Source: Bacteroidota bacterium (GTDB lineage: Bacteria; Bacteroidota; Bacteroidia; UKL13-3). From it: 64,000 nt of DNA. Shown here one piece after another: positions 1 to 64,000 of the stretch. Positions within the stretch are counted from its first letter, which is position 1; the number at the start of each line of letters is the position of its first letter. Where the stretch lies: positions 124,001 through 188,000 of the forward strand of contig JAZKBU010000009.1 in assembly GCA_040388375.1 (NCBI GenBank), in the 5' to 3' direction. The translations under genes were made by a program, and so were the position numbers. A model generated the notes under the pieces. It was not told the DNA's origin. It worked only from the letters and a program-made list of their open reading frames with translations, and made no database searches.

Positions 1-2
1 CT

Positions 3-335
3 GCAATTATAAGTACTACCAGCGATGCCAGCAGCTATGAAAATTTTTCAGTAGCAGCAGAAAACCCAGGTAAAGAATTTCACGTGGTAGGCACATTAAA
101 CAGGCAAAAAGAAAAATATTTCGACCCTAAAAAGGATGCCAACTACTTTAGTTTTTTTCTTATAGATGAAAAAGGGCAAGAGCAAAAAGTAATTTACCAT
201 GCACCAGAACCGGCAGATTTTGAACGCAGCGAAAAAATTGTAATTATTGGTAAAATGGATGGCGACCATTTTGAAGCCAGTAAAATACTTTTAAAATGTC
301 CGAGTAAATACAACGATACTCAGGTAAAAGTATAA
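3..335 (+). CDS. ccmE: Cytochrome c maturation protein CcmE, 5'-truncated by window edge
   Basis: CcmE is the periplasmic haem chaperone that binds haem covalently and passes it to the CcmF lyase during c-type cytochrome assembly. The frame is open from base 3. An internal GTG at 84 could be mistaken for a start, but the residues before it continue the family: TTSDASSYENF followed by PGKEFHVVGTL fits the conserved CcmE core (T-x-DA-x-SY...F, PGKEVHVVG). About 110 residues are present; the N-terminal membrane anchor lies outside the window. The haem-binding histidine region near the C-terminus is not obvious to me, and the protein ends in a lysine-rich tail after CPSKY, as in short Bacteroidota versions. 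A strong terminator follows, and ccmF lies 129 bases downstream under its own promoter. The family call is fairly sure; the true start is not visible. Confidence 0.85.
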   Translation, partial: AIISTTSDASSYENFSVAAENPGKEFHVVGTLNRQKEKYFDPKKDANYFSFFLIDEKGQEQKVIYHAPEPADFERSEKIVIIGKMDGDHFEASKILLKCPSKYNDTQVKV

Positions 336-351
336 AGATTAACAGCATTGC

Positions 352-388
352 AAAAAACACCTTACCCCAAAACGGTAGGGTGTTTTTT
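352..388 (+). terminator. Intrinsic terminator after ccmE
   Basis: An A-tract followed by CACCTTACC pairs with GGTAGGGTG and a T-tract (15 paired positions, one G-T pair, 7-base loop CCAAAAC). The stem ends in eight Ts. It lies 16 bases after the ccmE stop and separates ccmE from ccmF. Confidence 0.85.
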
Positions 389-437
389 TTGACTTCACTC
401 ATAATTTTTTTTAAGCTATGCATTCACTCCCTTTAAT

Positions 438-445
438 TACATTTG
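438..445 (+). promoter_or_regulatory. Bacteroidota -7 box for ccmF
   Basis: TACATTTG is an exact match to the Bacteroidota -7 consensus TAnnTTTG, 19 bases before the ccmF ATG and after the ccmE terminator. I see no good -33 TTTG at the expected distance. Confidence 0.5.
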
Positions 446-464
446 CCTTTTATTGTAATCATAC

Positions 465-2990
465 ATGAATAATATAATTTTTGAAGGAGAACACCTGTGG
501 ATTGGAAATATAGGGCGCTTAGCCGTTATTTTTAGTTTTATTACTTCTATACTTTGTGCTGTTAGTTATTATTTAGCCGAAAAAAGGCCACTTGAAACAA
601 CGTGGAAAAAAATAGCTTTCATGGGTTTCAGCATTCACAGTGCTGCTGTTCTCACCATTATTGGCTCTTTATTTTTTATTATTTACAAACATTATTTCGA
701 ATACCATTATGCATGGCAACATAGTAGCCGCGATTTGCCTGTCCATTTTATGATTTCGTGTTTTTGGGAAGGCCAAGAAGGAAGTTTTCTGCTTTGGATT
801 TTTTGGCAAATGGTTATTGGTTGGTTGCTTATAGGCACGGCAAAAGGCTGGACAAACCCTGTTATGTTTGTATTAATGCTTTCGCAAATAGCCCTTTCTA
901 GCATGCTATTAGGCGTTAAAGTTTTCGGAATTAAATTTGGCAGCACCCCTTTTGAATTGTTACGCAACGCCATGGGGAATGCACCTATTTTTAAACAACC
1001 TGATTATTTAAGTAAAATAAAAGATGGCAATGGTTTAAACCCTTTGTTACAAAACTATTGGATGGTTATTCATCCGCCTACTTTGTTTTTTGGCTTTGCT
1101 ACTACGGTTGTTCCTTTTGCTTTTGCCATAGCTGCTTTAATGCGTAAGCAATATAGCGAGTGGATAAAACCAGCTTTACCATGGGCTTTAATCAGTGTTA
1201 TGGTATTGGGTACAGGTATTATTATGGGTGGCTTCTGGGCTTACGAAAGTTTAAGCTTTGGAGGCTATTGGGCTTGGGATCCAGTTGAAAATGCATCGTT
1301 GGTGCCTTGGTTAACATTGATAGCTGGTTTACACTTAATGCTTATATACAAAGCAACGGGTAATGCCTTACAAGCTACTTTTGGTTTTATTATTGTTACC
1401 TTTTTATTTGTGCTTTACGCTACCTTTTTAACTCGCAGTGGTATATTAGGAAACTCATCTGTTCATTCGTTTACTGATTTAGGTATGAGTGGCCAGTTGT
1501 TGCTTTTTGTATTAATGTTTGTATGGCTTACACCATTGGTTATAGAAGAAAAACCTAAATTATTCTGGGCCAATTTTATTGGTTTACTTATTTTAGTTTT
1601 TGGCATATTAGCCAGTGAAAAAATGAGCATTAGCAAATGGCCTTTAACGGGGATTGGGATTATTGCTATTGGTTTAAATATATTTTATATTGTAAAAAAG
1701 GTTCCCGGTTCTAAAAAGGATGATGAAATATATACCCGTGAGTTTTGGATGTTTATTGGCAGCTTAATGCTTGGCATTTCATCGTTTCAAATAATAATTA
1801 CTACCTCTATTCCTGTATTTAATAAGTTATTTGATTTAAAACTGGCCCCTCCTACTGATGTAATCGGGCATTACAATAAATGGCAAATGCCTTTGGCTAT
1901 TATTATAGCTTTACTAACGGGAATAGCCAATGTAATAAAATACAAAAAAAATGGCGGGGAGGGTTTAAAAAAACTTATTATCCACTTAGCTATCGCAGGT
2001 GTTTTGGCTATTGTTTTATTCTTTGCTTTTAAATTAGAAAATTACTTCTTCATTGTTTTATTGTTTGCTGCCATTTATACTATTGTAGGCAATGCCAGTT
2101 TATTAAAACCCATTTTTAAAGGTAAAATAAAATTAGTTGGTTCATCAGTCGCACATATTGGCTTTGGTGTTTTGTTAATTGGTGTATTGGTATCATCTGC
2201 CAATAAAAAAGTTATTTCGATTAATGAAAGCGGTAAAATTTTAAACCCTGAATTTGACGACAAAAACAATATTGAAAATGTATACCTTGAAGGTGGCAAA
2301 CCTTTAAAAATGGCTGACTACATTATTACCTACGAGGGTGATAGTATGCAATGGGTTAATACTTACTACAAGGTTAATTACAAAAAATTGAATCCTAAGT
2401 CGGGTAATGTTGATTATGAATTTAATTTGTTTCCAAATGCGCAAATCAATCCAAAATTTGGTTTGGTAGCTAACCCAGATACTAAACATTATATAAGCCA
2501 CGATGTATTTACTTATGTTAGTTCGGTTCCTGTTGAAAAGAAGGATGCCAAATTTGTTAATTTAAAAACACATGAACTAGCTCAAGGCGATACTATTTAC
2601 TTAAGCAATGCTATCTGTGTTCTTAAAAATATCAGCTCTAATATTCAAAAAAATACAGGCGTGAATCAATCGGAAATTTTGATTGGTGCTGAGTTTGAAA
2701 TCAGAACTTTAGATAAGGTTTTAACTACTACTCCGCTCTACGGAATTAAAGATAAAGCGGTGGCTAATTTTGATGCTTATGTAGACGAAATAAAAACTAA
2801 ATTCAGTTTTAAAACCGTTAATACTGATACCAAGAAAGTAGTGATTGAAACTTCTGAAAAAGACAATAGTGGTAATTTTATTATTATGAAAGCCATTGTT
2901 TTCCCTTGGATTAATTTGGTTTGGGCAGGAACTATTATTATGATAATTGGTTTTTTCCTTTCTATTTTAAAACGAATTCAATTAAAATAA
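465..2990 (+). CDS. ccmF: Cytochrome c haem lyase CcmF/CcsA-type
   Basis: Polytopic membrane protein of the haem-handling family that ligates haem to the CxxCH motif of apocytochromes on the periplasmic side; it should work with the CcmE encoded just upstream. The 841-residue length is somewhat longer than typical CcmF. Diagnostic segments are FWEGQEGSFLLW (about residues 97-108), VIHPPTLFFG (about 202-211) and the tryptophan-rich WWD-type haem motif GGYWAWDPVENASLVPW (about 266-282). Many hydrophobic segments fill residues 15-620. A large periplasmic region (about 625-815) is followed by a last membrane helix ending in LSILKRIQLK. The ATG at 465 is preceded by an exact -7 box. The K+ channel gene starts 19 bases downstream and is probably co-transcribed. 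The family call is secure; the exact symbol (ccmF or ccsA-like) is less so. Confidence 0.92.
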   Translation: MNNIIFEGEHLWIGNIGRLAVIFSFITSILCAVSYYLAEKRPLETTWKKIAFMGFSIHSAAVLTIIGSLFFIIYKHYFEYHYAWQHSSRDLPVHFMISCFWEGQEGSFLLWIFWQMVIGWLLIGTAKGWTNPVMFVLMLSQIALSSMLLGVKVFGIKFGSTPFELLRNAMGNAPIFKQPDYLSKIKDGNGLNPLLQNYWMVIHPPTLFFGFATTVVPFAFAIAALMRKQYSEWIKPALPWALISVMVLGTGIIMGGFWAYESLSFGGYWAWDPVENASLVPWLTLIAGLHLMLIYKATGNALQATFGFIIVTFLFVLYATFLTRSGILGNSSVHSFTDLGMSGQLLLFVLMFVWLTPLVIEEKPKLFWANFIGLLILVFGILASEKMSISKWPLTGIGIIAIGLNIFYIVKKVPGSKKDDEIYTREFWMFIGSLMLGISSFQIIITTSIPVFNKLFDLKLAPPTDVIGHYNKWQMPLAIIIALLTGIANVIKYKKNGGEGLKKLIIHLAIAGVLAIVLFFAFKLENYFFIVLLFAAIYTIVGNASLLKPIFKGKIKLVGSSVAHIGFGVLLIGVLVSSANKKVISINESGKILNPEFDDKNNIENVYLEGGKPLKMADYIITYEGDSMQWVNTYYKVNYKKLNPKSGNVDYEFNLFPNAQINPKFGLVANPDTKHYISHDVFTYVSSVPVEKKDAKFVNLKTHELAQGDTIYLSNAICVLKNISSNIQKNTGVNQSEILIGAEFEIRTLDKVLTTTPLYGIKDKAVANFDAYVDEIKTKFSFKTVNTDTKKVVIETSEKDNSGNFIIMKAIVFPWINLVWAGTIIMIIGFFLSILKRIQLK

Positions 2991-3009
2991 GTTGTGTATA
3001 TAAAAGCAC

Positions 3010-3978
3010 ATGGCAAAACTATTTAAAAACTTCACCAGTAATAACGATACCGGATTCGGTTCTTCAGCAGCTAACCAAGCGGATAGGTTACTCAATAAAG
3101 ATGGCCGTTACAATGTTACCAGAACGGGTGTAAGTATTTTTAATAGATACAGCTATTTCCATGAGCTAATTGCGATGAGTTGGTTAAAGTTTAACTCACT
3201 TGTTTTAGCTACTTATTTAATTATAAATTTATTTTTTACTTTAATTTATTGGTTTATTGGCATTGAACACTTAGGTGGAACTATGGGAGAAACTACTTTG
3301 GAAAAATTCATGGAGACATTTTTCTTTAGTTGTCAAACTTATTCTACTGTAGGATATGGTAGAATAAATCCACAAGGGTTTTTATCTAGTGCTATAGCCT
3401 CTGTTGAAAGTTTGGTAGGCTTAATGAGTTTTGCCGTAGTAACGGGCTTAATTTACGGACGTTTTGCCAAGCCTAACATAAGATTATTAACTAGTCAAAA
3501 CGCCATTATAGCACCTTTTAAAGAAGGTAAAGCTTTAATGTTTAGAATTACCAACGCCCGCCAAAATGCTTTATTGGAGGTAGAAATTGAGTTAATGATG
3601 TCCTTTTTCACCCATGAAAATCCGGTACGCCAGTTTTTACCTTTAAAGCTGGAACGTAAAAAAGTAAATGCGCTCTCTTTAAGCTGGACTATTGTACATC
3701 CAATTGATGAAAACTCGCCATTATACGGACTTACGTTAAAGGACTATGAGGAGATAGACTTGGAACTTATATTTATGTTTAAGGCTTTTGACGAATCGTA
3801 TTCTCAAACAGTTCATACCAGAACCAGCTATGTGTTTAGTGAAATTTTATGGGGCAAAAAATTTGTACCTATGTATGCTCGCTCCGAAAAAGGGGAAACA
3901 ACTATTTTACAAATTGAAAAATTAAATGAAATGGTAGAGGCTGATTTGCCTAATGAACTACCTAAAAACGTTTACTAA
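3010..3978 (+). CDS. Inward-rectifier-type (KirBac-like) potassium channel
   Basis: The protein has two membrane helices flanking a pore loop with the K+ selectivity filter TVGYG (within SCQTYSTVGYGRINPQG, about residues 107-123), followed by a cytoplasmic beta-rich domain (about 155-320). This is the architecture of prokaryotic inward rectifier channels. The first helix is around residues 65-85 (LVLATYLIINLFFTLIYW). The second is around 128-150 (SLVGLMSFAVVTGLIYG), ending GRFAKP, where family members have the R-F-x-R/K-P gate region. At 322 residues it has normal family length. It starts 19 bases after ccmF with no terminator between, so it is probably read from the ccmF promoter. A functional link to cytochrome maturation is not established. 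A bidirectional terminator follows. Confidence 0.93.
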   Translation: MAKLFKNFTSNNDTGFGSSAANQADRLLNKDGRYNVTRTGVSIFNRYSYFHELIAMSWLKFNSLVLATYLIINLFFTLIYWFIGIEHLGGTMGETTLEKFMETFFFSCQTYSTVGYGRINPQGFLSSAIASVESLVGLMSFAVVTGLIYGRFAKPNIRLLTSQNAIIAPFKEGKALMFRITNARQNALLEVEIELMMSFFTHENPVRQFLPLKLERKKVNALSLSWTIVHPIDENSPLYGLTLKDYEEIDLELIFMFKAFDESYSQTVHTRTSYVFSEILWGKKFVPMYARSEKGETTILQIEKLNEMVEADLPNELPKNVY

Positions 3979-4016
3979 AGATTTATTATTAACTATAATC
4001 AAAGCTATTATTTATA

Positions 4017-4047
4017 AAAAAAGCCTCGAAATTTTCGAGGCTTTTTT
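4017..4047. terminator. Bidirectional terminator between K+ channel and gcvP
   Basis: Perfect 10-bp stem AAGCCTCGAA / TTCGAGGCTT with a 3-base loop, flanked by A-tract and T-tract, so it works on both strands. It lies between the convergent K+ channel and gcvP genes and serves both. Confidence 0.9.
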
Positions 4048-4069
4048 ATTTGGTATACAAAACAGGCTA

Positions 4070-6940
4070 TTAGTTGCTTGCTTGTTCTGCATATGCTTCT
4101 ACCGGAATACAAGCACAAATTAAGTTTCTATCACCATAGGTATCATTAATTCTACCTACACTTGGCCAAAATTTAGCAGCTCTTACAAATGGAAGTGGAA
4201 ATGCTGCTTCCTGGCGACTATAGTTATGTTTCCAATCATCAGCTGTTACCATACTGGCTGTGTGAGGTGCATTTTTCAATACGTTATCTGTTTTATCAGC
4301 TGTTCCATTTTCAATAGCTGTTACTTCGTTTCTAATAGAAATCATAGCATCACAAAAACGATCTAATTCATGTTTAGCTTCGCTCTCTGTTGGCTCTATC
4401 ATAACGGTACCAGCAACAGGGAATGAAATAGTTGGCGCATGGAAACCGTAATCCATTAAACGTTTAGCTATATCACTTACTTCAACACCAGAAGCTTGTT
4501 TGAACACACGTGTATCTAAAATCATTTCATGTGCACAACGGCCTTTTGAACCTACGTACAAAATTTGGTAATGTTTCTCTAAACGTGCTTTGATATAATT
4601 GGCATTTAGAATAGCGTATTTAGTTGCATTTTCTAATCCTTCTGTTCCCATCATTCTGATATAAGCATAAGAAATTAAAAGGATTGAAGCACTTCCCCAA
4701 GGAGCTGCACTTACTGCATGCATTGATTTATTTCCGCCTTTCATATCAACCACGGCATGACCAGGTAAAAAAGGAACTAAATGTGCTGCAACACCAATTG
4801 GCCCCATTCCAGGTCCACCTCCACCATGTGGAATACAAAATGTTTTGTGTAAATTTAAATGGCAAACATCTGCACCAATATTAGCCGGACTTGTTAAACC
4901 AACTTGTGCATTCATATTAGCACCATCCATATATACTTGTCCACCATTCTCGTGAATGATTGAACAGATATCAATTATACCTTCTTCAAACACTCCGTAT
5001 GTTGATGGATAAGTAACCATTAAACAGGCTAAGTTATCTTTGTGTTCAATAGCTTTTGCACGAATATCTTCAATATCGATATAACCGTTTTCAAGTGTTT
5101 TGGTAACTATTACTTTCATACCGGCCATAACCGCACTTGCCGGATTTGTTCCGTGTGCTGATGAAGGAATTAAAGCAATATTTCTATGTGATTGACCATT
5201 TGCTTTAAAGTATTCTCTGATAGCCATTAAACCAGCATACTCACCTTGTGCACCTGCATTTGGCTGCAATGAAATACCTGCAAAGCCGGTAACTTGTTTT
5301 AAGTATTCGGTTAACTCGTCAAATATTTGTGTATAACCCGTTGCTTGCTCGCGCGGAATAAAAGGATGCAATACACTAAAGCCCGGGTAAGTTACAGGAA
5401 TCATTTCTGCTGTTGCGTTCAACTTCATTGTACAACTACCTAAAGCGATCATACTTTCGCAAAGCGATAAATCTTTCGATTCTAACAATTTGATATAACG
5501 TAACATTTCATGCTCACTGTGGTGTGAATTAAACACAGGATGCGTCATGTAATCTGAAGTACGGGCTAAAGTAGCAGGAACCGCTAAATCAGTAGTTGCC
5601 GGAACTTTTATATCTATTATTTTTCCAACTAAACAATTTACTAAGTTAACTAAATCGTTAACAGTATGTGTTTCATCAATGGCAATAGAAATATGTTTAT
5701 CATTAATTTTATTGATATTGATTTCTGATTTTACACAATTAGCCAAAGCTGCATCAGCATTATCAACGGCAACAGTGATGGTATCGAAATAATTTTTATT
5801 AGCAACTTTTAAACCATTTTCAGTTAAAGTATTGGCTAATGCTTTTGTTAAACCATGTACTCTACCTGCTATACCTTTTAATCCCTGAGGACCGTGGTAA
5901 ACAGCGTACATACTTGCCATAATTGACAATAATACCTGAGCAGTACAAATGTTTGATGTTGCTTTTTCGCGTTTAATATGTTGCTCACGTGTTTGCAAAG
6001 CCATACGTAAAGCTGAGTTGCCCTGACTATCAATTGAAACACCAATTAAACGACCCGGCATTTGGCGTTTGTATGCATCTTTGGTAGCAAAAAAACCGGC
6101 ATGTGGGCCACCGTAACCCATTGGCACGCCAAAACGTTGTGACGAACCAACTACTACATCAGCTCCCCATTCTCCCGGAGGAGTTAATAATGTTAAACTT
6201 AATATATCAGCAGCAACTGTTACTAAAACTTTGTTTTGAGCTGCTTGTGCCATAAATGCACTGTAATCAAATACTTCGCCATTAGAAGCAGGGTATTGAA
6301 TAATAGCACCAAAATAGGTATCGTCTAATTGAACAGTTTCGTGGTTACCAATAACTATTTCTACACCTGTTGGTTCTGCACGTGTAATTAAAACATCAAT
6401 AGTTTGTTTAAAGCAAAGCTCGGAAACAAAAAATTTGTTCGCTTTTTCATTTTTAGCTTCAGCATGTAATAAATGCATTGCCTCAGCGGCAGCAGTTGCT
6501 TCATCTAATAAACTGGCGTTGGCTATTTCCATACCGGTTAAATCAATAACCATGGTTTGGTAATTTAACAATGCTTCTAAACGGCCTTGTGCTATTTCCG
6601 GTTGGTAAGGTGTGTAAGCTGTATACCAATTAGGGTTTTCAAAAATATTGCGTAAAACTACATTGGGTGTATGTGTACCGTAGTAACCTTGCCCAATAAA
6701 ATTTTTGTATATTTTATTGTTCTCAGAAATTTGTTTCAGCATACTTAACAACTCCATCTCTGTTAAAGCTGCCGGTAATTTCATACGCTCTTTTAAGCGA
6801 ATATGAGCAGGAATAGTTTCATCAATCAGTTGCTCAACCGAACTAACACCAATGGTTTTTAACATGGCTTCAGTGTCTTTTCTCATTGGTGAATTGTGAC
6901 GATAAACAAATTCGTCTTTGTGGTTAGTTGCTATTTGCAT
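4070..6940 (-). CDS. gcvP: Glycine dehydrogenase (decarboxylating), P-protein of glycine cleavage system
   Basis: PLP enzyme that decarboxylates glycine and loads the aminomethyl group onto the lipoyl arm of GcvH. The 956 residues match the fused, full-length (alpha plus beta) P-protein. The PLP lysine is in [16 protein letters not shown], at about residue 699. Other family signatures are [19 protein letters not shown] near residues 82-100, [16 protein letters not shown], and [13 protein letters not shown] in the second half. The ATG at 6940 fits the usual start and has an exact -7 box upstream (6965-6972). gcvT lies far away at 62 kb, and gcvH is not in the window. It is probably a monocistronic unit ending at the 4017-4047 terminator. 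Confidence 0.98.
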
Positions 6941-6964
6941 TTTGTAGTTTTATTATTTTATGGT

Positions 6965-6972
6965 CAAATGTA
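6965..6972 (-). promoter_or_regulatory. Bacteroidota -7 box for gcvP
   Basis: On the minus strand this reads TACATTTG, an exact TAnnTTTG match, 24 bases before the gcvP ATG and downstream of the secG terminator. Confidence 0.5.
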
Positions 6973-7021
6973 AGAATTTTACTAAGCAAAAAATTAATGA
7001 TAAAGGTCAAAAATTTTCAAA

Positions 7022-7057
7022 AAAAAGCCTGCACCAAAATTTTGGTACAGGCTTTTT
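7022..7057 (-). terminator. Terminator after secG
   Basis: AAAAAGCCTG pairs with CAGGCTTTTT (10 bp). One mismatch and a further 5 bp (ACCAA / TTGGT) close a 4-base loop. It lies 21 bases after the secG stop and insulates gcvP. Confidence 0.85.
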
Positions 7058-7078
7058 CAAAATTAATTTTTTTATATC

Positions 7079-7444
7079 TTATTGTGCTGCACTATCAGCA
7101 GGAGTTGCTGCAGGCTGAGCTTGTTGTTGTGTTGGCTGAGGTGCTTGTTGTTGAGGAGCAACCGGAGTAGTAGCTTCGATATTATCTTTAATACGGCTTT
7201 CAGTTCCTGTAGCTTCTACTTCGCCACTAGGACGTAAAAAGTTTGATGCTAAACTTAAAACAATAAGCGCAATAGCTAATACCCAAGTAGATTTTTCTAC
7301 TACGTCAGTACTTCTGTTTGCACCCATTATTTGATTAGGAGCAGTAAAGTTAGCAGCTATTCCGCCTCCTTTAGGATTTTGAATTAATACTACTAGTGTT
7401 AGCAATAAGCAAGCTATAATAATTAAAATTAATAAAAATAACAT
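7079..7444 (-). CDS. secG: Preprotein translocase subunit SecG
   Basis: Small two-helix membrane subunit of the SecYEG channel. Helix 1 covers residues 2-22 (LFLLILIIIACLLLTLVVLIQ). The conserved cytoplasmic loop QNPKGGGIAANF (22-33) follows, and helix 2 is around 53-70 (TWVLAIALIVLSLASNFL). The C-terminus (about 90-121) is a low-complexity Q/A/P tail. Length is 121 residues, slightly long because of the tail. It starts 6 bases after the stop of the acidic TPR gene and is the last gene of the lptE-TPR-secG operon, an arrangement common in Bacteroidota. Confidence 0.95.
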   Translation of the reverse strand: MLFLLILIIIACLLLTLVVLIQNPKGGGIAANFTAPNQIMGANRSTDVVEKSTWVLAIALIVLSLASNFLRPSGEVEATGTESRIKDNIEATTPVAPQQQAPQPTQQQAQPAATPADSAAQ

Positions 7445-7450
7445 AGGTTT

Positions 7451-10039
7451 CTAATTAATGTTGTGTTCTGTTTTAAGTTGTTTTATAAGGGCTGCGAAAT
7501 AAGCAATTTTATGTGGATATATCAAACTTAATTTTTCGTAAGTAGAAATTGCCTTTTTTACCAAGCCTTGTTTCAAATAAATGCTTGCTAATGTTTCACT
7601 TACGATTTCGTCTTTTTCTTCAATACTCAATTTAGCCACATTAACCGGGTTGAAAAATTCGGCTTTGGGGCGCGTAATAGATGGATTTTCACGCATGAAT
7701 TTTTCCAATATACTTTCTACCTCCATTTTTGGTTGGGGTATTTTTATGACCGGCTCTTTTTCTTGATTATCTAACTCTGTCAAATTTTTACCCCCGGGGA
7801 ATATTTGCATAAACGAGTTATCAAATAAAGCTTCATTTAAAGCTTCTGTTTCAAAACTAACTGCCTCATTAGAATCTGACTCATCAGTATTACCAGTTGT
7901 TTCATTTTCGGTAACTACTAAATCTTTGCTTTCGTCAAAAGTAAAAAAGCTTTCATGTTCTTCATGTTCATCACTTTGCGCGTTTAGCTTTTCAAAATCA
8001 GGCAAGATGGATTCAACTTCACCTGAATAAATTTCATCAATAAAAGGCGTAACAACAGTAGCAGCATCAACTGGTGCTATTTCTTCTTCAGCCTTCTCCT
8101 CTTCCATTGTGTTTACCTGAAAAGCTTCAATTTCTTCAAAAGTTGAATCTTCGTCATTCTCTGTTTTATCAACTTCCGGCACCGTTGCATAAAACGGTTC
8201 TATAACAGGAGTAATATCATTTACCTCTTCTTCCTCCGCTATCAGTCTAGGGTCAACATCCGGTAACTCTATTGCTGATATTATATTTTCTGCTATTGGT
8301 GTTTCTTCTTCCGTTTTTTCAAACTGAGTTTCAGCTTCAATATTTTTGGCTAAGGTGCTCTCCGCTTTGGCTTTTATTAAATGTTGTATGTACGATGTCA
8401 GTTCATCGTCTTCAACACTTTTATTTGTTTTTGCTTCTACCCTGTTTTCTGTGTTTTGATTTGATTCTGCTTTATTTTTATTTAGCCAATCAATAAAATT
8501 CAAGCCATCTTCATTACCTGTATTATATTCAGTATTTGGTGTTTCTGATATTTCGGTTACCTCTTCCTCAACCAATGTTTCCGCTTCTTCGTCTTCATCC
8601 AATTTATTTTCGACTACTATCTCATCCGTTATAAAAGGTGGTTCTTCGTCCTGCTCATCATTGTATTTTTCCAATAAATCATCTAAAGATACAGGAACAG
8701 CGGGTTCAACTACAAATACCGGTTGTTCTATAATTTCTCCGGTTTCTTCCTCTTCTGTTTCTTCTATATGATTATCTGTTATAACAGCCGTTTCTTCCAT
8801 TTCAACTTCGTCTTCAATGGCTATTTCTTCTGCTATAGCAGTATCCAAAACAATGGTATCATCTTGTTCTTCAAGTTTTGTTTCCGATAAATCGTTTTGG
8901 TTTTTCTCTTCTTCAATAGTTGGTAATGAAAAAGCTTGTTCTTCTTTTGGTGTAATAGGTGTAACAGATTGTGTTACTGTTTCTATATTCTCTTTGTTAT
9001 CCTCAAAACTTGTTTCATCGAAATCTTGCAAAATTTCTTCTGAGAAGTTCCCTCTAAACCGAACCAAAGTACCTTCTGTTTCTGCTAACTGAAATACTTT
9101 TTCTTTCGTGTTATCATTTAATTCAACTGCAACTAAACTATCCGATGATTCTTCATTTTCCGATGAAACATCATTGTCGTTATTCTCACTTACTGCAACA
9201 ACTTCTTCCCTTTCCTCAACTGATTCTACCGGTTCAATTATATCATGATGCGTTTCATCAATTTCTTCAACTATTTCACTTGACTCGTTACTTTCTTCCT
9301 CTTGTTGTCTTTCCTCTACAAATTCATGAACAACTTCTTCTGAATTTTCACTAACTACAAAGTCTTCGGTTACTTTTGTATCATTTAGAATCTCTTCTGA
9401 TACATTTATATTTTCTTCTTCAACAACAGGTTCTTCTTGTTGTATCAGTTCTGATTCATTAACAACTCCGTCTGTGTTTTCGTTTGCAGTCTCTTCATCT
9501 GTATCTAAAACCTTTCCACCTCTGGATTCAAGCTGATTATTATCCTCAATTTCTTCTTCTGCGGCTTCTTCATCAGAGCTTGTTATTACTTCAACATTAC
9601 TTATTTTTTCTATTGCTTCCTCAACAGTTTCTTTTTCTGCTTCACTATTAAAAGTTGTTTCGGCTTCCTCTAATAAGCTATTTGCCTTATTCAGTAATTC
9701 CGCCTCACGCACTTCCTCTTCAGTAATTTCAAAATCGGGTTTCGAAACTTTTTCAACCTTCAATTCTAAAGGAACATTAAATGCTTCTATATCGCCTTCA
9801 TGGTCTTTATTGCCCGTAATAAACTGGTACAATACAGCCCTGTCGCCTGTTAACAGTGCAGTAATTTTTAACTGCTTTTCATATTCGTAGTGATTGGTAT
9901 TGGCTAGAGCCTTGGCTAATAAAACATGTGCCGTACTGAAAAAAGGGAAGTCTGTCACAATCTTACGCAATGTTTCGATGTGTTCAGTTCCTAGTTTTTC
10001 GGGATTTTTTAATAAATCAGTAAAGTCGGCTTTATTCAC
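7451..10039 (-). CDS. Glutamate-rich protein with C-terminal TPR-like segment
   Basis: 862 residues of unknown function. Residues 1-90 form a helical, phenylalanine-rich domain (LRKIVTDFPFFSTAHVLLAKAL) resembling the N-terminus of a family of Bacteroidota proteins encoded between lptE and secG. Residues about 95-740 are an extremely acidic, low-complexity linker with repeated runs such as EEEIED and VEEENINVSEE. Residues about 785-862 look like one or two TPR helices (LASIYLKQGLVKKAISTYEKL). There is no signal peptide, so it is predicted to be cytoplasmic. It lies 70 bases after lptE and 6 bases before secG, suggesting a link to the envelope. The function is not known to me. Confidence 0.8.
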   Translation of the reverse strand: MNKADFTDLLKNPEKLGTEHIETLRKIVTDFPFFSTAHVLLAKALANTNHYEYEKQLKITALLTGDRAVLYQFITGNKDHEGDIEAFNVPLELKVEKVSKPDFEITEEEVREAELLNKANSLLEEAETTFNSEAEKETVEEAIEKISNVEVITSSDEEAAEEEIEDNNQLESRGGKVLDTDEETANENTDGVVNESELIQQEEPVVEEENINVSEEILNDTKVTEDFVVSENSEEVVHEFVEERQQEEESNESSEIVEEIDETHHDIIEPVESVEEREEVVAVSENNDNDVSSENEESSDSLVAVELNDNTKEKVFQLAETEGTLVRFRGNFSEEILQDFDETSFEDNKENIETVTQSVTPITPKEEQAFSLPTIEEEKNQNDLSETKLEEQDDTIVLDTAIAEEIAIEDEVEMEETAVITDNHIEETEEEETGEIIEQPVFVVEPAVPVSLDDLLEKYNDEQDEEPPFITDEIVVENKLDEDEEAETLVEEEVTEISETPNTEYNTGNEDGLNFIDWLNKNKAESNQNTENRVEAKTNKSVEDDELTSYIQHLIKAKAESTLAKNIEAETQFEKTEEETPIAENIISAIELPDVDPRLIAEEEEVNDITPVIEPFYATVPEVDKTENDEDSTFEEIEAFQVNTMEEEKAEEEIAPVDAATVVTPFIDEIYSGEVESILPDFEKLNAQSDEHEEHESFFTFDESKDLVVTENETTGNTDESDSNEAVSFETEALNEALFDNSFMQIFPGGKNLTELDNQEKEPVIKIPQPKMEVESILEKFMRENPSITRPKAEFFNPVNVAKLSIEEKDEIVSETLASIYLKQGLVKKAISTYEKLSLIYPHKIAYFAALIKQLKTEHNIN

Positions 10040-10109
10040 TTAATAAGTTTTATTGGAGCAAAATAATAATTTAATTTAAAATGAGGAGGTATTTACAAAA
10101 AAGTTTTTA

Positions 10110-10613
10110 CTACCAATTAATAAAGGCTGCATTAAAAACATCTTGAACTAACATATCAACCACTTTACCTGATAGTTCGGCCTCACGTGCTTGAAAATTA
10201 TCAGTAGCACTAAAATCAGTAATGTTTGAAAACGACCTGGTGAAATTTTTATCCGGTGCTTTTTTGTTTTCAAATGTTATTTCAATAGTAATTGTTAACC
10301 TGTTTAAAGCATTGGTTTGATTACCCGTAATAGCTGCCGGCCTTATTTCATAATTGGTAATTTTACCTACAAAATTAATATCTCCATCAGTTGTCACCAA
10401 TTTTAAAGGTGTTTCATTCACAAACTTTTGTTTCAGTTTTTCAGAAATATTCTGGCTCAACAATGGGTTAACTATACTGGCTACGTTAGCTATGTAAGCA
10501 ACGGAAACAGTACTTGCATCAGGTGGCACACTTGCCCCTGTGTGCGAATAAACACCACAACCAAAAACAAAAAAACATAAGCAAATGCTTATTACAACTA
10601 TCACTTTTTGCAT
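10110..10613 (-). CDS. lptE: LptE-like LPS-assembly lipoprotein
   Basis: 167 residues. A hydrophobic signal (MQKVIVVISICLCFFVFGC) ends in a lipobox-like FVFGC, with the acylated Cys at residue 19. The mature part (GVYSHTGASVPPDASTVSVAYIAN, IVNPLLSQNISEKLKQKF, DINFVGKITNYEIRPAAIT) matches the LptE/RlpB-like family. LptE would plug the LptD barrel that inserts lipopolysaccharide into the outer membrane. It is the first gene of the lptE / acidic TPR / secG unit. Its promoter (10618-10647) ends only 4 bases before the ATG, and no other in-frame ATG exists near the signal peptide, so the mRNA is probably leaderless. Confidence 0.85.
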   Translation of the reverse strand: MQKVIVVISICLCFFVFGCGVYSHTGASVPPDASTVSVAYIANVASIVNPLLSQNISEKLKQKFVNETPLKLVTTDGDINFVGKITNYEIRPAAITGNQTNALNRLTITIEITFENKKAPDKNFTRSFSNITDFSATDNFQAREAELSGKVVDMLVQDVFNAAFINW

Positions 10614-10617
10614 GGTG

Positions 10618-10647
10618 CAAAGCTAAAAATGTTTATTGAAATTCAAT
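10618..10647 (-). promoter_or_regulatory. Promoter of lptE (-33 and -7) abutting the start codon
   Basis: On the minus strand ATTG (10644-10647) is followed after 18 bases by TAGCTTTG (10618-10625), an exact TAnnTTTG. Only four bases separate the -7 box from the lptE ATG, so transcription should begin at or next to the start codon. Confidence 0.6.
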
Positions 10648-10798
10648 TTCAAAATTAACAAACCTTGAAAATGAATTTTAAAAAGGCAAATCAACAATTA
10701 AAACAAGCCATTAGAACTATTTTCGTCATATTTTATATAAAATACTACACTTCAACTTTTGAAAAGGATAAAATTAATACAGGGAATAAATAAAAAGT

Positions 10799-10806
10799 TA
10801 TTTTCG
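10799..10806 (+). promoter_or_regulatory. Probable -7 box for the aminotransferase operon
   Basis: TATTTTCG differs from TAnnTTTG at one position, a T-to-C change that recurs at other promoters in the window. It lies 33 bases before the aminotransferase ATG in the 226-base gap between divergent lptE and aspC. No convincing -33 element is seen. Confidence 0.35.
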
Positions 10807-10839
10807 CCCTTTATTTTAATGTTAAAAAAGACAGCGTGA

Positions 10840-12033
10840 ATGATAGTACTAGCCGATAGATTAAATAAAATTGTAGAGTCCAATACACTACGTATGGCTA
10901 AGCTTAGCAGAGAGCTTCAAGCACAAGGAAAAGACATTATCAACTTGAGCCTTGGCGAACCTGATTTTCAAACCCCAATCCATATAAAAGAAGCTGCAAA
11001 AAAAGCGATTGACGATGGATACACTTTTTATACCCCTGTTGCCGGATACCTAGATTTACGACAAGCTATCAGTGAAAAATTTCAACGCGAAAACGGGTTA
11101 ACTTATGCTGCTGACCAAATAGTAGTATCAACCGGGGCGAAACATTCTATTATGAATGTAATGATGGCTTTATTAAACAAGGATGATGAGGTTATTATAC
11201 CTACTCCATTTTGGGTAAGTTATTCTGAAATGGTTAAGCTGAATGATGGTAAACCTGTATATGTTCATAGCACTGTTGATCAGGACTACAAACCAACACC
11301 TGCTCAAATAGAGGCTGCCATTACTGATAAAACAAAGATTTTCATTTTTTCATCACCTTGCAATCCTACGGGTTCTGTTTTTAGCAAAGATGAATTATAT
11401 AATATTGCTAAGGTATTTGAAAAATATCCTCAAGTTTCAATCATTGCTGATGAAATATATGAACACATTAATTTTAAAGGTAAACACGAAAGCATCGGCC
11501 AATTTGATTTTATTAAAGACCGCGTTATAACCGTAAATGGCATGAGTAAAGGCTTTGCCATGACCGGGTGGCGTTTGGGTTATATTGGTGCTCCTAAATT
11601 AATTGCTCAGGCTTGCGAAAAGCTACAAGGCCAGTTTACAAGCGGAACCAATGCTATTGCACAACGTGCAGCACTGGCAGCTTTACAACATGATTTAAAA
11701 CCAACAGTGGCCATGACGGAGGCTTTTCAAAGAAGAAGAGACTTAGTATTGGGTTTAATGAAAGATATTCCGGGCTTTAAAGTAAACATACCTGAAGGCG
11801 CTTTTTATGTATTTCCGGATGTAAGCAGTTTATATGGTAAAAGTGATGGAACAACCGTAATTAACAATTGCGAAGATTTGTGTATGTATATTTTACATAA
11901 TGCAAATGTAGCACTGGTTGGTGGTGATAGTTTTGGCGCTCCTGAATGTATACGTTTTAGTTATGCCACCAGCGATGATAAATTAGTAGAAGCCTTGAAA
12001 AGAATTAAAGAAGCTATTACTAAACTTAAATAA
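10840..12033 (+). CDS. aspC: Class I PLP-dependent aminotransferase (aspartate-type)
   Basis: Transfers amino groups between aspartate-like donors and 2-oxoglutarate. The 397-residue length is typical of subgroup I-gamma enzymes. Visible features are the N-terminal helix ADRLNKIVESNTLRMAKLSREL, the substrate region NLSLGEPDFQTP, SSPCNPTGSVFS, the PLP-contacting ADEIYEHINF, and the Schiff-base lysine in NGMSKGFAMTGWRLGY at residue 237. The conserved C-terminal IRFSYATS contains the carboxylate-binding arginine. The ATG at 10840 fits the family N-terminus. It is followed after 8 bases by the hydrolase gene, so it heads a plus-strand unit. Substrate specificity cannot be fixed from sequence alone. 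Confidence 0.93.
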   Translation: MIVLADRLNKIVESNTLRMAKLSRELQAQGKDIINLSLGEPDFQTPIHIKEAAKKAIDDGYTFYTPVAGYLDLRQAISEKFQRENGLTYAADQIVVSTGAKHSIMNVMMALLNKDDEVIIPTPFWVSYSEMVKLNDGKPVYVHSTVDQDYKPTPAQIEAAITDKTKIFIFSSPCNPTGSVFSKDELYNIAKVFEKYPQVSIIADEIYEHINFKGKHESIGQFDFIKDRVITVNGMSKGFAMTGWRLGYIGAPKLIAQACEKLQGQFTSGTNAIAQRAALAALQHDLKPTVAMTEAFQRRRDLVLGLMKDIPGFKVNIPEGAFYVFPDVSSLYGKSDGTTVINNCEDLCMYILHNANVALVGGDSFGAPECIRFSYATSDDKLVEALKRIKEAITKLK

Positions 12034-12041
12034 TATTTGAT

Positions 12042-13061
12042 TTGCAAATAAACTTTCGAAAAATAAAAATACTGTTGTTGTTATACGCTGTAAGCATAGG
12101 CTTATTTGCGCAACATAAAGAACCCGAAGATTTTGGTTTTAGCCATCACACTATCCAGTTTAACGATGATATAATAGATATCTTAATTCAAACAAAAACG
12201 GGTGAAGAAAATAAAACAAAACCTGCCTTATTGTTTTGTCAGGGTAGCCTGCCTATTCCTTTAATTAAAACAGCCGGTAACACTATTTACGGAGTATTTC
12301 CTTTTGATACAGATAGCTTATTAAAAGACTACCATTTGGTTATTATTAGCAAACCCTATATACCCGTAATAATTGAAGCTGAAAAATTAGCCGAAAATTT
12401 TTTGTATATAGATAGCACTACAGGTAAAGTACCCAGTGCCTATACCAAACGAAATTATTTAGATTATTATGTATACAGGAATATTGCAGTTGTAGACTAT
12501 CTGCAAACACTCCCTTTTATATCTACCAAGAAGCTAATTGTTGCAGGTCATTCGCAAGGCTGTACCATTGCGGCTAAAATGGCTACCTTAAGCAAAAAAA
12601 TCACCCATTTAATAATAGCTTCAGGTAATCCATTCGGGCAAATTACTTCTATGCTGAGAGAATACAGAAGGGCTGAAAAACCGGGAGATTCAACAAATTA
12701 CGGGGATGAGTTATTGAATTACTGGGAATCGGTTGTGGCTAATAAGGACAACAATGACGATGTATATGGCGACACGTATAAATCCATCTACGATTTTTCG
12801 ACCCCTGCTATTAACTATCTTTTAAAAATTAAGATTCCTACATTTGTTTGTTACGGAAGTAAAGATATAAACGCACCTTATAATGATTATTTAAGAATAG
12901 AAACCATCAGACAACAAAAAGAAAACTTTACGTTTAAAGCCTATTTAGGCAGAGAACACAATTTTTTCAGTGTAAAAGAAAAAGGCGAAATAAATTATAA
13001 TGATTTTGGGTGGAACAAAGTAGCTGACGATTGGAAGAGTTGGCTTTTAAAAAACAGATAA
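12042..13061 (+). CDS. Secreted alpha/beta hydrolase
   Basis: 339 residues with a signal peptide (MQINFRKIKILLLLYAVSIG, cleavage probably after FAQ at about residue 24). The nucleophile elbow GHSQG places the catalytic serine at residue 171. The acid is probably in GSKDINAP (about 287-294) and the histidine in GREHNFF (about 315-321). This is a complete alpha/beta-hydrolase triad. The only plausible start is TTG at 12042, 8 bases after the aminotransferase stop, because no ATG precedes the signal peptide. The substrate is unknown; esterase or peptidase activity is possible. It probably acts in the periplasm or outside the cell. Confidence 0.8.
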   Translation: MQINFRKIKILLLLYAVSIGLFAQHKEPEDFGFSHHTIQFNDDIIDILIQTKTGEENKTKPALLFCQGSLPIPLIKTAGNTIYGVFPFDTDSLLKDYHLVIISKPYIPVIIEAEKLAENFLYIDSTTGKVPSAYTKRNYLDYYVYRNIAVVDYLQTLPFISTKKLIVAGHSQGCTIAAKMATLSKKITHLIIASGNPFGQITSMLREYRRAEKPGDSTNYGDELLNYWESVVANKDNNDDVYGDTYKSIYDFSTPAINYLLKIKIPTFVCYGSKDINAPYNDYLRIETIRQQKENFTFKAYLGREHNFFSVKEKGEINYNDFGWNKVADDWKSWLLKNR

Positions 13062-14066
13062 TTGTTTAAATATAACGTATCAAAAAACGATATGATAAAT
13101 AAATTTAAAAATATACAAGTATTGGTTATTGGCGATGTAATGATTGATGCTTACTTGTTTGGCAAAGTGGATAGAATATCGCCTGAAGCACCTGTGCCCG
13201 TAGTAGCCGTTGAAAAGAAAGAAAACAGGTTAGGTGGTGCTGCTAATGTTGCCTTAAATTTAGCTTCGTTAGGTGCCAAGCCGGTACTATGTTCGGTAAT
13301 TGGTAACGATTTTGAAGGTAACGATTTACTAGACCTACTCCGAAAAAACAATATTGATGCACGAGGAATAGTACAAAATGCTCAACGTATTACTACAGTT
13401 AAAACCAGAGTAATCAGTCAAAACCACCAAATGTTACGCATTGATAGTGAAGTTTCGGATAATTTAAACGAGGAACAAACACAGCATTTTATCAAAAAAA
13501 TAGAGGAATTAATACCTCAATCGCAAGTAATTATTTTTGAGGACTACGATAAAGGCGTTATTACCGAAGAACTCATTACTCAAATTACCGCGATTGCCCA
13601 TAAAAACAATATCCCCGTAGTTGTTGATCCTAAAAAAAGAAATTTCAATTTTTATAAAGAAGCGAGCTTATTTAAACCTAATTTAAAGGAGCTACGTGAA
13701 GGTTTCAAACAAGAATTCTCTATCCATAATAAACAAGAATTTGAAGCGGTATGTAAAGATTTAATGCAAAGCATGCAACTTAAAAACCTGTTTGTAACCT
13801 TAAGCGAACATGGCGTAATGATTACCGATGGAAAAGAATTTCACTACATTCCAGCTCACTTCCGCAAAATTGCCGATGTAAGCGGTGCCGGAGATACAGT
13901 TATTAGTGTTGCCTCACTTTGTATGGCATTAAATATGCCTATTAAAAGCATTGCCACCATATCTAATCTTGCAGGAGGCTTGGTTTGTGAAGAAGTAGGT
14001 GTTGTGCCTATTGATAAAAACAAATTAGACACAGAATTAAATGCTATAGGTTTCTTGATAGATTAA
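13062..14066 (+). CDS. rfaE1: PfkB-family sugar kinase, heptose-7-phosphate kinase-like (RfaE1/HldA)
   Basis: Kinase domain of the HldE type, which phosphorylates D-glycero-D-manno-heptose 7-phosphate for LPS core or other heptosides. It carries VLVIGDVMIDAYLFGKVDRI, SPEAPVPVV, the substrate motif NRLGGAANVALNLASLGA and the PfkB catalytic VSGAGDTVISVA with the base Asp at about residue 278. There is no cytidylyltransferase domain, so it is the monofunctional form (334 residues). The start is uncertain: TTG at 13062 directly abuts the upstream stop, while ATG at 13092 gives a shorter N-terminus. Homologues usually carry 14-19 residues before the VLVIGD strand, which favours the longer form. 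Confidence 0.85.
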   Translation: MFKYNVSKNDMINKFKNIQVLVIGDVMIDAYLFGKVDRISPEAPVPVVAVEKKENRLGGAANVALNLASLGAKPVLCSVIGNDFEGNDLLDLLRKNNIDARGIVQNAQRITTVKTRVISQNHQMLRIDSEVSDNLNEEQTQHFIKKIEELIPQSQVIIFEDYDKGVITEELITQITAIAHKNNIPVVVDPKKRNFNFYKEASLFKPNLKELREGFKQEFSIHNKQEFEAVCKDLMQSMQLKNLFVTLSEHGVMITDGKEFHYIPAHFRKIADVSGAGDTVISVASLCMALNMPIKSIATISNLAGGLVCEEVGVVPIDKNKLDTELNAIGFLID

Positions 14067-14128
14067 TTTTAATCGCGGCATTAAACCTTTTAACTCTTTT
14101 TTCATCTACGTTATTTATTATTCTTTTA

Positions 14129-16978
14129 ATGTCAAATAGAAAAACCCTTGCCTTATATAGTAAATTGTTTTTATTGCTTTTTATCGCTAGTACCAGCATT
14201 ATAAAAGCTCAATCGGTAGAACAAGTTACCGCGCAGTTTGTTAGCAAAAACAATAACGAGAATTTAATTGGTTTAGTAGCTACTTTAATCAACGTAAGCG
14301 ATACCAATCAAAAACATAAAGTAAGCAGCAATGAAAATGGTATAGTTACTTTTACCAAACTACCTGCCGGTAACTATATACTCAGAACAAATTATATAGG
14401 TTTTAAAAGTTTTATTAGTTCCGTAAAAATTGATAGTAACACCAAATATTTAGGTGTTTTTAAATTGGAAGAAGGCACTACACAACTGAAAGATATTCTT
14501 ATACAGGAGCAAGCATTACGCACACAAATAAAAGGCGATACCATAGAAATAAATGCCAATGCTTACAAAACAAATACGGATGCCAGCGTACAGGATTTAG
14601 TTACCAAAATGCCCGGTATTACTAATGACAACGGAACGATAAAAGCACAAGGAGAAAATGTGCAAAAAGTAACTATTGATGGCAGAGAATTTTTTGGTGA
14701 TGATGTAAACTTAGCGCTTAAAAACCTACCGGCTGAAATAGTAGATAAAATTCAGGTATTCGACAGACAAAGCGACCAATCGTTATTTACCGGATTTAAT
14801 GATGGCAATACACAAAAGGCTTTGAACATAGTAACCAAAGCGGGCAAAAGCAATGGAAGTTTTGGAAAAGTGTATGGCGGCTATGGTACCAACGACAGGT
14901 ATTCAGCAGGAGGCAATATTAATTTTTTCAGAGGCAAACAGCGTATAACAGTTGTGGGCTTAAGTAATAACATCAATCAACAAAACTTTTCATCGCAAGA
15001 TTTAGTAGGCGTTTCCAATAACTCCACAGCACCCGGACGAGGAGGTATGGGAGGAGGAATGCGCGGTGGACCCGGAGGAATGCGTGGTGGACCCGGAGGT
15101 GGTGATAACCCAAGCAATAACTTTATTACATCCAACCTGGGAGGTATTAATACTACCAACTCTCTTGGTGTTAATTTTAGCGATTCGTGGGGTAAAAAAG
15201 TAAACTTTACAGGTAGTTATTTCTTTAACAAAAGTGTAAACAATACTGACAATTCAATTGAAAGAATTAACTTTTTCAGTGATGGAAAAAATCAATTTTA
15301 CAAACAAACAAGCAGTACCAATACTGATAATTTAAACCACAGACTTAACTTTAGAATTGAATACAATATTGACAGCAATAACACTTTATTAATTACACCT
15401 AAATTAAGTTTTCAGAACAATACTTCCAGTACTTATTCCTTAGGTAATACTACCCTATCTAATTCCACTTTAAACAGTACTGATAACTTTAATAACTCAA
15501 CGAATAATGCAGTAAGCTTTAACAACAATATTTTGTACCGCCATAAGTTTTCAAAGCCCGGCCGTACCATTAGCTTATCGGTGGGAACAGACATCAATGA
15601 TAAAAATGCACAAACTGATTTAGTTACCAAAACTATTTATTACTCCACTACGGACTCCGTGGTTAATAACAACCAAAGAAGTACTACTTTAAACAATAGT
15701 TATACTTTAAACGGAAGCATTAACTACACACAGAATATTAGTAAAAATGGTATGTTAATGCTTAATTATTCACCATCGTATACCAATACGAATAATAACA
15801 AGCAAACAAATTTGCTGGATACTGCTACGCAAACATATACTATACCCAATAGTACGCTTTCAAGTAATTTCGATAATGTTTTAATGACACAACGTGGAGG
15901 TGCTAATGTAAGATGGAGATGGAACGAAAAAACCAACTTAATGATTGGTGGAAACTACCAATATGTAATATTAGAAGGGGCTCAAAAATCGCCCATTGAA
16001 TATAAAATAAACAAATACTTCAATTCTGTTTTACCTAACGCCATGTTAAGCCATCAGTTTAGTAAAAAAAGTAATATTCGCCTTTTTTACAGAACCAGTA
16101 CCAATGCGCCAAGTGTAACTCAACTGCAAACGGTTATTGACAATAGTAATCCATTATTACTATCAACAGGAAATGCCAATTTAAAACAAGAATACGCACA
16201 TTCTTTTACTACCAGATACGGTTACACCAATACGGATAACAACAGAAGTTTTTATTTATTTTTAAATGGAAACACGACTCAGGATTATATAGCCAATACG
16301 AGCTTAATAGCCAAGGATAGCAACACGGTTATCAATGGCGTTCAATTAGCCCAGGGAACCCAATTAACGCTTCCTGAAAACATGAATGGAAACTGGAGTG
16401 TAAACAGTTTTGCTACATACGGTTTGCCTATTAAAAAACTAAAGAGTAATTTAAATATTAATGGTGGTGTATCATATACCCGCACACCAAGTAAAATAAA
16501 TAATTTAGTCAATTTAGCCAGTAACTATACCATTACCACCGGAGGTGTGCTTGGGAGTAATATCAGTGAAAAAATTGATTTCACTATTTCGTATACTGCC
16601 AATTATAGCATAGTTGAAAATAGCGTACAAGCCAATTTAAACAACAACTATTTAAATCAACTATCAAGCATAAAACTAAATATAGTTCCTTATAAAAACT
16701 GGGTTATAAGAAGCGATATAAGCAATACAAACTATACCGGATTAAGTGCAAGCTTTAACCAAAATTTCTTTTTATGGAGTGGAGGAGTTGGTTATAAGTT
16801 TTTGCAAAACAATGCTGCTGAACTAGCCTTAAATACTTTTGATATTTTAAACCAAAACAACAGCATTAGCCGTACGGTAAGCGGTAATTATATTGAAGAC
16901 AACAAAACACTGGTATTAAACCGCTATTTTATGTTGGTGTTTACCTATAACATACGCTCATTCAAAGGGGCTAAATAA
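14129..16978 (+). CDS. Outer-membrane beta-barrel receptor, TonB-dependent-receptor-like with carboxypeptidase-like domain
   Basis: 949 residues: signal peptide (1-27, ending KAQS), a carboxypeptidase-D-like regulatory domain (about 30-115, with GIVTFTKLPAGNYILRTNYIGF), a plug-like region (about 120-235, with TDASVQDLVTKMPGI and IDGREFFGDD), then a long beta-barrel rich in N/S/T with alternating strands. A glycine/arginine-rich insert (GGMGGGMRGGPGG motif, about residues 302-327) sits in what is probably a surface loop. The C-terminal strand ends YFMLVFTYNIRSFKGAK. Bacteroidota genomes hold many such receptors; the ligand cannot be named. No SusD partner is adjacent. It is 62 bases after the kinase gene, with a bidirectional terminator downstream. 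Confidence 0.85.
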   Translation: MSNRKTLALYSKLFLLLFIASTSIIKAQSVEQVTAQFVSKNNNENLIGLVATLINVSDTNQKHKVSSNENGIVTFTKLPAGNYILRTNYIGFKSFISSVKIDSNTKYLGVFKLEEGTTQLKDILIQEQALRTQIKGDTIEINANAYKTNTDASVQDLVTKMPGITNDNGTIKAQGENVQKVTIDGREFFGDDVNLALKNLPAEIVDKIQVFDRQSDQSLFTGFNDGNTQKALNIVTKAGKSNGSFGKVYGGYGTNDRYSAGGNINFFRGKQRITVVGLSNNINQQNFSSQDLVGVSNNSTAPGRGGMGGGMRGGPGGMRGGPGGGDNPSNNFITSNLGGINTTNSLGVNFSDSWGKKVNFTGSYFFNKSVNNTDNSIERINFFSDGKNQFYKQTSSTNTDNLNHRLNFRIEYNIDSNNTLLITPKLSFQNNTSSTYSLGNTTLSNSTLNSTDNFNNSTNNAVSFNNNILYRHKFSKPGRTISLSVGTDINDKNAQTDLVTKTIYYSTTDSVVNNNQRSTTLNNSYTLNGSINYTQNISKNGMLMLNYSPSYTNTNNNKQTNLLDTATQTYTIPNSTLSSNFDNVLMTQRGGANVRWRWNEKTNLMIGGNYQYVILEGAQKSPIEYKINKYFNSVLPNAMLSHQFSKKSNIRLFYRTSTNAPSVTQLQTVIDNSNPLLLSTGNANLKQEYAHSFTTRYGYTNTDNNRSFYLFLNGNTTQDYIANTSLIAKDSNTVINGVQLAQGTQLTLPENMNGNWSVNSFATYGLPIKKLKSNLNINGGVSYTRTPSKINNLVNLASNYTITTGGVLGSNISEKIDFTISYTANYSIVENSVQANLNNNYLNQLSSIKLNIVPYKNWVIRSDISNTNYTGLSASFNQNFFLWSGGVGYKFLQNNAAELALNTFDILNQNNSISRTVSGNYIEDNKTLVLNRYFMLVFTYNIRSFKGAK

Positions 16979-16983
16979 AACAA

Positions 16984-17009
16984 AAACGCCAAGCATAAAC
17001 TTGGCGTTT
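16984..17009. terminator. Bidirectional terminator between receptor gene and rng
   Basis: Perfect 10-bp stem AAACGCCAAG / CTTGGCGTTT with a 6-base loop, between convergent genes. Confidence 0.85.
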
Positions 17010-17031
17010 CTTATTATTAATTTCTGCTATT

Positions 17032-18588
17032 TTAAAATACTACTGCTTCACCGTCTCTATCAATAAATCTGTAATCTAACATTGATAAAGAATTTACCGG
17101 TTTAATTTTAATCCAGCGTTTGTATCGTAAAAACCATTTCATTCGTGGCGATTTTAAACCACCTTTGGTAAAATAAGCTACCAAGTAAGGATTTAACTCT
17201 AAGCTAAAACCTTTGTGTCTTACATTTTCAATTAGGTATTTAACCTGATTTTCTATTTCATCAAGTAATACCACACTGTTTTGTATTTCACCGGTTCCTC
17301 TGCAAGTAGGGCACTTTTCAGTAGTAATTACGGTCATTTCAGGACGTACTCGCTGGCGTGTAATTTCTACTAAACCAAAAGGACTCATAGGCAAAATTTT
17401 ATGCTTTGCTCTATCGCTCTTCATTTCTTCTTTTAGTTTTTCGTATACCAGTTTTCGGTTACCCGATGTTTTTTGATCAATAAAATCAACTACTATAATA
17501 CCACCCATATCGCGTAAGCGTAATTGACGTGCAATTTCACTGGCTGCTTCTAAGTTAATACGTAAAGCATTTTCTTCCTGTGCTTCATTCTTACCGCTCA
17601 TATTTCCACTATTCACATCTATTACGTGCATAGCTTCGGTATGTTCAATAATTAAATAGCAACCACCCATAAAGTTGGCTTCTTTTCCAAAGCTGGCCTT
17701 TATTTGTTTATCAATATCAAAGTGCTCAAAAATACTTTGTTTGGTATTGGTATAGTGTTTTACTATTTTCTCTAGTTGAGGACTTTTTGATTTTACATAG
17801 TTCTTAATTTCGTTATACAAGAAACTATCGTTTACATGTATACCCGTAAAATCTTCGTTTACTAAATCGCGTATTAGTGTTAAAGTACGTTCGCTCTCTC
17901 CCAATAATTTTTGAGGTGGCTTAGCCGTTTTTAATTGTGTGTACACAATCTCCCACTTAGCCATTAGCTCTTCTAAATCTTTTTGTAATTCTTCTACACT
18001 TACTCCCTCGGCATTGGTTCTGATAATAACACCAAAGTTAGGTTGCTTAATGGTTTGCATTAGCTTTTTAAGCCTGTTGCGTTCATCGTGTTTTACAATT
18101 TTCTTCGAAATAGAAATATTGTTATCAAAAGGTATTAGTACAATAAAGCGTCCCGGAAGGCTTATTTCGCTTGATAAGCGAGGTCCTTTATTTGATATAG
18201 GTTCTTTCACTACCTGCACCACCACTTGTTGAAACCTGCTCAGTAAAGTATTTATTTTACCATGCTTTTCAATATCCGGCTCCATTACATCATCTTCAAT
18301 GCCGGAGTTTTGTTTACCGTTTCGTACTAGTTTGGTGTATTTGTGTAATGATTGAATTTGTGGCCCTAAATCATGGTAATGCAAAAAAGCATCTTTCTCA
18401 TGTCCAACGTCAACAAAGGCGGAGTTTAAACCCACCATTATCTTGTTAACGGTTCCTAAGTAAATATCGCCAACCAAAAAAGCGTTATCGGCTTTTTCGT
18501 GGTGCAGTTCAATCAGTTTTTTATCTCGCATTAAAGCAATGTGTACATTGCCTGCTTGATCAGTGTTTATTATAATTTCGTTACTCAC
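17032..18588 (-). CDS. rng: Ribonuclease G (RNase E/G family)
   Basis: Single-strand-specific endoribonuclease for rRNA processing and mRNA decay. The 518 residues match RNase G rather than the longer RNase E. Features are an N-terminal S1 domain (about 33-130), the catalytic aspartates in MHVIDVNSGN and IIVVDFIDQK, KILPMSPFGLVEITRQRVR, and the zinc-link CPTCRGTG (CxxC) that joins subunits in this family. It starts at GTG 18588 (MSNEIIINTD, typical N-terminus). An AAGGGG stretch about 12 bases upstream is one of the few Shine-Dalgarno-like sequences here. It is separated from the upstream operon by the 18681-18722 terminator. Confidence 0.96.
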   Translation of the reverse strand: MSNEIIINTDQAGNVHIALMRDKKLIELHHEKADNAFLVGDIYLGTVNKIMVGLNSAFVDVGHEKDAFLHYHDLGPQIQSLHKYTKLVRNGKQNSGIEDDVMEPDIEKHGKINTLLSRFQQVVVQVVKEPISNKGPRLSSEISLPGRFIVLIPFDNNISISKKIVKHDERNRLKKLMQTIKQPNFGVIIRTNAEGVSVEELQKDLEELMAKWEIVYTQLKTAKPPQKLLGESERTLTLIRDLVNEDFTGIHVNDSFLYNEIKNYVKSKSPQLEKIVKHYTNTKQSIFEHFDIDKQIKASFGKEANFMGGCYLIIEHTEAMHVIDVNSGNMSGKNEAQEENALRINLEAASEIARQLRLRDMGGIIVVDFIDQKTSGNRKLVYEKLKEEMKSDRAKHKILPMSPFGLVEITRQRVRPEMTVITTEKCPTCRGTGEIQNSVVLLDEIENQVKYLIENVRHKGFSLELNPYLVAYFTKGGLKSPRMKWFLRYKRWIKIKPVNSLSMLDYRFIDRDGEAVVF

Positions 18589-18680
18589 AATTTAATATTC
18601 CCCTTATAAATTTTTTTCAATTACTGTAGGTTGAGGTTCTTTCTATAGTTAAAATGTAATTGATTGGGGTAATAAATAAT

Positions 18681-18722
18681 AAAACTTAACCTACATCAAA
18701 ATGATTTAATAGGTTAAGTTTT
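18681..18722 (-). terminator. Terminator of the HU / TPR / microprotein unit
   Basis: A 13-bp perfect stem (AAAACTTAACCTA / TAGGTTAAGTTTT) with a 16-base loop. On the minus strand the stem runs into TTTTATTATTT. A weaker hairpin (CTTTAC...GTAAAG, about 18738-18758) lies just upstream of it in the transcript. It ends the unit that contains the 29-residue microprotein. Confidence 0.75.
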
Positions 18723-18801
18723 AATATTTTTAAGAGCCTTTACCGGTTTACCCGTAAAGCGGCAGGCTTTTGTAAGATTGCAAAGTATTTAGCTAGCTAA
18801 A

Positions 18802-18891
18802 TTACTTTTTCTTATGTCTGTTTTTACGAAGACGTTTTTTACGCTTGTGCGTGGCAATCTTATGACGTTTTCTTTTTTTACCGCTTGGCAT
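18802..18891 (-). CDS. 29-residue AURKAIP1/COX24-domain ribosomal microprotein
   Basis: A very short frame, ATG to TAA, that encodes MPSGKKRKRHKIATHKRKKR and then LRKNRHKKK. It is almost entirely Lys, Arg and His. This is the pattern of the bacterial AURKAIP1/COX24 (mS38/bS22-type) proteins, which are very small rRNA-binding ribosomal components. Identification rests on recalled family sequence from Bacteroidota, where MPSGKKRKRHK is a recurrent start. It begins 5 bases after the stop of the TPR gene and is followed by a strong terminator, so it is the last cistron of an HU-TPR-microprotein transcript. Naming it as a specific numbered ribosomal protein would be speculation. Confidence 0.8.
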   Translation of the reverse strand: MPSGKKRKRHKIATHKRKKRLRKNRHKKK

Positions 18892-18896
18892 AGTGT

Positions 18897-19742
18897 TTAT
18901 TTTGTTTGTTTAAGATTATCAATTAATTTTTTTATTTCTCTTTTTGATTCATTATCTGAAATCAAGTTCATGCTTGTTTCGTAAGCCACAATTGCTTCTT
19001 TTTTCATATTTAAGCTGGTATATGCCTCGCCTAAATAAAAGTAAGCCTCGCTGTTTAAAGGCTCCAACTGTGTTAGCTTTTCAAACCTTGTACGTGCTTT
19101 ATCCCACTGCCCGCTACGTCTGCTAAGCATACCTAAAGTATAATTAGCCTGCACGTTATTTGAATCGCGGGAAATAACATCTTTTAAAAGTTGTACGCCA
19201 CGCATTACATCCAAATCGTTTTGAACGAAACAAATAGCCATTGCATTTTTTGCTTCTAAATTGTGCTCGTTAATAGAAACCACTTTTTCGAAAGCACCGA
19301 TGGCTTTTTTTGATGCATAAACCTGAGCTGATGTATCAGAAGTTGTAGCTGCAAAATCGTAAAATTTAAAGCCTGCATTAAACCATGATCTTTCATCACC
19401 TAATTTTGTAGCTATATTTTGTAAATAATTAGCTGCAATTAAACCTAATCCCGCTTGGTCATAAGTTCTTACCAATAAAACGGTGGCTTGGTAGTTTGAT
19501 GTATCTACTTTAATTAAGTTTTCTAAACTATCAACTTGGTGTTTTATGAGGGGTGATAAAGTATCGCGTGAGGCAATATAATACTCATCATAATCGAATG
19601 GCTTTGCAATGCTGCTTGTAGAATCGGTAGTAACAGCATACGGTACTTCAGTTCCAATGGTTCCAAAGTTAAGGTATGCTAAACCACTCGCCAAAACTAC
19701 CAGCGATACGATTATGATGATATATAATTTATTATTCTGCAT
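18897..19742 (-). CDS. Membrane-anchored TPR protein
   Basis: 281 residues. One N-terminal membrane helix (about 6-25, IIIIVSLVVLASGLAYLNFG) is followed by a charged linker and then at least four TPR units from about residue 90 on. Clear examples are NVQANYTLGMLSRRSGQWDKA, in which residues W-D-K-A close the first helix pair, and NSEAYFYLGEAYTSLNMKKEA. This predicts a scaffold facing the periplasm or cytoplasm, not an enzyme. It starts 25 bases after the HU gene and is followed 5 bases later by the ribosomal microprotein. Its binding partner is unknown. Confidence 0.85.
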   Translation of the reverse strand: MQNNKLYIIIIVSLVVLASGLAYLNFGTIGTEVPYAVTTDSTSSIAKPFDYDEYYIASRDTLSPLIKHQVDSLENLIKVDTSNYQATVLLVRTYDQAGLGLIAANYLQNIATKLGDERSWFNAGFKFYDFAATTSDTSAQVYASKKAIGAFEKVVSINEHNLEAKNAMAICFVQNDLDVMRGVQLLKDVISRDSNNVQANYTLGMLSRRSGQWDKARTRFEKLTQLEPLNSEAYFYLGEAYTSLNMKKEAIVAYETSMNLISDNESKREIKKLIDNLKQTK

Positions 19743-19767
19743 TTATTATTTTTAGAAAGCTATTCAA

Positions 19768-20109
19768 TTAGTCTTCTTTCATTGCTAATTTAGCTTCTCT
19801 TTCGCGTTTTGCAGCGTTGGTTTTTACTGACTCACTTTTTTTGATTTTTTCAGTAAAACTCTTAGCCGGTTTGAATGCAGGAATGTAATGCTCATCAATT
19901 ACCATTGCTGTATTTTTAGAAATATTACGCGCTATTTTCTTTGCACGCTTTTTCAAAATGAATGAACCGAAACCACGGAAGTAAACGTTTTTACCTTCAA
20001 TCATGTTGTTACGAACTACTTTAAAAAATGACTCAACCGCTTCTTGAACCTGTAATTTGTCAATACCTGTCTTTGTTGAAATCTCTGCAATAATCTCTGC
20101 TTTTGTCAT
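19768..20109 (-). CDS. HU/IHF-family DNA-binding protein
   Basis: 113 residues: MTKAEIIAEISTKTGIDKLQ, then VQEAVESFFKVVRNNMIEGKNVYFRGFGSF, the conserved HU dimer and arm base, with the DNA-intercalating arm following (ILKKRAKKIARNISKN...) and ending in the conserved HYIPAFKPAKSF. The last 20 residues are a charged extension beyond the about 90-residue core. It is a nucleoid-associated, DNA-bending dimer. A perfect -7 box (20165-20172) precedes it, with a leader of about 55 bases. Confidence 0.95.
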   Translation of the reverse strand: MTKAEIIAEISTKTGIDKLQVQEAVESFFKVVRNNMIEGKNVYFRGFGSFILKKRAKKIARNISKNTAMVIDEHYIPAFKPAKSFTEKIKKSESVKTNAAKREREAKLAMKED

Positions 20110-20164
20110 GTTATTTTATACTATTGATTTAATGAATTTTCTGTTTTTATTTAAACAAGGGCTG

Positions 20165-20172
20165 CAAATGTA
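20165..20172 (-). promoter_or_regulatory. Bacteroidota -7 box for the HU gene
   Basis: TACATTTG on the minus strand, exact consensus. The 258-base gap between HU and mutY holds this promoter; on the plus side a TTATTTGC about 30 bases before mutY may be the mutY -7 box, but it is less clear. I see no other element there. Confidence 0.5.
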
Positions 20173-20367
20173 TAAAATTGACAGTTAATTTGTTGAAAAA
20201 AGTTAAGATATTTTTTTTAACCTGTAAAACCCTCCTATTTGCCTGATAAATTGCCCTTTGTAATTTTATTTCAGCGGGTTTATCTTTTCCGGAATAAAAT
20301 CTTTTTCACTTAAATACAGAACAAAACAAAGTTATTTGCACTTATTATTTCCTAAACAAAAACACAA

Positions 20368-21426
20368 ATGCAGCAGAAATTGCACCAATGGTACAATGAA
20401 AATAAACGGGACTTACCTTGGCGGAAAACCACTAATCCATATATAATATGGCTAAGTGAAATTATTTTACAGCAAACACGTGTAGAGCAAGGATTACCTT
20501 ATTTTAATAATTTTTTAAATGCATACAAATCTATTACTGAATTTGCCAATGCTGATTTAAACGAAGTGCTGAAATTGTGGCAAGGACTTGGTTACTACAG
20601 TAGGGCCAGAAATATGCATGCAACGGCTGTGTTAATCAGGGATAATCACCATGGTATTTTCCCTCAAACATACGCTGAATTAATTAAGCTAAAAGGTATT
20701 GGACCTTACACAGCTGCGGCTATTGCTTCCTTTGCAAACAATGAACCTAAAGCGGTAGTTGACGGTAATGTGTACAGGGTGCTTTCACGTTTTGCCGGTG
20801 TTTATACTGATATTAATTCAACCGAAGGAAAAAAGGAATTTGCTATTTTAGCCAATGAGTTACTGGATACTAAAAATCCGGCTACGCACAACCAGGCTAT
20901 TATGGAACTGGGGGCGCTTGTTTGCAAGCCTCAAAATCCAAATTGTTTGGAGTGCCCTTTAAACAATGCCTGTTATGCTTTTGAACATAAGGTACAACAA
21001 CAATTACCAGTAAAAATAAAAACAGTAAAAATAAAACAACGTTATTTCAATTACGCCATCATCAATTATAAAAATAGTACTTTTATAAAACAACGTACTG
21101 AAAAGGATATATGGCATGGGTTATTTGAATTTCCGATGGTTGAAAACAATAAATTATTGAACGAAACGGATTTGATACATGCGTTTGGGGAAAACAATAT
21201 ATTTATTGATACTAAAACAACGCAAATAGAGTGGATTGGTAATGATAAACACCAGCTAACGCATCAAACGCTTTATGCTAATTTTTATAAAATTACTTGT
21301 AATAAAGCCCCTCAATTACCCGGTACTTTTTTAAAAATTAAGATGGATGAACTTCAAAATTATGCTATTCCGCGTTTGCTTGATAAATTGATTTCAAATG
21401 ATAAATTGCAACAAAGTTTATTTTAA
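20368..21426 (+). CDS. mutY: A/G-specific adenine DNA glycosylase MutY
   Basis: Removes adenine mispaired with 8-oxoguanine. Visible are the catalytic-glutamate region WLSEIILQQTRVEQGLPYF (about residues 29-47), the helix-hairpin-helix LKGIGPYTAAAIASFA with the catalytic Asp in AVVDGNVYRVLSRF, and the [4Fe-4S] ligands Cx6Cx2Cx5C in VCKPQNPNCLECPLNNACYAF (about 190-210, 4 Cys). The C-terminal NUDIX-like domain (about 235-345) recognises 8-oxoG. Full length at 352 residues. It starts an mutY-ssb unit (31 bases to ssb). Confidence 0.96.
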   Translation: MQQKLHQWYNENKRDLPWRKTTNPYIIWLSEIILQQTRVEQGLPYFNNFLNAYKSITEFANADLNEVLKLWQGLGYYSRARNMHATAVLIRDNHHGIFPQTYAELIKLKGIGPYTAAAIASFANNEPKAVVDGNVYRVLSRFAGVYTDINSTEGKKEFAILANELLDTKNPATHNQAIMELGALVCKPQNPNCLECPLNNACYAFEHKVQQQLPVKIKTVKIKQRYFNYAIINYKNSTFIKQRTEKDIWHGLFEFPMVENNKLLNETDLIHAFGENNIFIDTKTTQIEWIGNDKHQLTHQTLYANFYKITCNKAPQLPGTFLKIKMDELQNYAIPRLLDKLISNDKLQQSLF

Positions 21427-21457
21427 AATTTAACACTCAAGCTAAAAACAAAATATT

Positions 21458-21910
21458 ATGTCATTAAACAAAGTTATTTTAATTGGAAATTTAGGTCGCG
21501 ACCCTGAAGTTAAAAATCTGGATAATCAAAAAGTGGTTGCCACTTTCTCACTAGCTACCAGTGAATCGTATAACGATAAAAATGGAGAAAGAAGAACAGA
21601 AACGGAATGGTTTAATATAGAAATGTGGGATGCGCAAGCACGTATAGCCGAAAAGTATTTAAAAAAAGGAAGCCAGGTTTATATTGAAGGAAAACTAAAA
21701 ACTGAAACTTGGAAAGATAAAGAAGGAGTTGAAAAAAGTAGGTATAAAGTACGTGTACAAAGCTTTACTTTATTAGGAGGCAATCCCAATAAAAGCAACG
21801 ACAATAGCAACGGTGGAAACAACACCAGCAATGCTGCACCACAAAACAATAATTACAACGCACCTGAGCCACAAAACGACCCAGGCTTAAGCGATGACTT
21901 ACCATTTTAA
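21458..21910 (+). CDS. ssb: Single-stranded DNA-binding protein
   Basis: 150 residues: an N-terminal OB fold (MSLNKVILIGNLGRDPEVK, TEWFNIEMWDAQARIAEKYL, KKGSQVYIEGKLKTETWKD), a disordered N/P-rich linker (about 112-140), and the acidic partner-binding tip ending DDLPF, the canonical SSB C-terminus. It coats ssDNA in replication and repair. It follows mutY, and a strong terminator ends the unit. Confidence 0.98.
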   Translation: MSLNKVILIGNLGRDPEVKNLDNQKVVATFSLATSESYNDKNGERRTETEWFNIEMWDAQARIAEKYLKKGSQVYIEGKLKTETWKDKEGVEKSRYKVRVQSFTLLGGNPNKSNDNSNGGNNTSNAAPQNNNYNAPEPQNDPGLSDDLPF

Positions 21911-21924
21911 TAAAACACTAAACC

Positions 21925-21950
21925 AAAAGCAGAACTTTGGTTCTGCTTTT
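21925..21950 (+). terminator. Terminator after ssb
   Basis: 11-bp perfect stem AAAAGCAGAAC / GTTCTGCTTTT, loop TTTG, followed by a T-tract. It lies 14 bases after the ssb stop and 17 bases before the next ATG. Confidence 0.9.
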
Positions 21951-21967
21951 TTTATGCTGATACTTTT

Positions 21968-22414
21968 ATGAAACCTATACAATCATGGTTTGATGAATAT
22001 GCTGTAAGCCATCAAAACCCAACTAATAAACTGATTCATTGGATATGCGTTCCTAGTATATTTTTCAGCATTGTAGGCATGCTGCATTGTGTAGATTTGG
22101 GCTTGTTTAAACTATCGCATGTTGCCTTGTTTTTAGTTATACTGTTTTACATACGCCTAAGTTGGCGCATGGCAGTAGCTATTACTTTATTTGCCTTTGT
22201 TTGTATTGCATTGTGCAATTACATAGTTCTAAACGCTCCTATTCATTTATTTAAAATAAGCTTGTCTTTATTTGTTGCAGCTTGGATTGGTCAGTTTATC
22301 GGGCATAAAATTGAAGGAAAAAAACCTTCATTCTTACACGATATTCAGTTTTTATTAATTGGACCGGCATGGTTATTAAGTGCAGTATTTAAAAAATTTA
22401 ACGTAGCCTATTAA
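21968..22414 (+). CDS. DUF962/Mpo1-like membrane protein
   Basis: 148 residues, four predicted membrane helices. It carries the family motifs: SHQNPTNKLIHWICVP (about residues 14-29, with H and N-P-x-N) and GQFIGHKIEGKKPSF (about 101-115, with H). The yeast homologue Mpo1 is an Fe-dependent dioxygenase that shortens 2-hydroxy fatty acids. Conserved histidines fit metal binding, but the substrate in this bacterium is unknown. The stop codon is immediately followed by the queA ATG with no gap, so the two are translationally linked. Confidence 0.85.
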   Translation: MKPIQSWFDEYAVSHQNPTNKLIHWICVPSIFFSIVGMLHCVDLGLFKLSHVALFLVILFYIRLSWRMAVAITLFAFVCIALCNYIVLNAPIHLFKISLSLFVAAWIGQFIGHKIEGKKPSFLHDIQFLLIGPAWLLSAVFKKFNVAY

Positions 22415-23647
22415 ATGCAAGTACAAGAACTTAAAATAGCTGATTTTACTTACTACTTACCTGATGAAAAAATCGCGCACCATCCTTTGTCGAATAGAGA
22501 TGAAAGCAAATTATTGGTTTATAAAAATGGAGTAATCAGTGAAACCATTTTTAAAAATTTACAAGAGCAATTACAAGCGGGTGATACTTTAATTTTTAAC
22601 GATACCAAAGTAGTACATGCCCGAATGGTATTTACAAAAGACAGCGGTGCCCGGATTGAAATAATGTGTTTAGAACCTTTTGAACCAAACGATGCAGCAC
22701 TGTGTTTTAAACAAACAAAAGCATGTAAATGGGTAGCTTTAATAGGCAATAATAAAAAATGGAAAGACGGTTTATTAACCAAGGAACTTACCATAAATGG
22801 AACCAAAGTAATCTTACAGGCAAACAGGATAAAACAACATTTAGATTCATTCATAGTTGAATTTACATGGGATAATGATTTCAGCTTTGCCGATATTATT
22901 TACCATGCAGGGCTTTTACCATTGCCTCCTTACATGAACCGTGATGCGGAGAATGAAGATGAAGAACGTTACCAAACGGTATATGCTAAGTTTGAAGGCT
23001 CTGTTGCTGCACCAACGGCCGGGCTTCATTTTACGGAAAATGTTTTTGATACACTCATCCAAAAGAAGATAAATATTAATTATGTAACGCTGCATGTTGG
23101 AGCGGGAACTTTTAAGCCTGTGAAAGCAGAAAAAATGAGTGACCACCAAATGCATGAAGAGCATATTGTTATTGATATTAATTTAATTGCTCAAATACAC
23201 CACTCACTTAGTACCAATGGAAGGATAATTACGGTTGGTACTACTTCACTCAGAACTGTTGAAAGTTTATTTTGGTTTGGTTTGTATTTATTAGATAATA
23301 AACAAAACTGGCAGAACATTAACTCACTTCAAATTAGTCAATGGCAACCATATGAAAACAAAACTGGTGATTACTCGAAAGAAGCTATTATGAAAGCTGT
23401 TTTAGAGTGGATGGCATTTAAAAATATAAATGTATTGCAGGGTGCTACTCAAATAATAATAGCACCACCCTATCAAATTAAATTGGTTGATGCTATTATT
23501 ACTAATTTTCACCAACCTGAAAGCACATTGCTTTTATTGGTAAGTGCATTTATTGGTAATGATTGGCGTAAGGTTTATGATTACGCATTAACGCATAACT
23601 TTAGGTTTTTAAGTTATGGTGATAGTTCTATCTTATTTAAAAACTAA
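22415..23647 (+). CDS. queA: S-adenosylmethionine:tRNA ribosyltransferase-isomerase QueA
   Basis: Transfers the ribosyl moiety of SAM to preQ1 in tRNA to make epoxyqueuosine. The 410-residue length is slightly above the about 345-360 norm. Signatures are FTYYLPDEKIAHHPLSNRDESKLLV, LIFNDTKVVHARM, EGSVAAPTAGLHFTE, VTLHVGAGTFKPVKAE, VGTTSLRTVES and TNFHQPESTLLLLVSAFIG. The start directly abuts the DUF962 stop. It converges on the ABC-F gene with a 10-base gap; no terminator is seen. Confidence 0.97.
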   Translation: MQVQELKIADFTYYLPDEKIAHHPLSNRDESKLLVYKNGVISETIFKNLQEQLQAGDTLIFNDTKVVHARMVFTKDSGARIEIMCLEPFEPNDAALCFKQTKACKWVALIGNNKKWKDGLLTKELTINGTKVILQANRIKQHLDSFIVEFTWDNDFSFADIIYHAGLLPLPPYMNRDAENEDEERYQTVYAKFEGSVAAPTAGLHFTENVFDTLIQKKININYVTLHVGAGTFKPVKAEKMSDHQMHEEHIVIDINLIAQIHHSLSTNGRIITVGTTSLRTVESLFWFGLYLLDNKQNWQNINSLQISQWQPYENKTGDYSKEAIMKAVLEWMAFKNINVLQGATQIIIAPPYQIKLVDAIITNFHQPESTLLLLVSAFIGNDWRKVYDYALTHNFRFLSYGDSSILFKN

Positions 23648-23657
23648 TTCAGAAAAA

Positions 23658-25601
23658 TTACTCCAATTCCATCATAGCTTCAAAAGCTTTTTCGTACACA
23701 TTTTCCTGCATACCTATTAAACTTTTTAATTCTGTATGTTGTTTTTGCAATTCACCTAATTTACCAGCATTACTGCTGTTTTCAGGTAAAGCAAATGCTT
23801 CTTCTAGTTTTGCTAAATCAGTTTTTAATTGCTCTAGTTTTTTCTCTGCCTGTTCAAAATCGGTTTTAATTTTTTGAACCTGGTTATTGCTTAACTTAGG
23901 TTTGTTTTCAGTTGCAGTTTGCTTTACTTCAACTGGTTTAGCTACCACTACTGGCTCCGTTTTTTTTACTGGTTTGCTATTGTCTTTATTAGCCAGTTGC
24001 AATGCTTCATTTTTCAATCTCCACTCTTCGTACTCGGCATAGGTGCCAGGGTATTCTTTCAGTTCTAAATTTTCTATATACCAAATTTTATTGGCTATCT
24101 GGCTTATAAAATGCCTGTCGTGACTTACTGTTATAAATGTTCCTTCGTAAGCTTGCAGTGCCTGGCTTAATATGTTTATACTACGCATATCCAAGTGATT
24201 GGTAGGCTCATCCAACAATAAGAAATTAGCTTCAGTTAAAAGCGTTTTAGCCAAAGCTACACGTGCTTTCTCTCCCCCACTTAATACTTTAATTTTCTTA
24301 AACACATCATCGCCTGCAAACAGGAAACAACCCAAAATAGTTCTTAATTCTGTTTCTGGTCTATCTGTAGCATGGTGTGAAAGCTCTTCTAAAATTTCAT
24401 TTTGCTGCCCTAAACTTTCTAATTGATGCTGCGCATAAAATGCATCGCGTACATTGAACCCAAGTTTAGCATCGCCTTCATATTTTTCAACTCCCGCAAT
24501 AATGCGCAAAAGGGTTGATTTTCCTTTTCCGTTGGCACCAATTAAAGCTATTTTATCGCCACGTTCTATGCGTGCATTGGCATGTTTTACTATATCAATA
24601 TCGGGAAACGATTTACTTACATCTATCATTTCAGCAACCAAACGACTGCTTTGTTGTCCTAACCTGAATTGAATACTGATAGCTGAATTATCATCTTCTG
24701 GTGCTTCAATTTTATCTAACTTATCCAACATTTTAACCCTGCTTTGAGCAGCGGTAGCCTTACTGGCTTTGGCTTTAAAGCGAGCAATAAAACGTTCCTG
24801 CTCTCTGATAAATTGTTGTTGGTTATCAAACTGACGTTGTTGTAAATCTATTCTTTCTTCTTTTGCTTCTAAGTAAAAGCTATAGTTTCCGCTGTATTCG
24901 TATATGGATTGATTGGCAACCTCAACTGTTTTATTGGTCATTTTATCCAAAAACTCCATATCATGACTTACCACAATAACGGTTCCGGGGTATCCTATTA
25001 AATATTCTTCTAACCATTTAATGGTTGGTAAATCCAAGTGATTGGTAGGCTCATCAAGCATTAACAAATCAGGATTTTGCAATAATAATTTAGCCAACAT
25101 AACACGCATACGCCAACCTCCAGAAAACTTTTTATAAGGCTGTTGTAATTGAGCGGTACTAAAACCTAAACCTTCTAACACTTTTTCACATTTGTGCTTC
25201 ATGTTATACCCATCAAGCCTGTCAAATTCTTCTTGTGCATCGCTTAATTTGGTAATAATTTCCATGCTATGGTCGGTTTCCATTTTAACCAATATTTCCT
25301 CTATTTCTTTTTCCAGAAACAAAGCACGGCTAAATGCCTGCATGGTTACATTTAAAATGGTATCGTCCGTTTCAAAACTTAAATTATCCTGATTTAAAAA
25401 ACCAATAGTTAAATCCTTTGGTTTACTAATAGTGCCTTCGCTTAAACCATACTCACCATTAATAACGCGTAACAAAGTAGATTTTCCTGTTCCGTTACGA
25501 CCTACTAAAGCTATACGTTCATTGGGTTTTATATGCCAGTTTGCGTTACGGTATAAGTATCGTCCACCAAACTCAAAGGCTATATTTGTTAAAGCAATCA
25601 T
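23658..25601 (-). CDS. ABC-F family ATPase (ribosome-associated)
   Basis: Two ABC ATPase domains in one chain with no membrane segment. Walker A motifs are GRNGTGKST (about 34-42) and GANGKGKST (about 354-362); signatures FSGGWRMRV and LSGGEKARV; Walker B/D regions LLMLDEPTNHLDLP and LLLDEPTNHLDM. The interdomain linker (about 240-310) is basic and Q/R-rich (RQFDNQQQFIREQERFIARF). A C-terminal charged coiled coil (about 570-647) follows an alanine/lysine/proline-rich stretch, the Uup/YheS-like arrangement. ABC-F proteins act on the ribosome E-site; some confer antibiotic protection, but nothing here indicates resistance. 647 residues. Confidence 0.95.
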   Translation of the reverse strand: MIALTNIAFEFGGRYLYRNANWHIKPNERIALVGRNGTGKSTLLRVINGEYGLSEGTISKPKDLTIGFLNQDNLSFETDDTILNVTMQAFSRALFLEKEIEEILVKMETDHSMEIITKLSDAQEEFDRLDGYNMKHKCEKVLEGLGFSTAQLQQPYKKFSGGWRMRVMLAKLLLQNPDLLMLDEPTNHLDLPTIKWLEEYLIGYPGTVIVVSHDMEFLDKMTNKTVEVANQSIYEYSGNYSFYLEAKEERIDLQQRQFDNQQQFIREQERFIARFKAKASKATAAQSRVKMLDKLDKIEAPEDDNSAISIQFRLGQQSSRLVAEMIDVSKSFPDIDIVKHANARIERGDKIALIGANGKGKSTLLRIIAGVEKYEGDAKLGFNVRDAFYAQHQLESLGQQNEILEELSHHATDRPETELRTILGCFLFAGDDVFKKIKVLSGGEKARVALAKTLLTEANFLLLDEPTNHLDMRSINILSQALQAYEGTFITVSHDRHFISQIANKIWYIENLELKEYPGTYAEYEEWRLKNEALQLANKDNSKPVKKTEPVVVAKPVEVKQTATENKPKLSNNQVQKIKTDFEQAEKKLEQLKTDLAKLEEAFALPENSSNAGKLGELQKQHTELKSLIGMQENVYEKAFEAMMELE

Positions 25602-25627
25602 GTAATTTTAATCAAAATTTTGAGGCG

Positions 25628-25635
25628 CAAATATA
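25628..25635 (-). promoter_or_regulatory. Bacteroidota -7 box for the ABC-F gene
   Basis: TATATTTG on the minus strand, exact TAnnTTTG, 26 bases before the ABC-F ATG. Confidence 0.5.
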
Positions 25636-25728
25636 ATCGAATGTTGCTATTTTTTGCTTTAAAGATTTGGTTGAATAGCGAAATGCTTTGCTGGCTAAAA
25701 ATGGAATCGAATTAAATCTAAGAATAAT

Positions 25729-25736
25729 TAACTTCG
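25729..25736 (+). promoter_or_regulatory. Probable -7 box for the TIGR02757 gene
   Basis: TAACTTCG (one T-to-C change from TAnnTTTG) lies 25 bases before the ATG at 25762. It shares the short inter-divergon gap with the ABC-F promoter. Confidence 0.35.
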
Positions 25737-25761
25737 CTGGCTGTAAGTGAACAGGGAAAAT

Positions 25762-26532
25762 ATGCAGTCATTAAAAAAGTTATTAGATGAACAGGTAATT
25801 AAATACAACAACTCCAATTTTATTGATTTAGACCCTGTTTTTATTCCACATCAGTTTTCGAAAAAACCGGATATTGAAATTGCAGGATTATTTGCCGCTA
25901 CATTTGCCTGGGGGCAACGCATTACCATTATTAATAAAGGCACTGAACTGATGCAGAAAATGGATAATGCACCTCACGATTTTATACTAAACCACAGCGA
26001 GAAAGAATTAAATAAAATACTTCAGTTTAAACACCGCACTTTTAACGATACGGATTTGTTGTATTTTGTTGCATTTCTTCATTCCTGGTATCAGAAAAAC
26101 GATAGTCTTGAAAACGCTTTTGCGATGCATTTAAAACCCAGGGATAGCAATATTGAAAATGCACTAAACGGATTTAGAAATTTGTTTTTTTCATTAGAGG
26201 AAGTACCTCACAGAACTAAAAAACATATTGCATCTCCATTGCAAAACTCAGCCTGCAAACGGCTTTGTATGTACTTACGCTGGATGGTAAGAAAGGATTC
26301 AAACGGAGTTGATTTTGGTTTATGGAATACTATTAAACCTGCACAGCTAATGATGCCTCTTGATTTACATGTACAAAGAACAGCACTTAAACACCAGCTG
26401 ATTACACGTACTCAAAGCGATTGGAAAGCGGTGGTTGAATTAACTGAAAACTTAAAAAAGTTAGATAAAACTGATCCTGTAAAATATGATTATGCTTTAT
26501 TTGGGTTAAGTATTATGCCCGATTTTAAATAA
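25762..26532 (+). CDS. TIGR02757/DUF2400 family protein
   Basis: About 256 residues from ATG 25762. An in-frame GTG at 25747 would add five residues, but the ATG gives the usual start MQSLKKLLDEQVIKYN. The conserved core includes PVFIPHQFSKKPDIEIAGLFAATFAWG, RTFNDTDLLYFVAFL, KRLCMYLRWMVRKDSNGVDFGLW and PLDLHVQRTALKH. It is a widespread Bacteroidota family distantly related to helix-hairpin-helix glycosylase-type folds; the activity is not known. Next to rel but with separate upstream signals. Confidence 0.88.
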   Translation: MQSLKKLLDEQVIKYNNSNFIDLDPVFIPHQFSKKPDIEIAGLFAATFAWGQRITIINKGTELMQKMDNAPHDFILNHSEKELNKILQFKHRTFNDTDLLYFVAFLHSWYQKNDSLENAFAMHLKPRDSNIENALNGFRNLFFSLEEVPHRTKKHIASPLQNSACKRLCMYLRWMVRKDSNGVDFGLWNTIKPAQLMMPLDLHVQRTALKHQLITRTQSDWKAVVELTENLKKLDKTDPVKYDYALFGLSIMPDFK

Positions 26533-26559
26533 TCAGGCTGCAAACAAAAATAGATTTCC

Positions 26560-26586
26560 GGGTGTTTGATTGTTTATAAAACACCC
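26560..26586 (+). other. Imperfect terminator-like hairpin after the TIGR02757 gene
   Basis: GGGTGTTT pairs with AAACACCC (8 bp, 11-base loop). No T-tract follows, so it may be an mRNA 3'-end stabiliser or weak terminator. Confidence 0.4.
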
Positions 26587-26592
26587 AATAAC

Positions 26593-26610
26593 GCTCATTG
26601 CACAATGAGC
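26593..26610. other. 18-base perfect palindrome upstream of rel
   Basis: GCTCATTG CA CAATGAGC: 8-bp arms around a 2-base centre, 9 bases upstream of the rel -7 box. The position suits an operator in front of the (p)ppGpp enzyme gene, or a short hairpin. Confidence 0.4.
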
Positions 26611-26619
26611 CAAAGTGGC

Positions 26620-26627
26620 TATATTTA
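26620..26627 (+). promoter_or_regulatory. Probable -7 box for rel
   Basis: TATATTTA followed by CCGC. The same string TATATTTACCGC precedes dnaG. It ends 14 bases before the ATG at 26642 and overlaps the alternative GTG start region at 26615, arguing against that GTG. Confidence 0.4.
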
Positions 26628-26641
26628 CCGCATATATACGT

Positions 26642-28849
26642 ATGACAATCATGCACGACACTGATAAAGAAAATGAGGAAATAGTAAAAGCTTACAGGCA
26701 TTTATTACGCTCATGTAAAGTTATTTTAACCAAAGCCAACCGCGATTTAATTCGCGAAGCATTTAATATCAGTTTAGAGGCACACAAAACAATGAGGCGC
26801 AAAAGTGGTGAGCCTTATATTCTGCATCCTATAGCCGTAGCTCAAATTTGTGCTGAAGAAATTGGCTTGGGAACCACTTCTATTATTTGTGCTTTATTAC
26901 ACGATACCGTTGAAGACACAGACATAACGCTGGAATTGATTAAAATGAAGTTTGGCGATAAAGTAGCCCAAATAATTGACGGGCTTACTAAAATTTCGGG
27001 CGTTTTTGACCAACAGGATAAATCGTTACAAGCAGAAAATTTCAAAAAAATGCTGCTTACACTGAGTGAAGATGTAAGGGTTATTTTAATTAAACTGGCA
27101 GACAGGCTACATAACATGCGCACCTTGGAAAGCATGAGTGCCAAAAGCCAATTAAAAATTGCGAGTGAAACAGCTTATGTATATGCGCCTTTAGCACATC
27201 GTTTGGGCTTATACAGCATGAAAACGGAGCTGGAAGATTTATCAACTAAATACTTAGATCCTGACAGCTATAATTATGTAAAAAACCGTTTACAGGAAAC
27301 CAAAGCGGAGCGTAATAAGTACATCAAAAAATTTATTGAGCCTATTCAAAAAGCATTGGATGATAATGGTATAAAATACCAGATAAAAGGACGTCCTAAA
27401 AGCATACACAGTATTTTAAATAAAATGAAAAAACAAGGCGTGCCTTTTGATGAAGTGTACGATTTGTTTGCCATTAGAATTATTATAGATACAGAGTATG
27501 AAAACGAAAAAAGTGATTGTTGGAAAGTATATTCAAGCGTAACTGATTTTTATACGCCAAACCCTGACAGGTTAAGGGATTGGGTAAGTATACCAAAAGC
27601 CAACGGGTATGAAAGTTTGCACACCACTGTAATGGGACCGAAAGGCCGTTGGGTAGAGGTGCAAATACGCTCAGAGCGTATGGACGAGATTGCAGAAAAG
27701 GGTTATGCGGCACATTGGAAATACAAAGACGGAGCGCAGAACAATGACAATGGATTAGAGCAATGGTTGGCACGTGTTCGCGAGATGTTGGAAAATACAG
27801 ATGGTTCGGCTGTTGAGTTTTTAGACGATTTTAAACTAAACTTATTTGCCGAAGAAATATTTGTGTTTACGCCTAAAGGCGATTTACGCAAATTACCTGC
27901 GCAATCAACGGTACTGGATTTTGCTTTTGAAATACACTCGCAATTAGGAGCCAAATGTATAGGCGCCAAAGTAAACAATAAACTGGTACCTATTACTTAT
28001 AAACTGGGTAATGGTGACCAGGTAGAAATACTTTCATCAACCAAACAGAAGCCACACGAAGATTGGTTAGCATGGGTAGTTACGGGTAAGGCTAAAGCCA
28101 AAATACGCGATTACTTTAAACAGGAGCGTAACCAATCTGTTACTATGGGTAAGGAAATTTTAGAGCGTAAATTTAAAAACGCTAAAATTCCTTTTGGCAG
28201 TGAAGCACTGAATGCTATTATTAAGCATTATAAGCTAGCCAGTGTAACAGAACTATACTATCAACTGGTAACAGAAAAAATTGACCGAACTAAATTAGAT
28301 ATTGGTTTAATACTAGAGCAGGAAAATCAAAAACCTGTTATAGAAGAAACAGCAGTCAAACCTCGTTACACCACCAAACCAATAACCAAAGATGCGGTAA
28401 TAATTGGCGATGGCGACCCTGTAGATTATTCGTTTGCCAAATGTTGCAGTCCTATTCCCGGTGATGATATTTTTGGGTTTGTAACGGTTGGCGAAGGGGT
28501 GAAAATACACCGAACCAATTGTACCAATGGTATCAGTTTAATGAGTAATTACGGTTACCGTATTATCAAAGCACGTTGGGCTGATTCAAGCTTAAACAGC
28601 AATAAATCTTTCCTTACTTCAATAAAAGTGCAGGGTATTGACAGTATGGGTATTGTAAGCACCATTACTGCTATTATTTCCAACCAGTTACAGGTAAACA
28701 TGAAATCCATCAATGTGACGGCTAACGAAGGTATGTTTGAAGGCAATATTACCTTACAGGTAAATGACACCAATCACCTAGAGGAATTGATGAATAAAAT
28801 AAAACAAGCCAGTCAGTTAATATCGGTTACTCGGGTTGATTTAGGATAA
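26642..28849 (+). CDS. rel: Bifunctional (p)ppGpp synthetase/hydrolase RelA/SpoT
   Basis: Long Rel enzyme of the stringent response. An HD hydrolase domain (about residues 40-200) has the intact HPIAVAQICAEE and LLHDTVEDTD metal motifs, so it should degrade (p)ppGpp. The synthetase domain (about 240-370) has IKGRPKSIHSILNKMKKQGV, RDWVSIPKANGYESLHTTV and VEVQIRSERMDEIAEKGYAAHWKYK. TGS (about 395-455), a CCSPIPGDDI zinc-finger-type region and a C-terminal ACT domain follow. About 735 residues. Start chosen at ATG 26642 (MTIMHDTDKENEE); ATG 26651 is also possible, GTG 26615 unlikely because it precedes the -7 box. Confidence 0.96.
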   Translation: MTIMHDTDKENEEIVKAYRHLLRSCKVILTKANRDLIREAFNISLEAHKTMRRKSGEPYILHPIAVAQICAEEIGLGTTSIICALLHDTVEDTDITLELIKMKFGDKVAQIIDGLTKISGVFDQQDKSLQAENFKKMLLTLSEDVRVILIKLADRLHNMRTLESMSAKSQLKIASETAYVYAPLAHRLGLYSMKTELEDLSTKYLDPDSYNYVKNRLQETKAERNKYIKKFIEPIQKALDDNGIKYQIKGRPKSIHSILNKMKKQGVPFDEVYDLFAIRIIIDTEYENEKSDCWKVYSSVTDFYTPNPDRLRDWVSIPKANGYESLHTTVMGPKGRWVEVQIRSERMDEIAEKGYAAHWKYKDGAQNNDNGLEQWLARVREMLENTDGSAVEFLDDFKLNLFAEEIFVFTPKGDLRKLPAQSTVLDFAFEIHSQLGAKCIGAKVNNKLVPITYKLGNGDQVEILSSTKQKPHEDWLAWVVTGKAKAKIRDYFKQERNQSVTMGKEILERKFKNAKIPFGSEALNAIIKHYKLASVTELYYQLVTEKIDRTKLDIGLILEQENQKPVIEETAVKPRYTTKPITKDAVIIGDGDPVDYSFAKCCSPIPGDDIFGFVTVGEGVKIHRTNCTNGISLMSNYGYRIIKARWADSSLNSNKSFLTSIKVQGIDSMGIVSTITAIISNQLQVNMKSINVTANEGMFEGNITLQVNDTNHLEELMNKIKQASQLISVTRVDLG

Positions 28850-28883
28850 TTGTTAGTTTTTTACTAGTTATATTCCTTTTTAC

Positions 28884-28891
28884 TACATTCG
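28884..28891 (+). promoter_or_regulatory. Probable -7 box for tatC
   Basis: TACATTCG (one T-to-C change from the consensus), 19 bases before the tatC ATG. No terminator is seen after rel. Confidence 0.35.
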
Positions 28892-28910
28892 CGCACTATT
28901 TTATTTAAAC

Positions 28911-29744
28911 ATGTCTTTAGACCAATTACCAGACGACCATTTTGGCGAGAAAAAGGAAATGACCTTTTTTGATCATATTGATGAGTTACGTAGCCATTTA
29001 ATGCGTTCGGTAATTGCCATTTTTTTGGGTGCGGTCTTGGCGTTTTTCAATAAATATATTCTTTTCGATATTATTATTTTTGGCCCTATGCGGATTGACT
29101 TTTTAAGTTACCGCATACTCTGTAAACTCTCCTATTGGGCAAAAGGCACTGACGAATACTGTATTAAAAGTATCAATTTTGAGCTGAAAAATATTGATAT
29201 GACGGGGCAGTTTACCCAGCATTTATGGATTGCCTTTATAGCGGGGGTTATTATTGCTTTTCCTTATATTTTATGGCAGCTATGGCGTTTTATTAAACCG
29301 GCTTTAAGTAAAAAGGAAATTGGCTATGCGCGTGGTTTGGTATTTTTCAGTTCTATATTATTTTTTATTGGTATTGCTTTTGGTTATTTCTTTTTGGCTC
29401 CTGTGTCGGTTTCGTTTATGGGCTCTTATAAGGTAAGTGAATTGGTAAGCAATGAAATTAATTTGGAGTCGTACATATCATTTGTTTCTACTATAACTTT
29501 TGCTTGCGGGCTGATGTTTGAAATGCCGATACTGGTTTATTTCTTAGTTAAAATAGGTATTTTAAGCAGCAGGCTTATGAGCAAATACCGCAAACATGCT
29601 TTGGTAGTTATATTGGTTTTAGCGGCTGTACTCACTCCTTCGCCAGATATGGCCAGCCAGATATTAATGGCTATTCCATTGTATGCTTTATTTGAATTAA
29701 GTATATTTATAGCGAAGGGGGTTGAATCGAAAAAAATCAAGTAA
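28911..29744 (+). CDS. tatC: Sec-independent protein translocase subunit TatC
   Basis: Twin-arginine signal-recognising membrane subunit. 277 residues, six predicted helices. Signature start MTFFDHIDELRSHLMRSVIAI (E at the key cytosolic position), a long periplasmic first loop (about 58-95), FPYILWQLWRFIKPALSKKE and RKHALVVILVLAAVLTPSPD. No tatA or tatB in the window. It starts 61 bases after rel; rpiB follows after 53 bases with its own -7 box. Confidence 0.97.
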   Translation: MSLDQLPDDHFGEKKEMTFFDHIDELRSHLMRSVIAIFLGAVLAFFNKYILFDIIIFGPMRIDFLSYRILCKLSYWAKGTDEYCIKSINFELKNIDMTGQFTQHLWIAFIAGVIIAFPYILWQLWRFIKPALSKKEIGYARGLVFFSSILFFIGIAFGYFFLAPVSVSFMGSYKVSELVSNEINLESYISFVSTITFACGLMFEMPILVYFLVKIGILSSRLMSKYRKHALVVILVLAAVLTPSPDMASQILMAIPLYALFELSIFIAKGVESKKIK

Positions 29745-29773
29745 TTGAACTTACTTTTTTATTTTATTAATAA

Positions 29774-29781
29774 TACATTTA
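29774..29781 (+). promoter_or_regulatory. Probable -7 box for rpiB
   Basis: TACATTTA (one change from TAnnTTTG), 16 bases before the rpiB ATG. Confidence 0.3.
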
Positions 29782-29797
29782 CAAAAAAATACGCATT

Positions 29798-30226
29798 ATG
29801 AAAATTGCTATAGGTTGCGACCACGCTGGTTTTGAATACAAAGAAATAATTAAAGCCATGCTTAATGACTTAAATTACACCATAACTGATTTTGGTACTC
29901 ACTCAACCGATTCAATGGACTACCCGGATACAGCACATCCTGTAGCTATTCATGTAGAGAATAAAGAAAGTGAATTGGGCATTTTAATTTGTGGTAGTGG
30001 CAATGGTGTAAATATGGCTGCTAATAAACACCAAGGTATTCGTGCAGCTCTTTGCTGGACTAATGAAATAAGTTCGTTAGCCAGAACACATAACGATGCC
30101 AATGTATTGAGTTTACCTTCTCGTTTTATCGATATTGAATTGGCAAAAAAAATTACGATGACTTTTTTAACTACTTCATTTGAAGGCGGTCGCCATCAAA
30201 ACAGGGTAAATAAAATTGGTTGCTAG
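29798..30226 (+). CDS. rpiB: Ribose-5-phosphate isomerase B
   Basis: Interconverts ribose 5-phosphate and ribulose 5-phosphate. 142 residues, typical length. Core: IGCDHAGFEYK (phosphate-binding D-H), DYPDTAHPVA, ILICGSGNGVNMAANKHQGIRAAL with the active-site Cys in ICGSGNG, and NDANVLSLPSRFI. A LacAB/RpiB family enzyme; the pentose isomerase is the best call given the motifs. Converges on a lipoprotein gene. Confidence 0.96.
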   Translation: MKIAIGCDHAGFEYKEIIKAMLNDLNYTITDFGTHSTDSMDYPDTAHPVAIHVENKESELGILICGSGNGVNMAANKHQGIRAALCWTNEISSLARTHNDANVLSLPSRFIDIELAKKITMTFLTTSFEGGRHQNRVNKIGC

Positions 30227-30264
30227 TTAATAGGTAAGGTTGCTCAGCAAAGTTTTTAGCTTGA

Positions 30265-30723
30265 TTATCGTTTAGTATAGGTACTCCACATAGCTGTAAT
30301 GCTAGTATCCTGCATGTCTATGTCGCCACCGTAACTCAAAATTTTAAAGCTTGTTGATGTGCACTTGGTTATTATATTTATATCGTCTCCAAAAAACATA
30401 GTATCCCCATTAATTCTAAGTACCCTAGGCGGGTAAACTATACTGGGAGTCATTTTAATAATTGACTTACCGTCATTACTTATTATCAAAGAAGAAAAAT
30501 TAGGACTATTAGGAGTTATATAGGTAAGACTTAAACTTCCCTTGGATTTATTAGTAACAAAATTAATTCTTTGGGTTTCAAACACGGTTAAATCAAATGT
30601 ACTTGAATCCAAATTATCAATACAAGGTAACTTGGGTTTGCTATTACTTTTACTTGTTTCGCTACAGGCCATTTGTATAATTACTATTATAACAAAAGCA
30701 GTACTTCCAATTATTTTCTTCAT
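30265..30723 (-). CDS. Small hypothetical lipoprotein
   Basis: 152 residues: signal peptide with lipobox IQMAC (acylated Cys at about residue 20), then a Ser/Lys linker (SETSKSNSKPKLP) and a beta-rich mature part with the sequence NFSSLIISNDGKSIIKMTPS. No family recognised. It starts 20 bases after the SRPBCC gene and is probably its co-transcribed partner. Predicted to be tethered to the inner or outer membrane. Confidence 0.7.
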   Translation of the reverse strand: MKKIIGSTAFVIIVIIQMACSETSKSNSKPKLPCIDNLDSSTFDLTVFETQRINFVTNKSKGSLSLTYITPNSPNFSSLIISNDGKSIIKMTPSIVYPPRVLRINGDTMFFGDDINIITKCTSTSFKILSYGGDIDMQDTSITAMWSTYTKR

Positions 30724-30743
30724 GCAATAAAGGCCTCTTATTA

Positions 30744-31268
30744 TTATTTTCCTGATTCAGCTACTCGTTTTATATTGGCTAAACCTTTTTCAAAATCTTT
30801 TCCAACAAAAGTTCCCATTAGTAATGACATTAGCTTTGATAAGCCTTTATTTTTGCCTTCTAACGACCACGTTACTTTTACATTATTGGCAGTTATTGGC
30901 TCAAATGTAAATGAGGCTGTGCTTGCTTTCATCCCTTGAAACTCTAATAAAAACGAACTCTTTTCATATGGCTTTGCTAAAACTGTAGTTAATTTACCAT
31001 TACCTACATTGCGTTTTTTACTTTCCCAAGTGTACCATGCTCCTTCGCCATAAGTATTGTCGCTATATACCCATTTTGTGTTTGGATCCAGTCCATGCCA
31101 AGGGCTCCATTTTTCCCAGTCTTTCAATTCAACTGTTAAATCATATAACTTTTCAGGAGTTGATTGTACTTCGATGCTACGCTTAACTGACCAGTTTTCT
31201 GGCAAAAGAAACGATAGCACTACAAGTATTACAATAATAATGGCAAGGGTAATAATTAATGTTTCCAT
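30744..31268 (-). CDS. SRPBCC-fold (START/polyketide-cyclase-like) membrane protein
   Basis: 174 residues. An N-terminal membrane helix (about 3-22) precedes an SRPBCC domain: SVKRSIEVQSTPEKLYDLTVELKDWEKWSPW, then GNGKLTTVLAKPYEKSSFLLEF and KVTWSLEGKN, the usual order of a hydrophobic-ligand-binding cavity. Binds an unknown small molecule or lipid. Alone on the minus strand with the small lipoprotein downstream; the M20 terminator separates it from the upstream gene. Confidence 0.85.
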   Translation of the reverse strand: METLIITLAIIIVILVVLSFLLPENWSVKRSIEVQSTPEKLYDLTVELKDWEKWSPWHGLDPNTKWVYSDNTYGEGAWYTWESKKRNVGNGKLTTVLAKPYEKSSFLLEFQGMKASTASFTFEPITANNVKVTWSLEGKNKGLSKLMSLLMGTFVGKDFEKGLANIKRVAESGK

Positions 31269-31315
31269 AGGTTTGGGGTTTATTATTTAACTAGGTTTAT
31301 AACTCAAATAAAAGA

Positions 31316-31360
31316 AAAAAATCACTCAATTAAACATTAAATTTAAGAGAGTGATTTTTT
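31316..31360 (-). terminator. Terminator after the M20 peptidase
   Basis: 12-bp stem AAAAAATCACTC / GAGTGATTTTTT with a 21-base AT-rich loop, 23 bases beyond the M20 stop, with T-tract on either strand. Confidence 0.8.
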
Positions 31361-31383
31361 AAATGATGTATTTACACAATATA

Positions 31384-32766
31384 CTATTTGCTCATTTCAG
31401 CAAAGTACTTATGAAAATAAGGAATCGTTTCAATACCTTTAAAATAGTTAACTACTCCATAATGTTCGTTTGGAGAATGCAATGCATCGCTATCTAAACC
31501 AAAGCCCATTAATACTGATTTTAAACCTAGTTCTTTTTCGAATAACGCAACAATAGGAATACTACCTCCTCCACGTGTTGGAATTGGCTTTTTACCAAAG
31601 GTTGTTTCCATTGCTTTAGCTGCAGCTTGGTAAGCTATTGAATCGGTTGGTGTAACAACAGGTTCACCGCCATGGTGTGGCCTTACTTCTACTTTAACAC
31701 CGGCAGGTGCAATGCTTTCAAAATGTTTTTTAAATAACTCTGTAATTTTATCGCTTGACTGGTTAGGCACTAAACGCATGCTTATTTTAGCAAATGCTTT
31801 TGATGGTAATACTGTTTTAGCACCTTCGCCAATATATCCACCCCAAATTCCATTACAATCTAATGTTGGACGAATACCCGTTTTTTCTAAAACGGTATAT
31901 CCTTTTTCTCCCCAAACATCAGCTATATTTAAATCTTTTTTATAAGCTTCCAAATCAAATGGCGCTTTGTTTAATTCTGCACGCTCGGCTGCATTTAATT
32001 CTAACACTGCATCGTAAAAACCCGGAATGGTAATATGGTTATTTTCATCGTGCATACTGGTAATCATTTTTGCCAATATATTAATTGGGTTAGCCACTGC
32101 ACCACCATAAACACCACTATGTAAATCGCGGTTAGGTCCTGTAACTTCAACCTCTACATAACTTAAACCACGCAAGCCTGTATCTATACTTGGAATATCA
32201 TTCGCTATCATTGAAGTATCAGAAATCAATACCACATCTGCTTTTAAACGCTCTTTGTTATTGATACAAAAAGTGCCTAAATTATTACTACCTACTTCCT
32301 CTTCGCCTTCAATCATAAATTTAATATTGCAAGGCAACGAGTTTGTTTTCATCATTAGCTCAAATGCTTTTACATGCATATACACCTGGCCTTTATCATC
32401 GCAGCTACCGCGTGCAAAAATGGCTCCTTCCGGATGTATTTCTGTTTTACGAATTGTTGGTTCAAATGGTGGTGTATCCCATAACTCCAAAGGAACAGCT
32501 GGCTGTACATCATAATGTCCGTAAACCAAAACGGTAGGTAAATTGGCATCAATTATTTTTTCGCCATATACAATCGGGTAACCATCTGTCGGGCAAATTT
32601 CCACTTTATCAGCTCCGGCAGCTACTAATTTATCTTTTATATAAGCGGCAGCAGCATGCACATCTTTGGCATATTCTTTATCGGCACTGATACTTGGTAT
32701 ACGCAATAATTCAAATAATTCATTTAAAAAGCGTTCCTGGTTTTCTTTGATATATTCTTTAATCAT
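31384..32766 (-). CDS. M20-family metallopeptidase (dipeptidase)
   Basis: Zinc peptidase of the ArgE/DapE/CNDP type, cytoplasmic. 460 residues. Metal ligands and catalytic residues are visible: VYGHYDVQP (His), SCDDKGQVYMHV (Asp and catalytic region), EGEEEVGS (Glu pair), ISDTSM (Asp), and the C-terminal His in DALHSPNEHY. A dimerisation lobe lies around residues 190-310. The longest frame begins at 32835, but I chose ATG 32766 (MIKEYIKENQERFLNELFELLR), because a -33/-7 promoter (32788-32817) lies within the longer frame. Product likely dipeptidase, not exactly assigned. Confidence 0.93.
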   Translation of the reverse strand: MIKEYIKENQERFLNELFELLRIPSISADKEYAKDVHAAAAYIKDKLVAAGADKVEICPTDGYPIVYGEKIIDANLPTVLVYGHYDVQPAVPLELWDTPPFEPTIRKTEIHPEGAIFARGSCDDKGQVYMHVKAFELMMKTNSLPCNIKFMIEGEEEVGSNNLGTFCINNKERLKADVVLISDTSMIANDIPSIDTGLRGLSYVEVEVTGPNRDLHSGVYGGAVANPINILAKMITSMHDENNHITIPGFYDAVLELNAAERAELNKAPFDLEAYKKDLNIADVWGEKGYTVLEKTGIRPTLDCNGIWGGYIGEGAKTVLPSKAFAKISMRLVPNQSSDKITELFKKHFESIAPAGVKVEVRPHHGGEPVVTPTDSIAYQAAAKAMETTFGKKPIPTRGGGSIPIVALFEKELGLKSVLMGFGLDSDALHSPNEHYGVVNYFKGIETIPYFHKYFAEMSK

Positions 32767-32787
32767 ATTGATACTAATTTGAGTGTG

Positions 32788-32817
32788 CAAAATAGGAGTT
32801 ATTTTGTGTATGCCAAA
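32788..32817 (-). promoter_or_regulatory. Promoter of the M20 peptidase gene
   Basis: On the minus strand TTTG (32814-32817), a 19-base spacer and TATTTTG (32788-32794) fit the Bacteroidota -33/-7 layout with one base fewer in the -7 box. It lies inside the longest possible frame, so it decides the start at 32766. Confidence 0.5.
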
Positions 32818-32961
32818 TGATTTAAACCAATTCAACTCAGCCTATAACAAAAACTTTCTTTTCTTGTGAGTTGGTCCTATTTTTTTATTCATTTGAATTC
32901 ATTAACAATTTGCATTATATATGCAATATAAAACTCATTGTCAATCATTTCAATTTCGTTT

Positions 32962-35900
32962 ATGCCAATAAAAAACGTAATAACCCTAGCTTTTATTTTA
33001 ATTACCGCTATAGCTTATGCCCAGGATATTGATAGCAATAAAAAACTTTCTTATAACAAACAGTTTTTTATTGAAAACAAAGGGCAATGGCCCGATGAAG
33101 TATTATTCATGACCAAAACCAATGGCATGGATGCATGGATTACCAAAACCGGTGTTGTTTACGACTTTTACCAATTAATTGAAAATGAAAAAACCAGTGA
33201 GTTAACATCGGAAAAGGGGCAACAAAACTTTAAGGACAAAAAAGGACATGTGGTAAAGTTTAACTTATTACAATGCAATAAAAATGTAATACCGGAAGGT
33301 AAGGATAAACAGGAAGCTTATTATAATTATTTTATTGGCAATGATAAAAGTAAGTGGGCTAGTTTTGTGAGCTTATACCACGAAGTTGTTATAAAAAATA
33401 TTTACAATGGAATTGATATCCGTTATTATTTTGACAATGGTGCTTTAAGATATGATTATATAGTAAACCCCGGTGCTGACCCCAAACAAATTCAGTTTAA
33501 TATGGAAGGTGCTGACCAAATTAGTTTAAACAATGTAGGGGAAATAGTTATAAAAACAACCATTGGCGAAACAAAACAAACAGGACTTTTTAGTTACCAA
33601 AACCTCCACCATAAAAAACAAGCTATTACTAGTTTTTTCAGCAAACTAAGCCCACAAACTTTTGCCATTGCGCTTGGGAGTTATGACAATAGTAAACCGT
33701 TAATTATTGACCCTTTGGTGTTTTCTACTTTTTTAGGAGGAACCGGTGACGATTGTGGTATAGCTATTAAAACTGATGCTTTTAATGCTGTTTATGTATC
33801 AGGGTACACTAATAGTAGCAACTACCCAATTGTTGCAGGATCATACGCTATTTTCAAAAATAATAACTATGATGTTTTCGTAACCAAGTTAAATAGTAAC
33901 CTTAACACTCTTACATACTCAACCTTTATTGGTGGTGTCAGCGATGACATTTTATTTGATTTAACAATTGATAGCAGTTTAAATATTTATATTACAGGCT
34001 CTACAAGGTCAAGCAATTATCCAACCACAATAAATGCTTACGATACCAGCTTTAATAATACCACAGCCTATGAGGATGTGTTTATTACCAAATTAAATCC
34101 TTCAGGTAGTGCGCTTATTTTTTCAAGCTATTTAGGTGGAAGCCAAAAAGATAAAAGCAAAAGAATTATCCTTGACAAAGAACGTAACATTTATATTGCC
34201 GGTTACACGCAATCAACCAACTTCCCTAAAACTGCAGGTGCTTTTACAAACAGTTATAATAACATTAACCTGTTTATAACCAAATTAGATGCCTTGGGCA
34301 GCAGTTTAATTTTCTCTACAACATTAACAACCATACCAGGCTCTCCGTATAGTGGTAATAATACTTATTATGGAGATTTGGCTATTGATGACAGTTCCTA
34401 TATTTATGTAGCTACAAATGGCGCCAGTAACCGTCTTCCTTACCCCGGTATTAATAACAATTTTGGGCCCGGTAACCATATTTCTCTTCTTAAACTGGAC
34501 CCTTCCTGCACCAACCCAATATACCTTACCCAGTTTGGAGGAAACTCAAAAACGACTGATATAGTAGCTGCTATTGCTATTGACCAATCACAAAATGTTT
34601 ATATTACAGGAACAAATATGGCTGAAGGTATCGGAGTTAATACTTTTCCAACAACTACGGGTGCATTTTCCAGAACAAATACCGGAGGGTATGATGTGTT
34701 TGTGGCTAAATTTAACCAAACCGGGGGAGTTGTATACTCTACCCTTATTGGCGGACCTGCACAGGATTATGTATCTGAAATTAATATTGATGAAAACAAT
34801 AATGCTATTATTTGTGGGTTTTTAAGTCTTTATTCTGGCACTATTCTACCTATTTTCCCTACCACTTCCAATGCTTTTGATACTTCTTTTAATGGTTCCG
34901 ATTACAGAGAAGATGGCTTTATTACCATTTTTAATGAAACAGGTTCTGCTCTATTGTATTCAAGCTATATTGGCGGAAACAGTATTGATTATGCCTATGA
35001 TTTATGTTATGCAAACAATGCTTCAATACTGGTTACAGGGAGTACTAACAGCTTTAATTTCCCCACTACTCCGGGTACTTTCAGAACAATTATCAGTTCA
35101 AGTTCATCAGATGCTTTTGTTTTCAAAATAAATAAATGCCCTTTCAATTTAAACCAACAACCTGTTAGTCAAAGCATTGTTACCAACAACAATGTATCTT
35201 TTAATGTTATCGCCAGTAGCCCTACTACTACCTTCCAATGGCAACAAAATGCAGGGTCAGGGTTTGTTAATCTCTCTAATGCAGGAGTGTATTCAGGAGT
35301 AAACACCAATACTTTAAATATTAATAGTATTAATTTTTCTAAAAATAATTACCAATACAGATGTGTAGCTACCGACAGTGGTTGCAGTATTAATAGTGTA
35401 CATGCCAAACTTTTGGTCAACTGCCTCTTTAACATTACAAGACAACCCGTTAGTCAAAATATTAATATTGGTACCAATACCAGTTTTTCTCTTGAAGCAT
35501 CTTCAAGCACTGCTACTTTTCAATGGCAACAAAATAACGGTTATGGGTTTGTAGATATTAGTAACAACTCTCTATTTTCCGGTGTTAATGATGATACTTT
35601 AATCATTAACTCTACCCCACTTTCATTTAATAATAATTCTTTCAGGTGTATTGTTTCCGATAATGCATGTTCTGTGGTTAGTAATCCCATAAGCCTAAAT
35701 GTAAACTGTACACTTGCTATTACCAAACAACCTGTTCCAACAAGCATTAATATCAGAAACAATACCCAGTTAATAACCAATGTTAATAGCACAAATGCAA
35801 CCTTTCAGTGGCAACAAAGTTTAGGAACAGGGTTTACCAATTTAAGTAACAGTAGTACTTTTAGCAATGTAAACGATGATACCTTGCTCATTAATAATGC

Positions 35901-37683
35901 TCCACTCTCATTAAACAATACCCGATACCGTTGTGTTATTAATGACGGACCTTGCAGTAAAATTTCTGATTCCATTTTACTCAATGTAAACTGCTCCTTA
36001 GCTATCAATACACAACCTGTCAATAAAAATATTCCTGCTGAATCTAACACCATTATGAGTATTACAGCTTCAGGATTTGCTACTACTTTTCAGTGGCAAC
36101 AAAATACAGGTAGTGGGTTTGTTAATTTAACCAATAACAGCACATTTTCTAATGTGGATGATGATACACTCATTATTAATGCTGCTCCTAAAAGTTTAAA
36201 CAATACCACTTACCGTTGTATTGTGAATGACGGACCTTGTTCTCTTGCCAGTAGCAGCGCTACACTCAATGTATATTGTGTCTCTTCCATTACCAGACAG
36301 GTAAACAACACAAATATAATTATTGGTTCAAATGCACTGTTTTCTGTTGCTTCTGCTAATAACAATGCTACTTTTCAATGGCAGCAAAATGAAGGAACAG
36401 GATTTGTAAATATTTATAACAACTCCACCTTTAGCGGCACCAATGACGATTCTCTAACCCTAATTGCTACAACTATAGCCCAAAACAACAATACCTATCG
36501 GTGCTTAATCAACAATGAATCTTGTATTGATACCAGTAATAGTGGGACACTAACAATTAGTTGCCCGTTTAATATTACAGGTCAACCACAAAACCAAACT
36601 ATTAACAATGGTGGTAGTGCTCAATTCATAGTGCAGGTCGATAGTAATGTTTCATACCAATGGCAGCAAAACACAGGAACCGGGTTTGTTAACATTAGTG
36701 ACAATAGTTTATTCAGTGGTACCAACAATGATACACTTATTTTAAACGGGGCTTCTTTTTTATTGAATAATAATACCTACAGATGTTGGATAACATTAAA
36801 CAATTGTTATACCTATAGTATCCCTGCATTATTAAATATAAATTGCATTTCTTCTATTACTTTACAACCTCAAAACCGAACTATTAATCAGGGAGACACT
36901 ACATCTTTTATTGTTCATTCCAATAATCCTGCAGCTACATTCCAATGGCAAATAAACAAAGGTAATGGCTTTACAAATATTAGTAATGATAATACATTTA
37001 ATAATGCTAATAACGACAGCTTAATTATTAACAAAGTCCCATCCAGTATGAATAATAATATGTTTAGATGTATTATAAACAACAACAATTGTTTTGATAC
37101 GACTAACAATGTTGTTTTAACAGTTAACTGTCTACTTGCCATTACTCAACAGCCTGTAAATAAATCCGGTAAAGTTAATGAAAGTACATTTTTTTGCGTT
37201 ACTTCCTCAGTTAACAGTTTCGTGTCATTTAAATGGCAAGTCAACTATGGTTCAGGATTTTTGGCAATACAAAACGATGCTACTTATAGTGGCGTAAATC
37301 AAGATACACTAAAAATAAAAAAAATATCCCCAGTTTTTAATAATTGTAAATACAGAGCCATTGTATATACTACCAATTTATGTTGTTGTTCTGATACCAG
37401 TAATGCTGCCATACTACAAGTATCTAATATTGGCACAAATGAGTTAAGTAATAGTTATTTCAATATTTATCCTAACCCTAATAACGGGCATTTTTTAATT
37501 GATGAACTGCCTGATAATGCCGTTATTACTATTACAGATTTGGCGGGTAAAACCATTGCTGAAATAAAAACCAACGATAACAAAATTAATGTTGACTTAA
37601 GTAATAAAGCGGATGGCATGTATTTAGTAAAAGTAGAATCACTGAATTATAGTGCTATTAGAAAAGTAAATATTACTAAATAA
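32962..37683 (+). CDS. Giant secreted SBBP beta-propeller / Ig-repeat protein with T9SS sorting domain (paralogue 1)
   Basis: About 1573 residues from ATG 32962; the longest frame uses TTG 32938, but the ATG gives a clean signal peptide (MPIKNVITLAFILITAIAYA, then Q). Domains: an N-terminal DUF7948-type region (KQFFIENKGQWPDEVLFMTK, about 33-250), a SBBP-type beta-propeller (about 253-720, repeats of FSTFLGG...AYVSGYTNSSNYP), eight Ig-like repeats of 95 residues (35137-37416) and a T9SS type A sorting domain (NIYPNPNNGHF to the C-terminus). Predicted to be exported by T9SS and surface-bound or released. The only close relative visible is paralogue 2 just downstream. Each Ig repeat has three Cys. 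Function unknown; adhesin or matrix role is inference. Confidence 0.9.
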   Translation: MPIKNVITLAFILITAIAYAQDIDSNKKLSYNKQFFIENKGQWPDEVLFMTKTNGMDAWITKTGVVYDFYQLIENEKTSELTSEKGQQNFKDKKGHVVKFNLLQCNKNVIPEGKDKQEAYYNYFIGNDKSKWASFVSLYHEVVIKNIYNGIDIRYYFDNGALRYDYIVNPGADPKQIQFNMEGADQISLNNVGEIVIKTTIGETKQTGLFSYQNLHHKKQAITSFFSKLSPQTFAIALGSYDNSKPLIIDPLVFSTFLGGTGDDCGIAIKTDAFNAVYVSGYTNSSNYPIVAGSYAIFKNNNYDVFVTKLNSNLNTLTYSTFIGGVSDDILFDLTIDSSLNIYITGSTRSSNYPTTINAYDTSFNNTTAYEDVFITKLNPSGSALIFSSYLGGSQKDKSKRIILDKERNIYIAGYTQSTNFPKTAGAFTNSYNNINLFITKLDALGSSLIFSTTLTTIPGSPYSGNNTYYGDLAIDDSSYIYVATNGASNRLPYPGINNNFGPGNHISLLKLDPSCTNPIYLTQFGGNSKTTDIVAAIAIDQSQNVYITGTNMAEGIGVNTFPTTTGAFSRTNTGGYDVFVAKFNQTGGVVYSTLIGGPAQDYVSEINIDENNNAIICGFLSLYSGTILPIFPTTSNAFDTSFNGSDYREDGFITIFNETGSALLYSSYIGGNSIDYAYDLCYANNASILVTGSTNSFNFPTTPGTFRTIISSSSSDAFVFKINKCPFNLNQQPVSQSIVTNNNVSFNVIASSPTTTFQWQQNAGSGFVNLSNAGVYSGVNTNTLNINSINFSKNNYQYRCVATDSGCSINSVHAKLLVNCLFNITRQPVSQNINIGTNTSFSLEASSSTATFQWQQNNGYGFVDISNNSLFSGVNDDTLIINSTPLSFNNNSFRCIVSDNACSVVSNPISLNVNCTLAITKQPVPTSINIRNNTQLITNVNSTNATFQWQQSLGTGFTNLSNSSTFSNVNDDTLLINNAPLSLNNTRYRCVINDGPCSKISDSILLNVNCSLAINTQPVNKNIPAESNTIMSITASGFATTFQWQQNTGSGFVNLTNNSTFSNVDDDTLIINAAPKSLNNTTYRCIVNDGPCSLASSSATLNVYCVSSITRQVNNTNIIIGSNALFSVASANNNATFQWQQNEGTGFVNIYNNSTFSGTNDDSLTLIATTIAQNNNTYRCLINNESCIDTSNSGTLTISCPFNITGQPQNQTINNGGSAQFIVQVDSNVSYQWQQNTGTGFVNISDNSLFSGTNNDTLILNGASFLLNNNTYRCWITLNNCYTYSIPALLNINCISSITLQPQNRTINQGDTTSFIVHSNNPAATFQWQINKGNGFTNISNDNTFNNANNDSLIINKVPSSMNNNMFRCIINNNNCFDTTNNVVLTVNCLLAITQQPVNKSGKVNESTFFCVTSSVNSFVSFKWQVNYGSGFLAIQNDATYSGVNQDTLKIKKISPVFNNCKYRAIVYTTNLCCCSDTSNAAILQVSNIGTNELSNSYFNIYPNPNNGHFLIDELPDNAVITITDLAGKTIAEIKTNDNKINVDLSNKADGMYLVKVESLNYSAIRKVNITK
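33756..33977 (+). repeat. 222-base identical block shared with paralogue 2 (copy 1)
   Basis: Identical to 39195-39416 (offset 5439) in the first part of the beta-propeller, and bounded by single-base differences at both ends. Confidence 0.9.
35008..36485 (+). repeat. 1478-base identical block shared with paralogue 2 (copy 1)
   Basis: Same as 40450-41927 at a constant offset of 5442. Translations of all frames I compared (sense and two antisense frames) are the same in both copies. It spans the last propeller segment and Ig repeats 1-4 and most of 5. Flanking DNA differs at many silent positions. Confidence 0.9.
35137..37416 (+). repeat. Tandem array of eight 285-base Ig-like repeats
   Basis: Period 285 bases (95 residues): each unit runs from a Cys in [LV]NC..I..QP, through FQWQ-x-N-x-G-x-GF, to YRC-x6-C. 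Eight WQ motifs are counted. Nucleotide similarity between units is low apart from the motif regions, so the array is old, except for the block shared with paralogue 2. Confidence 0.85.
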
Positions 37684-37782
37684 AAATAATTTTGTTAGTA
37701 ATATTTCTCAGGACTATATCTATTTTTTATTAATTAATTTATTCAAATTCGTCATTATTTTCAAAATAATATGGGTAAAGTT

Positions 37783-37790
37783 TATACTTG
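37783..37790 (+). promoter_or_regulatory. Probable -7 box for folK
   Basis: TATACTTG (one change from TAnnTTTG). A TTTTC tract lies 20 bases upstream. Only six bases separate the box from the ATG at 37797, suggesting a leaderless mRNA. A TTG at 37788 lies inside the box. Confidence 0.4.
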
Positions 37791-37796
37791 CAGCGT

Positions 37797-38279
37797 ATGA
37801 ATCAGGCATTTGTTTTATTAGGTAGTAATATGGGTGACAAAAAAGACCATTTAGATACCGCTATCCATCATATTATTGCTAATAACTGCCTGCTTGTTAA
37901 TCAATCATCAGTATATAAAACGGCAGCTTGGGGTAATACGGAGCAAGATGACTTTTTTAACCAGGTAGTTGAAATCAATACCTCGCTAAGCGCTGAACTA
38001 TTGCTGAAAACATTGCTTGAAATAGAAACTAAAATGGGACGTACCCGGATACAAAAATGGGAACCCCGTATTATTGATTTGGATATTTTATTTTTCAACA
38101 ATGCCGTTATTAATACTGCTGATTTAAAAGTACCTCACCCCTACTTACATGTTAGAAGATTTACATTGCTTCCATTACATGAAATAGCACCTTATTTTGT
38201 GCATCCTGTATTTAATGAAAACGTGCACGAGCTTTTAGCCAATTGTGAAGATAAAAGTACTGTTGAAATAATCATTTAA
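37797..38279 (+). CDS. folK: 2-amino-4-hydroxy-6-hydroxymethyldihydropteridine diphosphokinase FolK
   Basis: Transfers pyrophosphate from ATP to 6-hydroxymethyl-dihydropterin in folate synthesis. 160 residues from ATG 37797 (MNQAFVLLGSNMGD); a TTG at 37788 is rejected as part of the -7 box. Motifs: LGSNMGDKKDHL, VYKTAAWGNTEQDDFFNQVVE, and the ATP/pterin loop RTRIQKWEPRIIDLDILFF (about 81-99) followed by PHPYLHVRRFTLLPLHEIAP. Complete family length. It lies alone between the two giant paralogues. Confidence 0.96.
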   Translation: MNQAFVLLGSNMGDKKDHLDTAIHHIIANNCLLVNQSSVYKTAAWGNTEQDDFFNQVVEINTSLSAELLLKTLLEIETKMGRTRIQKWEPRIIDLDILFFNNAVINTADLKVPHPYLHVRRFTLLPLHEIAPYFVHPVFNENVHELLANCEDKSTVEIII

Positions 38280-38391
38280 AACAAGCAATCAGGCAAATTA
38301 CTACTCCCGTAAAATGTATTGTTTTTGTAAAAAATAATACTTATTTATGCAATATTAAACTCATTTTCAGCCTGTTTACAATTATTTTATT

Positions 38392-41300
38392 ATGAAAAAA
38401 CTGATTAGCCTACTGCTTGTCTTTATTGCTTTATATGCTCAGGCACAAGAAACACCTGACTTAAAAAAAGTACAAGGGTTATTACATAAAAATAACAAAC
38501 AGTTTTTTATTGAAAACAAAGGTCAATGGCCCGATGAAGTATTATTCATGACCAAAACCAATGGCATGGATGCCTGGATTACCAAAACGGGTGTTGTTTA
38601 CGACTTTTATCAATTAATTGAAAATGGAAAAACCAGTGAGTTAGCATTGGAAACAGAGCAACAAACTTTTAAAGAAAAAAAAGGCCATGTGATAAAGTTT
38701 AACTTATTACAATGCAATAAAAATATTATACCAGAAGGTAATTATAAACAGGAAGCTTATTACAATTATTTTATTGGCAATGACAAAAGTAAGTGGGCTA
38801 GTTTTGTAGGTTTATACAATGAGGCTATTGTTAAAAACATATACGGGGGGATTGATATACGCTATTATTTTGACAATGGCGCTTTAAGATATGATTATAT
38901 AGTAAACCCAAATGCAGACCCTTCACAAATTAAATTTAATATTAACGGTACTGACAAAACAAGCATTGATAATAATGGAGATTTAATTGTTCAAACCAGT
39001 TTAGGAGAGGTTAAGCAAACCAAATTATTTACTTACCAAAATATAAACAATACCAAACAAACTATTAATAGCCATTTTGCTTTACTAAAAGATGGCTCTT
39101 ATACTTTTACTTTAGGTACATACAATAAAAGCAAACCATTAATTATTGACCCTTTGATTTTCTCTACTTTTTCAGGTGGAACCGATAACGATTATGGTAT
39201 AGCTATTAAAACTGATGCTTTTAATGCTGTTTATGTATCAGGGTACACTAATAGTAGCAACTACCCAATTGTTGCAGGATCATACGCTATTTTCAAAAAT
39301 AATAACTATGATGTTTTCGTAACCAAGTTAAATAGTAACCTTAACACTCTTACATACTCAACCTTTATTGGTGGTGTCAGCGATGACATTTTATTTGATT
39401 TAACAATTGATAGCAGCTTAAATGTTTATATTACTGGATCTACAAGGTCTAGTAATTATCCAACCACGGTAAATGCTTACGATACCAGTTTTAATAATAC
39501 CACAGCCTACGAGGATGTGTTTATTACCAAATTAAATCCTTCCGGTAGTGCTTTAGTTGTTTCAAGCTTTTTAGGTGGGAGCCTGGCAGATAAAAGTAAA
39601 AGAATTATACTTGACAAGGAACGAAACATTTATATTGCCGGTTACACAAAATCAACTGACTTTCCTAAAACTTCAGGTGCTTTTACAAATAGTTATAATA
39701 CCAGTAACCTATTTATAACCAAATTAGCTGCTTCAGGTAACAGCTTAGTTTTCTCTACAACATTAACAACTATATCCAGTTCACTATTTAGTGGTAATAA
39801 TACTTATTATGGAGATCTGGCTATTGATGACAGTTCCTATATTTATGTGGCTACAAATGGGGCCAGTAATCTTCTTCCCTCTCCCGGTATTAATAACAAT
39901 TTTGGGCCCGGTAACCATATTTCTCTTCTTAAACTGGACCCTTCCTGCACCACACCTTTATACCTCACACAGTTTGGAGGAAACTCAAAAACGACTGATA
40001 TAGTAGCTGCTATTGGTATTGACCAATCACAAAATGTTTACGTTACAGGTACAAACATGCCTGAAGTAACTGGAATAAATACTTTTCCAACAACTCCGGG
40101 TGCCTTTTCCAGAACTAATACCGGGGGCTATGATGTGTTTGTGACTAAATTTAACCAAACCGGAGGAATGGTATACTCTACCCTTATTGGCGGACCTGCA
40201 CAGGATTATGTTTCTGAAATTAATATTGATGAAAACAATAATGCTGTTATCTGTGGGTTTCTAAGCCTTTACCTGACTACTATTCCACCTGTTGTTTTCC
40301 CTACCACTTCCAATGCTTTTGATACTTCTTTCAATGGCACGCTCTCTAATGAAGATGCATTTATTACCATACTTAATGAAACAGGTTCTGCTTTGTTGTA
40401 TTCAAGCTATATTGGTGGAACAACCCGTGATTATGCCTATGATTTAGCCTATGCAAACAATGCTTCAATACTGGTTACAGGGAGTACTAACAGCTTTAAT
40501 TTCCCCACTACTCCGGGTACTTTCAGAACAATTATCAGTTCAAGTTCATCAGATGCTTTTGTTTTCAAAATAAATAAATGCCCTTTCAATTTAAACCAAC
40601 AACCTGTTAGTCAAAGCATTGTTACCAACAACAATGTATCTTTTAATGTTATCGCCAGTAGCCCTACTACTACCTTCCAATGGCAACAAAATGCAGGGTC
40701 AGGGTTTGTTAATCTCTCTAATGCAGGAGTGTATTCAGGAGTAAACACCAATACTTTAAATATTAATAGTATTAATTTTTCTAAAAATAATTACCAATAC
40801 AGATGTGTAGCTACCGACAGTGGTTGCAGTATTAATAGTGTACATGCCAAACTTTTGGTCAACTGCCTCTTTAACATTACAAGACAACCCGTTAGTCAAA
40901 ATATTAATATTGGTACCAATACCAGTTTTTCTCTTGAAGCATCTTCAAGCACTGCTACTTTTCAATGGCAACAAAATAACGGTTATGGGTTTGTAGATAT
41001 TAGTAACAACTCTCTATTTTCCGGTGTTAATGATGATACTTTAATCATTAACTCTACCCCACTTTCATTTAATAATAATTCTTTCAGGTGTATTGTTTCC
41101 GATAATGCATGTTCTGTGGTTAGTAATCCCATAAGCCTAAATGTAAACTGTACACTTGCTATTACCAAACAACCTGTTCCAACAAGCATTAATATCAGAA
41201 ACAATACCCAGTTAATAACCAATGTTAATAGCACAAATGCAACCTTTCAGTGGCAACAAAGTTTAGGAACAGGGTTTACCAATTTAAGTAACAGTAGTAC

Positions 41301-44300
41301 TTTTAGCAATGTAAACGATGATACCTTGCTCATTAATAATGCTCCACTCTCATTAAACAATACCCGATACCGTTGTGTTATTAATGACGGACCTTGCAGT
41401 AAAATTTCTGATTCCATTTTACTCAATGTAAACTGCTCCTTAGCTATCAATACACAACCTGTCAATAAAAATATTCCTGCTGAATCTAACACCATTATGA
41501 GTATTACAGCTTCAGGATTTGCTACTACTTTTCAGTGGCAACAAAATACAGGTAGTGGGTTTGTTAATTTAACCAATAACAGCACATTTTCTAATGTGGA
41601 TGATGATACACTCATTATTAATGCTGCTCCTAAAAGTTTAAACAATACCACTTACCGTTGTATTGTGAATGACGGACCTTGTTCTCTTGCCAGTAGCAGC
41701 GCTACACTCAATGTATATTGTGTCTCTTCCATTACCAGACAGGTAAACAACACAAATATAATTATTGGTTCAAATGCACTGTTTTCTGTTGCTTCTGCTA
41801 ATAACAATGCTACTTTTCAATGGCAGCAAAATGAAGGAACAGGATTTGTAAATATTTATAACAACTCCACCTTTAGCGGCACCAATGACGATTCTCTAAC
41901 CCTAATTGCTACAACTATAGCCCAAAATAATAATACTTATCGGTGCTTAATAACTAACGGCTCCTGTATTGATACCAGTAGTGTTGGTTTGTTAACGGTA
42001 ACCTGTATTTTAAATTTCACATCACAACCCTCTAGTCAATCCATTAATAATGGGGAAAATGCACAATTTATTGTTATTGCAAACAGCCCCAATGCAAATT
42101 ACCAATGGCAGCAAAATACAGGGTCTGGTTTTATTAATATTAGTAACAATATCTTATTCAGTGGTACCAACAACGATACACTTATTTTAAACGGGGCTTT
42201 TTTTTTATTGAATAATACTACCTATCGATGTATCATTAATCTTAATGGATGTTACGTAAACAGTAATAGTGCTACGTTAATTATTAACTGCCCTGCATCT
42301 ATTACCATGCAACCAAACAACCAATCTACGAACATTAGCAATAATATCTCATTTATTGTTAATTCTAATAATCCAACAGCAGTGTTTCAATGGCAGGTAA
42401 ACACTGGTGCAGGTTTTATCAATTTAAATAACAATACTCAATTTAGCGGAGCAAACAATGATACGCTTGGTATAAACAACGTTTCCTTTACCCAAAACAA
42501 CCATTTATATAGGTGCATTATTAATAACAATGGGTGCCGAGATACTAGTAACAATGCAACTTTAACAGTTAGTTGTGATTTAAATATTACCGGTCAACCA
42601 GTTAATAAGAATGTTTCTATTGGAACCAATACCTTGTTTGTAGTTAATAGTAACTATACTTTAGCACAATTTCAATGGCAAATAAACAATGGAACCGGAT
42701 TTGTAAACTTAAGCAACAACAGTACTTATAATGGTTGTAATGATGATAGTTTAATAGTAAATGGAGTGGCTATGTCAATCAATAATACAAGCTATAGATG
42801 TGTGGTTTCTTATTTAGGTTGTTCCGTAATGAGTAATAATGTGTTATTAACAGTTAATTGTATTGGGTTTATTATTAATCAGCCTAATAACGTTACTGCT
42901 AATATTCGTACCAATGTCAGCTTTGCCATCACGGCTCCTGTTTCCACCCTATTTCAATGGCAACAAAACAGTGGCTCAGGATTCACCAATCTAAGTAACA
43001 GCAGTCAAATAATCGGTGTCACCGATAATGCACTGTATTTGTTAACTATAAACCGATCTCAAAATAGTTTTTCTCACAGATGTATTACCTCTTACAAGGG
43101 ATGCACTGATACCAGTAATATTGTTAATCTTACTGTAAATTGTGTGTCTCTCATAAGTACACAACCAATTAACAAGAGCGTAAATGTTGGTGCGAATACT
43201 TCTTTTGAAATTGCCTCTGGCTTAATTAATTCAAGCTTCCAATGGCAAAGTAATAATGGAAGTGGATTTAATAACATAAATAATAGCAGTCAATTTAGCG
43301 GAGCAAATAGTAATATATTAAACATTAGCAGCGTTAGTCTATCACAAAATAATACTACGTTTAGATGTATTGTAAGTAATTCAGGATGTTATGATACCAG
43401 CACTGTAGCAAGTCTTTCAGCTAACTGCATTTCTACAATTATTAATCAACCGGTTAATAAAAGTGCTAATGTTGCTGGCAATACACAATTCACTATTAAT
43501 TCTTCCAATATCAATGCAGGTTTTCAATGGCAAGTTAATAATGGAAGTGGGTTCAACAACATTACCAGTAACAGTCAATTTAGCGGTACCAATAGCAATA
43601 CATTGACGATTAACAGTATTCAACTTGCTCAAAACAATAATACGTTTAGATGTATAGTTAATAATTTAGGTTGCTATGACACTAGTAATGTGGCAACATT
43701 AACTGCCAATTGTACATCTTACATTAACAAACAGCCTAATAATATACAAGTAAATATTGGAGCTCTTGCTTTTATAATTATTACTTCTTCAAATAATACC
43801 TCTACCTTTCAATGGCAACAAAATACAGGAACTGGGTTTGTTGATTTAAACACCTCTGGTTTATATAATGGAATAAATAATGATACATTTGTTATTACTG
43901 CTACACCTCTATCTTTTAATAATTATGGATACAGATGTATTGTAAATACAAATGGCTGTTTTGACACTAGTAATATTGCTATTCTAACTGTTAATTGCAA
44001 CTTAAATATATTGTCACAACCTACTCCATCTACCGTTAACAGTGGGAGTAGTTCAAAATTTATTATTAAATGTAATAGTGTAACTGCAACCTACCAATGG
44101 CAACAGAATACAGGGACTGGATTTATTAATATTATCAATAGCTCATTATTTAACGGTGCAAAAGATGATACATTAGAAATTGTGAGCGCAAATATGTCAT
44201 TAAACAATAACTCTTTCAGGTGTATTATTACGGATGGCATTTGTACCACTACCAGTAATGAAGCTAACCTAACTGTTAATTGTTTTATAAATTTTGTCAA

Positions 44301-45393
44301 TCAACCAACCAGTATAACAAAAGGCGTAGGTCAAGATGCAATTTTCTTTACCAATACCAATAGTACTACTGCAACCTATCAATGGCAGGAAAACAATGGT
44401 AGTGGATTTGTAAATTTAAATAATAATGTACAATATACAGGAGCCGATACAAAATATTTAACCGTAAACAGAGTAACTAAGAGCCAAAATGGTAATAGCT
44501 ATCGTTGTATTGTTAGCGATGGCATTTGCCAGTTCTACAGCAATACTGTTTTTCTCAATACCAATTGTGCCCCACTTATTGTTATACAACCAAATAATTC
44601 AAATGCTACCAGTGGAGGCAATGTTACTTTTAGTATTACCAGTATTAATAATCTTACTAATTACCAATGGCAGGAAAACAATGGCGGAGGGTTTGTGAAC
44701 TTAAGCAATAATAGCCAATATAGTGGAGCAAATTTGAGTACATTAACTATTAATACAGTTAGCATTACACAAAACAATTATTTATATCGCTGTATTACTA
44801 ATTATGGTGGTTGTAGTGATACCAGTTCAAATGCTAAGCTGATTATAAACTGTGCAAGACTAATTACAACACAACCACAGAGCGCATCAGTACCTGTGGG
44901 TAATAATGCTCAATTCCACATACAAACTTCAGGTAGTAGTCTTAATTTTCAATGGCAGCAAAATAACGGAACAGGATTCATTAACTTAAGTAATTTTGGA
45001 ATATATAATGGTGTAAATAAAGATACATTAACCATTAATAATGTAAACTTATTAATGAACAATAATGGTTATCGTTGCGTAGCATATAATAGCACCTGCT
45101 TCGATACAAGTAGCTACGCCATCTTAAATGTAATTAATACTGGCACAAAAAATATTATAGAAAACACCATCAATATATACCCTAATCCTAACAATGGACA
45201 ATTTAAAATAGATGGGTTACCCAATAATGCCACCATTGTAATTACTAATTTATTAGGAGAAACCATAAGCACACAACAAACCAATAACAAAGAAGTAACG
45301 ATAGACTTAAATAATGTGGCTGACGGTATGTATTTAGTAAAAGTAGAGGCGGATAACTACAGTATGACCAGAAAAATTACAATTGCAAAATAA
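38392..45393 (+). CDS. Giant secreted SBBP beta-propeller / Ig-repeat protein with T9SS sorting domain (paralogue 2)
   Basis: 2333 residues, 7.0 kb, the longest gene here. ATG 38392 gives a signal peptide (MKKLISLLLVFIALYAQAQE). Domains as in paralogue 1: DUF7948-type region (about 35-250), SBBP beta-propeller (about 262-725), then sixteen Ig-like repeats of 95 residues (40579-45138), exactly twice paralogue 1, and a T9SS type A sorting domain (NIYPNPNNGQFKIDG to VKVEADNYSMTRKITIAK). Repeats 1-5 match those of paralogue 1 exactly through most of repeat 5; repeats 6-16 are diverged, although repeat 6 shares a strongly similar core. It starts 112 bases after folK. The upstream sequence TATTAAACTCATT resembles that of paralogue 1. 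Function unknown; extracellular adhesion or biofilm role is inference. Confidence 0.9.
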   Translation: MKKLISLLLVFIALYAQAQETPDLKKVQGLLHKNNKQFFIENKGQWPDEVLFMTKTNGMDAWITKTGVVYDFYQLIENGKTSELALETEQQTFKEKKGHVIKFNLLQCNKNIIPEGNYKQEAYYNYFIGNDKSKWASFVGLYNEAIVKNIYGGIDIRYYFDNGALRYDYIVNPNADPSQIKFNINGTDKTSIDNNGDLIVQTSLGEVKQTKLFTYQNINNTKQTINSHFALLKDGSYTFTLGTYNKSKPLIIDPLIFSTFSGGTDNDYGIAIKTDAFNAVYVSGYTNSSNYPIVAGSYAIFKNNNYDVFVTKLNSNLNTLTYSTFIGGVSDDILFDLTIDSSLNVYITGSTRSSNYPTTVNAYDTSFNNTTAYEDVFITKLNPSGSALVVSSFLGGSLADKSKRIILDKERNIYIAGYTKSTDFPKTSGAFTNSYNTSNLFITKLAASGNSLVFSTTLTTISSSLFSGNNTYYGDLAIDDSSYIYVATNGASNLLPSPGINNNFGPGNHISLLKLDPSCTTPLYLTQFGGNSKTTDIVAAIGIDQSQNVYVTGTNMPEVTGINTFPTTPGAFSRTNTGGYDVFVTKFNQTGGMVYSTLIGGPAQDYVSEINIDENNNAVICGFLSLYLTTIPPVVFPTTSNAFDTSFNGTLSNEDAFITILNETGSALLYSSYIGGTTRDYAYDLAYANNASILVTGSTNSFNFPTTPGTFRTIISSSSSDAFVFKINKCPFNLNQQPVSQSIVTNNNVSFNVIASSPTTTFQWQQNAGSGFVNLSNAGVYSGVNTNTLNINSINFSKNNYQYRCVATDSGCSINSVHAKLLVNCLFNITRQPVSQNINIGTNTSFSLEASSSTATFQWQQNNGYGFVDISNNSLFSGVNDDTLIINSTPLSFNNNSFRCIVSDNACSVVSNPISLNVNCTLAITKQPVPTSINIRNNTQLITNVNSTNATFQWQQSLGTGFTNLSNSSTFSNVNDDTLLINNAPLSLNNTRYRCVINDGPCSKISDSILLNVNCSLAINTQPVNKNIPAESNTIMSITASGFATTFQWQQNTGSGFVNLTNNSTFSNVDDDTLIINAAPKSLNNTTYRCIVNDGPCSLASSSATLNVYCVSSITRQVNNTNIIIGSNALFSVASANNNATFQWQQNEGTGFVNIYNNSTFSGTNDDSLTLIATTIAQNNNTYRCLITNGSCIDTSSVGLLTVTCILNFTSQPSSQSINNGENAQFIVIANSPNANYQWQQNTGSGFINISNNILFSGTNNDTLILNGAFFLLNNTTYRCIINLNGCYVNSNSATLIINCPASITMQPNNQSTNISNNISFIVNSNNPTAVFQWQVNTGAGFINLNNNTQFSGANNDTLGINNVSFTQNNHLYRCIINNNGCRDTSNNATLTVSCDLNITGQPVNKNVSIGTNTLFVVNSNYTLAQFQWQINNGTGFVNLSNNSTYNGCNDDSLIVNGVAMSINNTSYRCVVSYLGCSVMSNNVLLTVNCIGFIINQPNNVTANIRTNVSFAITAPVSTLFQWQQNSGSGFTNLSNSSQIIGVTDNALYLLTINRSQNSFSHRCITSYKGCTDTSNIVNLTVNCVSLISTQPINKSVNVGANTSFEIASGLINSSFQWQSNNGSGFNNINNSSQFSGANSNILNISSVSLSQNNTTFRCIVSNSGCYDTSTVASLSANCISTIINQPVNKSANVAGNTQFTINSSNINAGFQWQVNNGSGFNNITSNSQFSGTNSNTLTINSIQLAQNNNTFRCIVNNLGCYDTSNVATLTANCTSYINKQPNNIQVNIGALAFIIITSSNNTSTFQWQQNTGTGFVDLNTSGLYNGINNDTFVITATPLSFNNYGYRCIVNTNGCFDTSNIAILTVNCNLNILSQPTPSTVNSGSSSKFIIKCNSVTATYQWQQNTGTGFINIINSSLFNGAKDDTLEIVSANMSLNNNSFRCIITDGICTTTSNEANLTVNCFINFVNQPTSITKGVGQDAIFFTNTNSTTATYQWQENNGSGFVNLNNNVQYTGADTKYLTVNRVTKSQNGNSYRCIVSDGICQFYSNTVFLNTNCAPLIVIQPNNSNATSGGNVTFSITSINNLTNYQWQENNGGGFVNLSNNSQYSGANLSTLTINTVSITQNNYLYRCITNYGGCSDTSSNAKLIINCARLITTQPQSASVPVGNNAQFHIQTSGSSLNFQWQQNNGTGFINLSNFGIYNGVNKDTLTINNVNLLMNNNGYRCVAYNSTCFDTSSYAILNVINTGTKNIIENTINIYPNPNNGQFKIDGLPNNATIVITNLLGETISTQQTNNKEVTIDLNNVADGMYLVKVEADNYSMTRKITIAK
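39195..39416 (+). repeat. 222-base identical block shared with paralogue 1 (copy 2)
   Basis: Partner of 33756-33977. The 3-base change of offset relative to the larger block reflects indels between the two identical blocks. Confidence 0.9.
40450..41927 (+). repeat. 1478-base identical block shared with paralogue 1 (copy 2)
   Basis: Partner of 35008-36485. The first difference on the left is the codon GCC versus TGT; on the right a silent T for C in the last identical AAAA run. Confidence 0.9.
40579..45138 (+). repeat. Tandem array of sixteen 285-base Ig-like repeats
   Basis: Same unit as in paralogue 1; sixteen WQ motifs are counted. The total length is close to 16 x 285 bases, so indels within units are few or balance out. 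Confidence 0.85.
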
Positions 45394-45400
45394 ACCAAAA

Positions 45401-46300
45401 CTATTTATTGATAGCTTCGTATTTAGTAGCATTGGATATATCCAATTCACTCAGCAGTTCCACAATTTTTGGTTTTTCTATGGGTGTTGCTCCTGTGTAT
45501 ATATTGATTAATTCATCGCGTTTGGCATCGAAAAACATGAGCATCATAACGGTATTTGGTGCTAACTGAAATAAACGTTTTACTTCTTCTAACGATTTAT
45601 AAATTTGTTTCCTGGCCTCTAATGGTTTCTTGTAAAAATTATCCATCCCTTTTCTATGGTAAATATAGTAGGCACTACGAATGGGTTTGAAACGTTCATT
45701 TAAAATATTATCAATTAAATTGTAACGCGTACGCAAACTACGCCCAAAAGCCGCCCAACCTGCAGCGCCACCACTTTGCGATAATGATACAATTTGTGAG
45801 GCTTTGTTAAAATAAGGTGTACCTGCTTCTAAGCCAAAACTATCGTAATCTAAGCCAAGCGAGTAATAGGCATAAAAGGCTAACAGAGCTGTAATTTCTG
45901 ACGAGTACTGCCCATCGTTATAATCAAAGCGTTGCTGGTCTATATAAGTAAAATTGAAATTCTCATCCCTGAAATTAAACAATATACTATTGTAGTTACT
46001 TCCAAAAACAGGTCTTCGACATTGGACTACTGCTACAGCTGAAATAGCTCCGCTCACTTGGTCGTAAGCTGATGGAATAATCTCTATACTTAAATCGAAT
46101 AATTCCGTGGCTTGTAACCTATCTACACTCCATTTCTGATTAGAAACAAAAGTCTTTATATCTTGCTCTAACCTTCTAAATATTGATTTATCAGTAACGT
46201 TTATTTGATTATCAGTAATTCGTACTTGTACATTAAAATCTGGCTGAGCTTGCACAACAAAACTCACAAACAGACAAAAACCTAAAAATAATTTACGCAT
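45401..46300 (-). CDS. DUF4835/PorD-like secreted protein
   Basis: 299 residues with signal peptide (MRKLFLGFCLFVSFVVQAQ). It matches the DUF4835 family (QPDFNVQVRITDNQINVTDKSIF, then LEQDIKTFVSNQKW, and LDYDSFGLEAGTPYFNKA), which NCBI names as PorD-type in T9SS-bearing Bacteroidota. Predicted to be periplasmic or outer-membrane associated. The start overlaps the coaBC stop by 8 bases, so it is translationally coupled at the end of the bamD-rpoZ-coaBC series. The T9SS link fits the two T9SS cargo proteins encoded next door. The name PorD comes from family annotation, not from direct evidence. Confidence 0.8.
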   Translation of the reverse strand: MRKLFLGFCLFVSFVVQAQPDFNVQVRITDNQINVTDKSIFRRLEQDIKTFVSNQKWSVDRLQATELFDLSIEIIPSAYDQVSGAISAVAVVQCRRPVFGSNYNSILFNFRDENFNFTYIDQQRFDYNDGQYSSEITALLAFYAYYSLGLDYDSFGLEAGTPYFNKASQIVSLSQSGGAAGWAAFGRSLRTRYNLIDNILNERFKPIRSAYYIYHRKGMDNFYKKPLEARKQIYKSLEEVKRLFQLAPNTVMMLMFFDAKRDELINIYTGATPIEKPKIVELLSELDISNATKYEAINK

Positions 46301-47495
46301 GTATGGTTTTAATTATTTCATTAACGATATCAGCAGCAACTTCGTTTTTTAATTTTAACTCAAACGATAATTTACTTCCATCTTTTTTCAATATAGTAAT
46401 TTGATTGGTATTGTGTTTAAATCCTGCACCCGGTGTTTGCATAGAGTTTAACACAATAAAATCTGCATTTTTTTCTTTCAATTTTTTAAAGGCATTGGCT
46501 TCTTCATTATTGGTTTCTAATGCAAAACCAACCAATACTTGTTCCTGTCTTTTTATGGCTCCCAAATGTTTCAAAATGTCTTTGGTCTTTTTTAACTCAA
46601 TGGTTAAACCCTCGTCATTTTGTTTTTTTATTTTAATAGCTGAAACATCATTGGGTGTATAGTCAGCCACTGCAGCACTCATAATGGCAATATCAGTTTG
46701 CGTAAATTTTTCATTTACCACTTCAAACATTTCAGCCGCAGAACGCACATCAATTCTGGTAATATGAGGATGATTAATGGTTAAATCTACCGGACCAGCA
46801 ACCAATGTAACCTCAGCACCTCTATTGGCTAATTCTTTTGCAATAGCAAAACCCATTTTACCACTTGAATAATTGCCAATAAATCGAACAGGGTCAATAT
46901 TTTCGTAAGTTGGGCCTGCTGTTACCAATGCTATTTTACCTTTCAAATCATTGCCTTGTGAAAAGTACTTTTCTATTTCCTCAACTATTTCCTCTGGCTC
47001 GGCCATGCGTCCTTTTCCGTATAAACCGCTGGCTAATTCGCCTTCCTGTGCATCTATCAATATGTTACCATATGACTGAAGCTTAACTACATTTTGCATG
47101 GTGCTGGGATGTAAATACATATCCAGATCCATAGCAGGAGCAAACATAACGGGACATTTGGCTGAAAGATACGTGGCTATTAATAAATTATCGCAAATGC
47201 CATTGGCCATTTTACCAATGGTATTGGCACTGGCAGGAGCTATTACCATTAAATCGGCCCACAAACCTAAATCAACATGGTTAGTCCACTCTCCATTTTC
47301 GTTTAAAACAAAACTACTATAAACCGGATTTTTACTAAGCGTGCTTAACGTTAACGGGGTTACAAACTCTTTAGCCGAATCGGTTAAAATAACTTTTACC
47401 TCAGCCCCGGCTTTTACCAATAATCTAAGCAAAAAAGCCGCTTTATAAGCGGCTATGCTAGCACTAATGGCAAGTATAATTTTTTTATTTTTCAT
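46293..47495 (-). CDS. coaBC: Bifunctional phosphopantothenoylcysteine decarboxylase / phosphopantothenate-cysteine ligase
   Basis: Two steps of coenzyme A synthesis. 400 residues. N-terminal CoaC flavoprotein (about 1-180): ILAISASIAAYKAAFLLRLL, the catalytic His in TNHVDLGLWADLMVIAPASANTIG, and PAMDLDMYLHP. C-terminal CoaB (about 185-400): ALVTAGPTYENIDPVRFIGNYSSGKMGFAIA and IMSAAVADYTP. The gene order after rpoZ and before DUF4835 is common in Bacteroidota. A hairpin lies upstream. Confidence 0.96.
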   Translation of the reverse strand: MKNKKIILAISASIAAYKAAFLLRLLVKAGAEVKVILTDSAKEFVTPLTLSTLSKNPVYSSFVLNENGEWTNHVDLGLWADLMVIAPASANTIGKMANGICDNLLIATYLSAKCPVMFAPAMDLDMYLHPSTMQNVVKLQSYGNILIDAQEGELASGLYGKGRMAEPEEIVEEIEKYFSQGNDLKGKIALVTAGPTYENIDPVRFIGNYSSGKMGFAIAKELANRGAEVTLVAGPVDLTINHPHITRIDVRSAAEMFEVVNEKFTQTDIAIMSAAVADYTPNDVSAIKIKKQNDEGLTIELKKTKDILKHLGAIKRQEQVLVGFALETNNEEANAFKKLKEKNADFIVLNSMQTPGAGFKHNTNQITILKKDGSKLSFELKLKNEVAADIVNEIIKTIHA

Positions 47496-47542
47496 TAATA
47501 CCTTTAAGTAAAAGTATAAATAATGGACTGTAAATACAAAAC

Positions 47543-47575
47543 AAAGGTTAGCATTATTTACATAAGCTAACCTTT
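47543..47575 (-). terminator. Terminator-like hairpin between rpoZ and coaBC
   Basis: 10-bp stem AAAGGTTAGC / GCTAACCTTT, 13-base loop, 15 bases after the rpoZ stop; on the minus strand the stem runs into TTTGTTTTGTATTT. It may end or attenuate the bamD-rpoZ transcript before coaBC. Confidence 0.7.
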
Positions 47576-47590
47576 TAAATTATTTGTTAA

Positions 47591-47932
47591 TTAAAACTCA
47601 CGGCCATTTTTAGCCGGATTATTGTAATAGATTTTACCATTCATAAACTCCTCGGTAGCAATTAAAGTTGCTTTAGGTAGCTTTTCGTAGTAGTTTGAAA
47701 TTTCAATTTGCTCACGATTCTCAAAAATTTCTTCTAAAGTATCGCTATCATTATCGAACTCGTTTAATTTATTATGAAGTTCTTCTTTCATTTGTGCAGC
47801 TATTTGATTAGCACGTTTTGAAATAATTGCTATGGTCTCGTACAAGTTTCCTGTTTCTGCTTCTAATTTACGCATATCACGGGTAACAGTTGTTGTTGGT
47901 ACGTTTTGATAGTTGTGATTTAAATTTGCCAT
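47591..47932 (-). CDS. rpoZ: RNA polymerase omega subunit
   Basis: 113 residues: the Bacteroidota-type omega, longer and diverged relative to E. coli. It contains TGNLYETIAIISKRANQIAAQMKEEL, the conserved omega helix pair (x-R-A-x-Q-I), and an acidic hinge (DNDSDTLEEIFENREQ). It stabilises the beta-prime subunit of RNA polymerase. It starts 14 bases after bamD. Confidence 0.92.
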   Translation of the reverse strand: MANLNHNYQNVPTTTVTRDMRKLEAETGNLYETIAIISKRANQIAAQMKEELHNKLNEFDNDSDTLEEIFENREQIEISNYYEKLPKATLIATEEFMNGKIYYNNPAKNGREF

Positions 47933-47946
47933 ATACTTATTGTTAT

Positions 47947-48750
47947 TTATTTTTTTAATTTATTCAAAGCCAATTCGGCTTTTTGTTTTATTGTTTTTGC
48001 ATTACTCATATACTTACTGTTTTCAGTATAATATTCGGTAAATTCATCAAAAGCATTAATTGTTTCCTGGTAACGCTCTATTTGCTTTTCTGGTATACTG
48101 TTTTCCGCTAACATATAGCTGGAACTTAAAACCAAATAATCAATCTCTTCTCTTTGCGGCACTTCAGGAAAATCATTTACCACATTCCTTAAAGCAACTA
48201 TAGCACTTCTGTATTCACCTATATTGTAATACAGTTTTGCATTGTTATATGCTTTTTGCGAAAGTTTTGCCCTTAATTTATCCAGGTATTTATTGCATTC
48301 CTCCACATATTTACTATCCGGATAAACACTAACAAATATTTTGAATGTTTCTACTGCTTTGTATGTATCGGTTTGGTCTAACTCTACATCCTGCGATTCT
48401 AAATAAATACAATAAGCATTCATGTAAAGGGCTTCTTCTGCATTTGCATTGGTCGGATAAGTTTCGTAATAAATTTTATACCTATATCCTGCCAATGAAT
48501 ATGCTTTTAAACCAAAATCGCACTGAGCCTGATAAAACAATACACGCTCTCCTAATGCGGTATTTGTTACTTCATTTTCTATTTGATCAAACAAACTTTG
48601 AGCGCGGTAGTAATCTTTCTTTTTAAAAAAGTATTCTGCTACTTCAAGCTTGGTTTTTATGTCTGGGTTTTTAAGTGCTTTTTGGAACTTGCTTTTGCAA
48701 GAGCCTAAAAGCAAACTTATAATTATTAAAGCTAAACTTAAATACTTCAT
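47947..48750 (-). CDS. bamD: Outer-membrane assembly lipoprotein BamD
   Basis: 267 residues from ATG 48750. The longest frame would start at 48933, but residues 1-61 of that frame lie opposite the NlpC gene and across both promoters. ATG 48750 gives a lipoprotein signal MKYLSLALIIISLLLGSCKS with Cys at residue 19. TPR units follow (VAEYFFKKKDYYRAQSLFDQI, ALYMNAYCIYLES, YYNIGEYRSAIVALRN). BamD is the essential partner of BamA in inserting outer-membrane barrels. It leads the bamD-rpoZ unit. Confidence 0.95.
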   Translation of the reverse strand: MKYLSLALIIISLLLGSCKSKFQKALKNPDIKTKLEVAEYFFKKKDYYRAQSLFDQIENEVTNTALGERVLFYQAQCDFGLKAYSLAGYRYKIYYETYPTNANAEEALYMNAYCIYLESQDVELDQTDTYKAVETFKIFVSVYPDSKYVEECNKYLDKLRAKLSQKAYNNAKLYYNIGEYRSAIVALRNVVNDFPEVPQREEIDYLVLSSSYMLAENSIPEKQIERYQETINAFDEFTEYYTENSKYMSNAKTIKQKAELALNKLKK

Positions 48751-48763
48751 TTTTACAGAACTG

Positions 48764-48771
48764 CGAAAGTA
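48764..48771 (-). promoter_or_regulatory. -7 box for bamD
   Basis: On the minus strand TACTTTCG (one T-to-C change), 13 bases before the bamD ATG. A TTTT tract lies 20 bases further upstream. Its presence supports the start at 48750. Confidence 0.45.
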
Positions 48772-48797
48772 TGGTTTTTCATTTGAATTATAAAACT

Positions 48798-48805
48798 TAT
48801 TTTCG
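48798..48805 (+). promoter_or_regulatory. -7 box for the NlpC/P60 gene
   Basis: TATTTTCG with a TTTTTC tract 17 bases upstream; nine bases before the ATG at 48815. The divergent bamD promoter shares this 40-base space. Confidence 0.4.
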
Positions 48806-48814
48806 TTTTTTAAC

Positions 48815-49387
48815 ATGAACGCAAAACCACAAAATTTACCATACTTTTCACTAGTTATATTGCTGGTAGTATGTGGTTTATGCGCCTGTGCACAAAACAA
48901 AACTATAGCTGCTGCTGATAGTTTAAAACGCAAGTCAAACGACTCAAGTCAGGTAAAAGTTACAAACGAGTCGCAAATACCTAAAACATTAAAGGCTGAT
49001 AGCGTGATTAAATTTGCCGAAAAATTTATTGGACTTAACTACAGAAGAGGCGGCACATCTAACAGGGGTTACGACTGCAGTGGCTTTACCATGATGATTT
49101 TTGCCAAATACGGTGTCAGGCTTCCTCATACCAGTGCCGGACAAGGTTTAATAGGCATTGAAATCAACACCAAAAACATTCAAAAAGGTGATTTGATTTT
49201 TTTTAAAGGCCGAAGCCGTAAAGGCTTACGAATTGGCCATGTGGGTATGGTTATTTCTAACAAAGGCGAACCTGTTCGCTTTATACACTCTTCGGTTAGT
49301 GATGGTGTAAGAATTGATTTCTTGGACAGCCCCTACTACCGCAAACGTTTTGTAAAAGTGAACCGGGTTGTTCGCTGGGAGCAATAA
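48815..49387 (+). CDS. NlpC/P60-family cell-wall endopeptidase, probable lipoprotein
   Basis: 190 residues. An N-terminal hydrophobic signal with a lipobox-like LCAC (Cys at about residue 25) is followed by an acidic/serine linker. The NlpC/P60 domain (about 62-190) carries YDCSGFTMMIFAKYGVRLPHTS (catalytic Cys), GHVGMVI (catalytic His) and a polar third position (FIHSSVSDGV). It cleaves peptidoglycan stem peptides (D-Glu to diamino-acid bond) in the family. ATG 48815 is just 9 bases past the -7 box. Confidence 0.93.
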   Translation: MNAKPQNLPYFSLVILLVVCGLCACAQNKTIAAADSLKRKSNDSSQVKVTNESQIPKTLKADSVIKFAEKFIGLNYRRGGTSNRGYDCSGFTMMIFAKYGVRLPHTSAGQGLIGIEINTKNIQKGDLIFFKGRSRKGLRIGHVGMVISNKGEPVRFIHSSVSDGVRIDFLDSPYYRKRFVKVNRVVRWEQ

Positions 49388-49490
49388 GTTTTATTTATTT
49401 TACGCTAAACGCCTTTCCCCTCTTAATTATGCTACATGCTTGCATAATTTGCTATACTTATTATATTGCCATTCAAATAACACATAAAAT

Positions 49491-50975
49491 ATGAGCGTTT
49501 GGCGTAAAAAACCTATAGGGGCCTTTGAGGCTGAAATGAAAAAAGGCGGATTAAACCGCGTGCTAACCAGATGGGGATTAACCTCATTGGGAATAGGAGC
49601 AATAATTGGGGGTGGAATTTTTACTTTAACGGGTATAGCCGCACACGATTTTGCAGGGCCTGCACTAGCGCTTTCATTTGTTATTGCCGGTATTGGCTGT
49701 ATGTTTGCTTCATTATGTTACGCTGAATTTGCTTCTGTTTTACCTGTAGAAGGTAGTGCTTACAGTTATGCTTATGGAACCGTTGGTGAATTGTTTGCCT
49801 GGTTTATTGGATGGAATTTAATTTTAGAATATATGATGGGTGCTACAACGGTAGCCGTAGCTTGGAGTGGCTATTTTGAAAAACTCCTACACTTATTTCA
49901 TATTAACTTACCCATCTGGATGATGAACGATCCGTTTACTGCAGCCACTAAAGCAGCTGAACTTGGACAGGCAGCACCTGCATTTGCATTTAATTTACCC
50001 GCTATTTTAATTACGTGGCTTGTTACCAGCATATTGGTAAAAGGTATTAAGGAAGCGGCAAATACCAATAATATTATAGTTATTTTAAAAGTAGCAGTGG
50101 TATTGTTTGTAATTATTGCCGGAGCTTTTTATATCAATGTAGAAAACTGGCATCCGTTTATTCCTGTTGAGATTGAAACAATAACAGATGGAATAGTAAC
50201 TAAAAGTTTTGGCTGGGATGGTGTGGTTACTGCCGCTACCATTGTGTTTTTTGCTTATATAGGTTTTGATGCGGTATCAACTCAGGCGGGCGAAGCTGTT
50301 AACCCTAAAAAGGATGTTCCTTTTGCTATTATTTCTTCTTTAATTATTTGTACCGTTTTATATATTTTGGTATCGTTAGTATTAACGGGTATGGTACCTT
50401 ACTCTGAACTGGATGTAAAAGCGCCTGTTGCTTCGGCTTTTGAAGGTGTGGGCGTAACCTGGGCAGTATTTCTTATAGTAATTGCGGCTACTGCCGGTTT
50501 AACTTCGGTTATGTTGGTAATGATGTTAGGCCAGACTCGTATTTTTTTAGGTATGGCTAAGGATGGTTTATTACCAAAATCTATGTTTGGCTCATTGCAT
50601 CCTAAATTTAAAACACCTTATAAATCTACCATTTTGGTTGGCGGTATTATTTCTGTTGTGGCGGCATTTACACCTATTAATAAAATATCGGAAATGTGCA
50701 GTATGGGAACTTTATTGGCTTTTGCTATGGTTTGTTTGGCAGTTATGATTTTGCGTTATAAAGAGCCTCAACTGGACAGACCTTACAAAACGCCTATTTT
50801 ACCTATTGTTGGAAGTTTAGGTATTGGATTCAATGTTTTCTTGATGAGCAAAGTAAGGCACGAAACCTGGATTGCTTTTTTGGTTTGGGGTTCGTTGGGA
50901 ATTATCGTTTACTTCTTGTACAGCAGACGAAACAGTAATTTACATAAACACAAAGAATTGGAAAAAATGAATTAG
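49491..50975 (+). CDS. APC-superfamily amino acid permease
   Basis: 494 residues, about 12 membrane helices. Starts with a cytoplasmic stretch LNRVLTRWGLTSLGIGAIIGGGIFTL (the G-x-G-x-G substrate loop in helix 1), then FAGPALALSFVIAGIGCMFASLCYAEFASVLPVEGSAYSYAYGTVGELFAWFIGWNLILEY, the standard APC helices 2-4. C-terminal EPQLDRPYKTP is also conserved in cationic amino acid transporters (CAT-like). Substrate unassigned. A strong terminator follows. Confidence 0.95.
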   Translation: MSVWRKKPIGAFEAEMKKGGLNRVLTRWGLTSLGIGAIIGGGIFTLTGIAAHDFAGPALALSFVIAGIGCMFASLCYAEFASVLPVEGSAYSYAYGTVGELFAWFIGWNLILEYMMGATTVAVAWSGYFEKLLHLFHINLPIWMMNDPFTAATKAAELGQAAPAFAFNLPAILITWLVTSILVKGIKEAANTNNIIVILKVAVVLFVIIAGAFYINVENWHPFIPVEIETITDGIVTKSFGWDGVVTAATIVFFAYIGFDAVSTQAGEAVNPKKDVPFAIISSLIICTVLYILVSLVLTGMVPYSELDVKAPVASAFEGVGVTWAVFLIVIAATAGLTSVMLVMMLGQTRIFLGMAKDGLLPKSMFGSLHPKFKTPYKSTILVGGIISVVAAFTPINKISEMCSMGTLLAFAMVCLAVMILRYKEPQLDRPYKTPILPIVGSLGIGFNVFLMSKVRHETWIAFLVWGSLGIIVYFLYSRRNSNLHKHKELEKMN

Positions 50976-50998
50976 TTAAATTAAGAATACTATTTTTT

Positions 50999-51042
50999 GA
51001 AGCCCGTACTCTGGTAAAATTTATAACCAAAGTACGGGCTTC
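50999..51042 (+). terminator. Terminator after the amino acid permease
   Basis: 12-bp perfect stem GAAGCCCGTACT / AGTACGGGCTTC, 20-base loop that could add three pairs (GGT/ACC), followed by TTTATTTA. Confidence 0.9.
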
Positions 51043-51146
51043 TTTATTTATATCAGTTCCTGTTAAGACGTAAATCTGTTTAATAAATGATACGCATCAT
51101 TTATTAAACACGACTTTCACATCACCTTGCGGCTTTTATTACTGAA

Positions 51147-52907
51147 ATGATTTCTAAAAAATTTAATGGACATAGCTTTCACATACCTGTTATGGGTATT
51201 GGCTTCACTATTGATTCTCCCATAAAAGTAGCAGCGTATGGTATATCCTCTACAATATCTTTGGTTGATGATATTTTAATGGAGAAAATGCGGGCCTTTT
51301 ATACCGAACAGTTTAATATGCCTTTTGAATCTATTGATAATAGTGTGGAAGATTCGAGGGCAAAACGGATTACTGCTTACTTAAACATGGTTAATTCAAT
51401 AGTCAAACAAAAGTTTGAGCAACTTAAACAGTCTGTTGCTGAAAAAGGAGGTGAGTTTGAAAAATACATGAATATGCTCCCTGATTATGCTGAAATAAAG
51501 AAGCAATTCAACCATTTTATGGAGCATAATAAAACCATTGATGAGTTAAAAAACTGGGCAAATACTTATTTACAAATGGGTAGCATTGATGTAAACATTA
51601 TGACTAAGCTTGACAAAGAAAATTTATTTAAGCATGAAAAACTACCCGCTATTTATAACGATGCCCATGCAGCTTTACGTGGTTTTGCCAATAGCAATTT
51701 ACATTCATCCATTGTACTTTCAGCAGGCTTAAATCCCAAACTCTACAGCTATTTTGAGCAATTGGATACATTCTTTCCTGATAAAAACGGAGACCTAAAA
51801 AAGAAGGTTATTTTAAAAATAAGTGACTATCGTTCCGCTCTAATTCAGGGCAAATTTTTAGCTAAAAAAGGTATCTGGGTTTCCGAATACAGGGTTGAGT
51901 CGGGACTGAATTGTGGTGGACATGCATTTGGAAATGATGCCTCATTAATGGGGCCCATTTTGGAAGAATTTAAACAAAAGAAACAGGAACTGATTCATAC
52001 TATTCATGAAATATATATAGCGGCTTTGGCTGATAAAAAAAGATTTGTTCCTTCACAATCATTACCGGTAAAATTTACCGCTCAAGGGGGCGTTGGCACT
52101 GCCGAAGAACACCGGTTTTTAATTAACAAGTATGAATTGGATTCCATAGGCTGGGGAACTCCTTTTTTATTAGTGCCCGAAGCTACTTCTGTAGATAATG
52201 AAAGCCTAGATTTGTTATGTAAAGCCAAGGAAAAAGACTTGTATTTAAGCAATATTTCTCCTTTGGGTGTTCCTTTTAATTCTGTAAAAGGTAATACTAA
52301 AGAGATGGAAAGACTGGGGTGGATAGCTAAAGGCCGGCCAGGAAGCAGTTGCCCACGTGAATTTGCCAAACTAAATACTGACTTTACAAAAGAAGTTATT
52401 TGTACCGCATCCCGCCAGTATCAAAACTTAAAATTAAAATCGTTGCAGAAACAAAACCTGCCAACTGAAGAGTTAGATGCAGCTATGGATTTAGCTATGC
52501 AAAAAACTTGTTTATGTGTAGGTTTGGGAACCTCCGCTTTATTAGTAAATGGTTTAAGTACAAGAACGGAAGGTACAGGAGTTGCTATTTGCCCGGGCCC
52601 AAATATGGCTTATTACTCAAAAATAGTTTCGTTACAAACCATGTGTAATCATATTTATGGCAAAGAAAATTTGGTTGATAACCCCAACAGGCCTCACCTG
52701 TTTTTAAAGGAACTGGAATTGAACATAGATTATTACCATAACTTAATGAAAAGTTACTTAGCTAAGCCTAGTGATATAGTAAAAAAACAATTGAGTAATA
52801 TGGTAACTAATTTAAACCATGGTATAGTGTATTACAGGGAATTGTTTAGTATGCAGCCTGCTATGACTAGTCAATTAAATGCTTATAAATTAGCTGTGTT
52901 GGCCTAA
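51147..52907 (+). CDS. Conserved uncharacterised 586-residue Bacteroidota protein
   Basis: No signal peptide or membrane segment, so cytoplasmic. N-terminus contains GIGFTIDSPIKVAAYGISSTISLVDD. I recall the family only as an uncharacterised conserved Bacteroidota protein. Motifs: GSIDVNIMTKLDKEN (about 148-162), SGLNCGGHAFGND (Cys 256), QGGVGTAEEHRFL (313-325), WGTPFLLVPEATSVD, then a cysteine-rich C-terminal half (C402, C419, C455, C457 and C482 in the contexts SSCPREF, ICTASRQYQ, TCLCVGLG and ICPGPNM). QGGVGTAEE resembles a phosphate-binding loop of TIM-barrel flavoenzymes; the cysteines suggest metal or Fe-S binding. Both are inferences. It lies 78 bases before the APH-type kinase gene. 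Confidence 0.75.
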   Translation: MISKKFNGHSFHIPVMGIGFTIDSPIKVAAYGISSTISLVDDILMEKMRAFYTEQFNMPFESIDNSVEDSRAKRITAYLNMVNSIVKQKFEQLKQSVAEKGGEFEKYMNMLPDYAEIKKQFNHFMEHNKTIDELKNWANTYLQMGSIDVNIMTKLDKENLFKHEKLPAIYNDAHAALRGFANSNLHSSIVLSAGLNPKLYSYFEQLDTFFPDKNGDLKKKVILKISDYRSALIQGKFLAKKGIWVSEYRVESGLNCGGHAFGNDASLMGPILEEFKQKKQELIHTIHEIYIAALADKKRFVPSQSLPVKFTAQGGVGTAEEHRFLINKYELDSIGWGTPFLLVPEATSVDNESLDLLCKAKEKDLYLSNISPLGVPFNSVKGNTKEMERLGWIAKGRPGSSCPREFAKLNTDFTKEVICTASRQYQNLKLKSLQKQNLPTEELDAAMDLAMQKTCLCVGLGTSALLVNGLSTRTEGTGVAICPGPNMAYYSKIVSLQTMCNHIYGKENLVDNPNRPHLFLKELELNIDYYHNLMKSYLAKPSDIVKKQLSNMVTNLNHGIVYYRELFSMQPAMTSQLNAYKLAVLA

Positions 52908-52985
52908 TTGATTAACATTTAATAAAACCTAGCTTAAAATAGTCGCAACATTGTCTATTTTTACAGGCTAATTTCAATTCTAATC

Positions 52986-53978
52986 ATGCAGTTATTTCCT
53001 GTTTCCAGTTCGATACTTTCCTCAGTACATTTAACCAGTTTTTTGCAAGAGCAGTTTAACTTTTCAAACAAAGCGAACTGTGGTTTAATTAAAGCAGGCG
53101 TTAACCATAACTATCTGGTACAGCATAATACAAACAAATATATTTACCGCGTATACTGTTACAACTGGAGAACCGAAAAAGAAATTTTAGCTGAAATTTC
53201 TCTACTCAATCATTTACAAAATAGTGGTATTGATATAGCCTACCCAATTGCAGACAAGGCTGGTAATTTTATACAAGTTTTTAATGCTCCTGAGGGTAAA
53301 AGATTTGGTGTTTTGTTTTCGTATGCAGAAGGTGAAAAACAATTTACTTACACTACAGAAACTCATTTTGCTATTGGTGCAAAAATGGCTCAAATCCACA
53401 CGAAAACTACTGATTTATATCTAGACAGACCTGCATACAATGCAGAAACACTTTTAGTGGAGTCAATGCATATTCTAAAAGATTTTATTGCTTTAGAAAC
53501 GGAAGAAATGAAGTGTATGCAAACTATGCAACATTACTTACTAAAGGAATACGAATGTGTTAACATTTCACAAATAAGAAAAGGCGTTGTGCATTTGGAT
53601 ATTTGGTTCGACAATTTACACATTGCTCCCAATAATAAAATTACCATCTATGATTTTGATTTGTGTGGAAATGGTTGGATTTGCTTGGATATAGCCTACT
53701 ATATGATGCAACTTTATACGCTTGAGCCAGATGAAACAATTTATACAACAAAAATGGATGCTTTTATAGAGGGTTATGAATCGGTAACTAAAATAAGCGA
53801 TGAAGAAAAACGTATTTTACCTATGCTCGGAGTGAGTTTATATTTCTATTACCTAGGTTTACAGTGTCAGCGTTTTGAAGACTACTCGAGCATGTTTATA
53901 AATGAAACTTACTTAAAAAGGTATATTGTGTTTAGAGTTAAAAAGTATTTCGATTACCACCAATTAGGATTAGCATGA
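52986..53978 (+). CDS. APH-type phosphotransferase / small-molecule kinase
   Basis: 330 residues with the aminoglycoside-phosphotransferase / choline-kinase fold. Catalytic loop HLDIWFDN (His203, Asp205), metal-binding YDFDLCGNGW (Asp223 and Asp225), and an N-lobe with INKYIYRVY-type lysine (TNKYIYRVYCYNW). The substrate could be homoserine, an aminoglycoside, a nucleoside or another hydroxylated molecule; resistance cannot be inferred. Placed directly after the uncharacterised 586-residue protein, with no terminator between, so an operon is likely. Converges on the ABC1 gene with a 5-base gap. Confidence 0.85.
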   Translation: MQLFPVSSSILSSVHLTSFLQEQFNFSNKANCGLIKAGVNHNYLVQHNTNKYIYRVYCYNWRTEKEILAEISLLNHLQNSGIDIAYPIADKAGNFIQVFNAPEGKRFGVLFSYAEGEKQFTYTTETHFAIGAKMAQIHTKTTDLYLDRPAYNAETLLVESMHILKDFIALETEEMKCMQTMQHYLLKEYECVNISQIRKGVVHLDIWFDNLHIAPNNKITIYDFDLCGNGWICLDIAYYMMQLYTLEPDETIYTTKMDAFIEGYESVTKISDEEKRILPMLGVSLYFYYLGLQCQRFEDYSSMFINETYLKRYIVFRVKKYFDYHQLGLA

Positions 53979-53983
53979 ACATT

Positions 53984-55321
53984 TTAAACCTTGGTACTTA
54001 AATGATAATCCATCAATGCCTTTTTCCAGTTTCTTTGCCCAGTTTTTACTTTAGCCCCCAATACGTTTAAAATACTATAAATACCAAAGTAAGTCCGATT
54101 AATATATAAAGCATGTTGCGAACCTCTACCCTCTTTACTTTCGCGCAATTCTTTCATGTTGGTTACTTCTTCACCTAGTGCATAAATGCTATCAATATAT
54201 TCATTATTACTAAAATCAAATTCGTCAGTAGCAAATGGAGTACTAAGCAATGTGGTCATTTTAATAAAAGCATCTGTAATTACATCTTGAGTATGCTTAT
54301 CATCTTTATCACTTACAATTTGTTGTTGAAGCATTATTCGCTTAATACTTTTTTGGCTTTTTAATATTTCGGGAACCAATAAAGCAAAGTAATTGTAATA
54401 AAAATCTTCTGGAATTTCCTTTACACACCCAAAATCAATCACACCTAAAGTTCCATCTTTTTGCATCAAAAAATTACCCGGGTGGGGGTCGGCATGCACT
54501 GCTTTTTGTTCATGCACTTGCCTATCGTAAAAGTCCCACATGGCTTGCCCAATTTGATTTCTTATTTCTTGACTTGGATTGGTTTTTAAAAACTCTTCTA
54601 AATGCAAACCTTCTAACCAATCCATTACTAACACTTTGTTACTGGAATATTCAGGATAATATTTGGTAAATTTTATATTGAGAATATTGGCGCAAAGCTT
54701 CGAAATTTCTTGGCTACGCTGTAATTCTAGGTCGTAGTTGGTTTCTTCTAAAAGCTTGCTTTCTACTTCAATTATGTATTTTTCAAACTCTTTTTCGCTT
54801 AAGCCAACCAATCTAAAAGCAATAGGCTTTACTAATTTCAAATCGCTTTTTATACTTTCAGCCACACCAGGATACTGAATTTTGATAGCCAGTTTACGCC
54901 CATCCTTTGTTGCTTCATGCACTTGTCCAATACTTGCAGCTCGGGTTGATTGCATGTTAAATGTATCAAAAATTTGTTGAGGTGTTTTTCCGAATTGTTT
55001 TACAAATGTTTGTACTATAAGTGGCCCAGAAAGTGGGGGTGCTGAATATTGTGCCAGTGCAAATTTATTTACGTAGGCTCTAGGCAAAACATTCTTTTCC
55101 ATGCTCAGCATTTGGGCTACTTTTAATGCTGAACCCTTCAATTCACTCAGAGCATTGTATACATCCTCGGCATTGTCTTCGTGTAGTCTTTCTTTACTTA
55201 TACTTGGATCAATTATTTTTTTTGAATAATGCTTAATGTAGTTTCCTCCTATTTGTGCGCCTGTTTTAACAAAACGCATAGCACGTTCTACTTTACTCGA
55301 AGGGATTGAATTTTGTTCCAT
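53984..55321 (-). CDS. ABC1/AarF/UbiB-family atypical kinase
   Basis: 445 residues. N-terminal extension KxGQ-like LKGSALKVAQMLSMEKNVLP (about 54-73), ASIGQVHEAT, a nucleotide-binding lysine in KLAIKIQYPGVAESIKSDL, catalytic VHADPHPGNFL and metal-binding GVIDFGCVKEIP. The family supports coenzyme Q / isoprenoid lipid metabolism, but the substrate here is unknown. 69 bases after the TetR-type gene, same strand, so probably regulated with it. Confidence 0.9.
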   Translation of the reverse strand: MEQNSIPSSKVERAMRFVKTGAQIGGNYIKHYSKKIIDPSISKERLHEDNAEDVYNALSELKGSALKVAQMLSMEKNVLPRAYVNKFALAQYSAPPLSGPLIVQTFVKQFGKTPQQIFDTFNMQSTRAASIGQVHEATKDGRKLAIKIQYPGVAESIKSDLKLVKPIAFRLVGLSEKEFEKYIIEVESKLLEETNYDLELQRSQEISKLCANILNIKFTKYYPEYSSNKVLVMDWLEGLHLEEFLKTNPSQEIRNQIGQAMWDFYDRQVHEQKAVHADPHPGNFLMQKDGTLGVIDFGCVKEIPEDFYYNYFALLVPEILKSQKSIKRIMLQQQIVSDKDDKHTQDVITDAFIKMTTLLSTPFATDEFDFSNNEYIDSIYALGEEVTNMKELRESKEGRGSQHALYINRTYFGIYSILNVLGAKVKTGQRNWKKALMDYHLSTKV

Positions 55322-55390
55322 AAATGGTTTTTTGATACTTGTTTCGTAATAGATTACTTAATTAGTTTTCACAATAATCTGTGACCCTTT

Positions 55391-56017
55391 TTATCTATTT
55401 TGAAATAGAAACTTTCCAAAATCCAACGCTGCATCTAGGGCTGATTTACCCATCAAATCAAATGCTAAATTTACTGACCGTTCAATTGATTCATCTGTTT
55501 TTTCAAACGACTTGCTTGTATCATTTAACCAAAAATTAAATACAAACAAAAAGTTTAACCATAATCCAGAAACGTATTTGTCATCTAAGTACTTTCGTTG
55601 CTCTATTTCTTTATTCTCAATAGCCGAAGATAAAAGCGGCTTCATTTTTTCGAGGAAAGATAGGTGAAGCTCCTTTAAATAAGCTGGCCATTTAGGTAGT
55701 GTACTCGTATCTCTTTGTTTTAAATAAGTTGCAAAACTCCTATAATTTTTTACTTCTTCAATAAAGCTAAAAAAAACTGACAATACTTTTTCCCTTGCAG
55801 AATAATTAATCCAGGGTTCGCTCTGAACGCATGATTCGAAAGCCTTCTCAAACCATACTTTATAAATATCAGCTTCTAAACTAGCCAAGCTAGCATAATG
55901 GTTGTAAAACTCTTTCTCCTCCATACCTATGGCTTTTGAGAATAAATAAACACTTTCGGGCGCTTTATTATGCTCTAGTGTATGTTCAATGTACTGCTTA
56001 ATTATCTGTGAGTTCAT
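55391..56017 (-). CDS. TetR-family transcriptional regulator
   Basis: 208 residues. An N-terminal helix-turn-helix (about 15-50; VYLFSKAIGMEEKEFYNHYASLASLEADIYKVWF), with the TetR-type YNHYAS-x-x-x-LEADIY where the family usually has YYHF-x-S-KEEL. The rest is an all-helical ligand-binding domain. The HTH recognition helix is shorter and more diverged than in classical TetR. Directly upstream of, and on the same strand as, the ABC1 kinase gene (69 bases). It may regulate that gene and itself; no operator is obvious. Confidence 0.85.
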   Translation of the reverse strand: MNSQIIKQYIEHTLEHNKAPESVYLFSKAIGMEEKEFYNHYASLASLEADIYKVWFEKAFESCVQSEPWINYSAREKVLSVFFSFIEEVKNYRSFATYLKQRDTSTLPKWPAYLKELHLSFLEKMKPLLSSAIENKEIEQRKYLDDKYVSGLWLNFLFVFNFWLNDTSKSFEKTDESIERSVNLAFDLMGKSALDAALDFGKFLFQNR

Positions 56018-56112
56018 AATAAATAGAACAAGGCTCTACTCAAATGGTTTTCTATATGCTTGTTTATTTGAATGACAGAAGTCAGCTATTCATTACACCT
56101 AATTAACTGATG

Positions 56113-57861
56113 TTACTCTTCTATCATAATAACCAACCTAGCAGGCTTGTCGCCTATAAACGACTCAAAACCATAAACATGCGCATTAAAAACAGAACTA
56201 TCTTTTCTAACATGCCTCCAAACACCGCTATCGCTAAAGTTCTTTTTAGGTATACTAATAAAATCCAATAGTTTTTGCAGGTCTTCTTTGGGCCTAATAT
56301 CTTGAATTTTTAAGTTTAAAAACTCTTCTTGGCTATAGCCATATTTTCTAACAGCGGCATTGTTTACATCTACAATTTTCAAACTTTCTATGTCATACAT
56401 TAACATAGGTAGAGGGCAATTATAAAACAGCGATTTGTATTTTTCTTCTGAGCGCTGTAAAATTTCTTCACTGGCTTTTTTCTGGCTGATATCTCTAAAA
56501 AATACTGAAATTCCATTTTTTGAAGGATATAAATAACATTCGAGCCACACTTTTTTAGGCTCATAAAAAGCTTCAAAATGAGTGAACTGTTGTTCTGCTT
56601 TGGCTTTCAAAAAAACATCGTAAAAGGGTTTTGCTTGATCTTCAGAAAATTCATTCCATGCGGTTCTTCCTATACTATTATTGGGTGAGCAACCTAAAAT
56701 TTCGCTAGCCTTTAAATTCATATAGGTATAAGACCAATCTGAGTCCATTTCAATAAACGCATCACTAATTTTTTCAAACATGTTACGCAATTCATTGCTT
56801 TTATCGCTTACCTGTTTTATTAATTTTTCATTCCCTTTTCTTAAGCTATCTTCTAAGTATTTACGTTCGGTTAATTCTCTGTGTGCACTCACGTAACCGG
56901 TAATATTTCCTTTGTCGTCATAAACCGCATTGGAGTGAGCCAATATAAAAATAATGTTTCCACTTTTGGTTACGGCCTCATATTCATCTTTATAAAAACC
57001 TTGTTGCTTTAGTAAGTTTACAGAGTCTTCATACAAATCTTTATTTAATCTGATATGCAATAATTGAGAAGGTCTCCTTCCTATAGCCTCAGCAGCAGTA
57101 TAACCATACATATCAGTAGCCGCTTTGTTCCAAAAAACAATATTAAACTTATCGTCTGTTGAAAAAATAACATCGTTTACTGTATTAATTAACTTGGCTA
57201 AATACAGTACATCTTCTTTTGATTTTTTTCGTACTAAAAACTGTTTACGCTCCGTTAGTAGCAATAAAAAAAGCAAGAAAACAAACAATATAGTAATACC
57301 TTTTAATGAGTACTTTAAGTTATCGGACACTAAAACATTAATTGCTTTTCGTTCTATTAATAGTTCATTTTCTGTTGACTGCATTTTCTGTACTATCTGC
57401 CTGATATTATCCATTAAAGTATTGCCTTTGCCATTGCCTATATACTGAGAGACCGCATCTAAACTACTTTTGTTTTTAAGATTAATAATTGTTTTGGTAT
57501 AGGCAATCCGCTGAATGACAGCATCAGTTAGTAAGGAAATATTTCTCTGCTGTTCAGTGTTATCGGAAGTTAAATTTTGAATACGAGCCAATGCTTCATA
57601 TAAATCTTTTTCCGATTTTTTTAACAGTGCCAGGTATTCGTCTTTTCCTGTTAAAGCATAACCTCGCGACAGGGAGACATTATCAATAGAAAGGGTCAAT
57701 AAATTTTGTGATTGATAAAGCACTTCATTGGTATGCGCAATACTCACTACAGTATCATTTATTTTGTTTGATAATTGAAAAGAGGCTAACGCAAAAAATA
57801 TAATTGATAATAGTACCAGAGCTACAATTAAAAATAAAAGTTTATCACGCAACGTTTTCAT
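56113..57861 (-). CDS. CHASE3-PAS-PAS-PAS sensor protein without output domain
   Basis: 582 residues. TM1 (about 7-28), a CHASE3 extracellular domain (about 30-185; INDTVVSIAHTNEVLYQSQNLL, SRGYALTGKDEYL), TM2 (about 186-206), then three PAS domains (about 217-335, 362-462, 468-582). PAS boundaries are seen at FWNKAATDMYGYTAAEAIGRRPSQL and VNNAAVRKYGYSQEEFLNLKIQDI. The frame ends at VIMIEE, just where a histidine kinase or GGDEF domain would begin. No kinase, receiver or HTH is found in the 95 bases up to the TetR gene. Either a truncated hybrid kinase or a stand-alone signal-receiving protein. Confidence 0.85.
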   Translation of the reverse strand: MKTLRDKLLFLIVALVLLSIIFFALASFQLSNKINDTVVSIAHTNEVLYQSQNLLTLSIDNVSLSRGYALTGKDEYLALLKKSEKDLYEALARIQNLTSDNTEQQRNISLLTDAVIQRIAYTKTIINLKNKSSLDAVSQYIGNGKGNTLMDNIRQIVQKMQSTENELLIERKAINVLVSDNLKYSLKGITILFVFLLFLLLLTERKQFLVRKKSKEDVLYLAKLINTVNDVIFSTDDKFNIVFWNKAATDMYGYTAAEAIGRRPSQLLHIRLNKDLYEDSVNLLKQQGFYKDEYEAVTKSGNIIFILAHSNAVYDDKGNITGYVSAHRELTERKYLEDSLRKGNEKLIKQVSDKSNELRNMFEKISDAFIEMDSDWSYTYMNLKASEILGCSPNNSIGRTAWNEFSEDQAKPFYDVFLKAKAEQQFTHFEAFYEPKKVWLECYLYPSKNGISVFFRDISQKKASEEILQRSEEKYKSLFYNCPLPMLMYDIESLKIVDVNNAAVRKYGYSQEEFLNLKIQDIRPKEDLQKLLDFISIPKKNFSDSGVWRHVRKDSSVFNAHVYGFESFIGDKPARLVIMIEE

Positions 57862-57981
57862 ACAGTAGTAGTCTATTTAATCATTAATATAAAGTTATTA
57901 ATTATCAGGCAGTCAATAATAAATAAATTTAGAAAAAAACACCATTTAATTATTTAGGCAAACGAAAATAAATTCAAGTAG

Positions 57982-57989
57982 TATATTTA
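57982..57989 (+). promoter_or_regulatory. Probable -7 box for dnaG
   Basis: TATATTTA followed by CCGC, as at the rel promoter. Only seven bases separate it from the TTG start at 57997. Confidence 0.4.
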
Positions 57990-57996
57990 CCGCCAA

Positions 57997-59934
57997 TTGA
58001 TTCCTCAAAACAAAATAGATGAAATAATTAATGCCGCTAATATTGAGCAAGTTATTGGCGATTATGTGCGTTTAAAACGTAAAGGTGCAAATCTATCCGG
58101 GCTTTGTCCCTTTCATAATGAAAAATCACCCTCTTTCTCTGTAAGTCCGGCCAAAGGCATTTATAAGTGTTTTGGTTGTGGAAAAGCGGGTAATGTGGTT
58201 AATTTTATTATGGAGCATGATAGCTTAGGCTATATACCTGCATTAAAGTTTTTAGCCGATAAGTTTAACATAGAATGGCCTCAACAGGAATTTGTAAATG
58301 TTGACGAGGAGAAAAAACAACGTGACGGGAAAGAAAGCTTACAAATTTTAAATAATTGGGCTAACGAGTATTTTCAAAAAATACTTTGGGAAAATGAAAC
58401 AGGACAAGCAATCGGGCTTAGCTATTTTGAAGAGCGTGGTTTCAGGCACGATATTATTAAAAAGTTTAACCTTGGATTTAGTTTAGATAGTTGGCAAGCT
58501 TTATATGACGATGCCATAGCTAACCAGTTTAAGGAAGAATTGCTTTTTAGTTCGGGGTTAGTTAAACACAGGGAAGACGGAAAAAAATATGATGCTTACA
58601 GAGGCCGGGTTATTTTTCCTATACACAACATAAATGGAAAGGTAATAGCCTTTGCCGGCAGGTATTTAAAAAAAGAACCCAATAGCCCCAAATATGTAAA
58701 CTCACCCGAAACACTGCTATACCATAAAAGTAATGAGCTATATGGTTTAAATTATGCTAAAAATGTAATTCGTCAGCAGGACTCTGTTTACTTGGTGGAG
58801 GGTTATACTGATGTGATTAGCATGCATCAGTCGGGGGTTGAAAATGTAGTAGCCTCCAGTGGCACTTCATTAACCGAAGGACAAATACGACTCATTAAAC
58901 GTTTTACTGAAAATGTAACGGTACTTTTTGATGGCGATGCTGCGGGTATTAAAGCAAGTATTCGTGGTATTGATATGCTTTTGGAGCAAGGCTTAAATGT
59001 TAGGGTACTCACTTTTCCTGATGGAGATGACCCTGATAGTTACAGCCAGAAAGTAGGTAGTGATGAATTTAAAGTATACTTAGAAACGAAACGTCAGGAT
59101 TTTATTGTTTTTAAAGTTAATTTACTTTTATCGGCTGCGGGTAACGACCCTATACAAAAGGCATCGGTAACGCGCGATATTGTTGAGAGTATAAGTAAAA
59201 TACCTGATAGCATTAAACGCTCAGTTTTTGTATCGGAATGTTCGCGTTTACTACAGGTTGATGAACAGGTATTAATTGTAGAATTAAACAAACTACGCAA
59301 ACAGTTTTTAAGTGATAAAGACCGTCAATACATAAGTGAATTACCGGAGCAATCAACAAACAATGAAAGTAGCTACCAGAATGATTTACAGGAAACGCTT
59401 GACGATGCTACTATATTTGATAGTCTGGAACAGGATTTAATCCGTATACTGGTTAATTATGCTGACAGAACATTAGAGGATAATAAAACTGCTGCGGCTT
59501 ATTTATTAGAAGAATTAGTAACAAAGGAAATAGCCATCGAGCACCCTATTGTTAAACTAATTTTAGAAGAAACATATCTGGCTTTGCAACAAGGTGAAGT
59601 GGTGAGTGGCTCTTATTTTACCAACCATCAAAACCCGCTTATAACGGCTTTAACAGCCAGTGTTATTAGCAAAGAGTATATAATTAGCCCTAACTGGGAA
59701 AAAAAGGCTGAAGTAAATATGAGCTTGTTTTTTAAAAATATAAAACAAGATATTGATACAGCTATTCTTCATTTGCACATTAAATATATTGATAGGCTAA
59801 TGAAGCAAAACATGAAAGTGCTTGAATCAATAGGAAATGAAGAGGAAGAACAATTACACCAGCACTTACATATGGACTTAATGAAACAACGCACTGAGCT
59901 TACTAAAAAAATTGGTGCTGTTATCGTAAAATAA
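57997..59934 (+). CDS. dnaG: DNA primase DnaG, TTG start
   Basis: Synthesises RNA primers at the replication fork. 645 residues. An N-terminal CHC2 zinc finger (LCPFHNEKSPSF...YKCFGCGKAG; Cys-His-Cys-Cys), the catalytic domain with EERGFRHDIIKKFNLG, and the TOPRIM domain (about 255-345; VYLVEGYTDVISMHQSGVEN, with the E of VEGYTDV and D-x-D in LFDGDAAG). C-terminal DnaB-binding helicase domain (about 460-645). The start is TTG at 57997 (MIPQNKIDEIINAANIEQVI): this matches family N-termini, and no ATG lies in frame near. The -7 box is seven bases upstream. Confidence 0.97.
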   Translation: MIPQNKIDEIINAANIEQVIGDYVRLKRKGANLSGLCPFHNEKSPSFSVSPAKGIYKCFGCGKAGNVVNFIMEHDSLGYIPALKFLADKFNIEWPQQEFVNVDEEKKQRDGKESLQILNNWANEYFQKILWENETGQAIGLSYFEERGFRHDIIKKFNLGFSLDSWQALYDDAIANQFKEELLFSSGLVKHREDGKKYDAYRGRVIFPIHNINGKVIAFAGRYLKKEPNSPKYVNSPETLLYHKSNELYGLNYAKNVIRQQDSVYLVEGYTDVISMHQSGVENVVASSGTSLTEGQIRLIKRFTENVTVLFDGDAAGIKASIRGIDMLLEQGLNVRVLTFPDGDDPDSYSQKVGSDEFKVYLETKRQDFIVFKVNLLLSAAGNDPIQKASVTRDIVESISKIPDSIKRSVFVSECSRLLQVDEQVLIVELNKLRKQFLSDKDRQYISELPEQSTNNESSYQNDLQETLDDATIFDSLEQDLIRILVNYADRTLEDNKTAAAYLLEELVTKEIAIEHPIVKLILEETYLALQQGEVVSGSYFTNHQNPLITALTASVISKEYIISPNWEKKAEVNMSLFFKNIKQDIDTAILHLHIKYIDRLMKQNMKVLESIGNEEEEQLHQHLHMDLMKQRTELTKKIGAVIVK

Positions 59935-59956
59935 ACTTAACTACATTAAATAATTA

Positions 59957-61207
59957 ATGAGGAACTTAATAACCTACATGAGATTATTTCTATTGCCCGT
60001 TATGTTACTTTTCGCAGGCTCAATTAACTCACAAAGTATTTTAAACGACAGCATCAGCTCTACAAACCAATTAAACGGTTGTTATAAACCTAATATTCTT
60101 GTATCACATCCTTTCGGACTATTTATTAGTAGAATTAACCATAACTTTAATGGGGCTCCTCCAAAAGTAATAAAGTTAAATATTGATTTGGGGAGTGCCA
60201 ATGTATGGTTGCCTGAAGTAAAAGCATACAGACCTAAAGACCCTGCGGTAATGGAACATCTTAAACTATTCCCTTGGCATAAAAGGGATTCTGTATTTCA
60301 AGCTTTCCCACAGAATTACGACTCTAGCGTATTTTCTGCTGATGGGGTTATAAAAACCTTTGATATTAATGTTAGACTCCCCTTTTCAAAAAGTATTGAA
60401 CTGGCGGTAAACATGAGGAGCTTTTTATTAACCCAAGGTGAAATGCCCTTTTCTATTTTAACCAATGATGAATTGATAGAATTTTTTCATAGTAAAATAG
60501 CTGGAGGTGAAGACCCTTTTGCTCGCAAAAGTTATGGTTTAAATAAGGCTAATATTTACTACCAAGATTTAAAAGGTAATACTCTACAAATAAAAAATGG
60601 TCAATTTGTAATACCCGGCATTCAGTTTAATTTATTTCATTATCTAAAATGGAATTTCCTTCGCAAACATCAATTACTATTCAACAGTGGTTTGCATATT
60701 GGTTGTAATACGTCCGTGTATAACCGTTCATTAGATTTAGGTGCTTCTGCAGCAATACAAAAACAAATAAAAATACGAAAGAAAAACGCGCTTACATTTG
60801 CTTTAGCTGGAAGTATTCTAAAGCAAAAAGTTATTGATATAAACTCTCAGGCAGCCTTTAGTAGTAGCCCTTACTTCTTTGCTTATGAAACAATGTTTGA
60901 ATACCGGAAACAACTGGAAAAAGGTAAATTCTGGCAAATTGGTTTAAACTTTTATTATCAAAGCGCATATAATAATGAGGAGGATTTTGACCAATTAACC
61001 CCAATAGGTAATAGAATAAGTCCACATTGGCACTTAGCACTTACACACCTTTATCGCAATAACCAAAACTGGTCTTTGATTAGCTCCTATGGTAACAAAT
61101 GGATTTGGAGTTTTTACTTAAACGAAGACTTCAAGGTAAACAATGCCCCGGATATCCAAACTGGTATTGCCGTTGAAATACCCATTTCATTTAAAAAAAT
61201 AAATTAA
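59957..61207 (+). CDS. Putative outer-membrane protein, family unknown
   Basis: 416 residues. Signal peptide (about 1-25; MRLFLLPVMLLFAGSINSQS follows an alternative start at M8). The mature part alternates hydrophobic and polar residues like a beta-barrel; the region around residues 245-330 (TSVYNRSLDLGASAAIQKQI, FAYETMFEYRKQLEKGKFWQ) looks like barrel strands. Possible DUF3187-like resemblance, low confidence. 22 bases after dnaG with no terminator; probably co-transcribed, unusual for a primase gene. No function assigned. Confidence 0.55.
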   Translation: MRNLITYMRLFLLPVMLLFAGSINSQSILNDSISSTNQLNGCYKPNILVSHPFGLFISRINHNFNGAPPKVIKLNIDLGSANVWLPEVKAYRPKDPAVMEHLKLFPWHKRDSVFQAFPQNYDSSVFSADGVIKTFDINVRLPFSKSIELAVNMRSFLLTQGEMPFSILTNDELIEFFHSKIAGGEDPFARKSYGLNKANIYYQDLKGNTLQIKNGQFVIPGIQFNLFHYLKWNFLRKHQLLFNSGLHIGCNTSVYNRSLDLGASAAIQKQIKIRKKNALTFALAGSILKQKVIDINSQAAFSSSPYFFAYETMFEYRKQLEKGKFWQIGLNFYYQSAYNNEEDFDQLTPIGNRISPHWHLALTHLYRNNQNWSLISSYGNKWIWSFYLNEDFKVNNAPDIQTGIAVEIPISFKKIN

Positions 61208-61294
61208 ATACTGTATTCTTTATAAAGTATATGAACAACTTAAATTTTGGCAAAGTAATTGTATGGTAGGTTTTAAAACCTAAAACATACTTTT

Positions 61295-61834
61295 ATGAAA
61301 ACGAAAACCATCATTGTGCTATTGGCTTTTATAGCTTGCTTATCTGCATGTACTCCTAAAGTTGCTTTTAACGAAGCCCTCAGAAACAACCTCGATTTAA
61401 AATCAATAAAACCTGAAAAGCTACAATTTTATATTGACCGCAATGTTGATTTACGAAGGGAAGCAGCCTCTAATACTACTAAAATAACATCCGGCAAAAT
61501 TGAATTATATAAAGGCAAAAATGTTCAAATTTTAAGCATTAAAAACCTTACTCCGGGTATATGCATACGCAGCACTGACTCCACGCTTGACATAGCTTTT
61601 GAAAACAACAACGATTTATTTTTACAGTTTAAAAAAGTTAAAACGGTGGAGTCTGATGTAAAAATATATATGCTCAATACTTTTAAGAATGAAGAAGGAA
61701 TTGTATTTGTTAACTATGGTGGCAATAGTTATCAGATAGAGAACTATGCTGCTGAAGCACAAATATTAATTAAAAGAAAGGTGGCTAATAAGGAAAAGGT
61801 AAACATTAAAAATATAAAAGGCCGTATACTTTAA
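61295..61834 (+). CDS. Hypothetical lipoprotein
   Basis: 179 residues, signal peptide ending in lipobox LSAC (Cys at about residue 19) then TPKVAFNEALRNNLDLKSIK. Mature part looks beta-rich, with a central KIELYKGKNVQILSIKNLTPGI. No family recognised. Own start region (61206-61294) contains no clear promoter, so it may be read from the upstream gene. Confidence 0.7.
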   Translation: MKTKTIIVLLAFIACLSACTPKVAFNEALRNNLDLKSIKPEKLQFYIDRNVDLRREAASNTTKITSGKIELYKGKNVQILSIKNLTPGICIRSTDSTLDIAFENNNDLFLQFKKVKTVESDVKIYMLNTFKNEEGIVFVNYGGNSYQIENYAAEAQILIKRKVANKEKVNIKNIKGRIL

Positions 61835-61878
61835 GGTTAATTGATTAATACTTTAAGCTAATACCACTTCAATACAAA

Positions 61879-61913
61879 AAAGCCTTACTTATTTTCTCAA
61901 TAAGTAAGGCTTT
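61879..61913. terminator. Bidirectional terminator between the lipoprotein gene and gcvT
   Basis: 15-bp perfect stem AAAGCCTTACTTATT / AATAAGTAAGGCTTT with a 5-base loop, between convergent genes. Confidence 0.9.
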
Positions 61914-61939
61914 GGCTTAATTAATTTTAGACTATTTGC

Positions 61940-63016
61940 TTACAAAAATGGCACTTTAACCACTTTAGCTTTTATCAATTTCTCTCTTATTTCAATATAA
62001 ATTTCTGTATCGGCTTTGCTATGGGCTGCATCTACGTAACCCATACCAATGGCTTTGTTTAAGCTTGGTGATTGTGTACCTGAAGTTACTTCACCTATGG
62101 TATTACCATTGGCATCTTTGATAACATAATGCTGACGAGGAATACCTCTGTCTATTAACTCAAAACCAACTAATTTTTTGGTAGCTCCATTTTCTTTAAT
62201 AGCTTTATGATGCTCGCTCATGATAAATGGTTTGGTAAATTTAGTAATCCAACCCAAACCTGCTTCTATCGGGCTTGTTTCATCGTTTATATCATTACCA
62301 TATAAGCAGAAACCTTTTTCTAAACGTAAGGTATCGCGGGCACCTAAGCCAACCGGCATAATATCAAACTCTTTTCCTGCTTCAAATATGGCATCCCACA
62401 TTTTTTTAGCATCTTTATTCCATACATAAATTTCAAATCCGCCTGCACCGGTATAACCCGTGTTTGAAATAATTACATCTTCGCAACCAGCCATAGTACC
62501 ACCACAAAATGTATAATATTCCATAGCGCTTAAATCAACATCAGTTAATTTTTGCAATGCTTTAATGGCATTAGGACCTTGTACTGCTAATAAGCTTAAC
62601 TCATCGCTTATGTTTTGCATGTCTACACCAAATGTATTGTGTTGGCTAATCCAGTTCCAGTCTTTTTCAATGTTTGAAGCATTTACTACCAAATAGTATT
62701 CATCCTGACTCCAACGGTACACCAATAAATCATCGACTATACCGCCTTTATCGTTAGGTAAGCAACTGTACTGTACTTTACCATCAGTTAACTTTGAAGC
62801 ATCGTTACTTGTTACTAATTGAATTAAATCCAATGCCTTTTCGCCTTTAAGCACAAACTCGCCCATGTGGCTAACATCAAAAACCCCCACTGAATTGCGA
62901 ACAGCTAAATGTTCCTGAATTAAATTGGTATAAAGTACAGGCATATTGTAACCTGCAAACTCAATCATTTTAGCACCTAAACCGGCATGCAAATCATTTA
63001 AAGCAACGTATTTCAT
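61940..63016 (-). CDS. gcvT: Aminomethyltransferase, T-protein of glycine cleavage system
   Basis: Transfers the aminomethyl carbon from lipoyl-GcvH to tetrahydrofolate and releases ammonia. 358 residues, normal length. Signature regions are [13 protein letters not shown], the [14 protein letters not shown] start of the folate-binding domain, [35 protein letters not shown] and [21 protein letters not shown]. The partner gcvP lies 55 kb away in this window. A -7 box (63044-63051) precedes it. Confidence 0.97.
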
Positions 63017-63043
63017 TTATGAATTATTTTTAAGTTATGCTGG

Positions 63044-63051
63044 CGAAAATA
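63044..63051 (-). promoter_or_regulatory. Probable -7 box for gcvT
   Basis: TATTTTCG on the minus strand, one T-to-C change from TAnnTTTG, 27 bases before the gcvT ATG. Confidence 0.35.
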
Positions 63052-63120
63052 GCATAATACTTTAATTTTTTACTATGACCAGTAAGTTTATAAGCATGAC
63101 TTTAGCTAGATAAAAAATAC

Positions 63121-63774
63121 CTAAAACTGATAACCAACACCAATACTGGCATTAATAAACAAAGCCCCGCCTCTACCCATTCCCGGAGAAAAATAAGGTA
63201 GACTGTAGGCTTCTTTTTCATCTACGTTCATAGATGAGTACAAGGGATTATCCTGATGCAGGAATTTAGAACCTGACGACCCTTCGAAATGAAGAAATAC
63301 TTTTTTATGGACTTTTACTATGATGCCCAAGGCTAATTCTAAACCTATGTTAAAATCATTGGTCTGAAATGTTTGACTGTAAGTGTCCCATACTTTATCT
63401 TTAAATTCTGCCGTTAAGTTTTGATTGGCATAAGAAAATATAACATTGGGTCCAATATATATAACCGCACCTGAAAATTTGTGGTAGGCGGCTAACCCAA
63501 TTTTACCAAAGCCTCCATTTACTTTATATACGGCATTCCCTACGCTGTTATCATTATTATAGTTAACAAAACCCAAAGCCATGGTTGGCGCAAAACCACT
63601 TTGTTCTGCCAAATGGAAATACTTGAGCTCAAACCCGGCTGACCACTCAAAAATACGGTAATTCAACGATAACAAATCAGTACCAACGGTATCGTATGGT
63701 ATTGACTTTTTTGATTGAGCAAATGAATTAAACCCAACAATAAAAAACAGTAGTATGATAATACTTTTTTTCAT
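63121..63774 (-). CDS. Hypothetical secreted/outer-membrane protein
   Basis: 217 residues with a cleavable signal (MKKSIIILLFFIVGFNSFAQ). The mature part has beta-barrel-like alternation and ends YQF, a typical C-terminal aromatic residue for outer-membrane barrels. No family recognised. Starts one base after the stop of the partial gene at 63776, hence the same operon. Confidence 0.65.
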   Translation of the reverse strand: MKKSIIILLFFIVGFNSFAQSKKSIPYDTVGTDLLSLNYRIFEWSAGFELKYFHLAEQSGFAPTMALGFVNYNNDNSVGNAVYKVNGGFGKIGLAAYHKFSGAVIYIGPNVIFSYANQNLTAEFKDKVWDTYSQTFQTNDFNIGLELALGIIVKVHKKVFLHFEGSSGSKFLHQDNPLYSSMNVDEKEAYSLPYFSPGMGRGGALFINASIGVGYQF

Positions 63775-63775
63775 G

Positions 63776-64000
63776 TTAGTTAAGTCTTAAAATATATCGC
63801 CCTGAATTTATGCTACTAACGGGTTTACTTCCTGTAACAACTAATCCTTTCGCAAGGCGTTCCATTCTGTTATTTTCGCCCCAACAACCTTTATTATAAG
63901 CTACTGGCCCCCACTTGTAAGTAAAAGTAACTGTATCTGTTCCATTGGCATGGTTTATTGTAAACTGCGTTTGCTCTGCCCTCGGGTTTAAAGTTAAATC
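63776..64000 (-). CDS. 5'-truncated hypothetical protein at window edge
   Basis: On the minus strand the frame is open from base 64000 to a TAA at 63776-63778 (74 residues present). It includes FTINHANGTDTVTFTYKWGP, then VAYNKGCWGENNRMERLAKG and ends SGRYILRLN. There is no internal start, so the real start lies outside the window. Family not recognised. One base from the next gene, so co-transcribed. Confidence 0.6.
   Translation of the reverse strand, partial: DLTLNPRAEQTQFTINHANGTDTVTFTYKWGPVAYNKGCWGENNRMERLAKGLVVTGSKPVSSINSGRYILRLN

Follow-up and report, generated by a model that had tools for sequence, protein, structure and literature searches.

The gene pair and its surroundings

The window, that is, the whole stretch of 64,000 nucleotides analysed here, contains two very large genes, named A and B in the following, which lie in tandem with folK between them:

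32938..37683, + strand: gene A, an open reading frame of 1581 amino acids with putative signal peptide, DUF7948, SBBP repeats, 8 Ig-like units and a T9SS type A tail
37788..38279, + strand: folK (HPPK), between A and B
38392..45393, + strand: gene B, 2333 amino acids, with the architecture of A but 16 Ig-like units

The probable true start of gene A is the ATG at 32962. In both proteins, the DUF7948, SBBP, Ig and T9SS type A tail regions score above the Pfam/NCBIfam cut-offs, with the exception of one I-set match in A, which has no separate stretch of its own. The T9SS type A sorting domain reaches 40.6 and 47.6 bits with TIGR04183 (cut-off 23) and is also above the cut-off of PF18962, while the N-terminal signal peptides were read by eye from the translations. 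The Ig units are about 95 residues long (Ig_3, E 5.6e-21 and 1.6e-44). A structure model of unit A2, for which 20 units were aligned, has a pLDDT of 94.8 and a pTM of 0.85, and its best solved matches in a PDB comparison are animal Ig domains, the top one being Ig5 of Robo1 (E 1.4e-5). By this architecture, the proteins are likely to act as a surface adhesin or stalk.

Upstream of A, a 29-base segment (32915..32943, + strand) matches 38341-38369 at 26 of 29 positions, a score that none of 1000 shuffles preserving base composition only could reach, and the homology of A and B thus extends upstream of the genes. As paralogues, A and B are old and collinear, and the surface protein that they encode, exported by the T9SS, consists of DUF7948, an SBBP propeller and an Ig stalk. 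Directly 3' of B, on the opposite strand, lies a DUF4835 gene (45401-46300), a family which we take to include the T9SS protein PorD; if so, a gene of the secretion system stands beside two genes for T9SS cargo.

Identical tracts in A and B

An exact-match comparison of the two genes confirms to the base the two identical blocks that the initial annotation had described, one of 1478 of 1478 and one of 222 of 222 bases:

33756..33977, + strand: 222-base tract, copy in A, at the start of the propeller region
39195..39416, + strand: 222-base tract, copy in B, exact match
35008..36485, + strand: 1478-base tract, copy in A, from the end of the SBBP propeller to most of Ig5
40450..41927, + strand: 1478-base tract, copy in B, exact match

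Both tracts occupy homologous, in-register positions of A and B. The remaining direct exact matches of at least 40 bases in the window, which are 50, 70, 46, and 41 bases long, are likewise all between A and B. The offset between the genes is 5439 bases for these short matches and the 222-base block, and 5442 for the 1478-base block. The edges of the long tract fall within the last propeller repeats and within Ig5, neither of which is a module border. Along the stalk, the two genes stay in register on either side of the tract's end: units A1-A4 equal B1-B4 in DNA, after which nucleotide identity declines to 94% for A5/B5, 70% for A6/B6 and 63% for A7/B7; A8 is without a clear partner in B (best B12, 59%). 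Non-corresponding units of A and B are mostly 53-61% alike, and the other Ig units of the two genes 53-68%.

In the whole genome, the long tract is complete in two copies only and has no third; the four further partial matches to it (36-153 bases, 70-92%) are all confined to the 3' portion of B. A different kind of repeat in the window is a 21-base tandem repeat at 15053-15099 (2.2 copies, 96% match), inside the open reading frame 14129-16978.

Silent divergence along the pair

The two genes were aligned by codons, identity was scored in windows of 40 codons, and silent differences were then counted per segment, the segment borders for these counts and for the chi-square comparison being picked after the window profile had been viewed. 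In the 40-codon windows, the tracts are at 100%, most of the other 5' part at 57-96%, and the part 3' of the long tract at 52-82%. Three segments outside the tracts are delimited as follows:

33460..33755, + strand: strongly diverged segment, dS ~1.1, between an intermediate segment and the 222-base block
33978..35007, + strand: segment of intermediate divergence, dS ~0.38, containing the 70-base exact match at 34444-34513
36486..37300, + strand: diverged 3' Ig units of A, with silent sites near saturation except in a short patch at 36691-36810

From the 5' end, 11 of 48 silent sites differ at 33085-33360 (dS ~0.27); 33361-33459 delimits a further segment in the counting, and at 33460-33755, which is poorly alignable so that the count is rough, the figure is 36 of 61. 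In the 222-base tract it drops to 1.0 of 47, which comes from one codon straddling the edge (dS 0), rises to 71 of 238 at 33978-35007, and drops again to 1.0 of 322 in the 1478-base tract, also from one edge-straddling codon (dS 0). Beyond it, 35 of 43 silent sites differ at 36486-36690 and 74 of 100 at 36811-37300; both are saturated, and both counts are rough because the genes are poorly alignable from 36486 on. The silent differences in the adjacent sequence that had been reported at the outset are thus borne out, since the flanking segments differ at 23-82% of their silent sites. Silent divergence near zero within the tracts and sharply higher on both sides is the pattern by which a gene conversion tract is recognised.

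Chance is rejected as the origin of the identity: when the 1208 silent-informative codons were shuffled 10,000 times, no identical run was longer than 101 codons, against an observed run of 493, which takes in a few codons just beyond the 1478-base block. For the 222-base block, shuffling the 524 informative codons at 33085-35007 matched the observed run of 76 once in 20,000 trials. The four segments outside the tracts are themselves heterogeneous in silent divergence (chi-square p ~1e-19, with borders picked post hoc), and 33460-33755 differs from both of its neighbours (p 2e-4 and 4e-5). No significant difference separates 33085-33360 from 33978-35007 (p 0.38), so that the about three classes of silent divergence along the pair (0; 0.3-0.4; above 1) are classes of divergence, not a count of events. 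The segment 33460-33755 is read as unconverted background, and 33978-35007 either as an older exchange or as later divergence from a common ancestor.

The segment 33978-35007 has a dN/dS of ~0.2, and this conserved flank is under purifying selection. The proposal that the pair would be a diversification locus finds no support in view of this value and of the fact that exchange makes the copies alike.

Distribution in relatives and the position of folK

Among 64 genomes of the family, which were also the ones that a search at order level covered, the A/B pair is found only in its own genome (N-terminal part, E <= 1e-90), and at E <= 1e-60 an N-terminal homologue occurs in 5 of 58 relatives, its own genome included, and in 0 of the 9 others of the genus. 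Other DUF7948 genes are present in 10 of 10 genomes of the genus; the four in the own genome are 25-27% identical to the pair over the N-terminal region. The nearest homologue outside the species is ~40% identical over part of the query (34% in a scan of genome contigs), and a scan of viral contigs returned no homologue of A or B. The pair is therefore species-specific as far as the examined genomes show.

The folK gene begins 104 bases after A and ends 112 bases before B. A single copy is found in the genome at E <= 1e-20, and folK was detected in 8 of 10 genomes of the genus, one copy each. Its surroundings in seven relatives include neither an A/B homologue nor an M20 neighbour, two of these seven contigs being short (7.8 and 3.7 kb); in one relative (L062), a DUF4835 gene lies ~7 kb from folK. 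A reciprocal crossover between the direct repeats within one chromosome would delete 5442 bases including folK, and the loss of the sole folK, which serves folate synthesis, would presumably be lethal without a supply of folate, so that the exchanges which persist should be conversions or duplications of a transient kind.

Origin of the identical tracts

The initial annotation had claimed a recent exchange between A and B, and this stands as the best explanation, since the silent sites are identical up to sharp edges, beyond which the flanks are diverged. In its specific form, which we hold to be quite probable, homologous gene conversion acted between the old paralogues A and B, with a second event for the 222-base tract and earlier, decayed events elsewhere. 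By homologous recombination, a stretch of one gene would recently have been copied to the matching place in the other, giving rise to the 1478-base tract; the copying would be non-reciprocal gene conversion, presumably RecA-dependent. A second event would account for the 222-base tract, and the segments of intermediate divergence could be earlier exchanges that have since decayed. The in-register position of the tracts, their sharp edges, their near-zero silent divergence and the patchiness elsewhere fit conversion better than duplication. Mechanism, non-reciprocity, number of events and their relative ages are what we infer from this pattern. Exchange probably occurred more than once, judging from the sequence comparison, and the conversion may have run in either direction between A and B, given how distant the nearest homologue outside the species is.

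An unlikely alternative is that the tracts differ by some SNPs and that the assembler merged them to one consensus, which it placed twice. The genome consists of 34 contigs (3.97 Mb, 98.3% complete). Among 54 contig ends and small contigs that were compared, 10 read as N, and among the 44 readable ones, contigs overlap end to end by exactly 55 identical bases in 11 cases and by 69 in one, which points to a de Bruijn assembly with k=55; such a pattern of end overlaps is presumably that of SPAdes-type assemblers. The rRNA operon is cut as well, the only 16S gene found being near the end of a contig (C3) at whose end the 23S is interrupted. According to the rnaSPAdes paper, SPAdes collapses bulges, including those from allele differences (PMC6736328), and SNPs between the tracts may thus be lost. 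Nevertheless, collapse needs close copies. By simulation, a divergence of up to ~1% would be likely to vanish if the bubble limit were 110-150 bases, of up to 2-3% if it were 220, and of up to 3-5% if it were 330-440, these limits being assumptions and not the settings of the actual run, whereas the 108 bases to each side of the tract show differences of 21% and 35%. Moreover, the 466 bases between the 222- and 70-base repeats are 13% different and stayed unmerged; 34514-34887, where the comparison crosses a one-codon gap, was left out. Since 1-5% at most would vanish and the flanks differ by 13-35%, the step in divergence is real even with a few hidden SNPs, and the tracts are at least nearly identical. 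Of the concern about assembly collapse raised with the first description, what remains is that the k=55 signature leaves exact identity unproven, while near-identity and gene order are well supported.

Within the window, the k=55 graph has three repeat edges (222, 70, and 1478 bases), each used at most twice, and the condensed graph allows four Eulerian paths, on the assumption of exactly two occurrences of each repeat. All four have the left flank, the middle (3' part of A, folK and 5' part of B) and the right end in common; only the two inner segments between the 222-, 70- and 1478-base repeats are interchangeable. As all paths keep this order, the contig could span the repeat without long reads, and the tracts keep their places.

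Elsewhere in this genome, contig C17 (L088, L119; 42,372 bases) begins and ends with one and the same 55-base sequence, in the same orientation, a feature to be expected if the contig were circular, for instance a plasmid or phage. The start of C20 (L091) is a tandem array of ~240-base units with 85-88% identity, the end of C19 (L121) has units related to it (~77-85%), so that a single repeat gene may span the junction of the two contigs. Both ends of C14 (L085, L116) bear similar short tandem repeats of ~30 bases, 90-98% alike. About 1.45 kb of C27 (L128) resemble the start of C7 (L079) at 84%, with 55 bases in common at the end of C27, and are possibly a divergent repeated element.

A recent partial duplication or unequal crossover, which would either have added a duplicated block to the second gene or have created the pair itself, is quite improbable. 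The tandem layout in the same orientation would suit it, and duplication is a trivial source of identical DNA. Both copies, however, are in register with collinear homologous sequence on either side, so that nothing was inserted and a simple insertion of a duplicated block is out; a single duplication cannot account for silent divergence at levels as different as 0, 0.3-0.4 and above 1 within the same pair; and no folK remnant was found upstream of A, where the score was below the shuffle mean. Selection that holds the block identical, through an overlapping function at the DNA or RNA level or a strong codon constraint, would agree with an identity limited to a defined part of the genes, but is very improbable, as immediately 3' of the tract, where the Ig codons are of the same kind, silent sites are near saturation, by which codon constraint is rejected, and as the other Ig units of both genes are so much less alike. 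A mis-join, with pieces of A and B mixed up during assembly, has the four possible graph arrangements on its side and is scarcely credible even so, because the swap of the inner segments leaves the tracts in place in every one of them.

A further, rather doubtful idea concerns folK as a lock. Crossovers that fuse A and B would also delete folK and be lost, so that the pair could not collapse; it would be homogenised repeatedly by conversion or be transiently amplified, with folK dosage rising alongside, and in living populations exchange would still be going on at the tract as a hot spot.

Comparison with known systems

The phenomenon itself is already known, and the A/B pair is a further case of it. 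The closest known case is that of the shared adhesin domains of hagA, rgpA, and kgp in Porphyromonas gingivalis, which have identical adhesin repeats in common that automated assembly leaves unresolved, and for which the authors of that study propose gene conversion as a source of surface protein variation (PMC5266723). Like A and B, these genes encode T9SS surface proteins of Bacteroidota with identical repeats between genes that defeat short-read assembly (PMC5266723); the near-identical catalytic domains of RgpA and RgpB are named along with them as a comparison. In P. gingivalis, however, whole adhesin modules are common and re-ordered between strains and loci, whereas the long tract of A and B ignores module borders. 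The domain types also differ (CAD/DUF2436 in P. gingivalis, DUF7948, SBBP and Ig here), and the A/B pair, known here from one genome, stands in tandem around folK, unlike hagA, rgpA, and kgp.

Other bacteria are well known to vary their antigens through segmental conversion, as with msp2 of Anaplasma, vlsE/vmp of Borrelia and tprK of Treponema, in which copying between paralogous surface genes is segmental and non-reciprocal (PMC4534519). A and B would share this mode, their non-reciprocity being our reading of the pattern. A cassette-type system was considered and rejected for the pair, which consists of two full-length open genes with neither a silent donor set nor a single expression site; beyond these two genes, the genome has no complete copy of the tract, and its other DUF7948 genes are only distantly similar. 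Concerted evolution of bacterial duplicates, for example of the tuf genes and rRNA operons, is homogenising conversion between two intact copies. A and B resemble these in both respects, and differ from them in that the conversion is partial and patchy and affects a fast-evolving surface gene.

A literature search found no paper on this gene pair or on DUF7948 proteins, and in the genome paper of Flavobacterium psychrophilum (PMC5808330), "gene conversion" occurs in the reference list only.

Significance

For assemblies of this type, the locus illustrates how a contig from a de Bruijn graph with k=55 can extend through a repeat of 1.5 kb and that "exactly identical" should then be read as "at least nearly identical". 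For the biology of T9SS surface proteins, the pair, which comes from a lineage other than the oral pathogens, is a clean natural case of segmental conversion between two very large surface genes. Within this one pair, exchange has several apparent ages, and the gene caught between the repeats is presumably essential.
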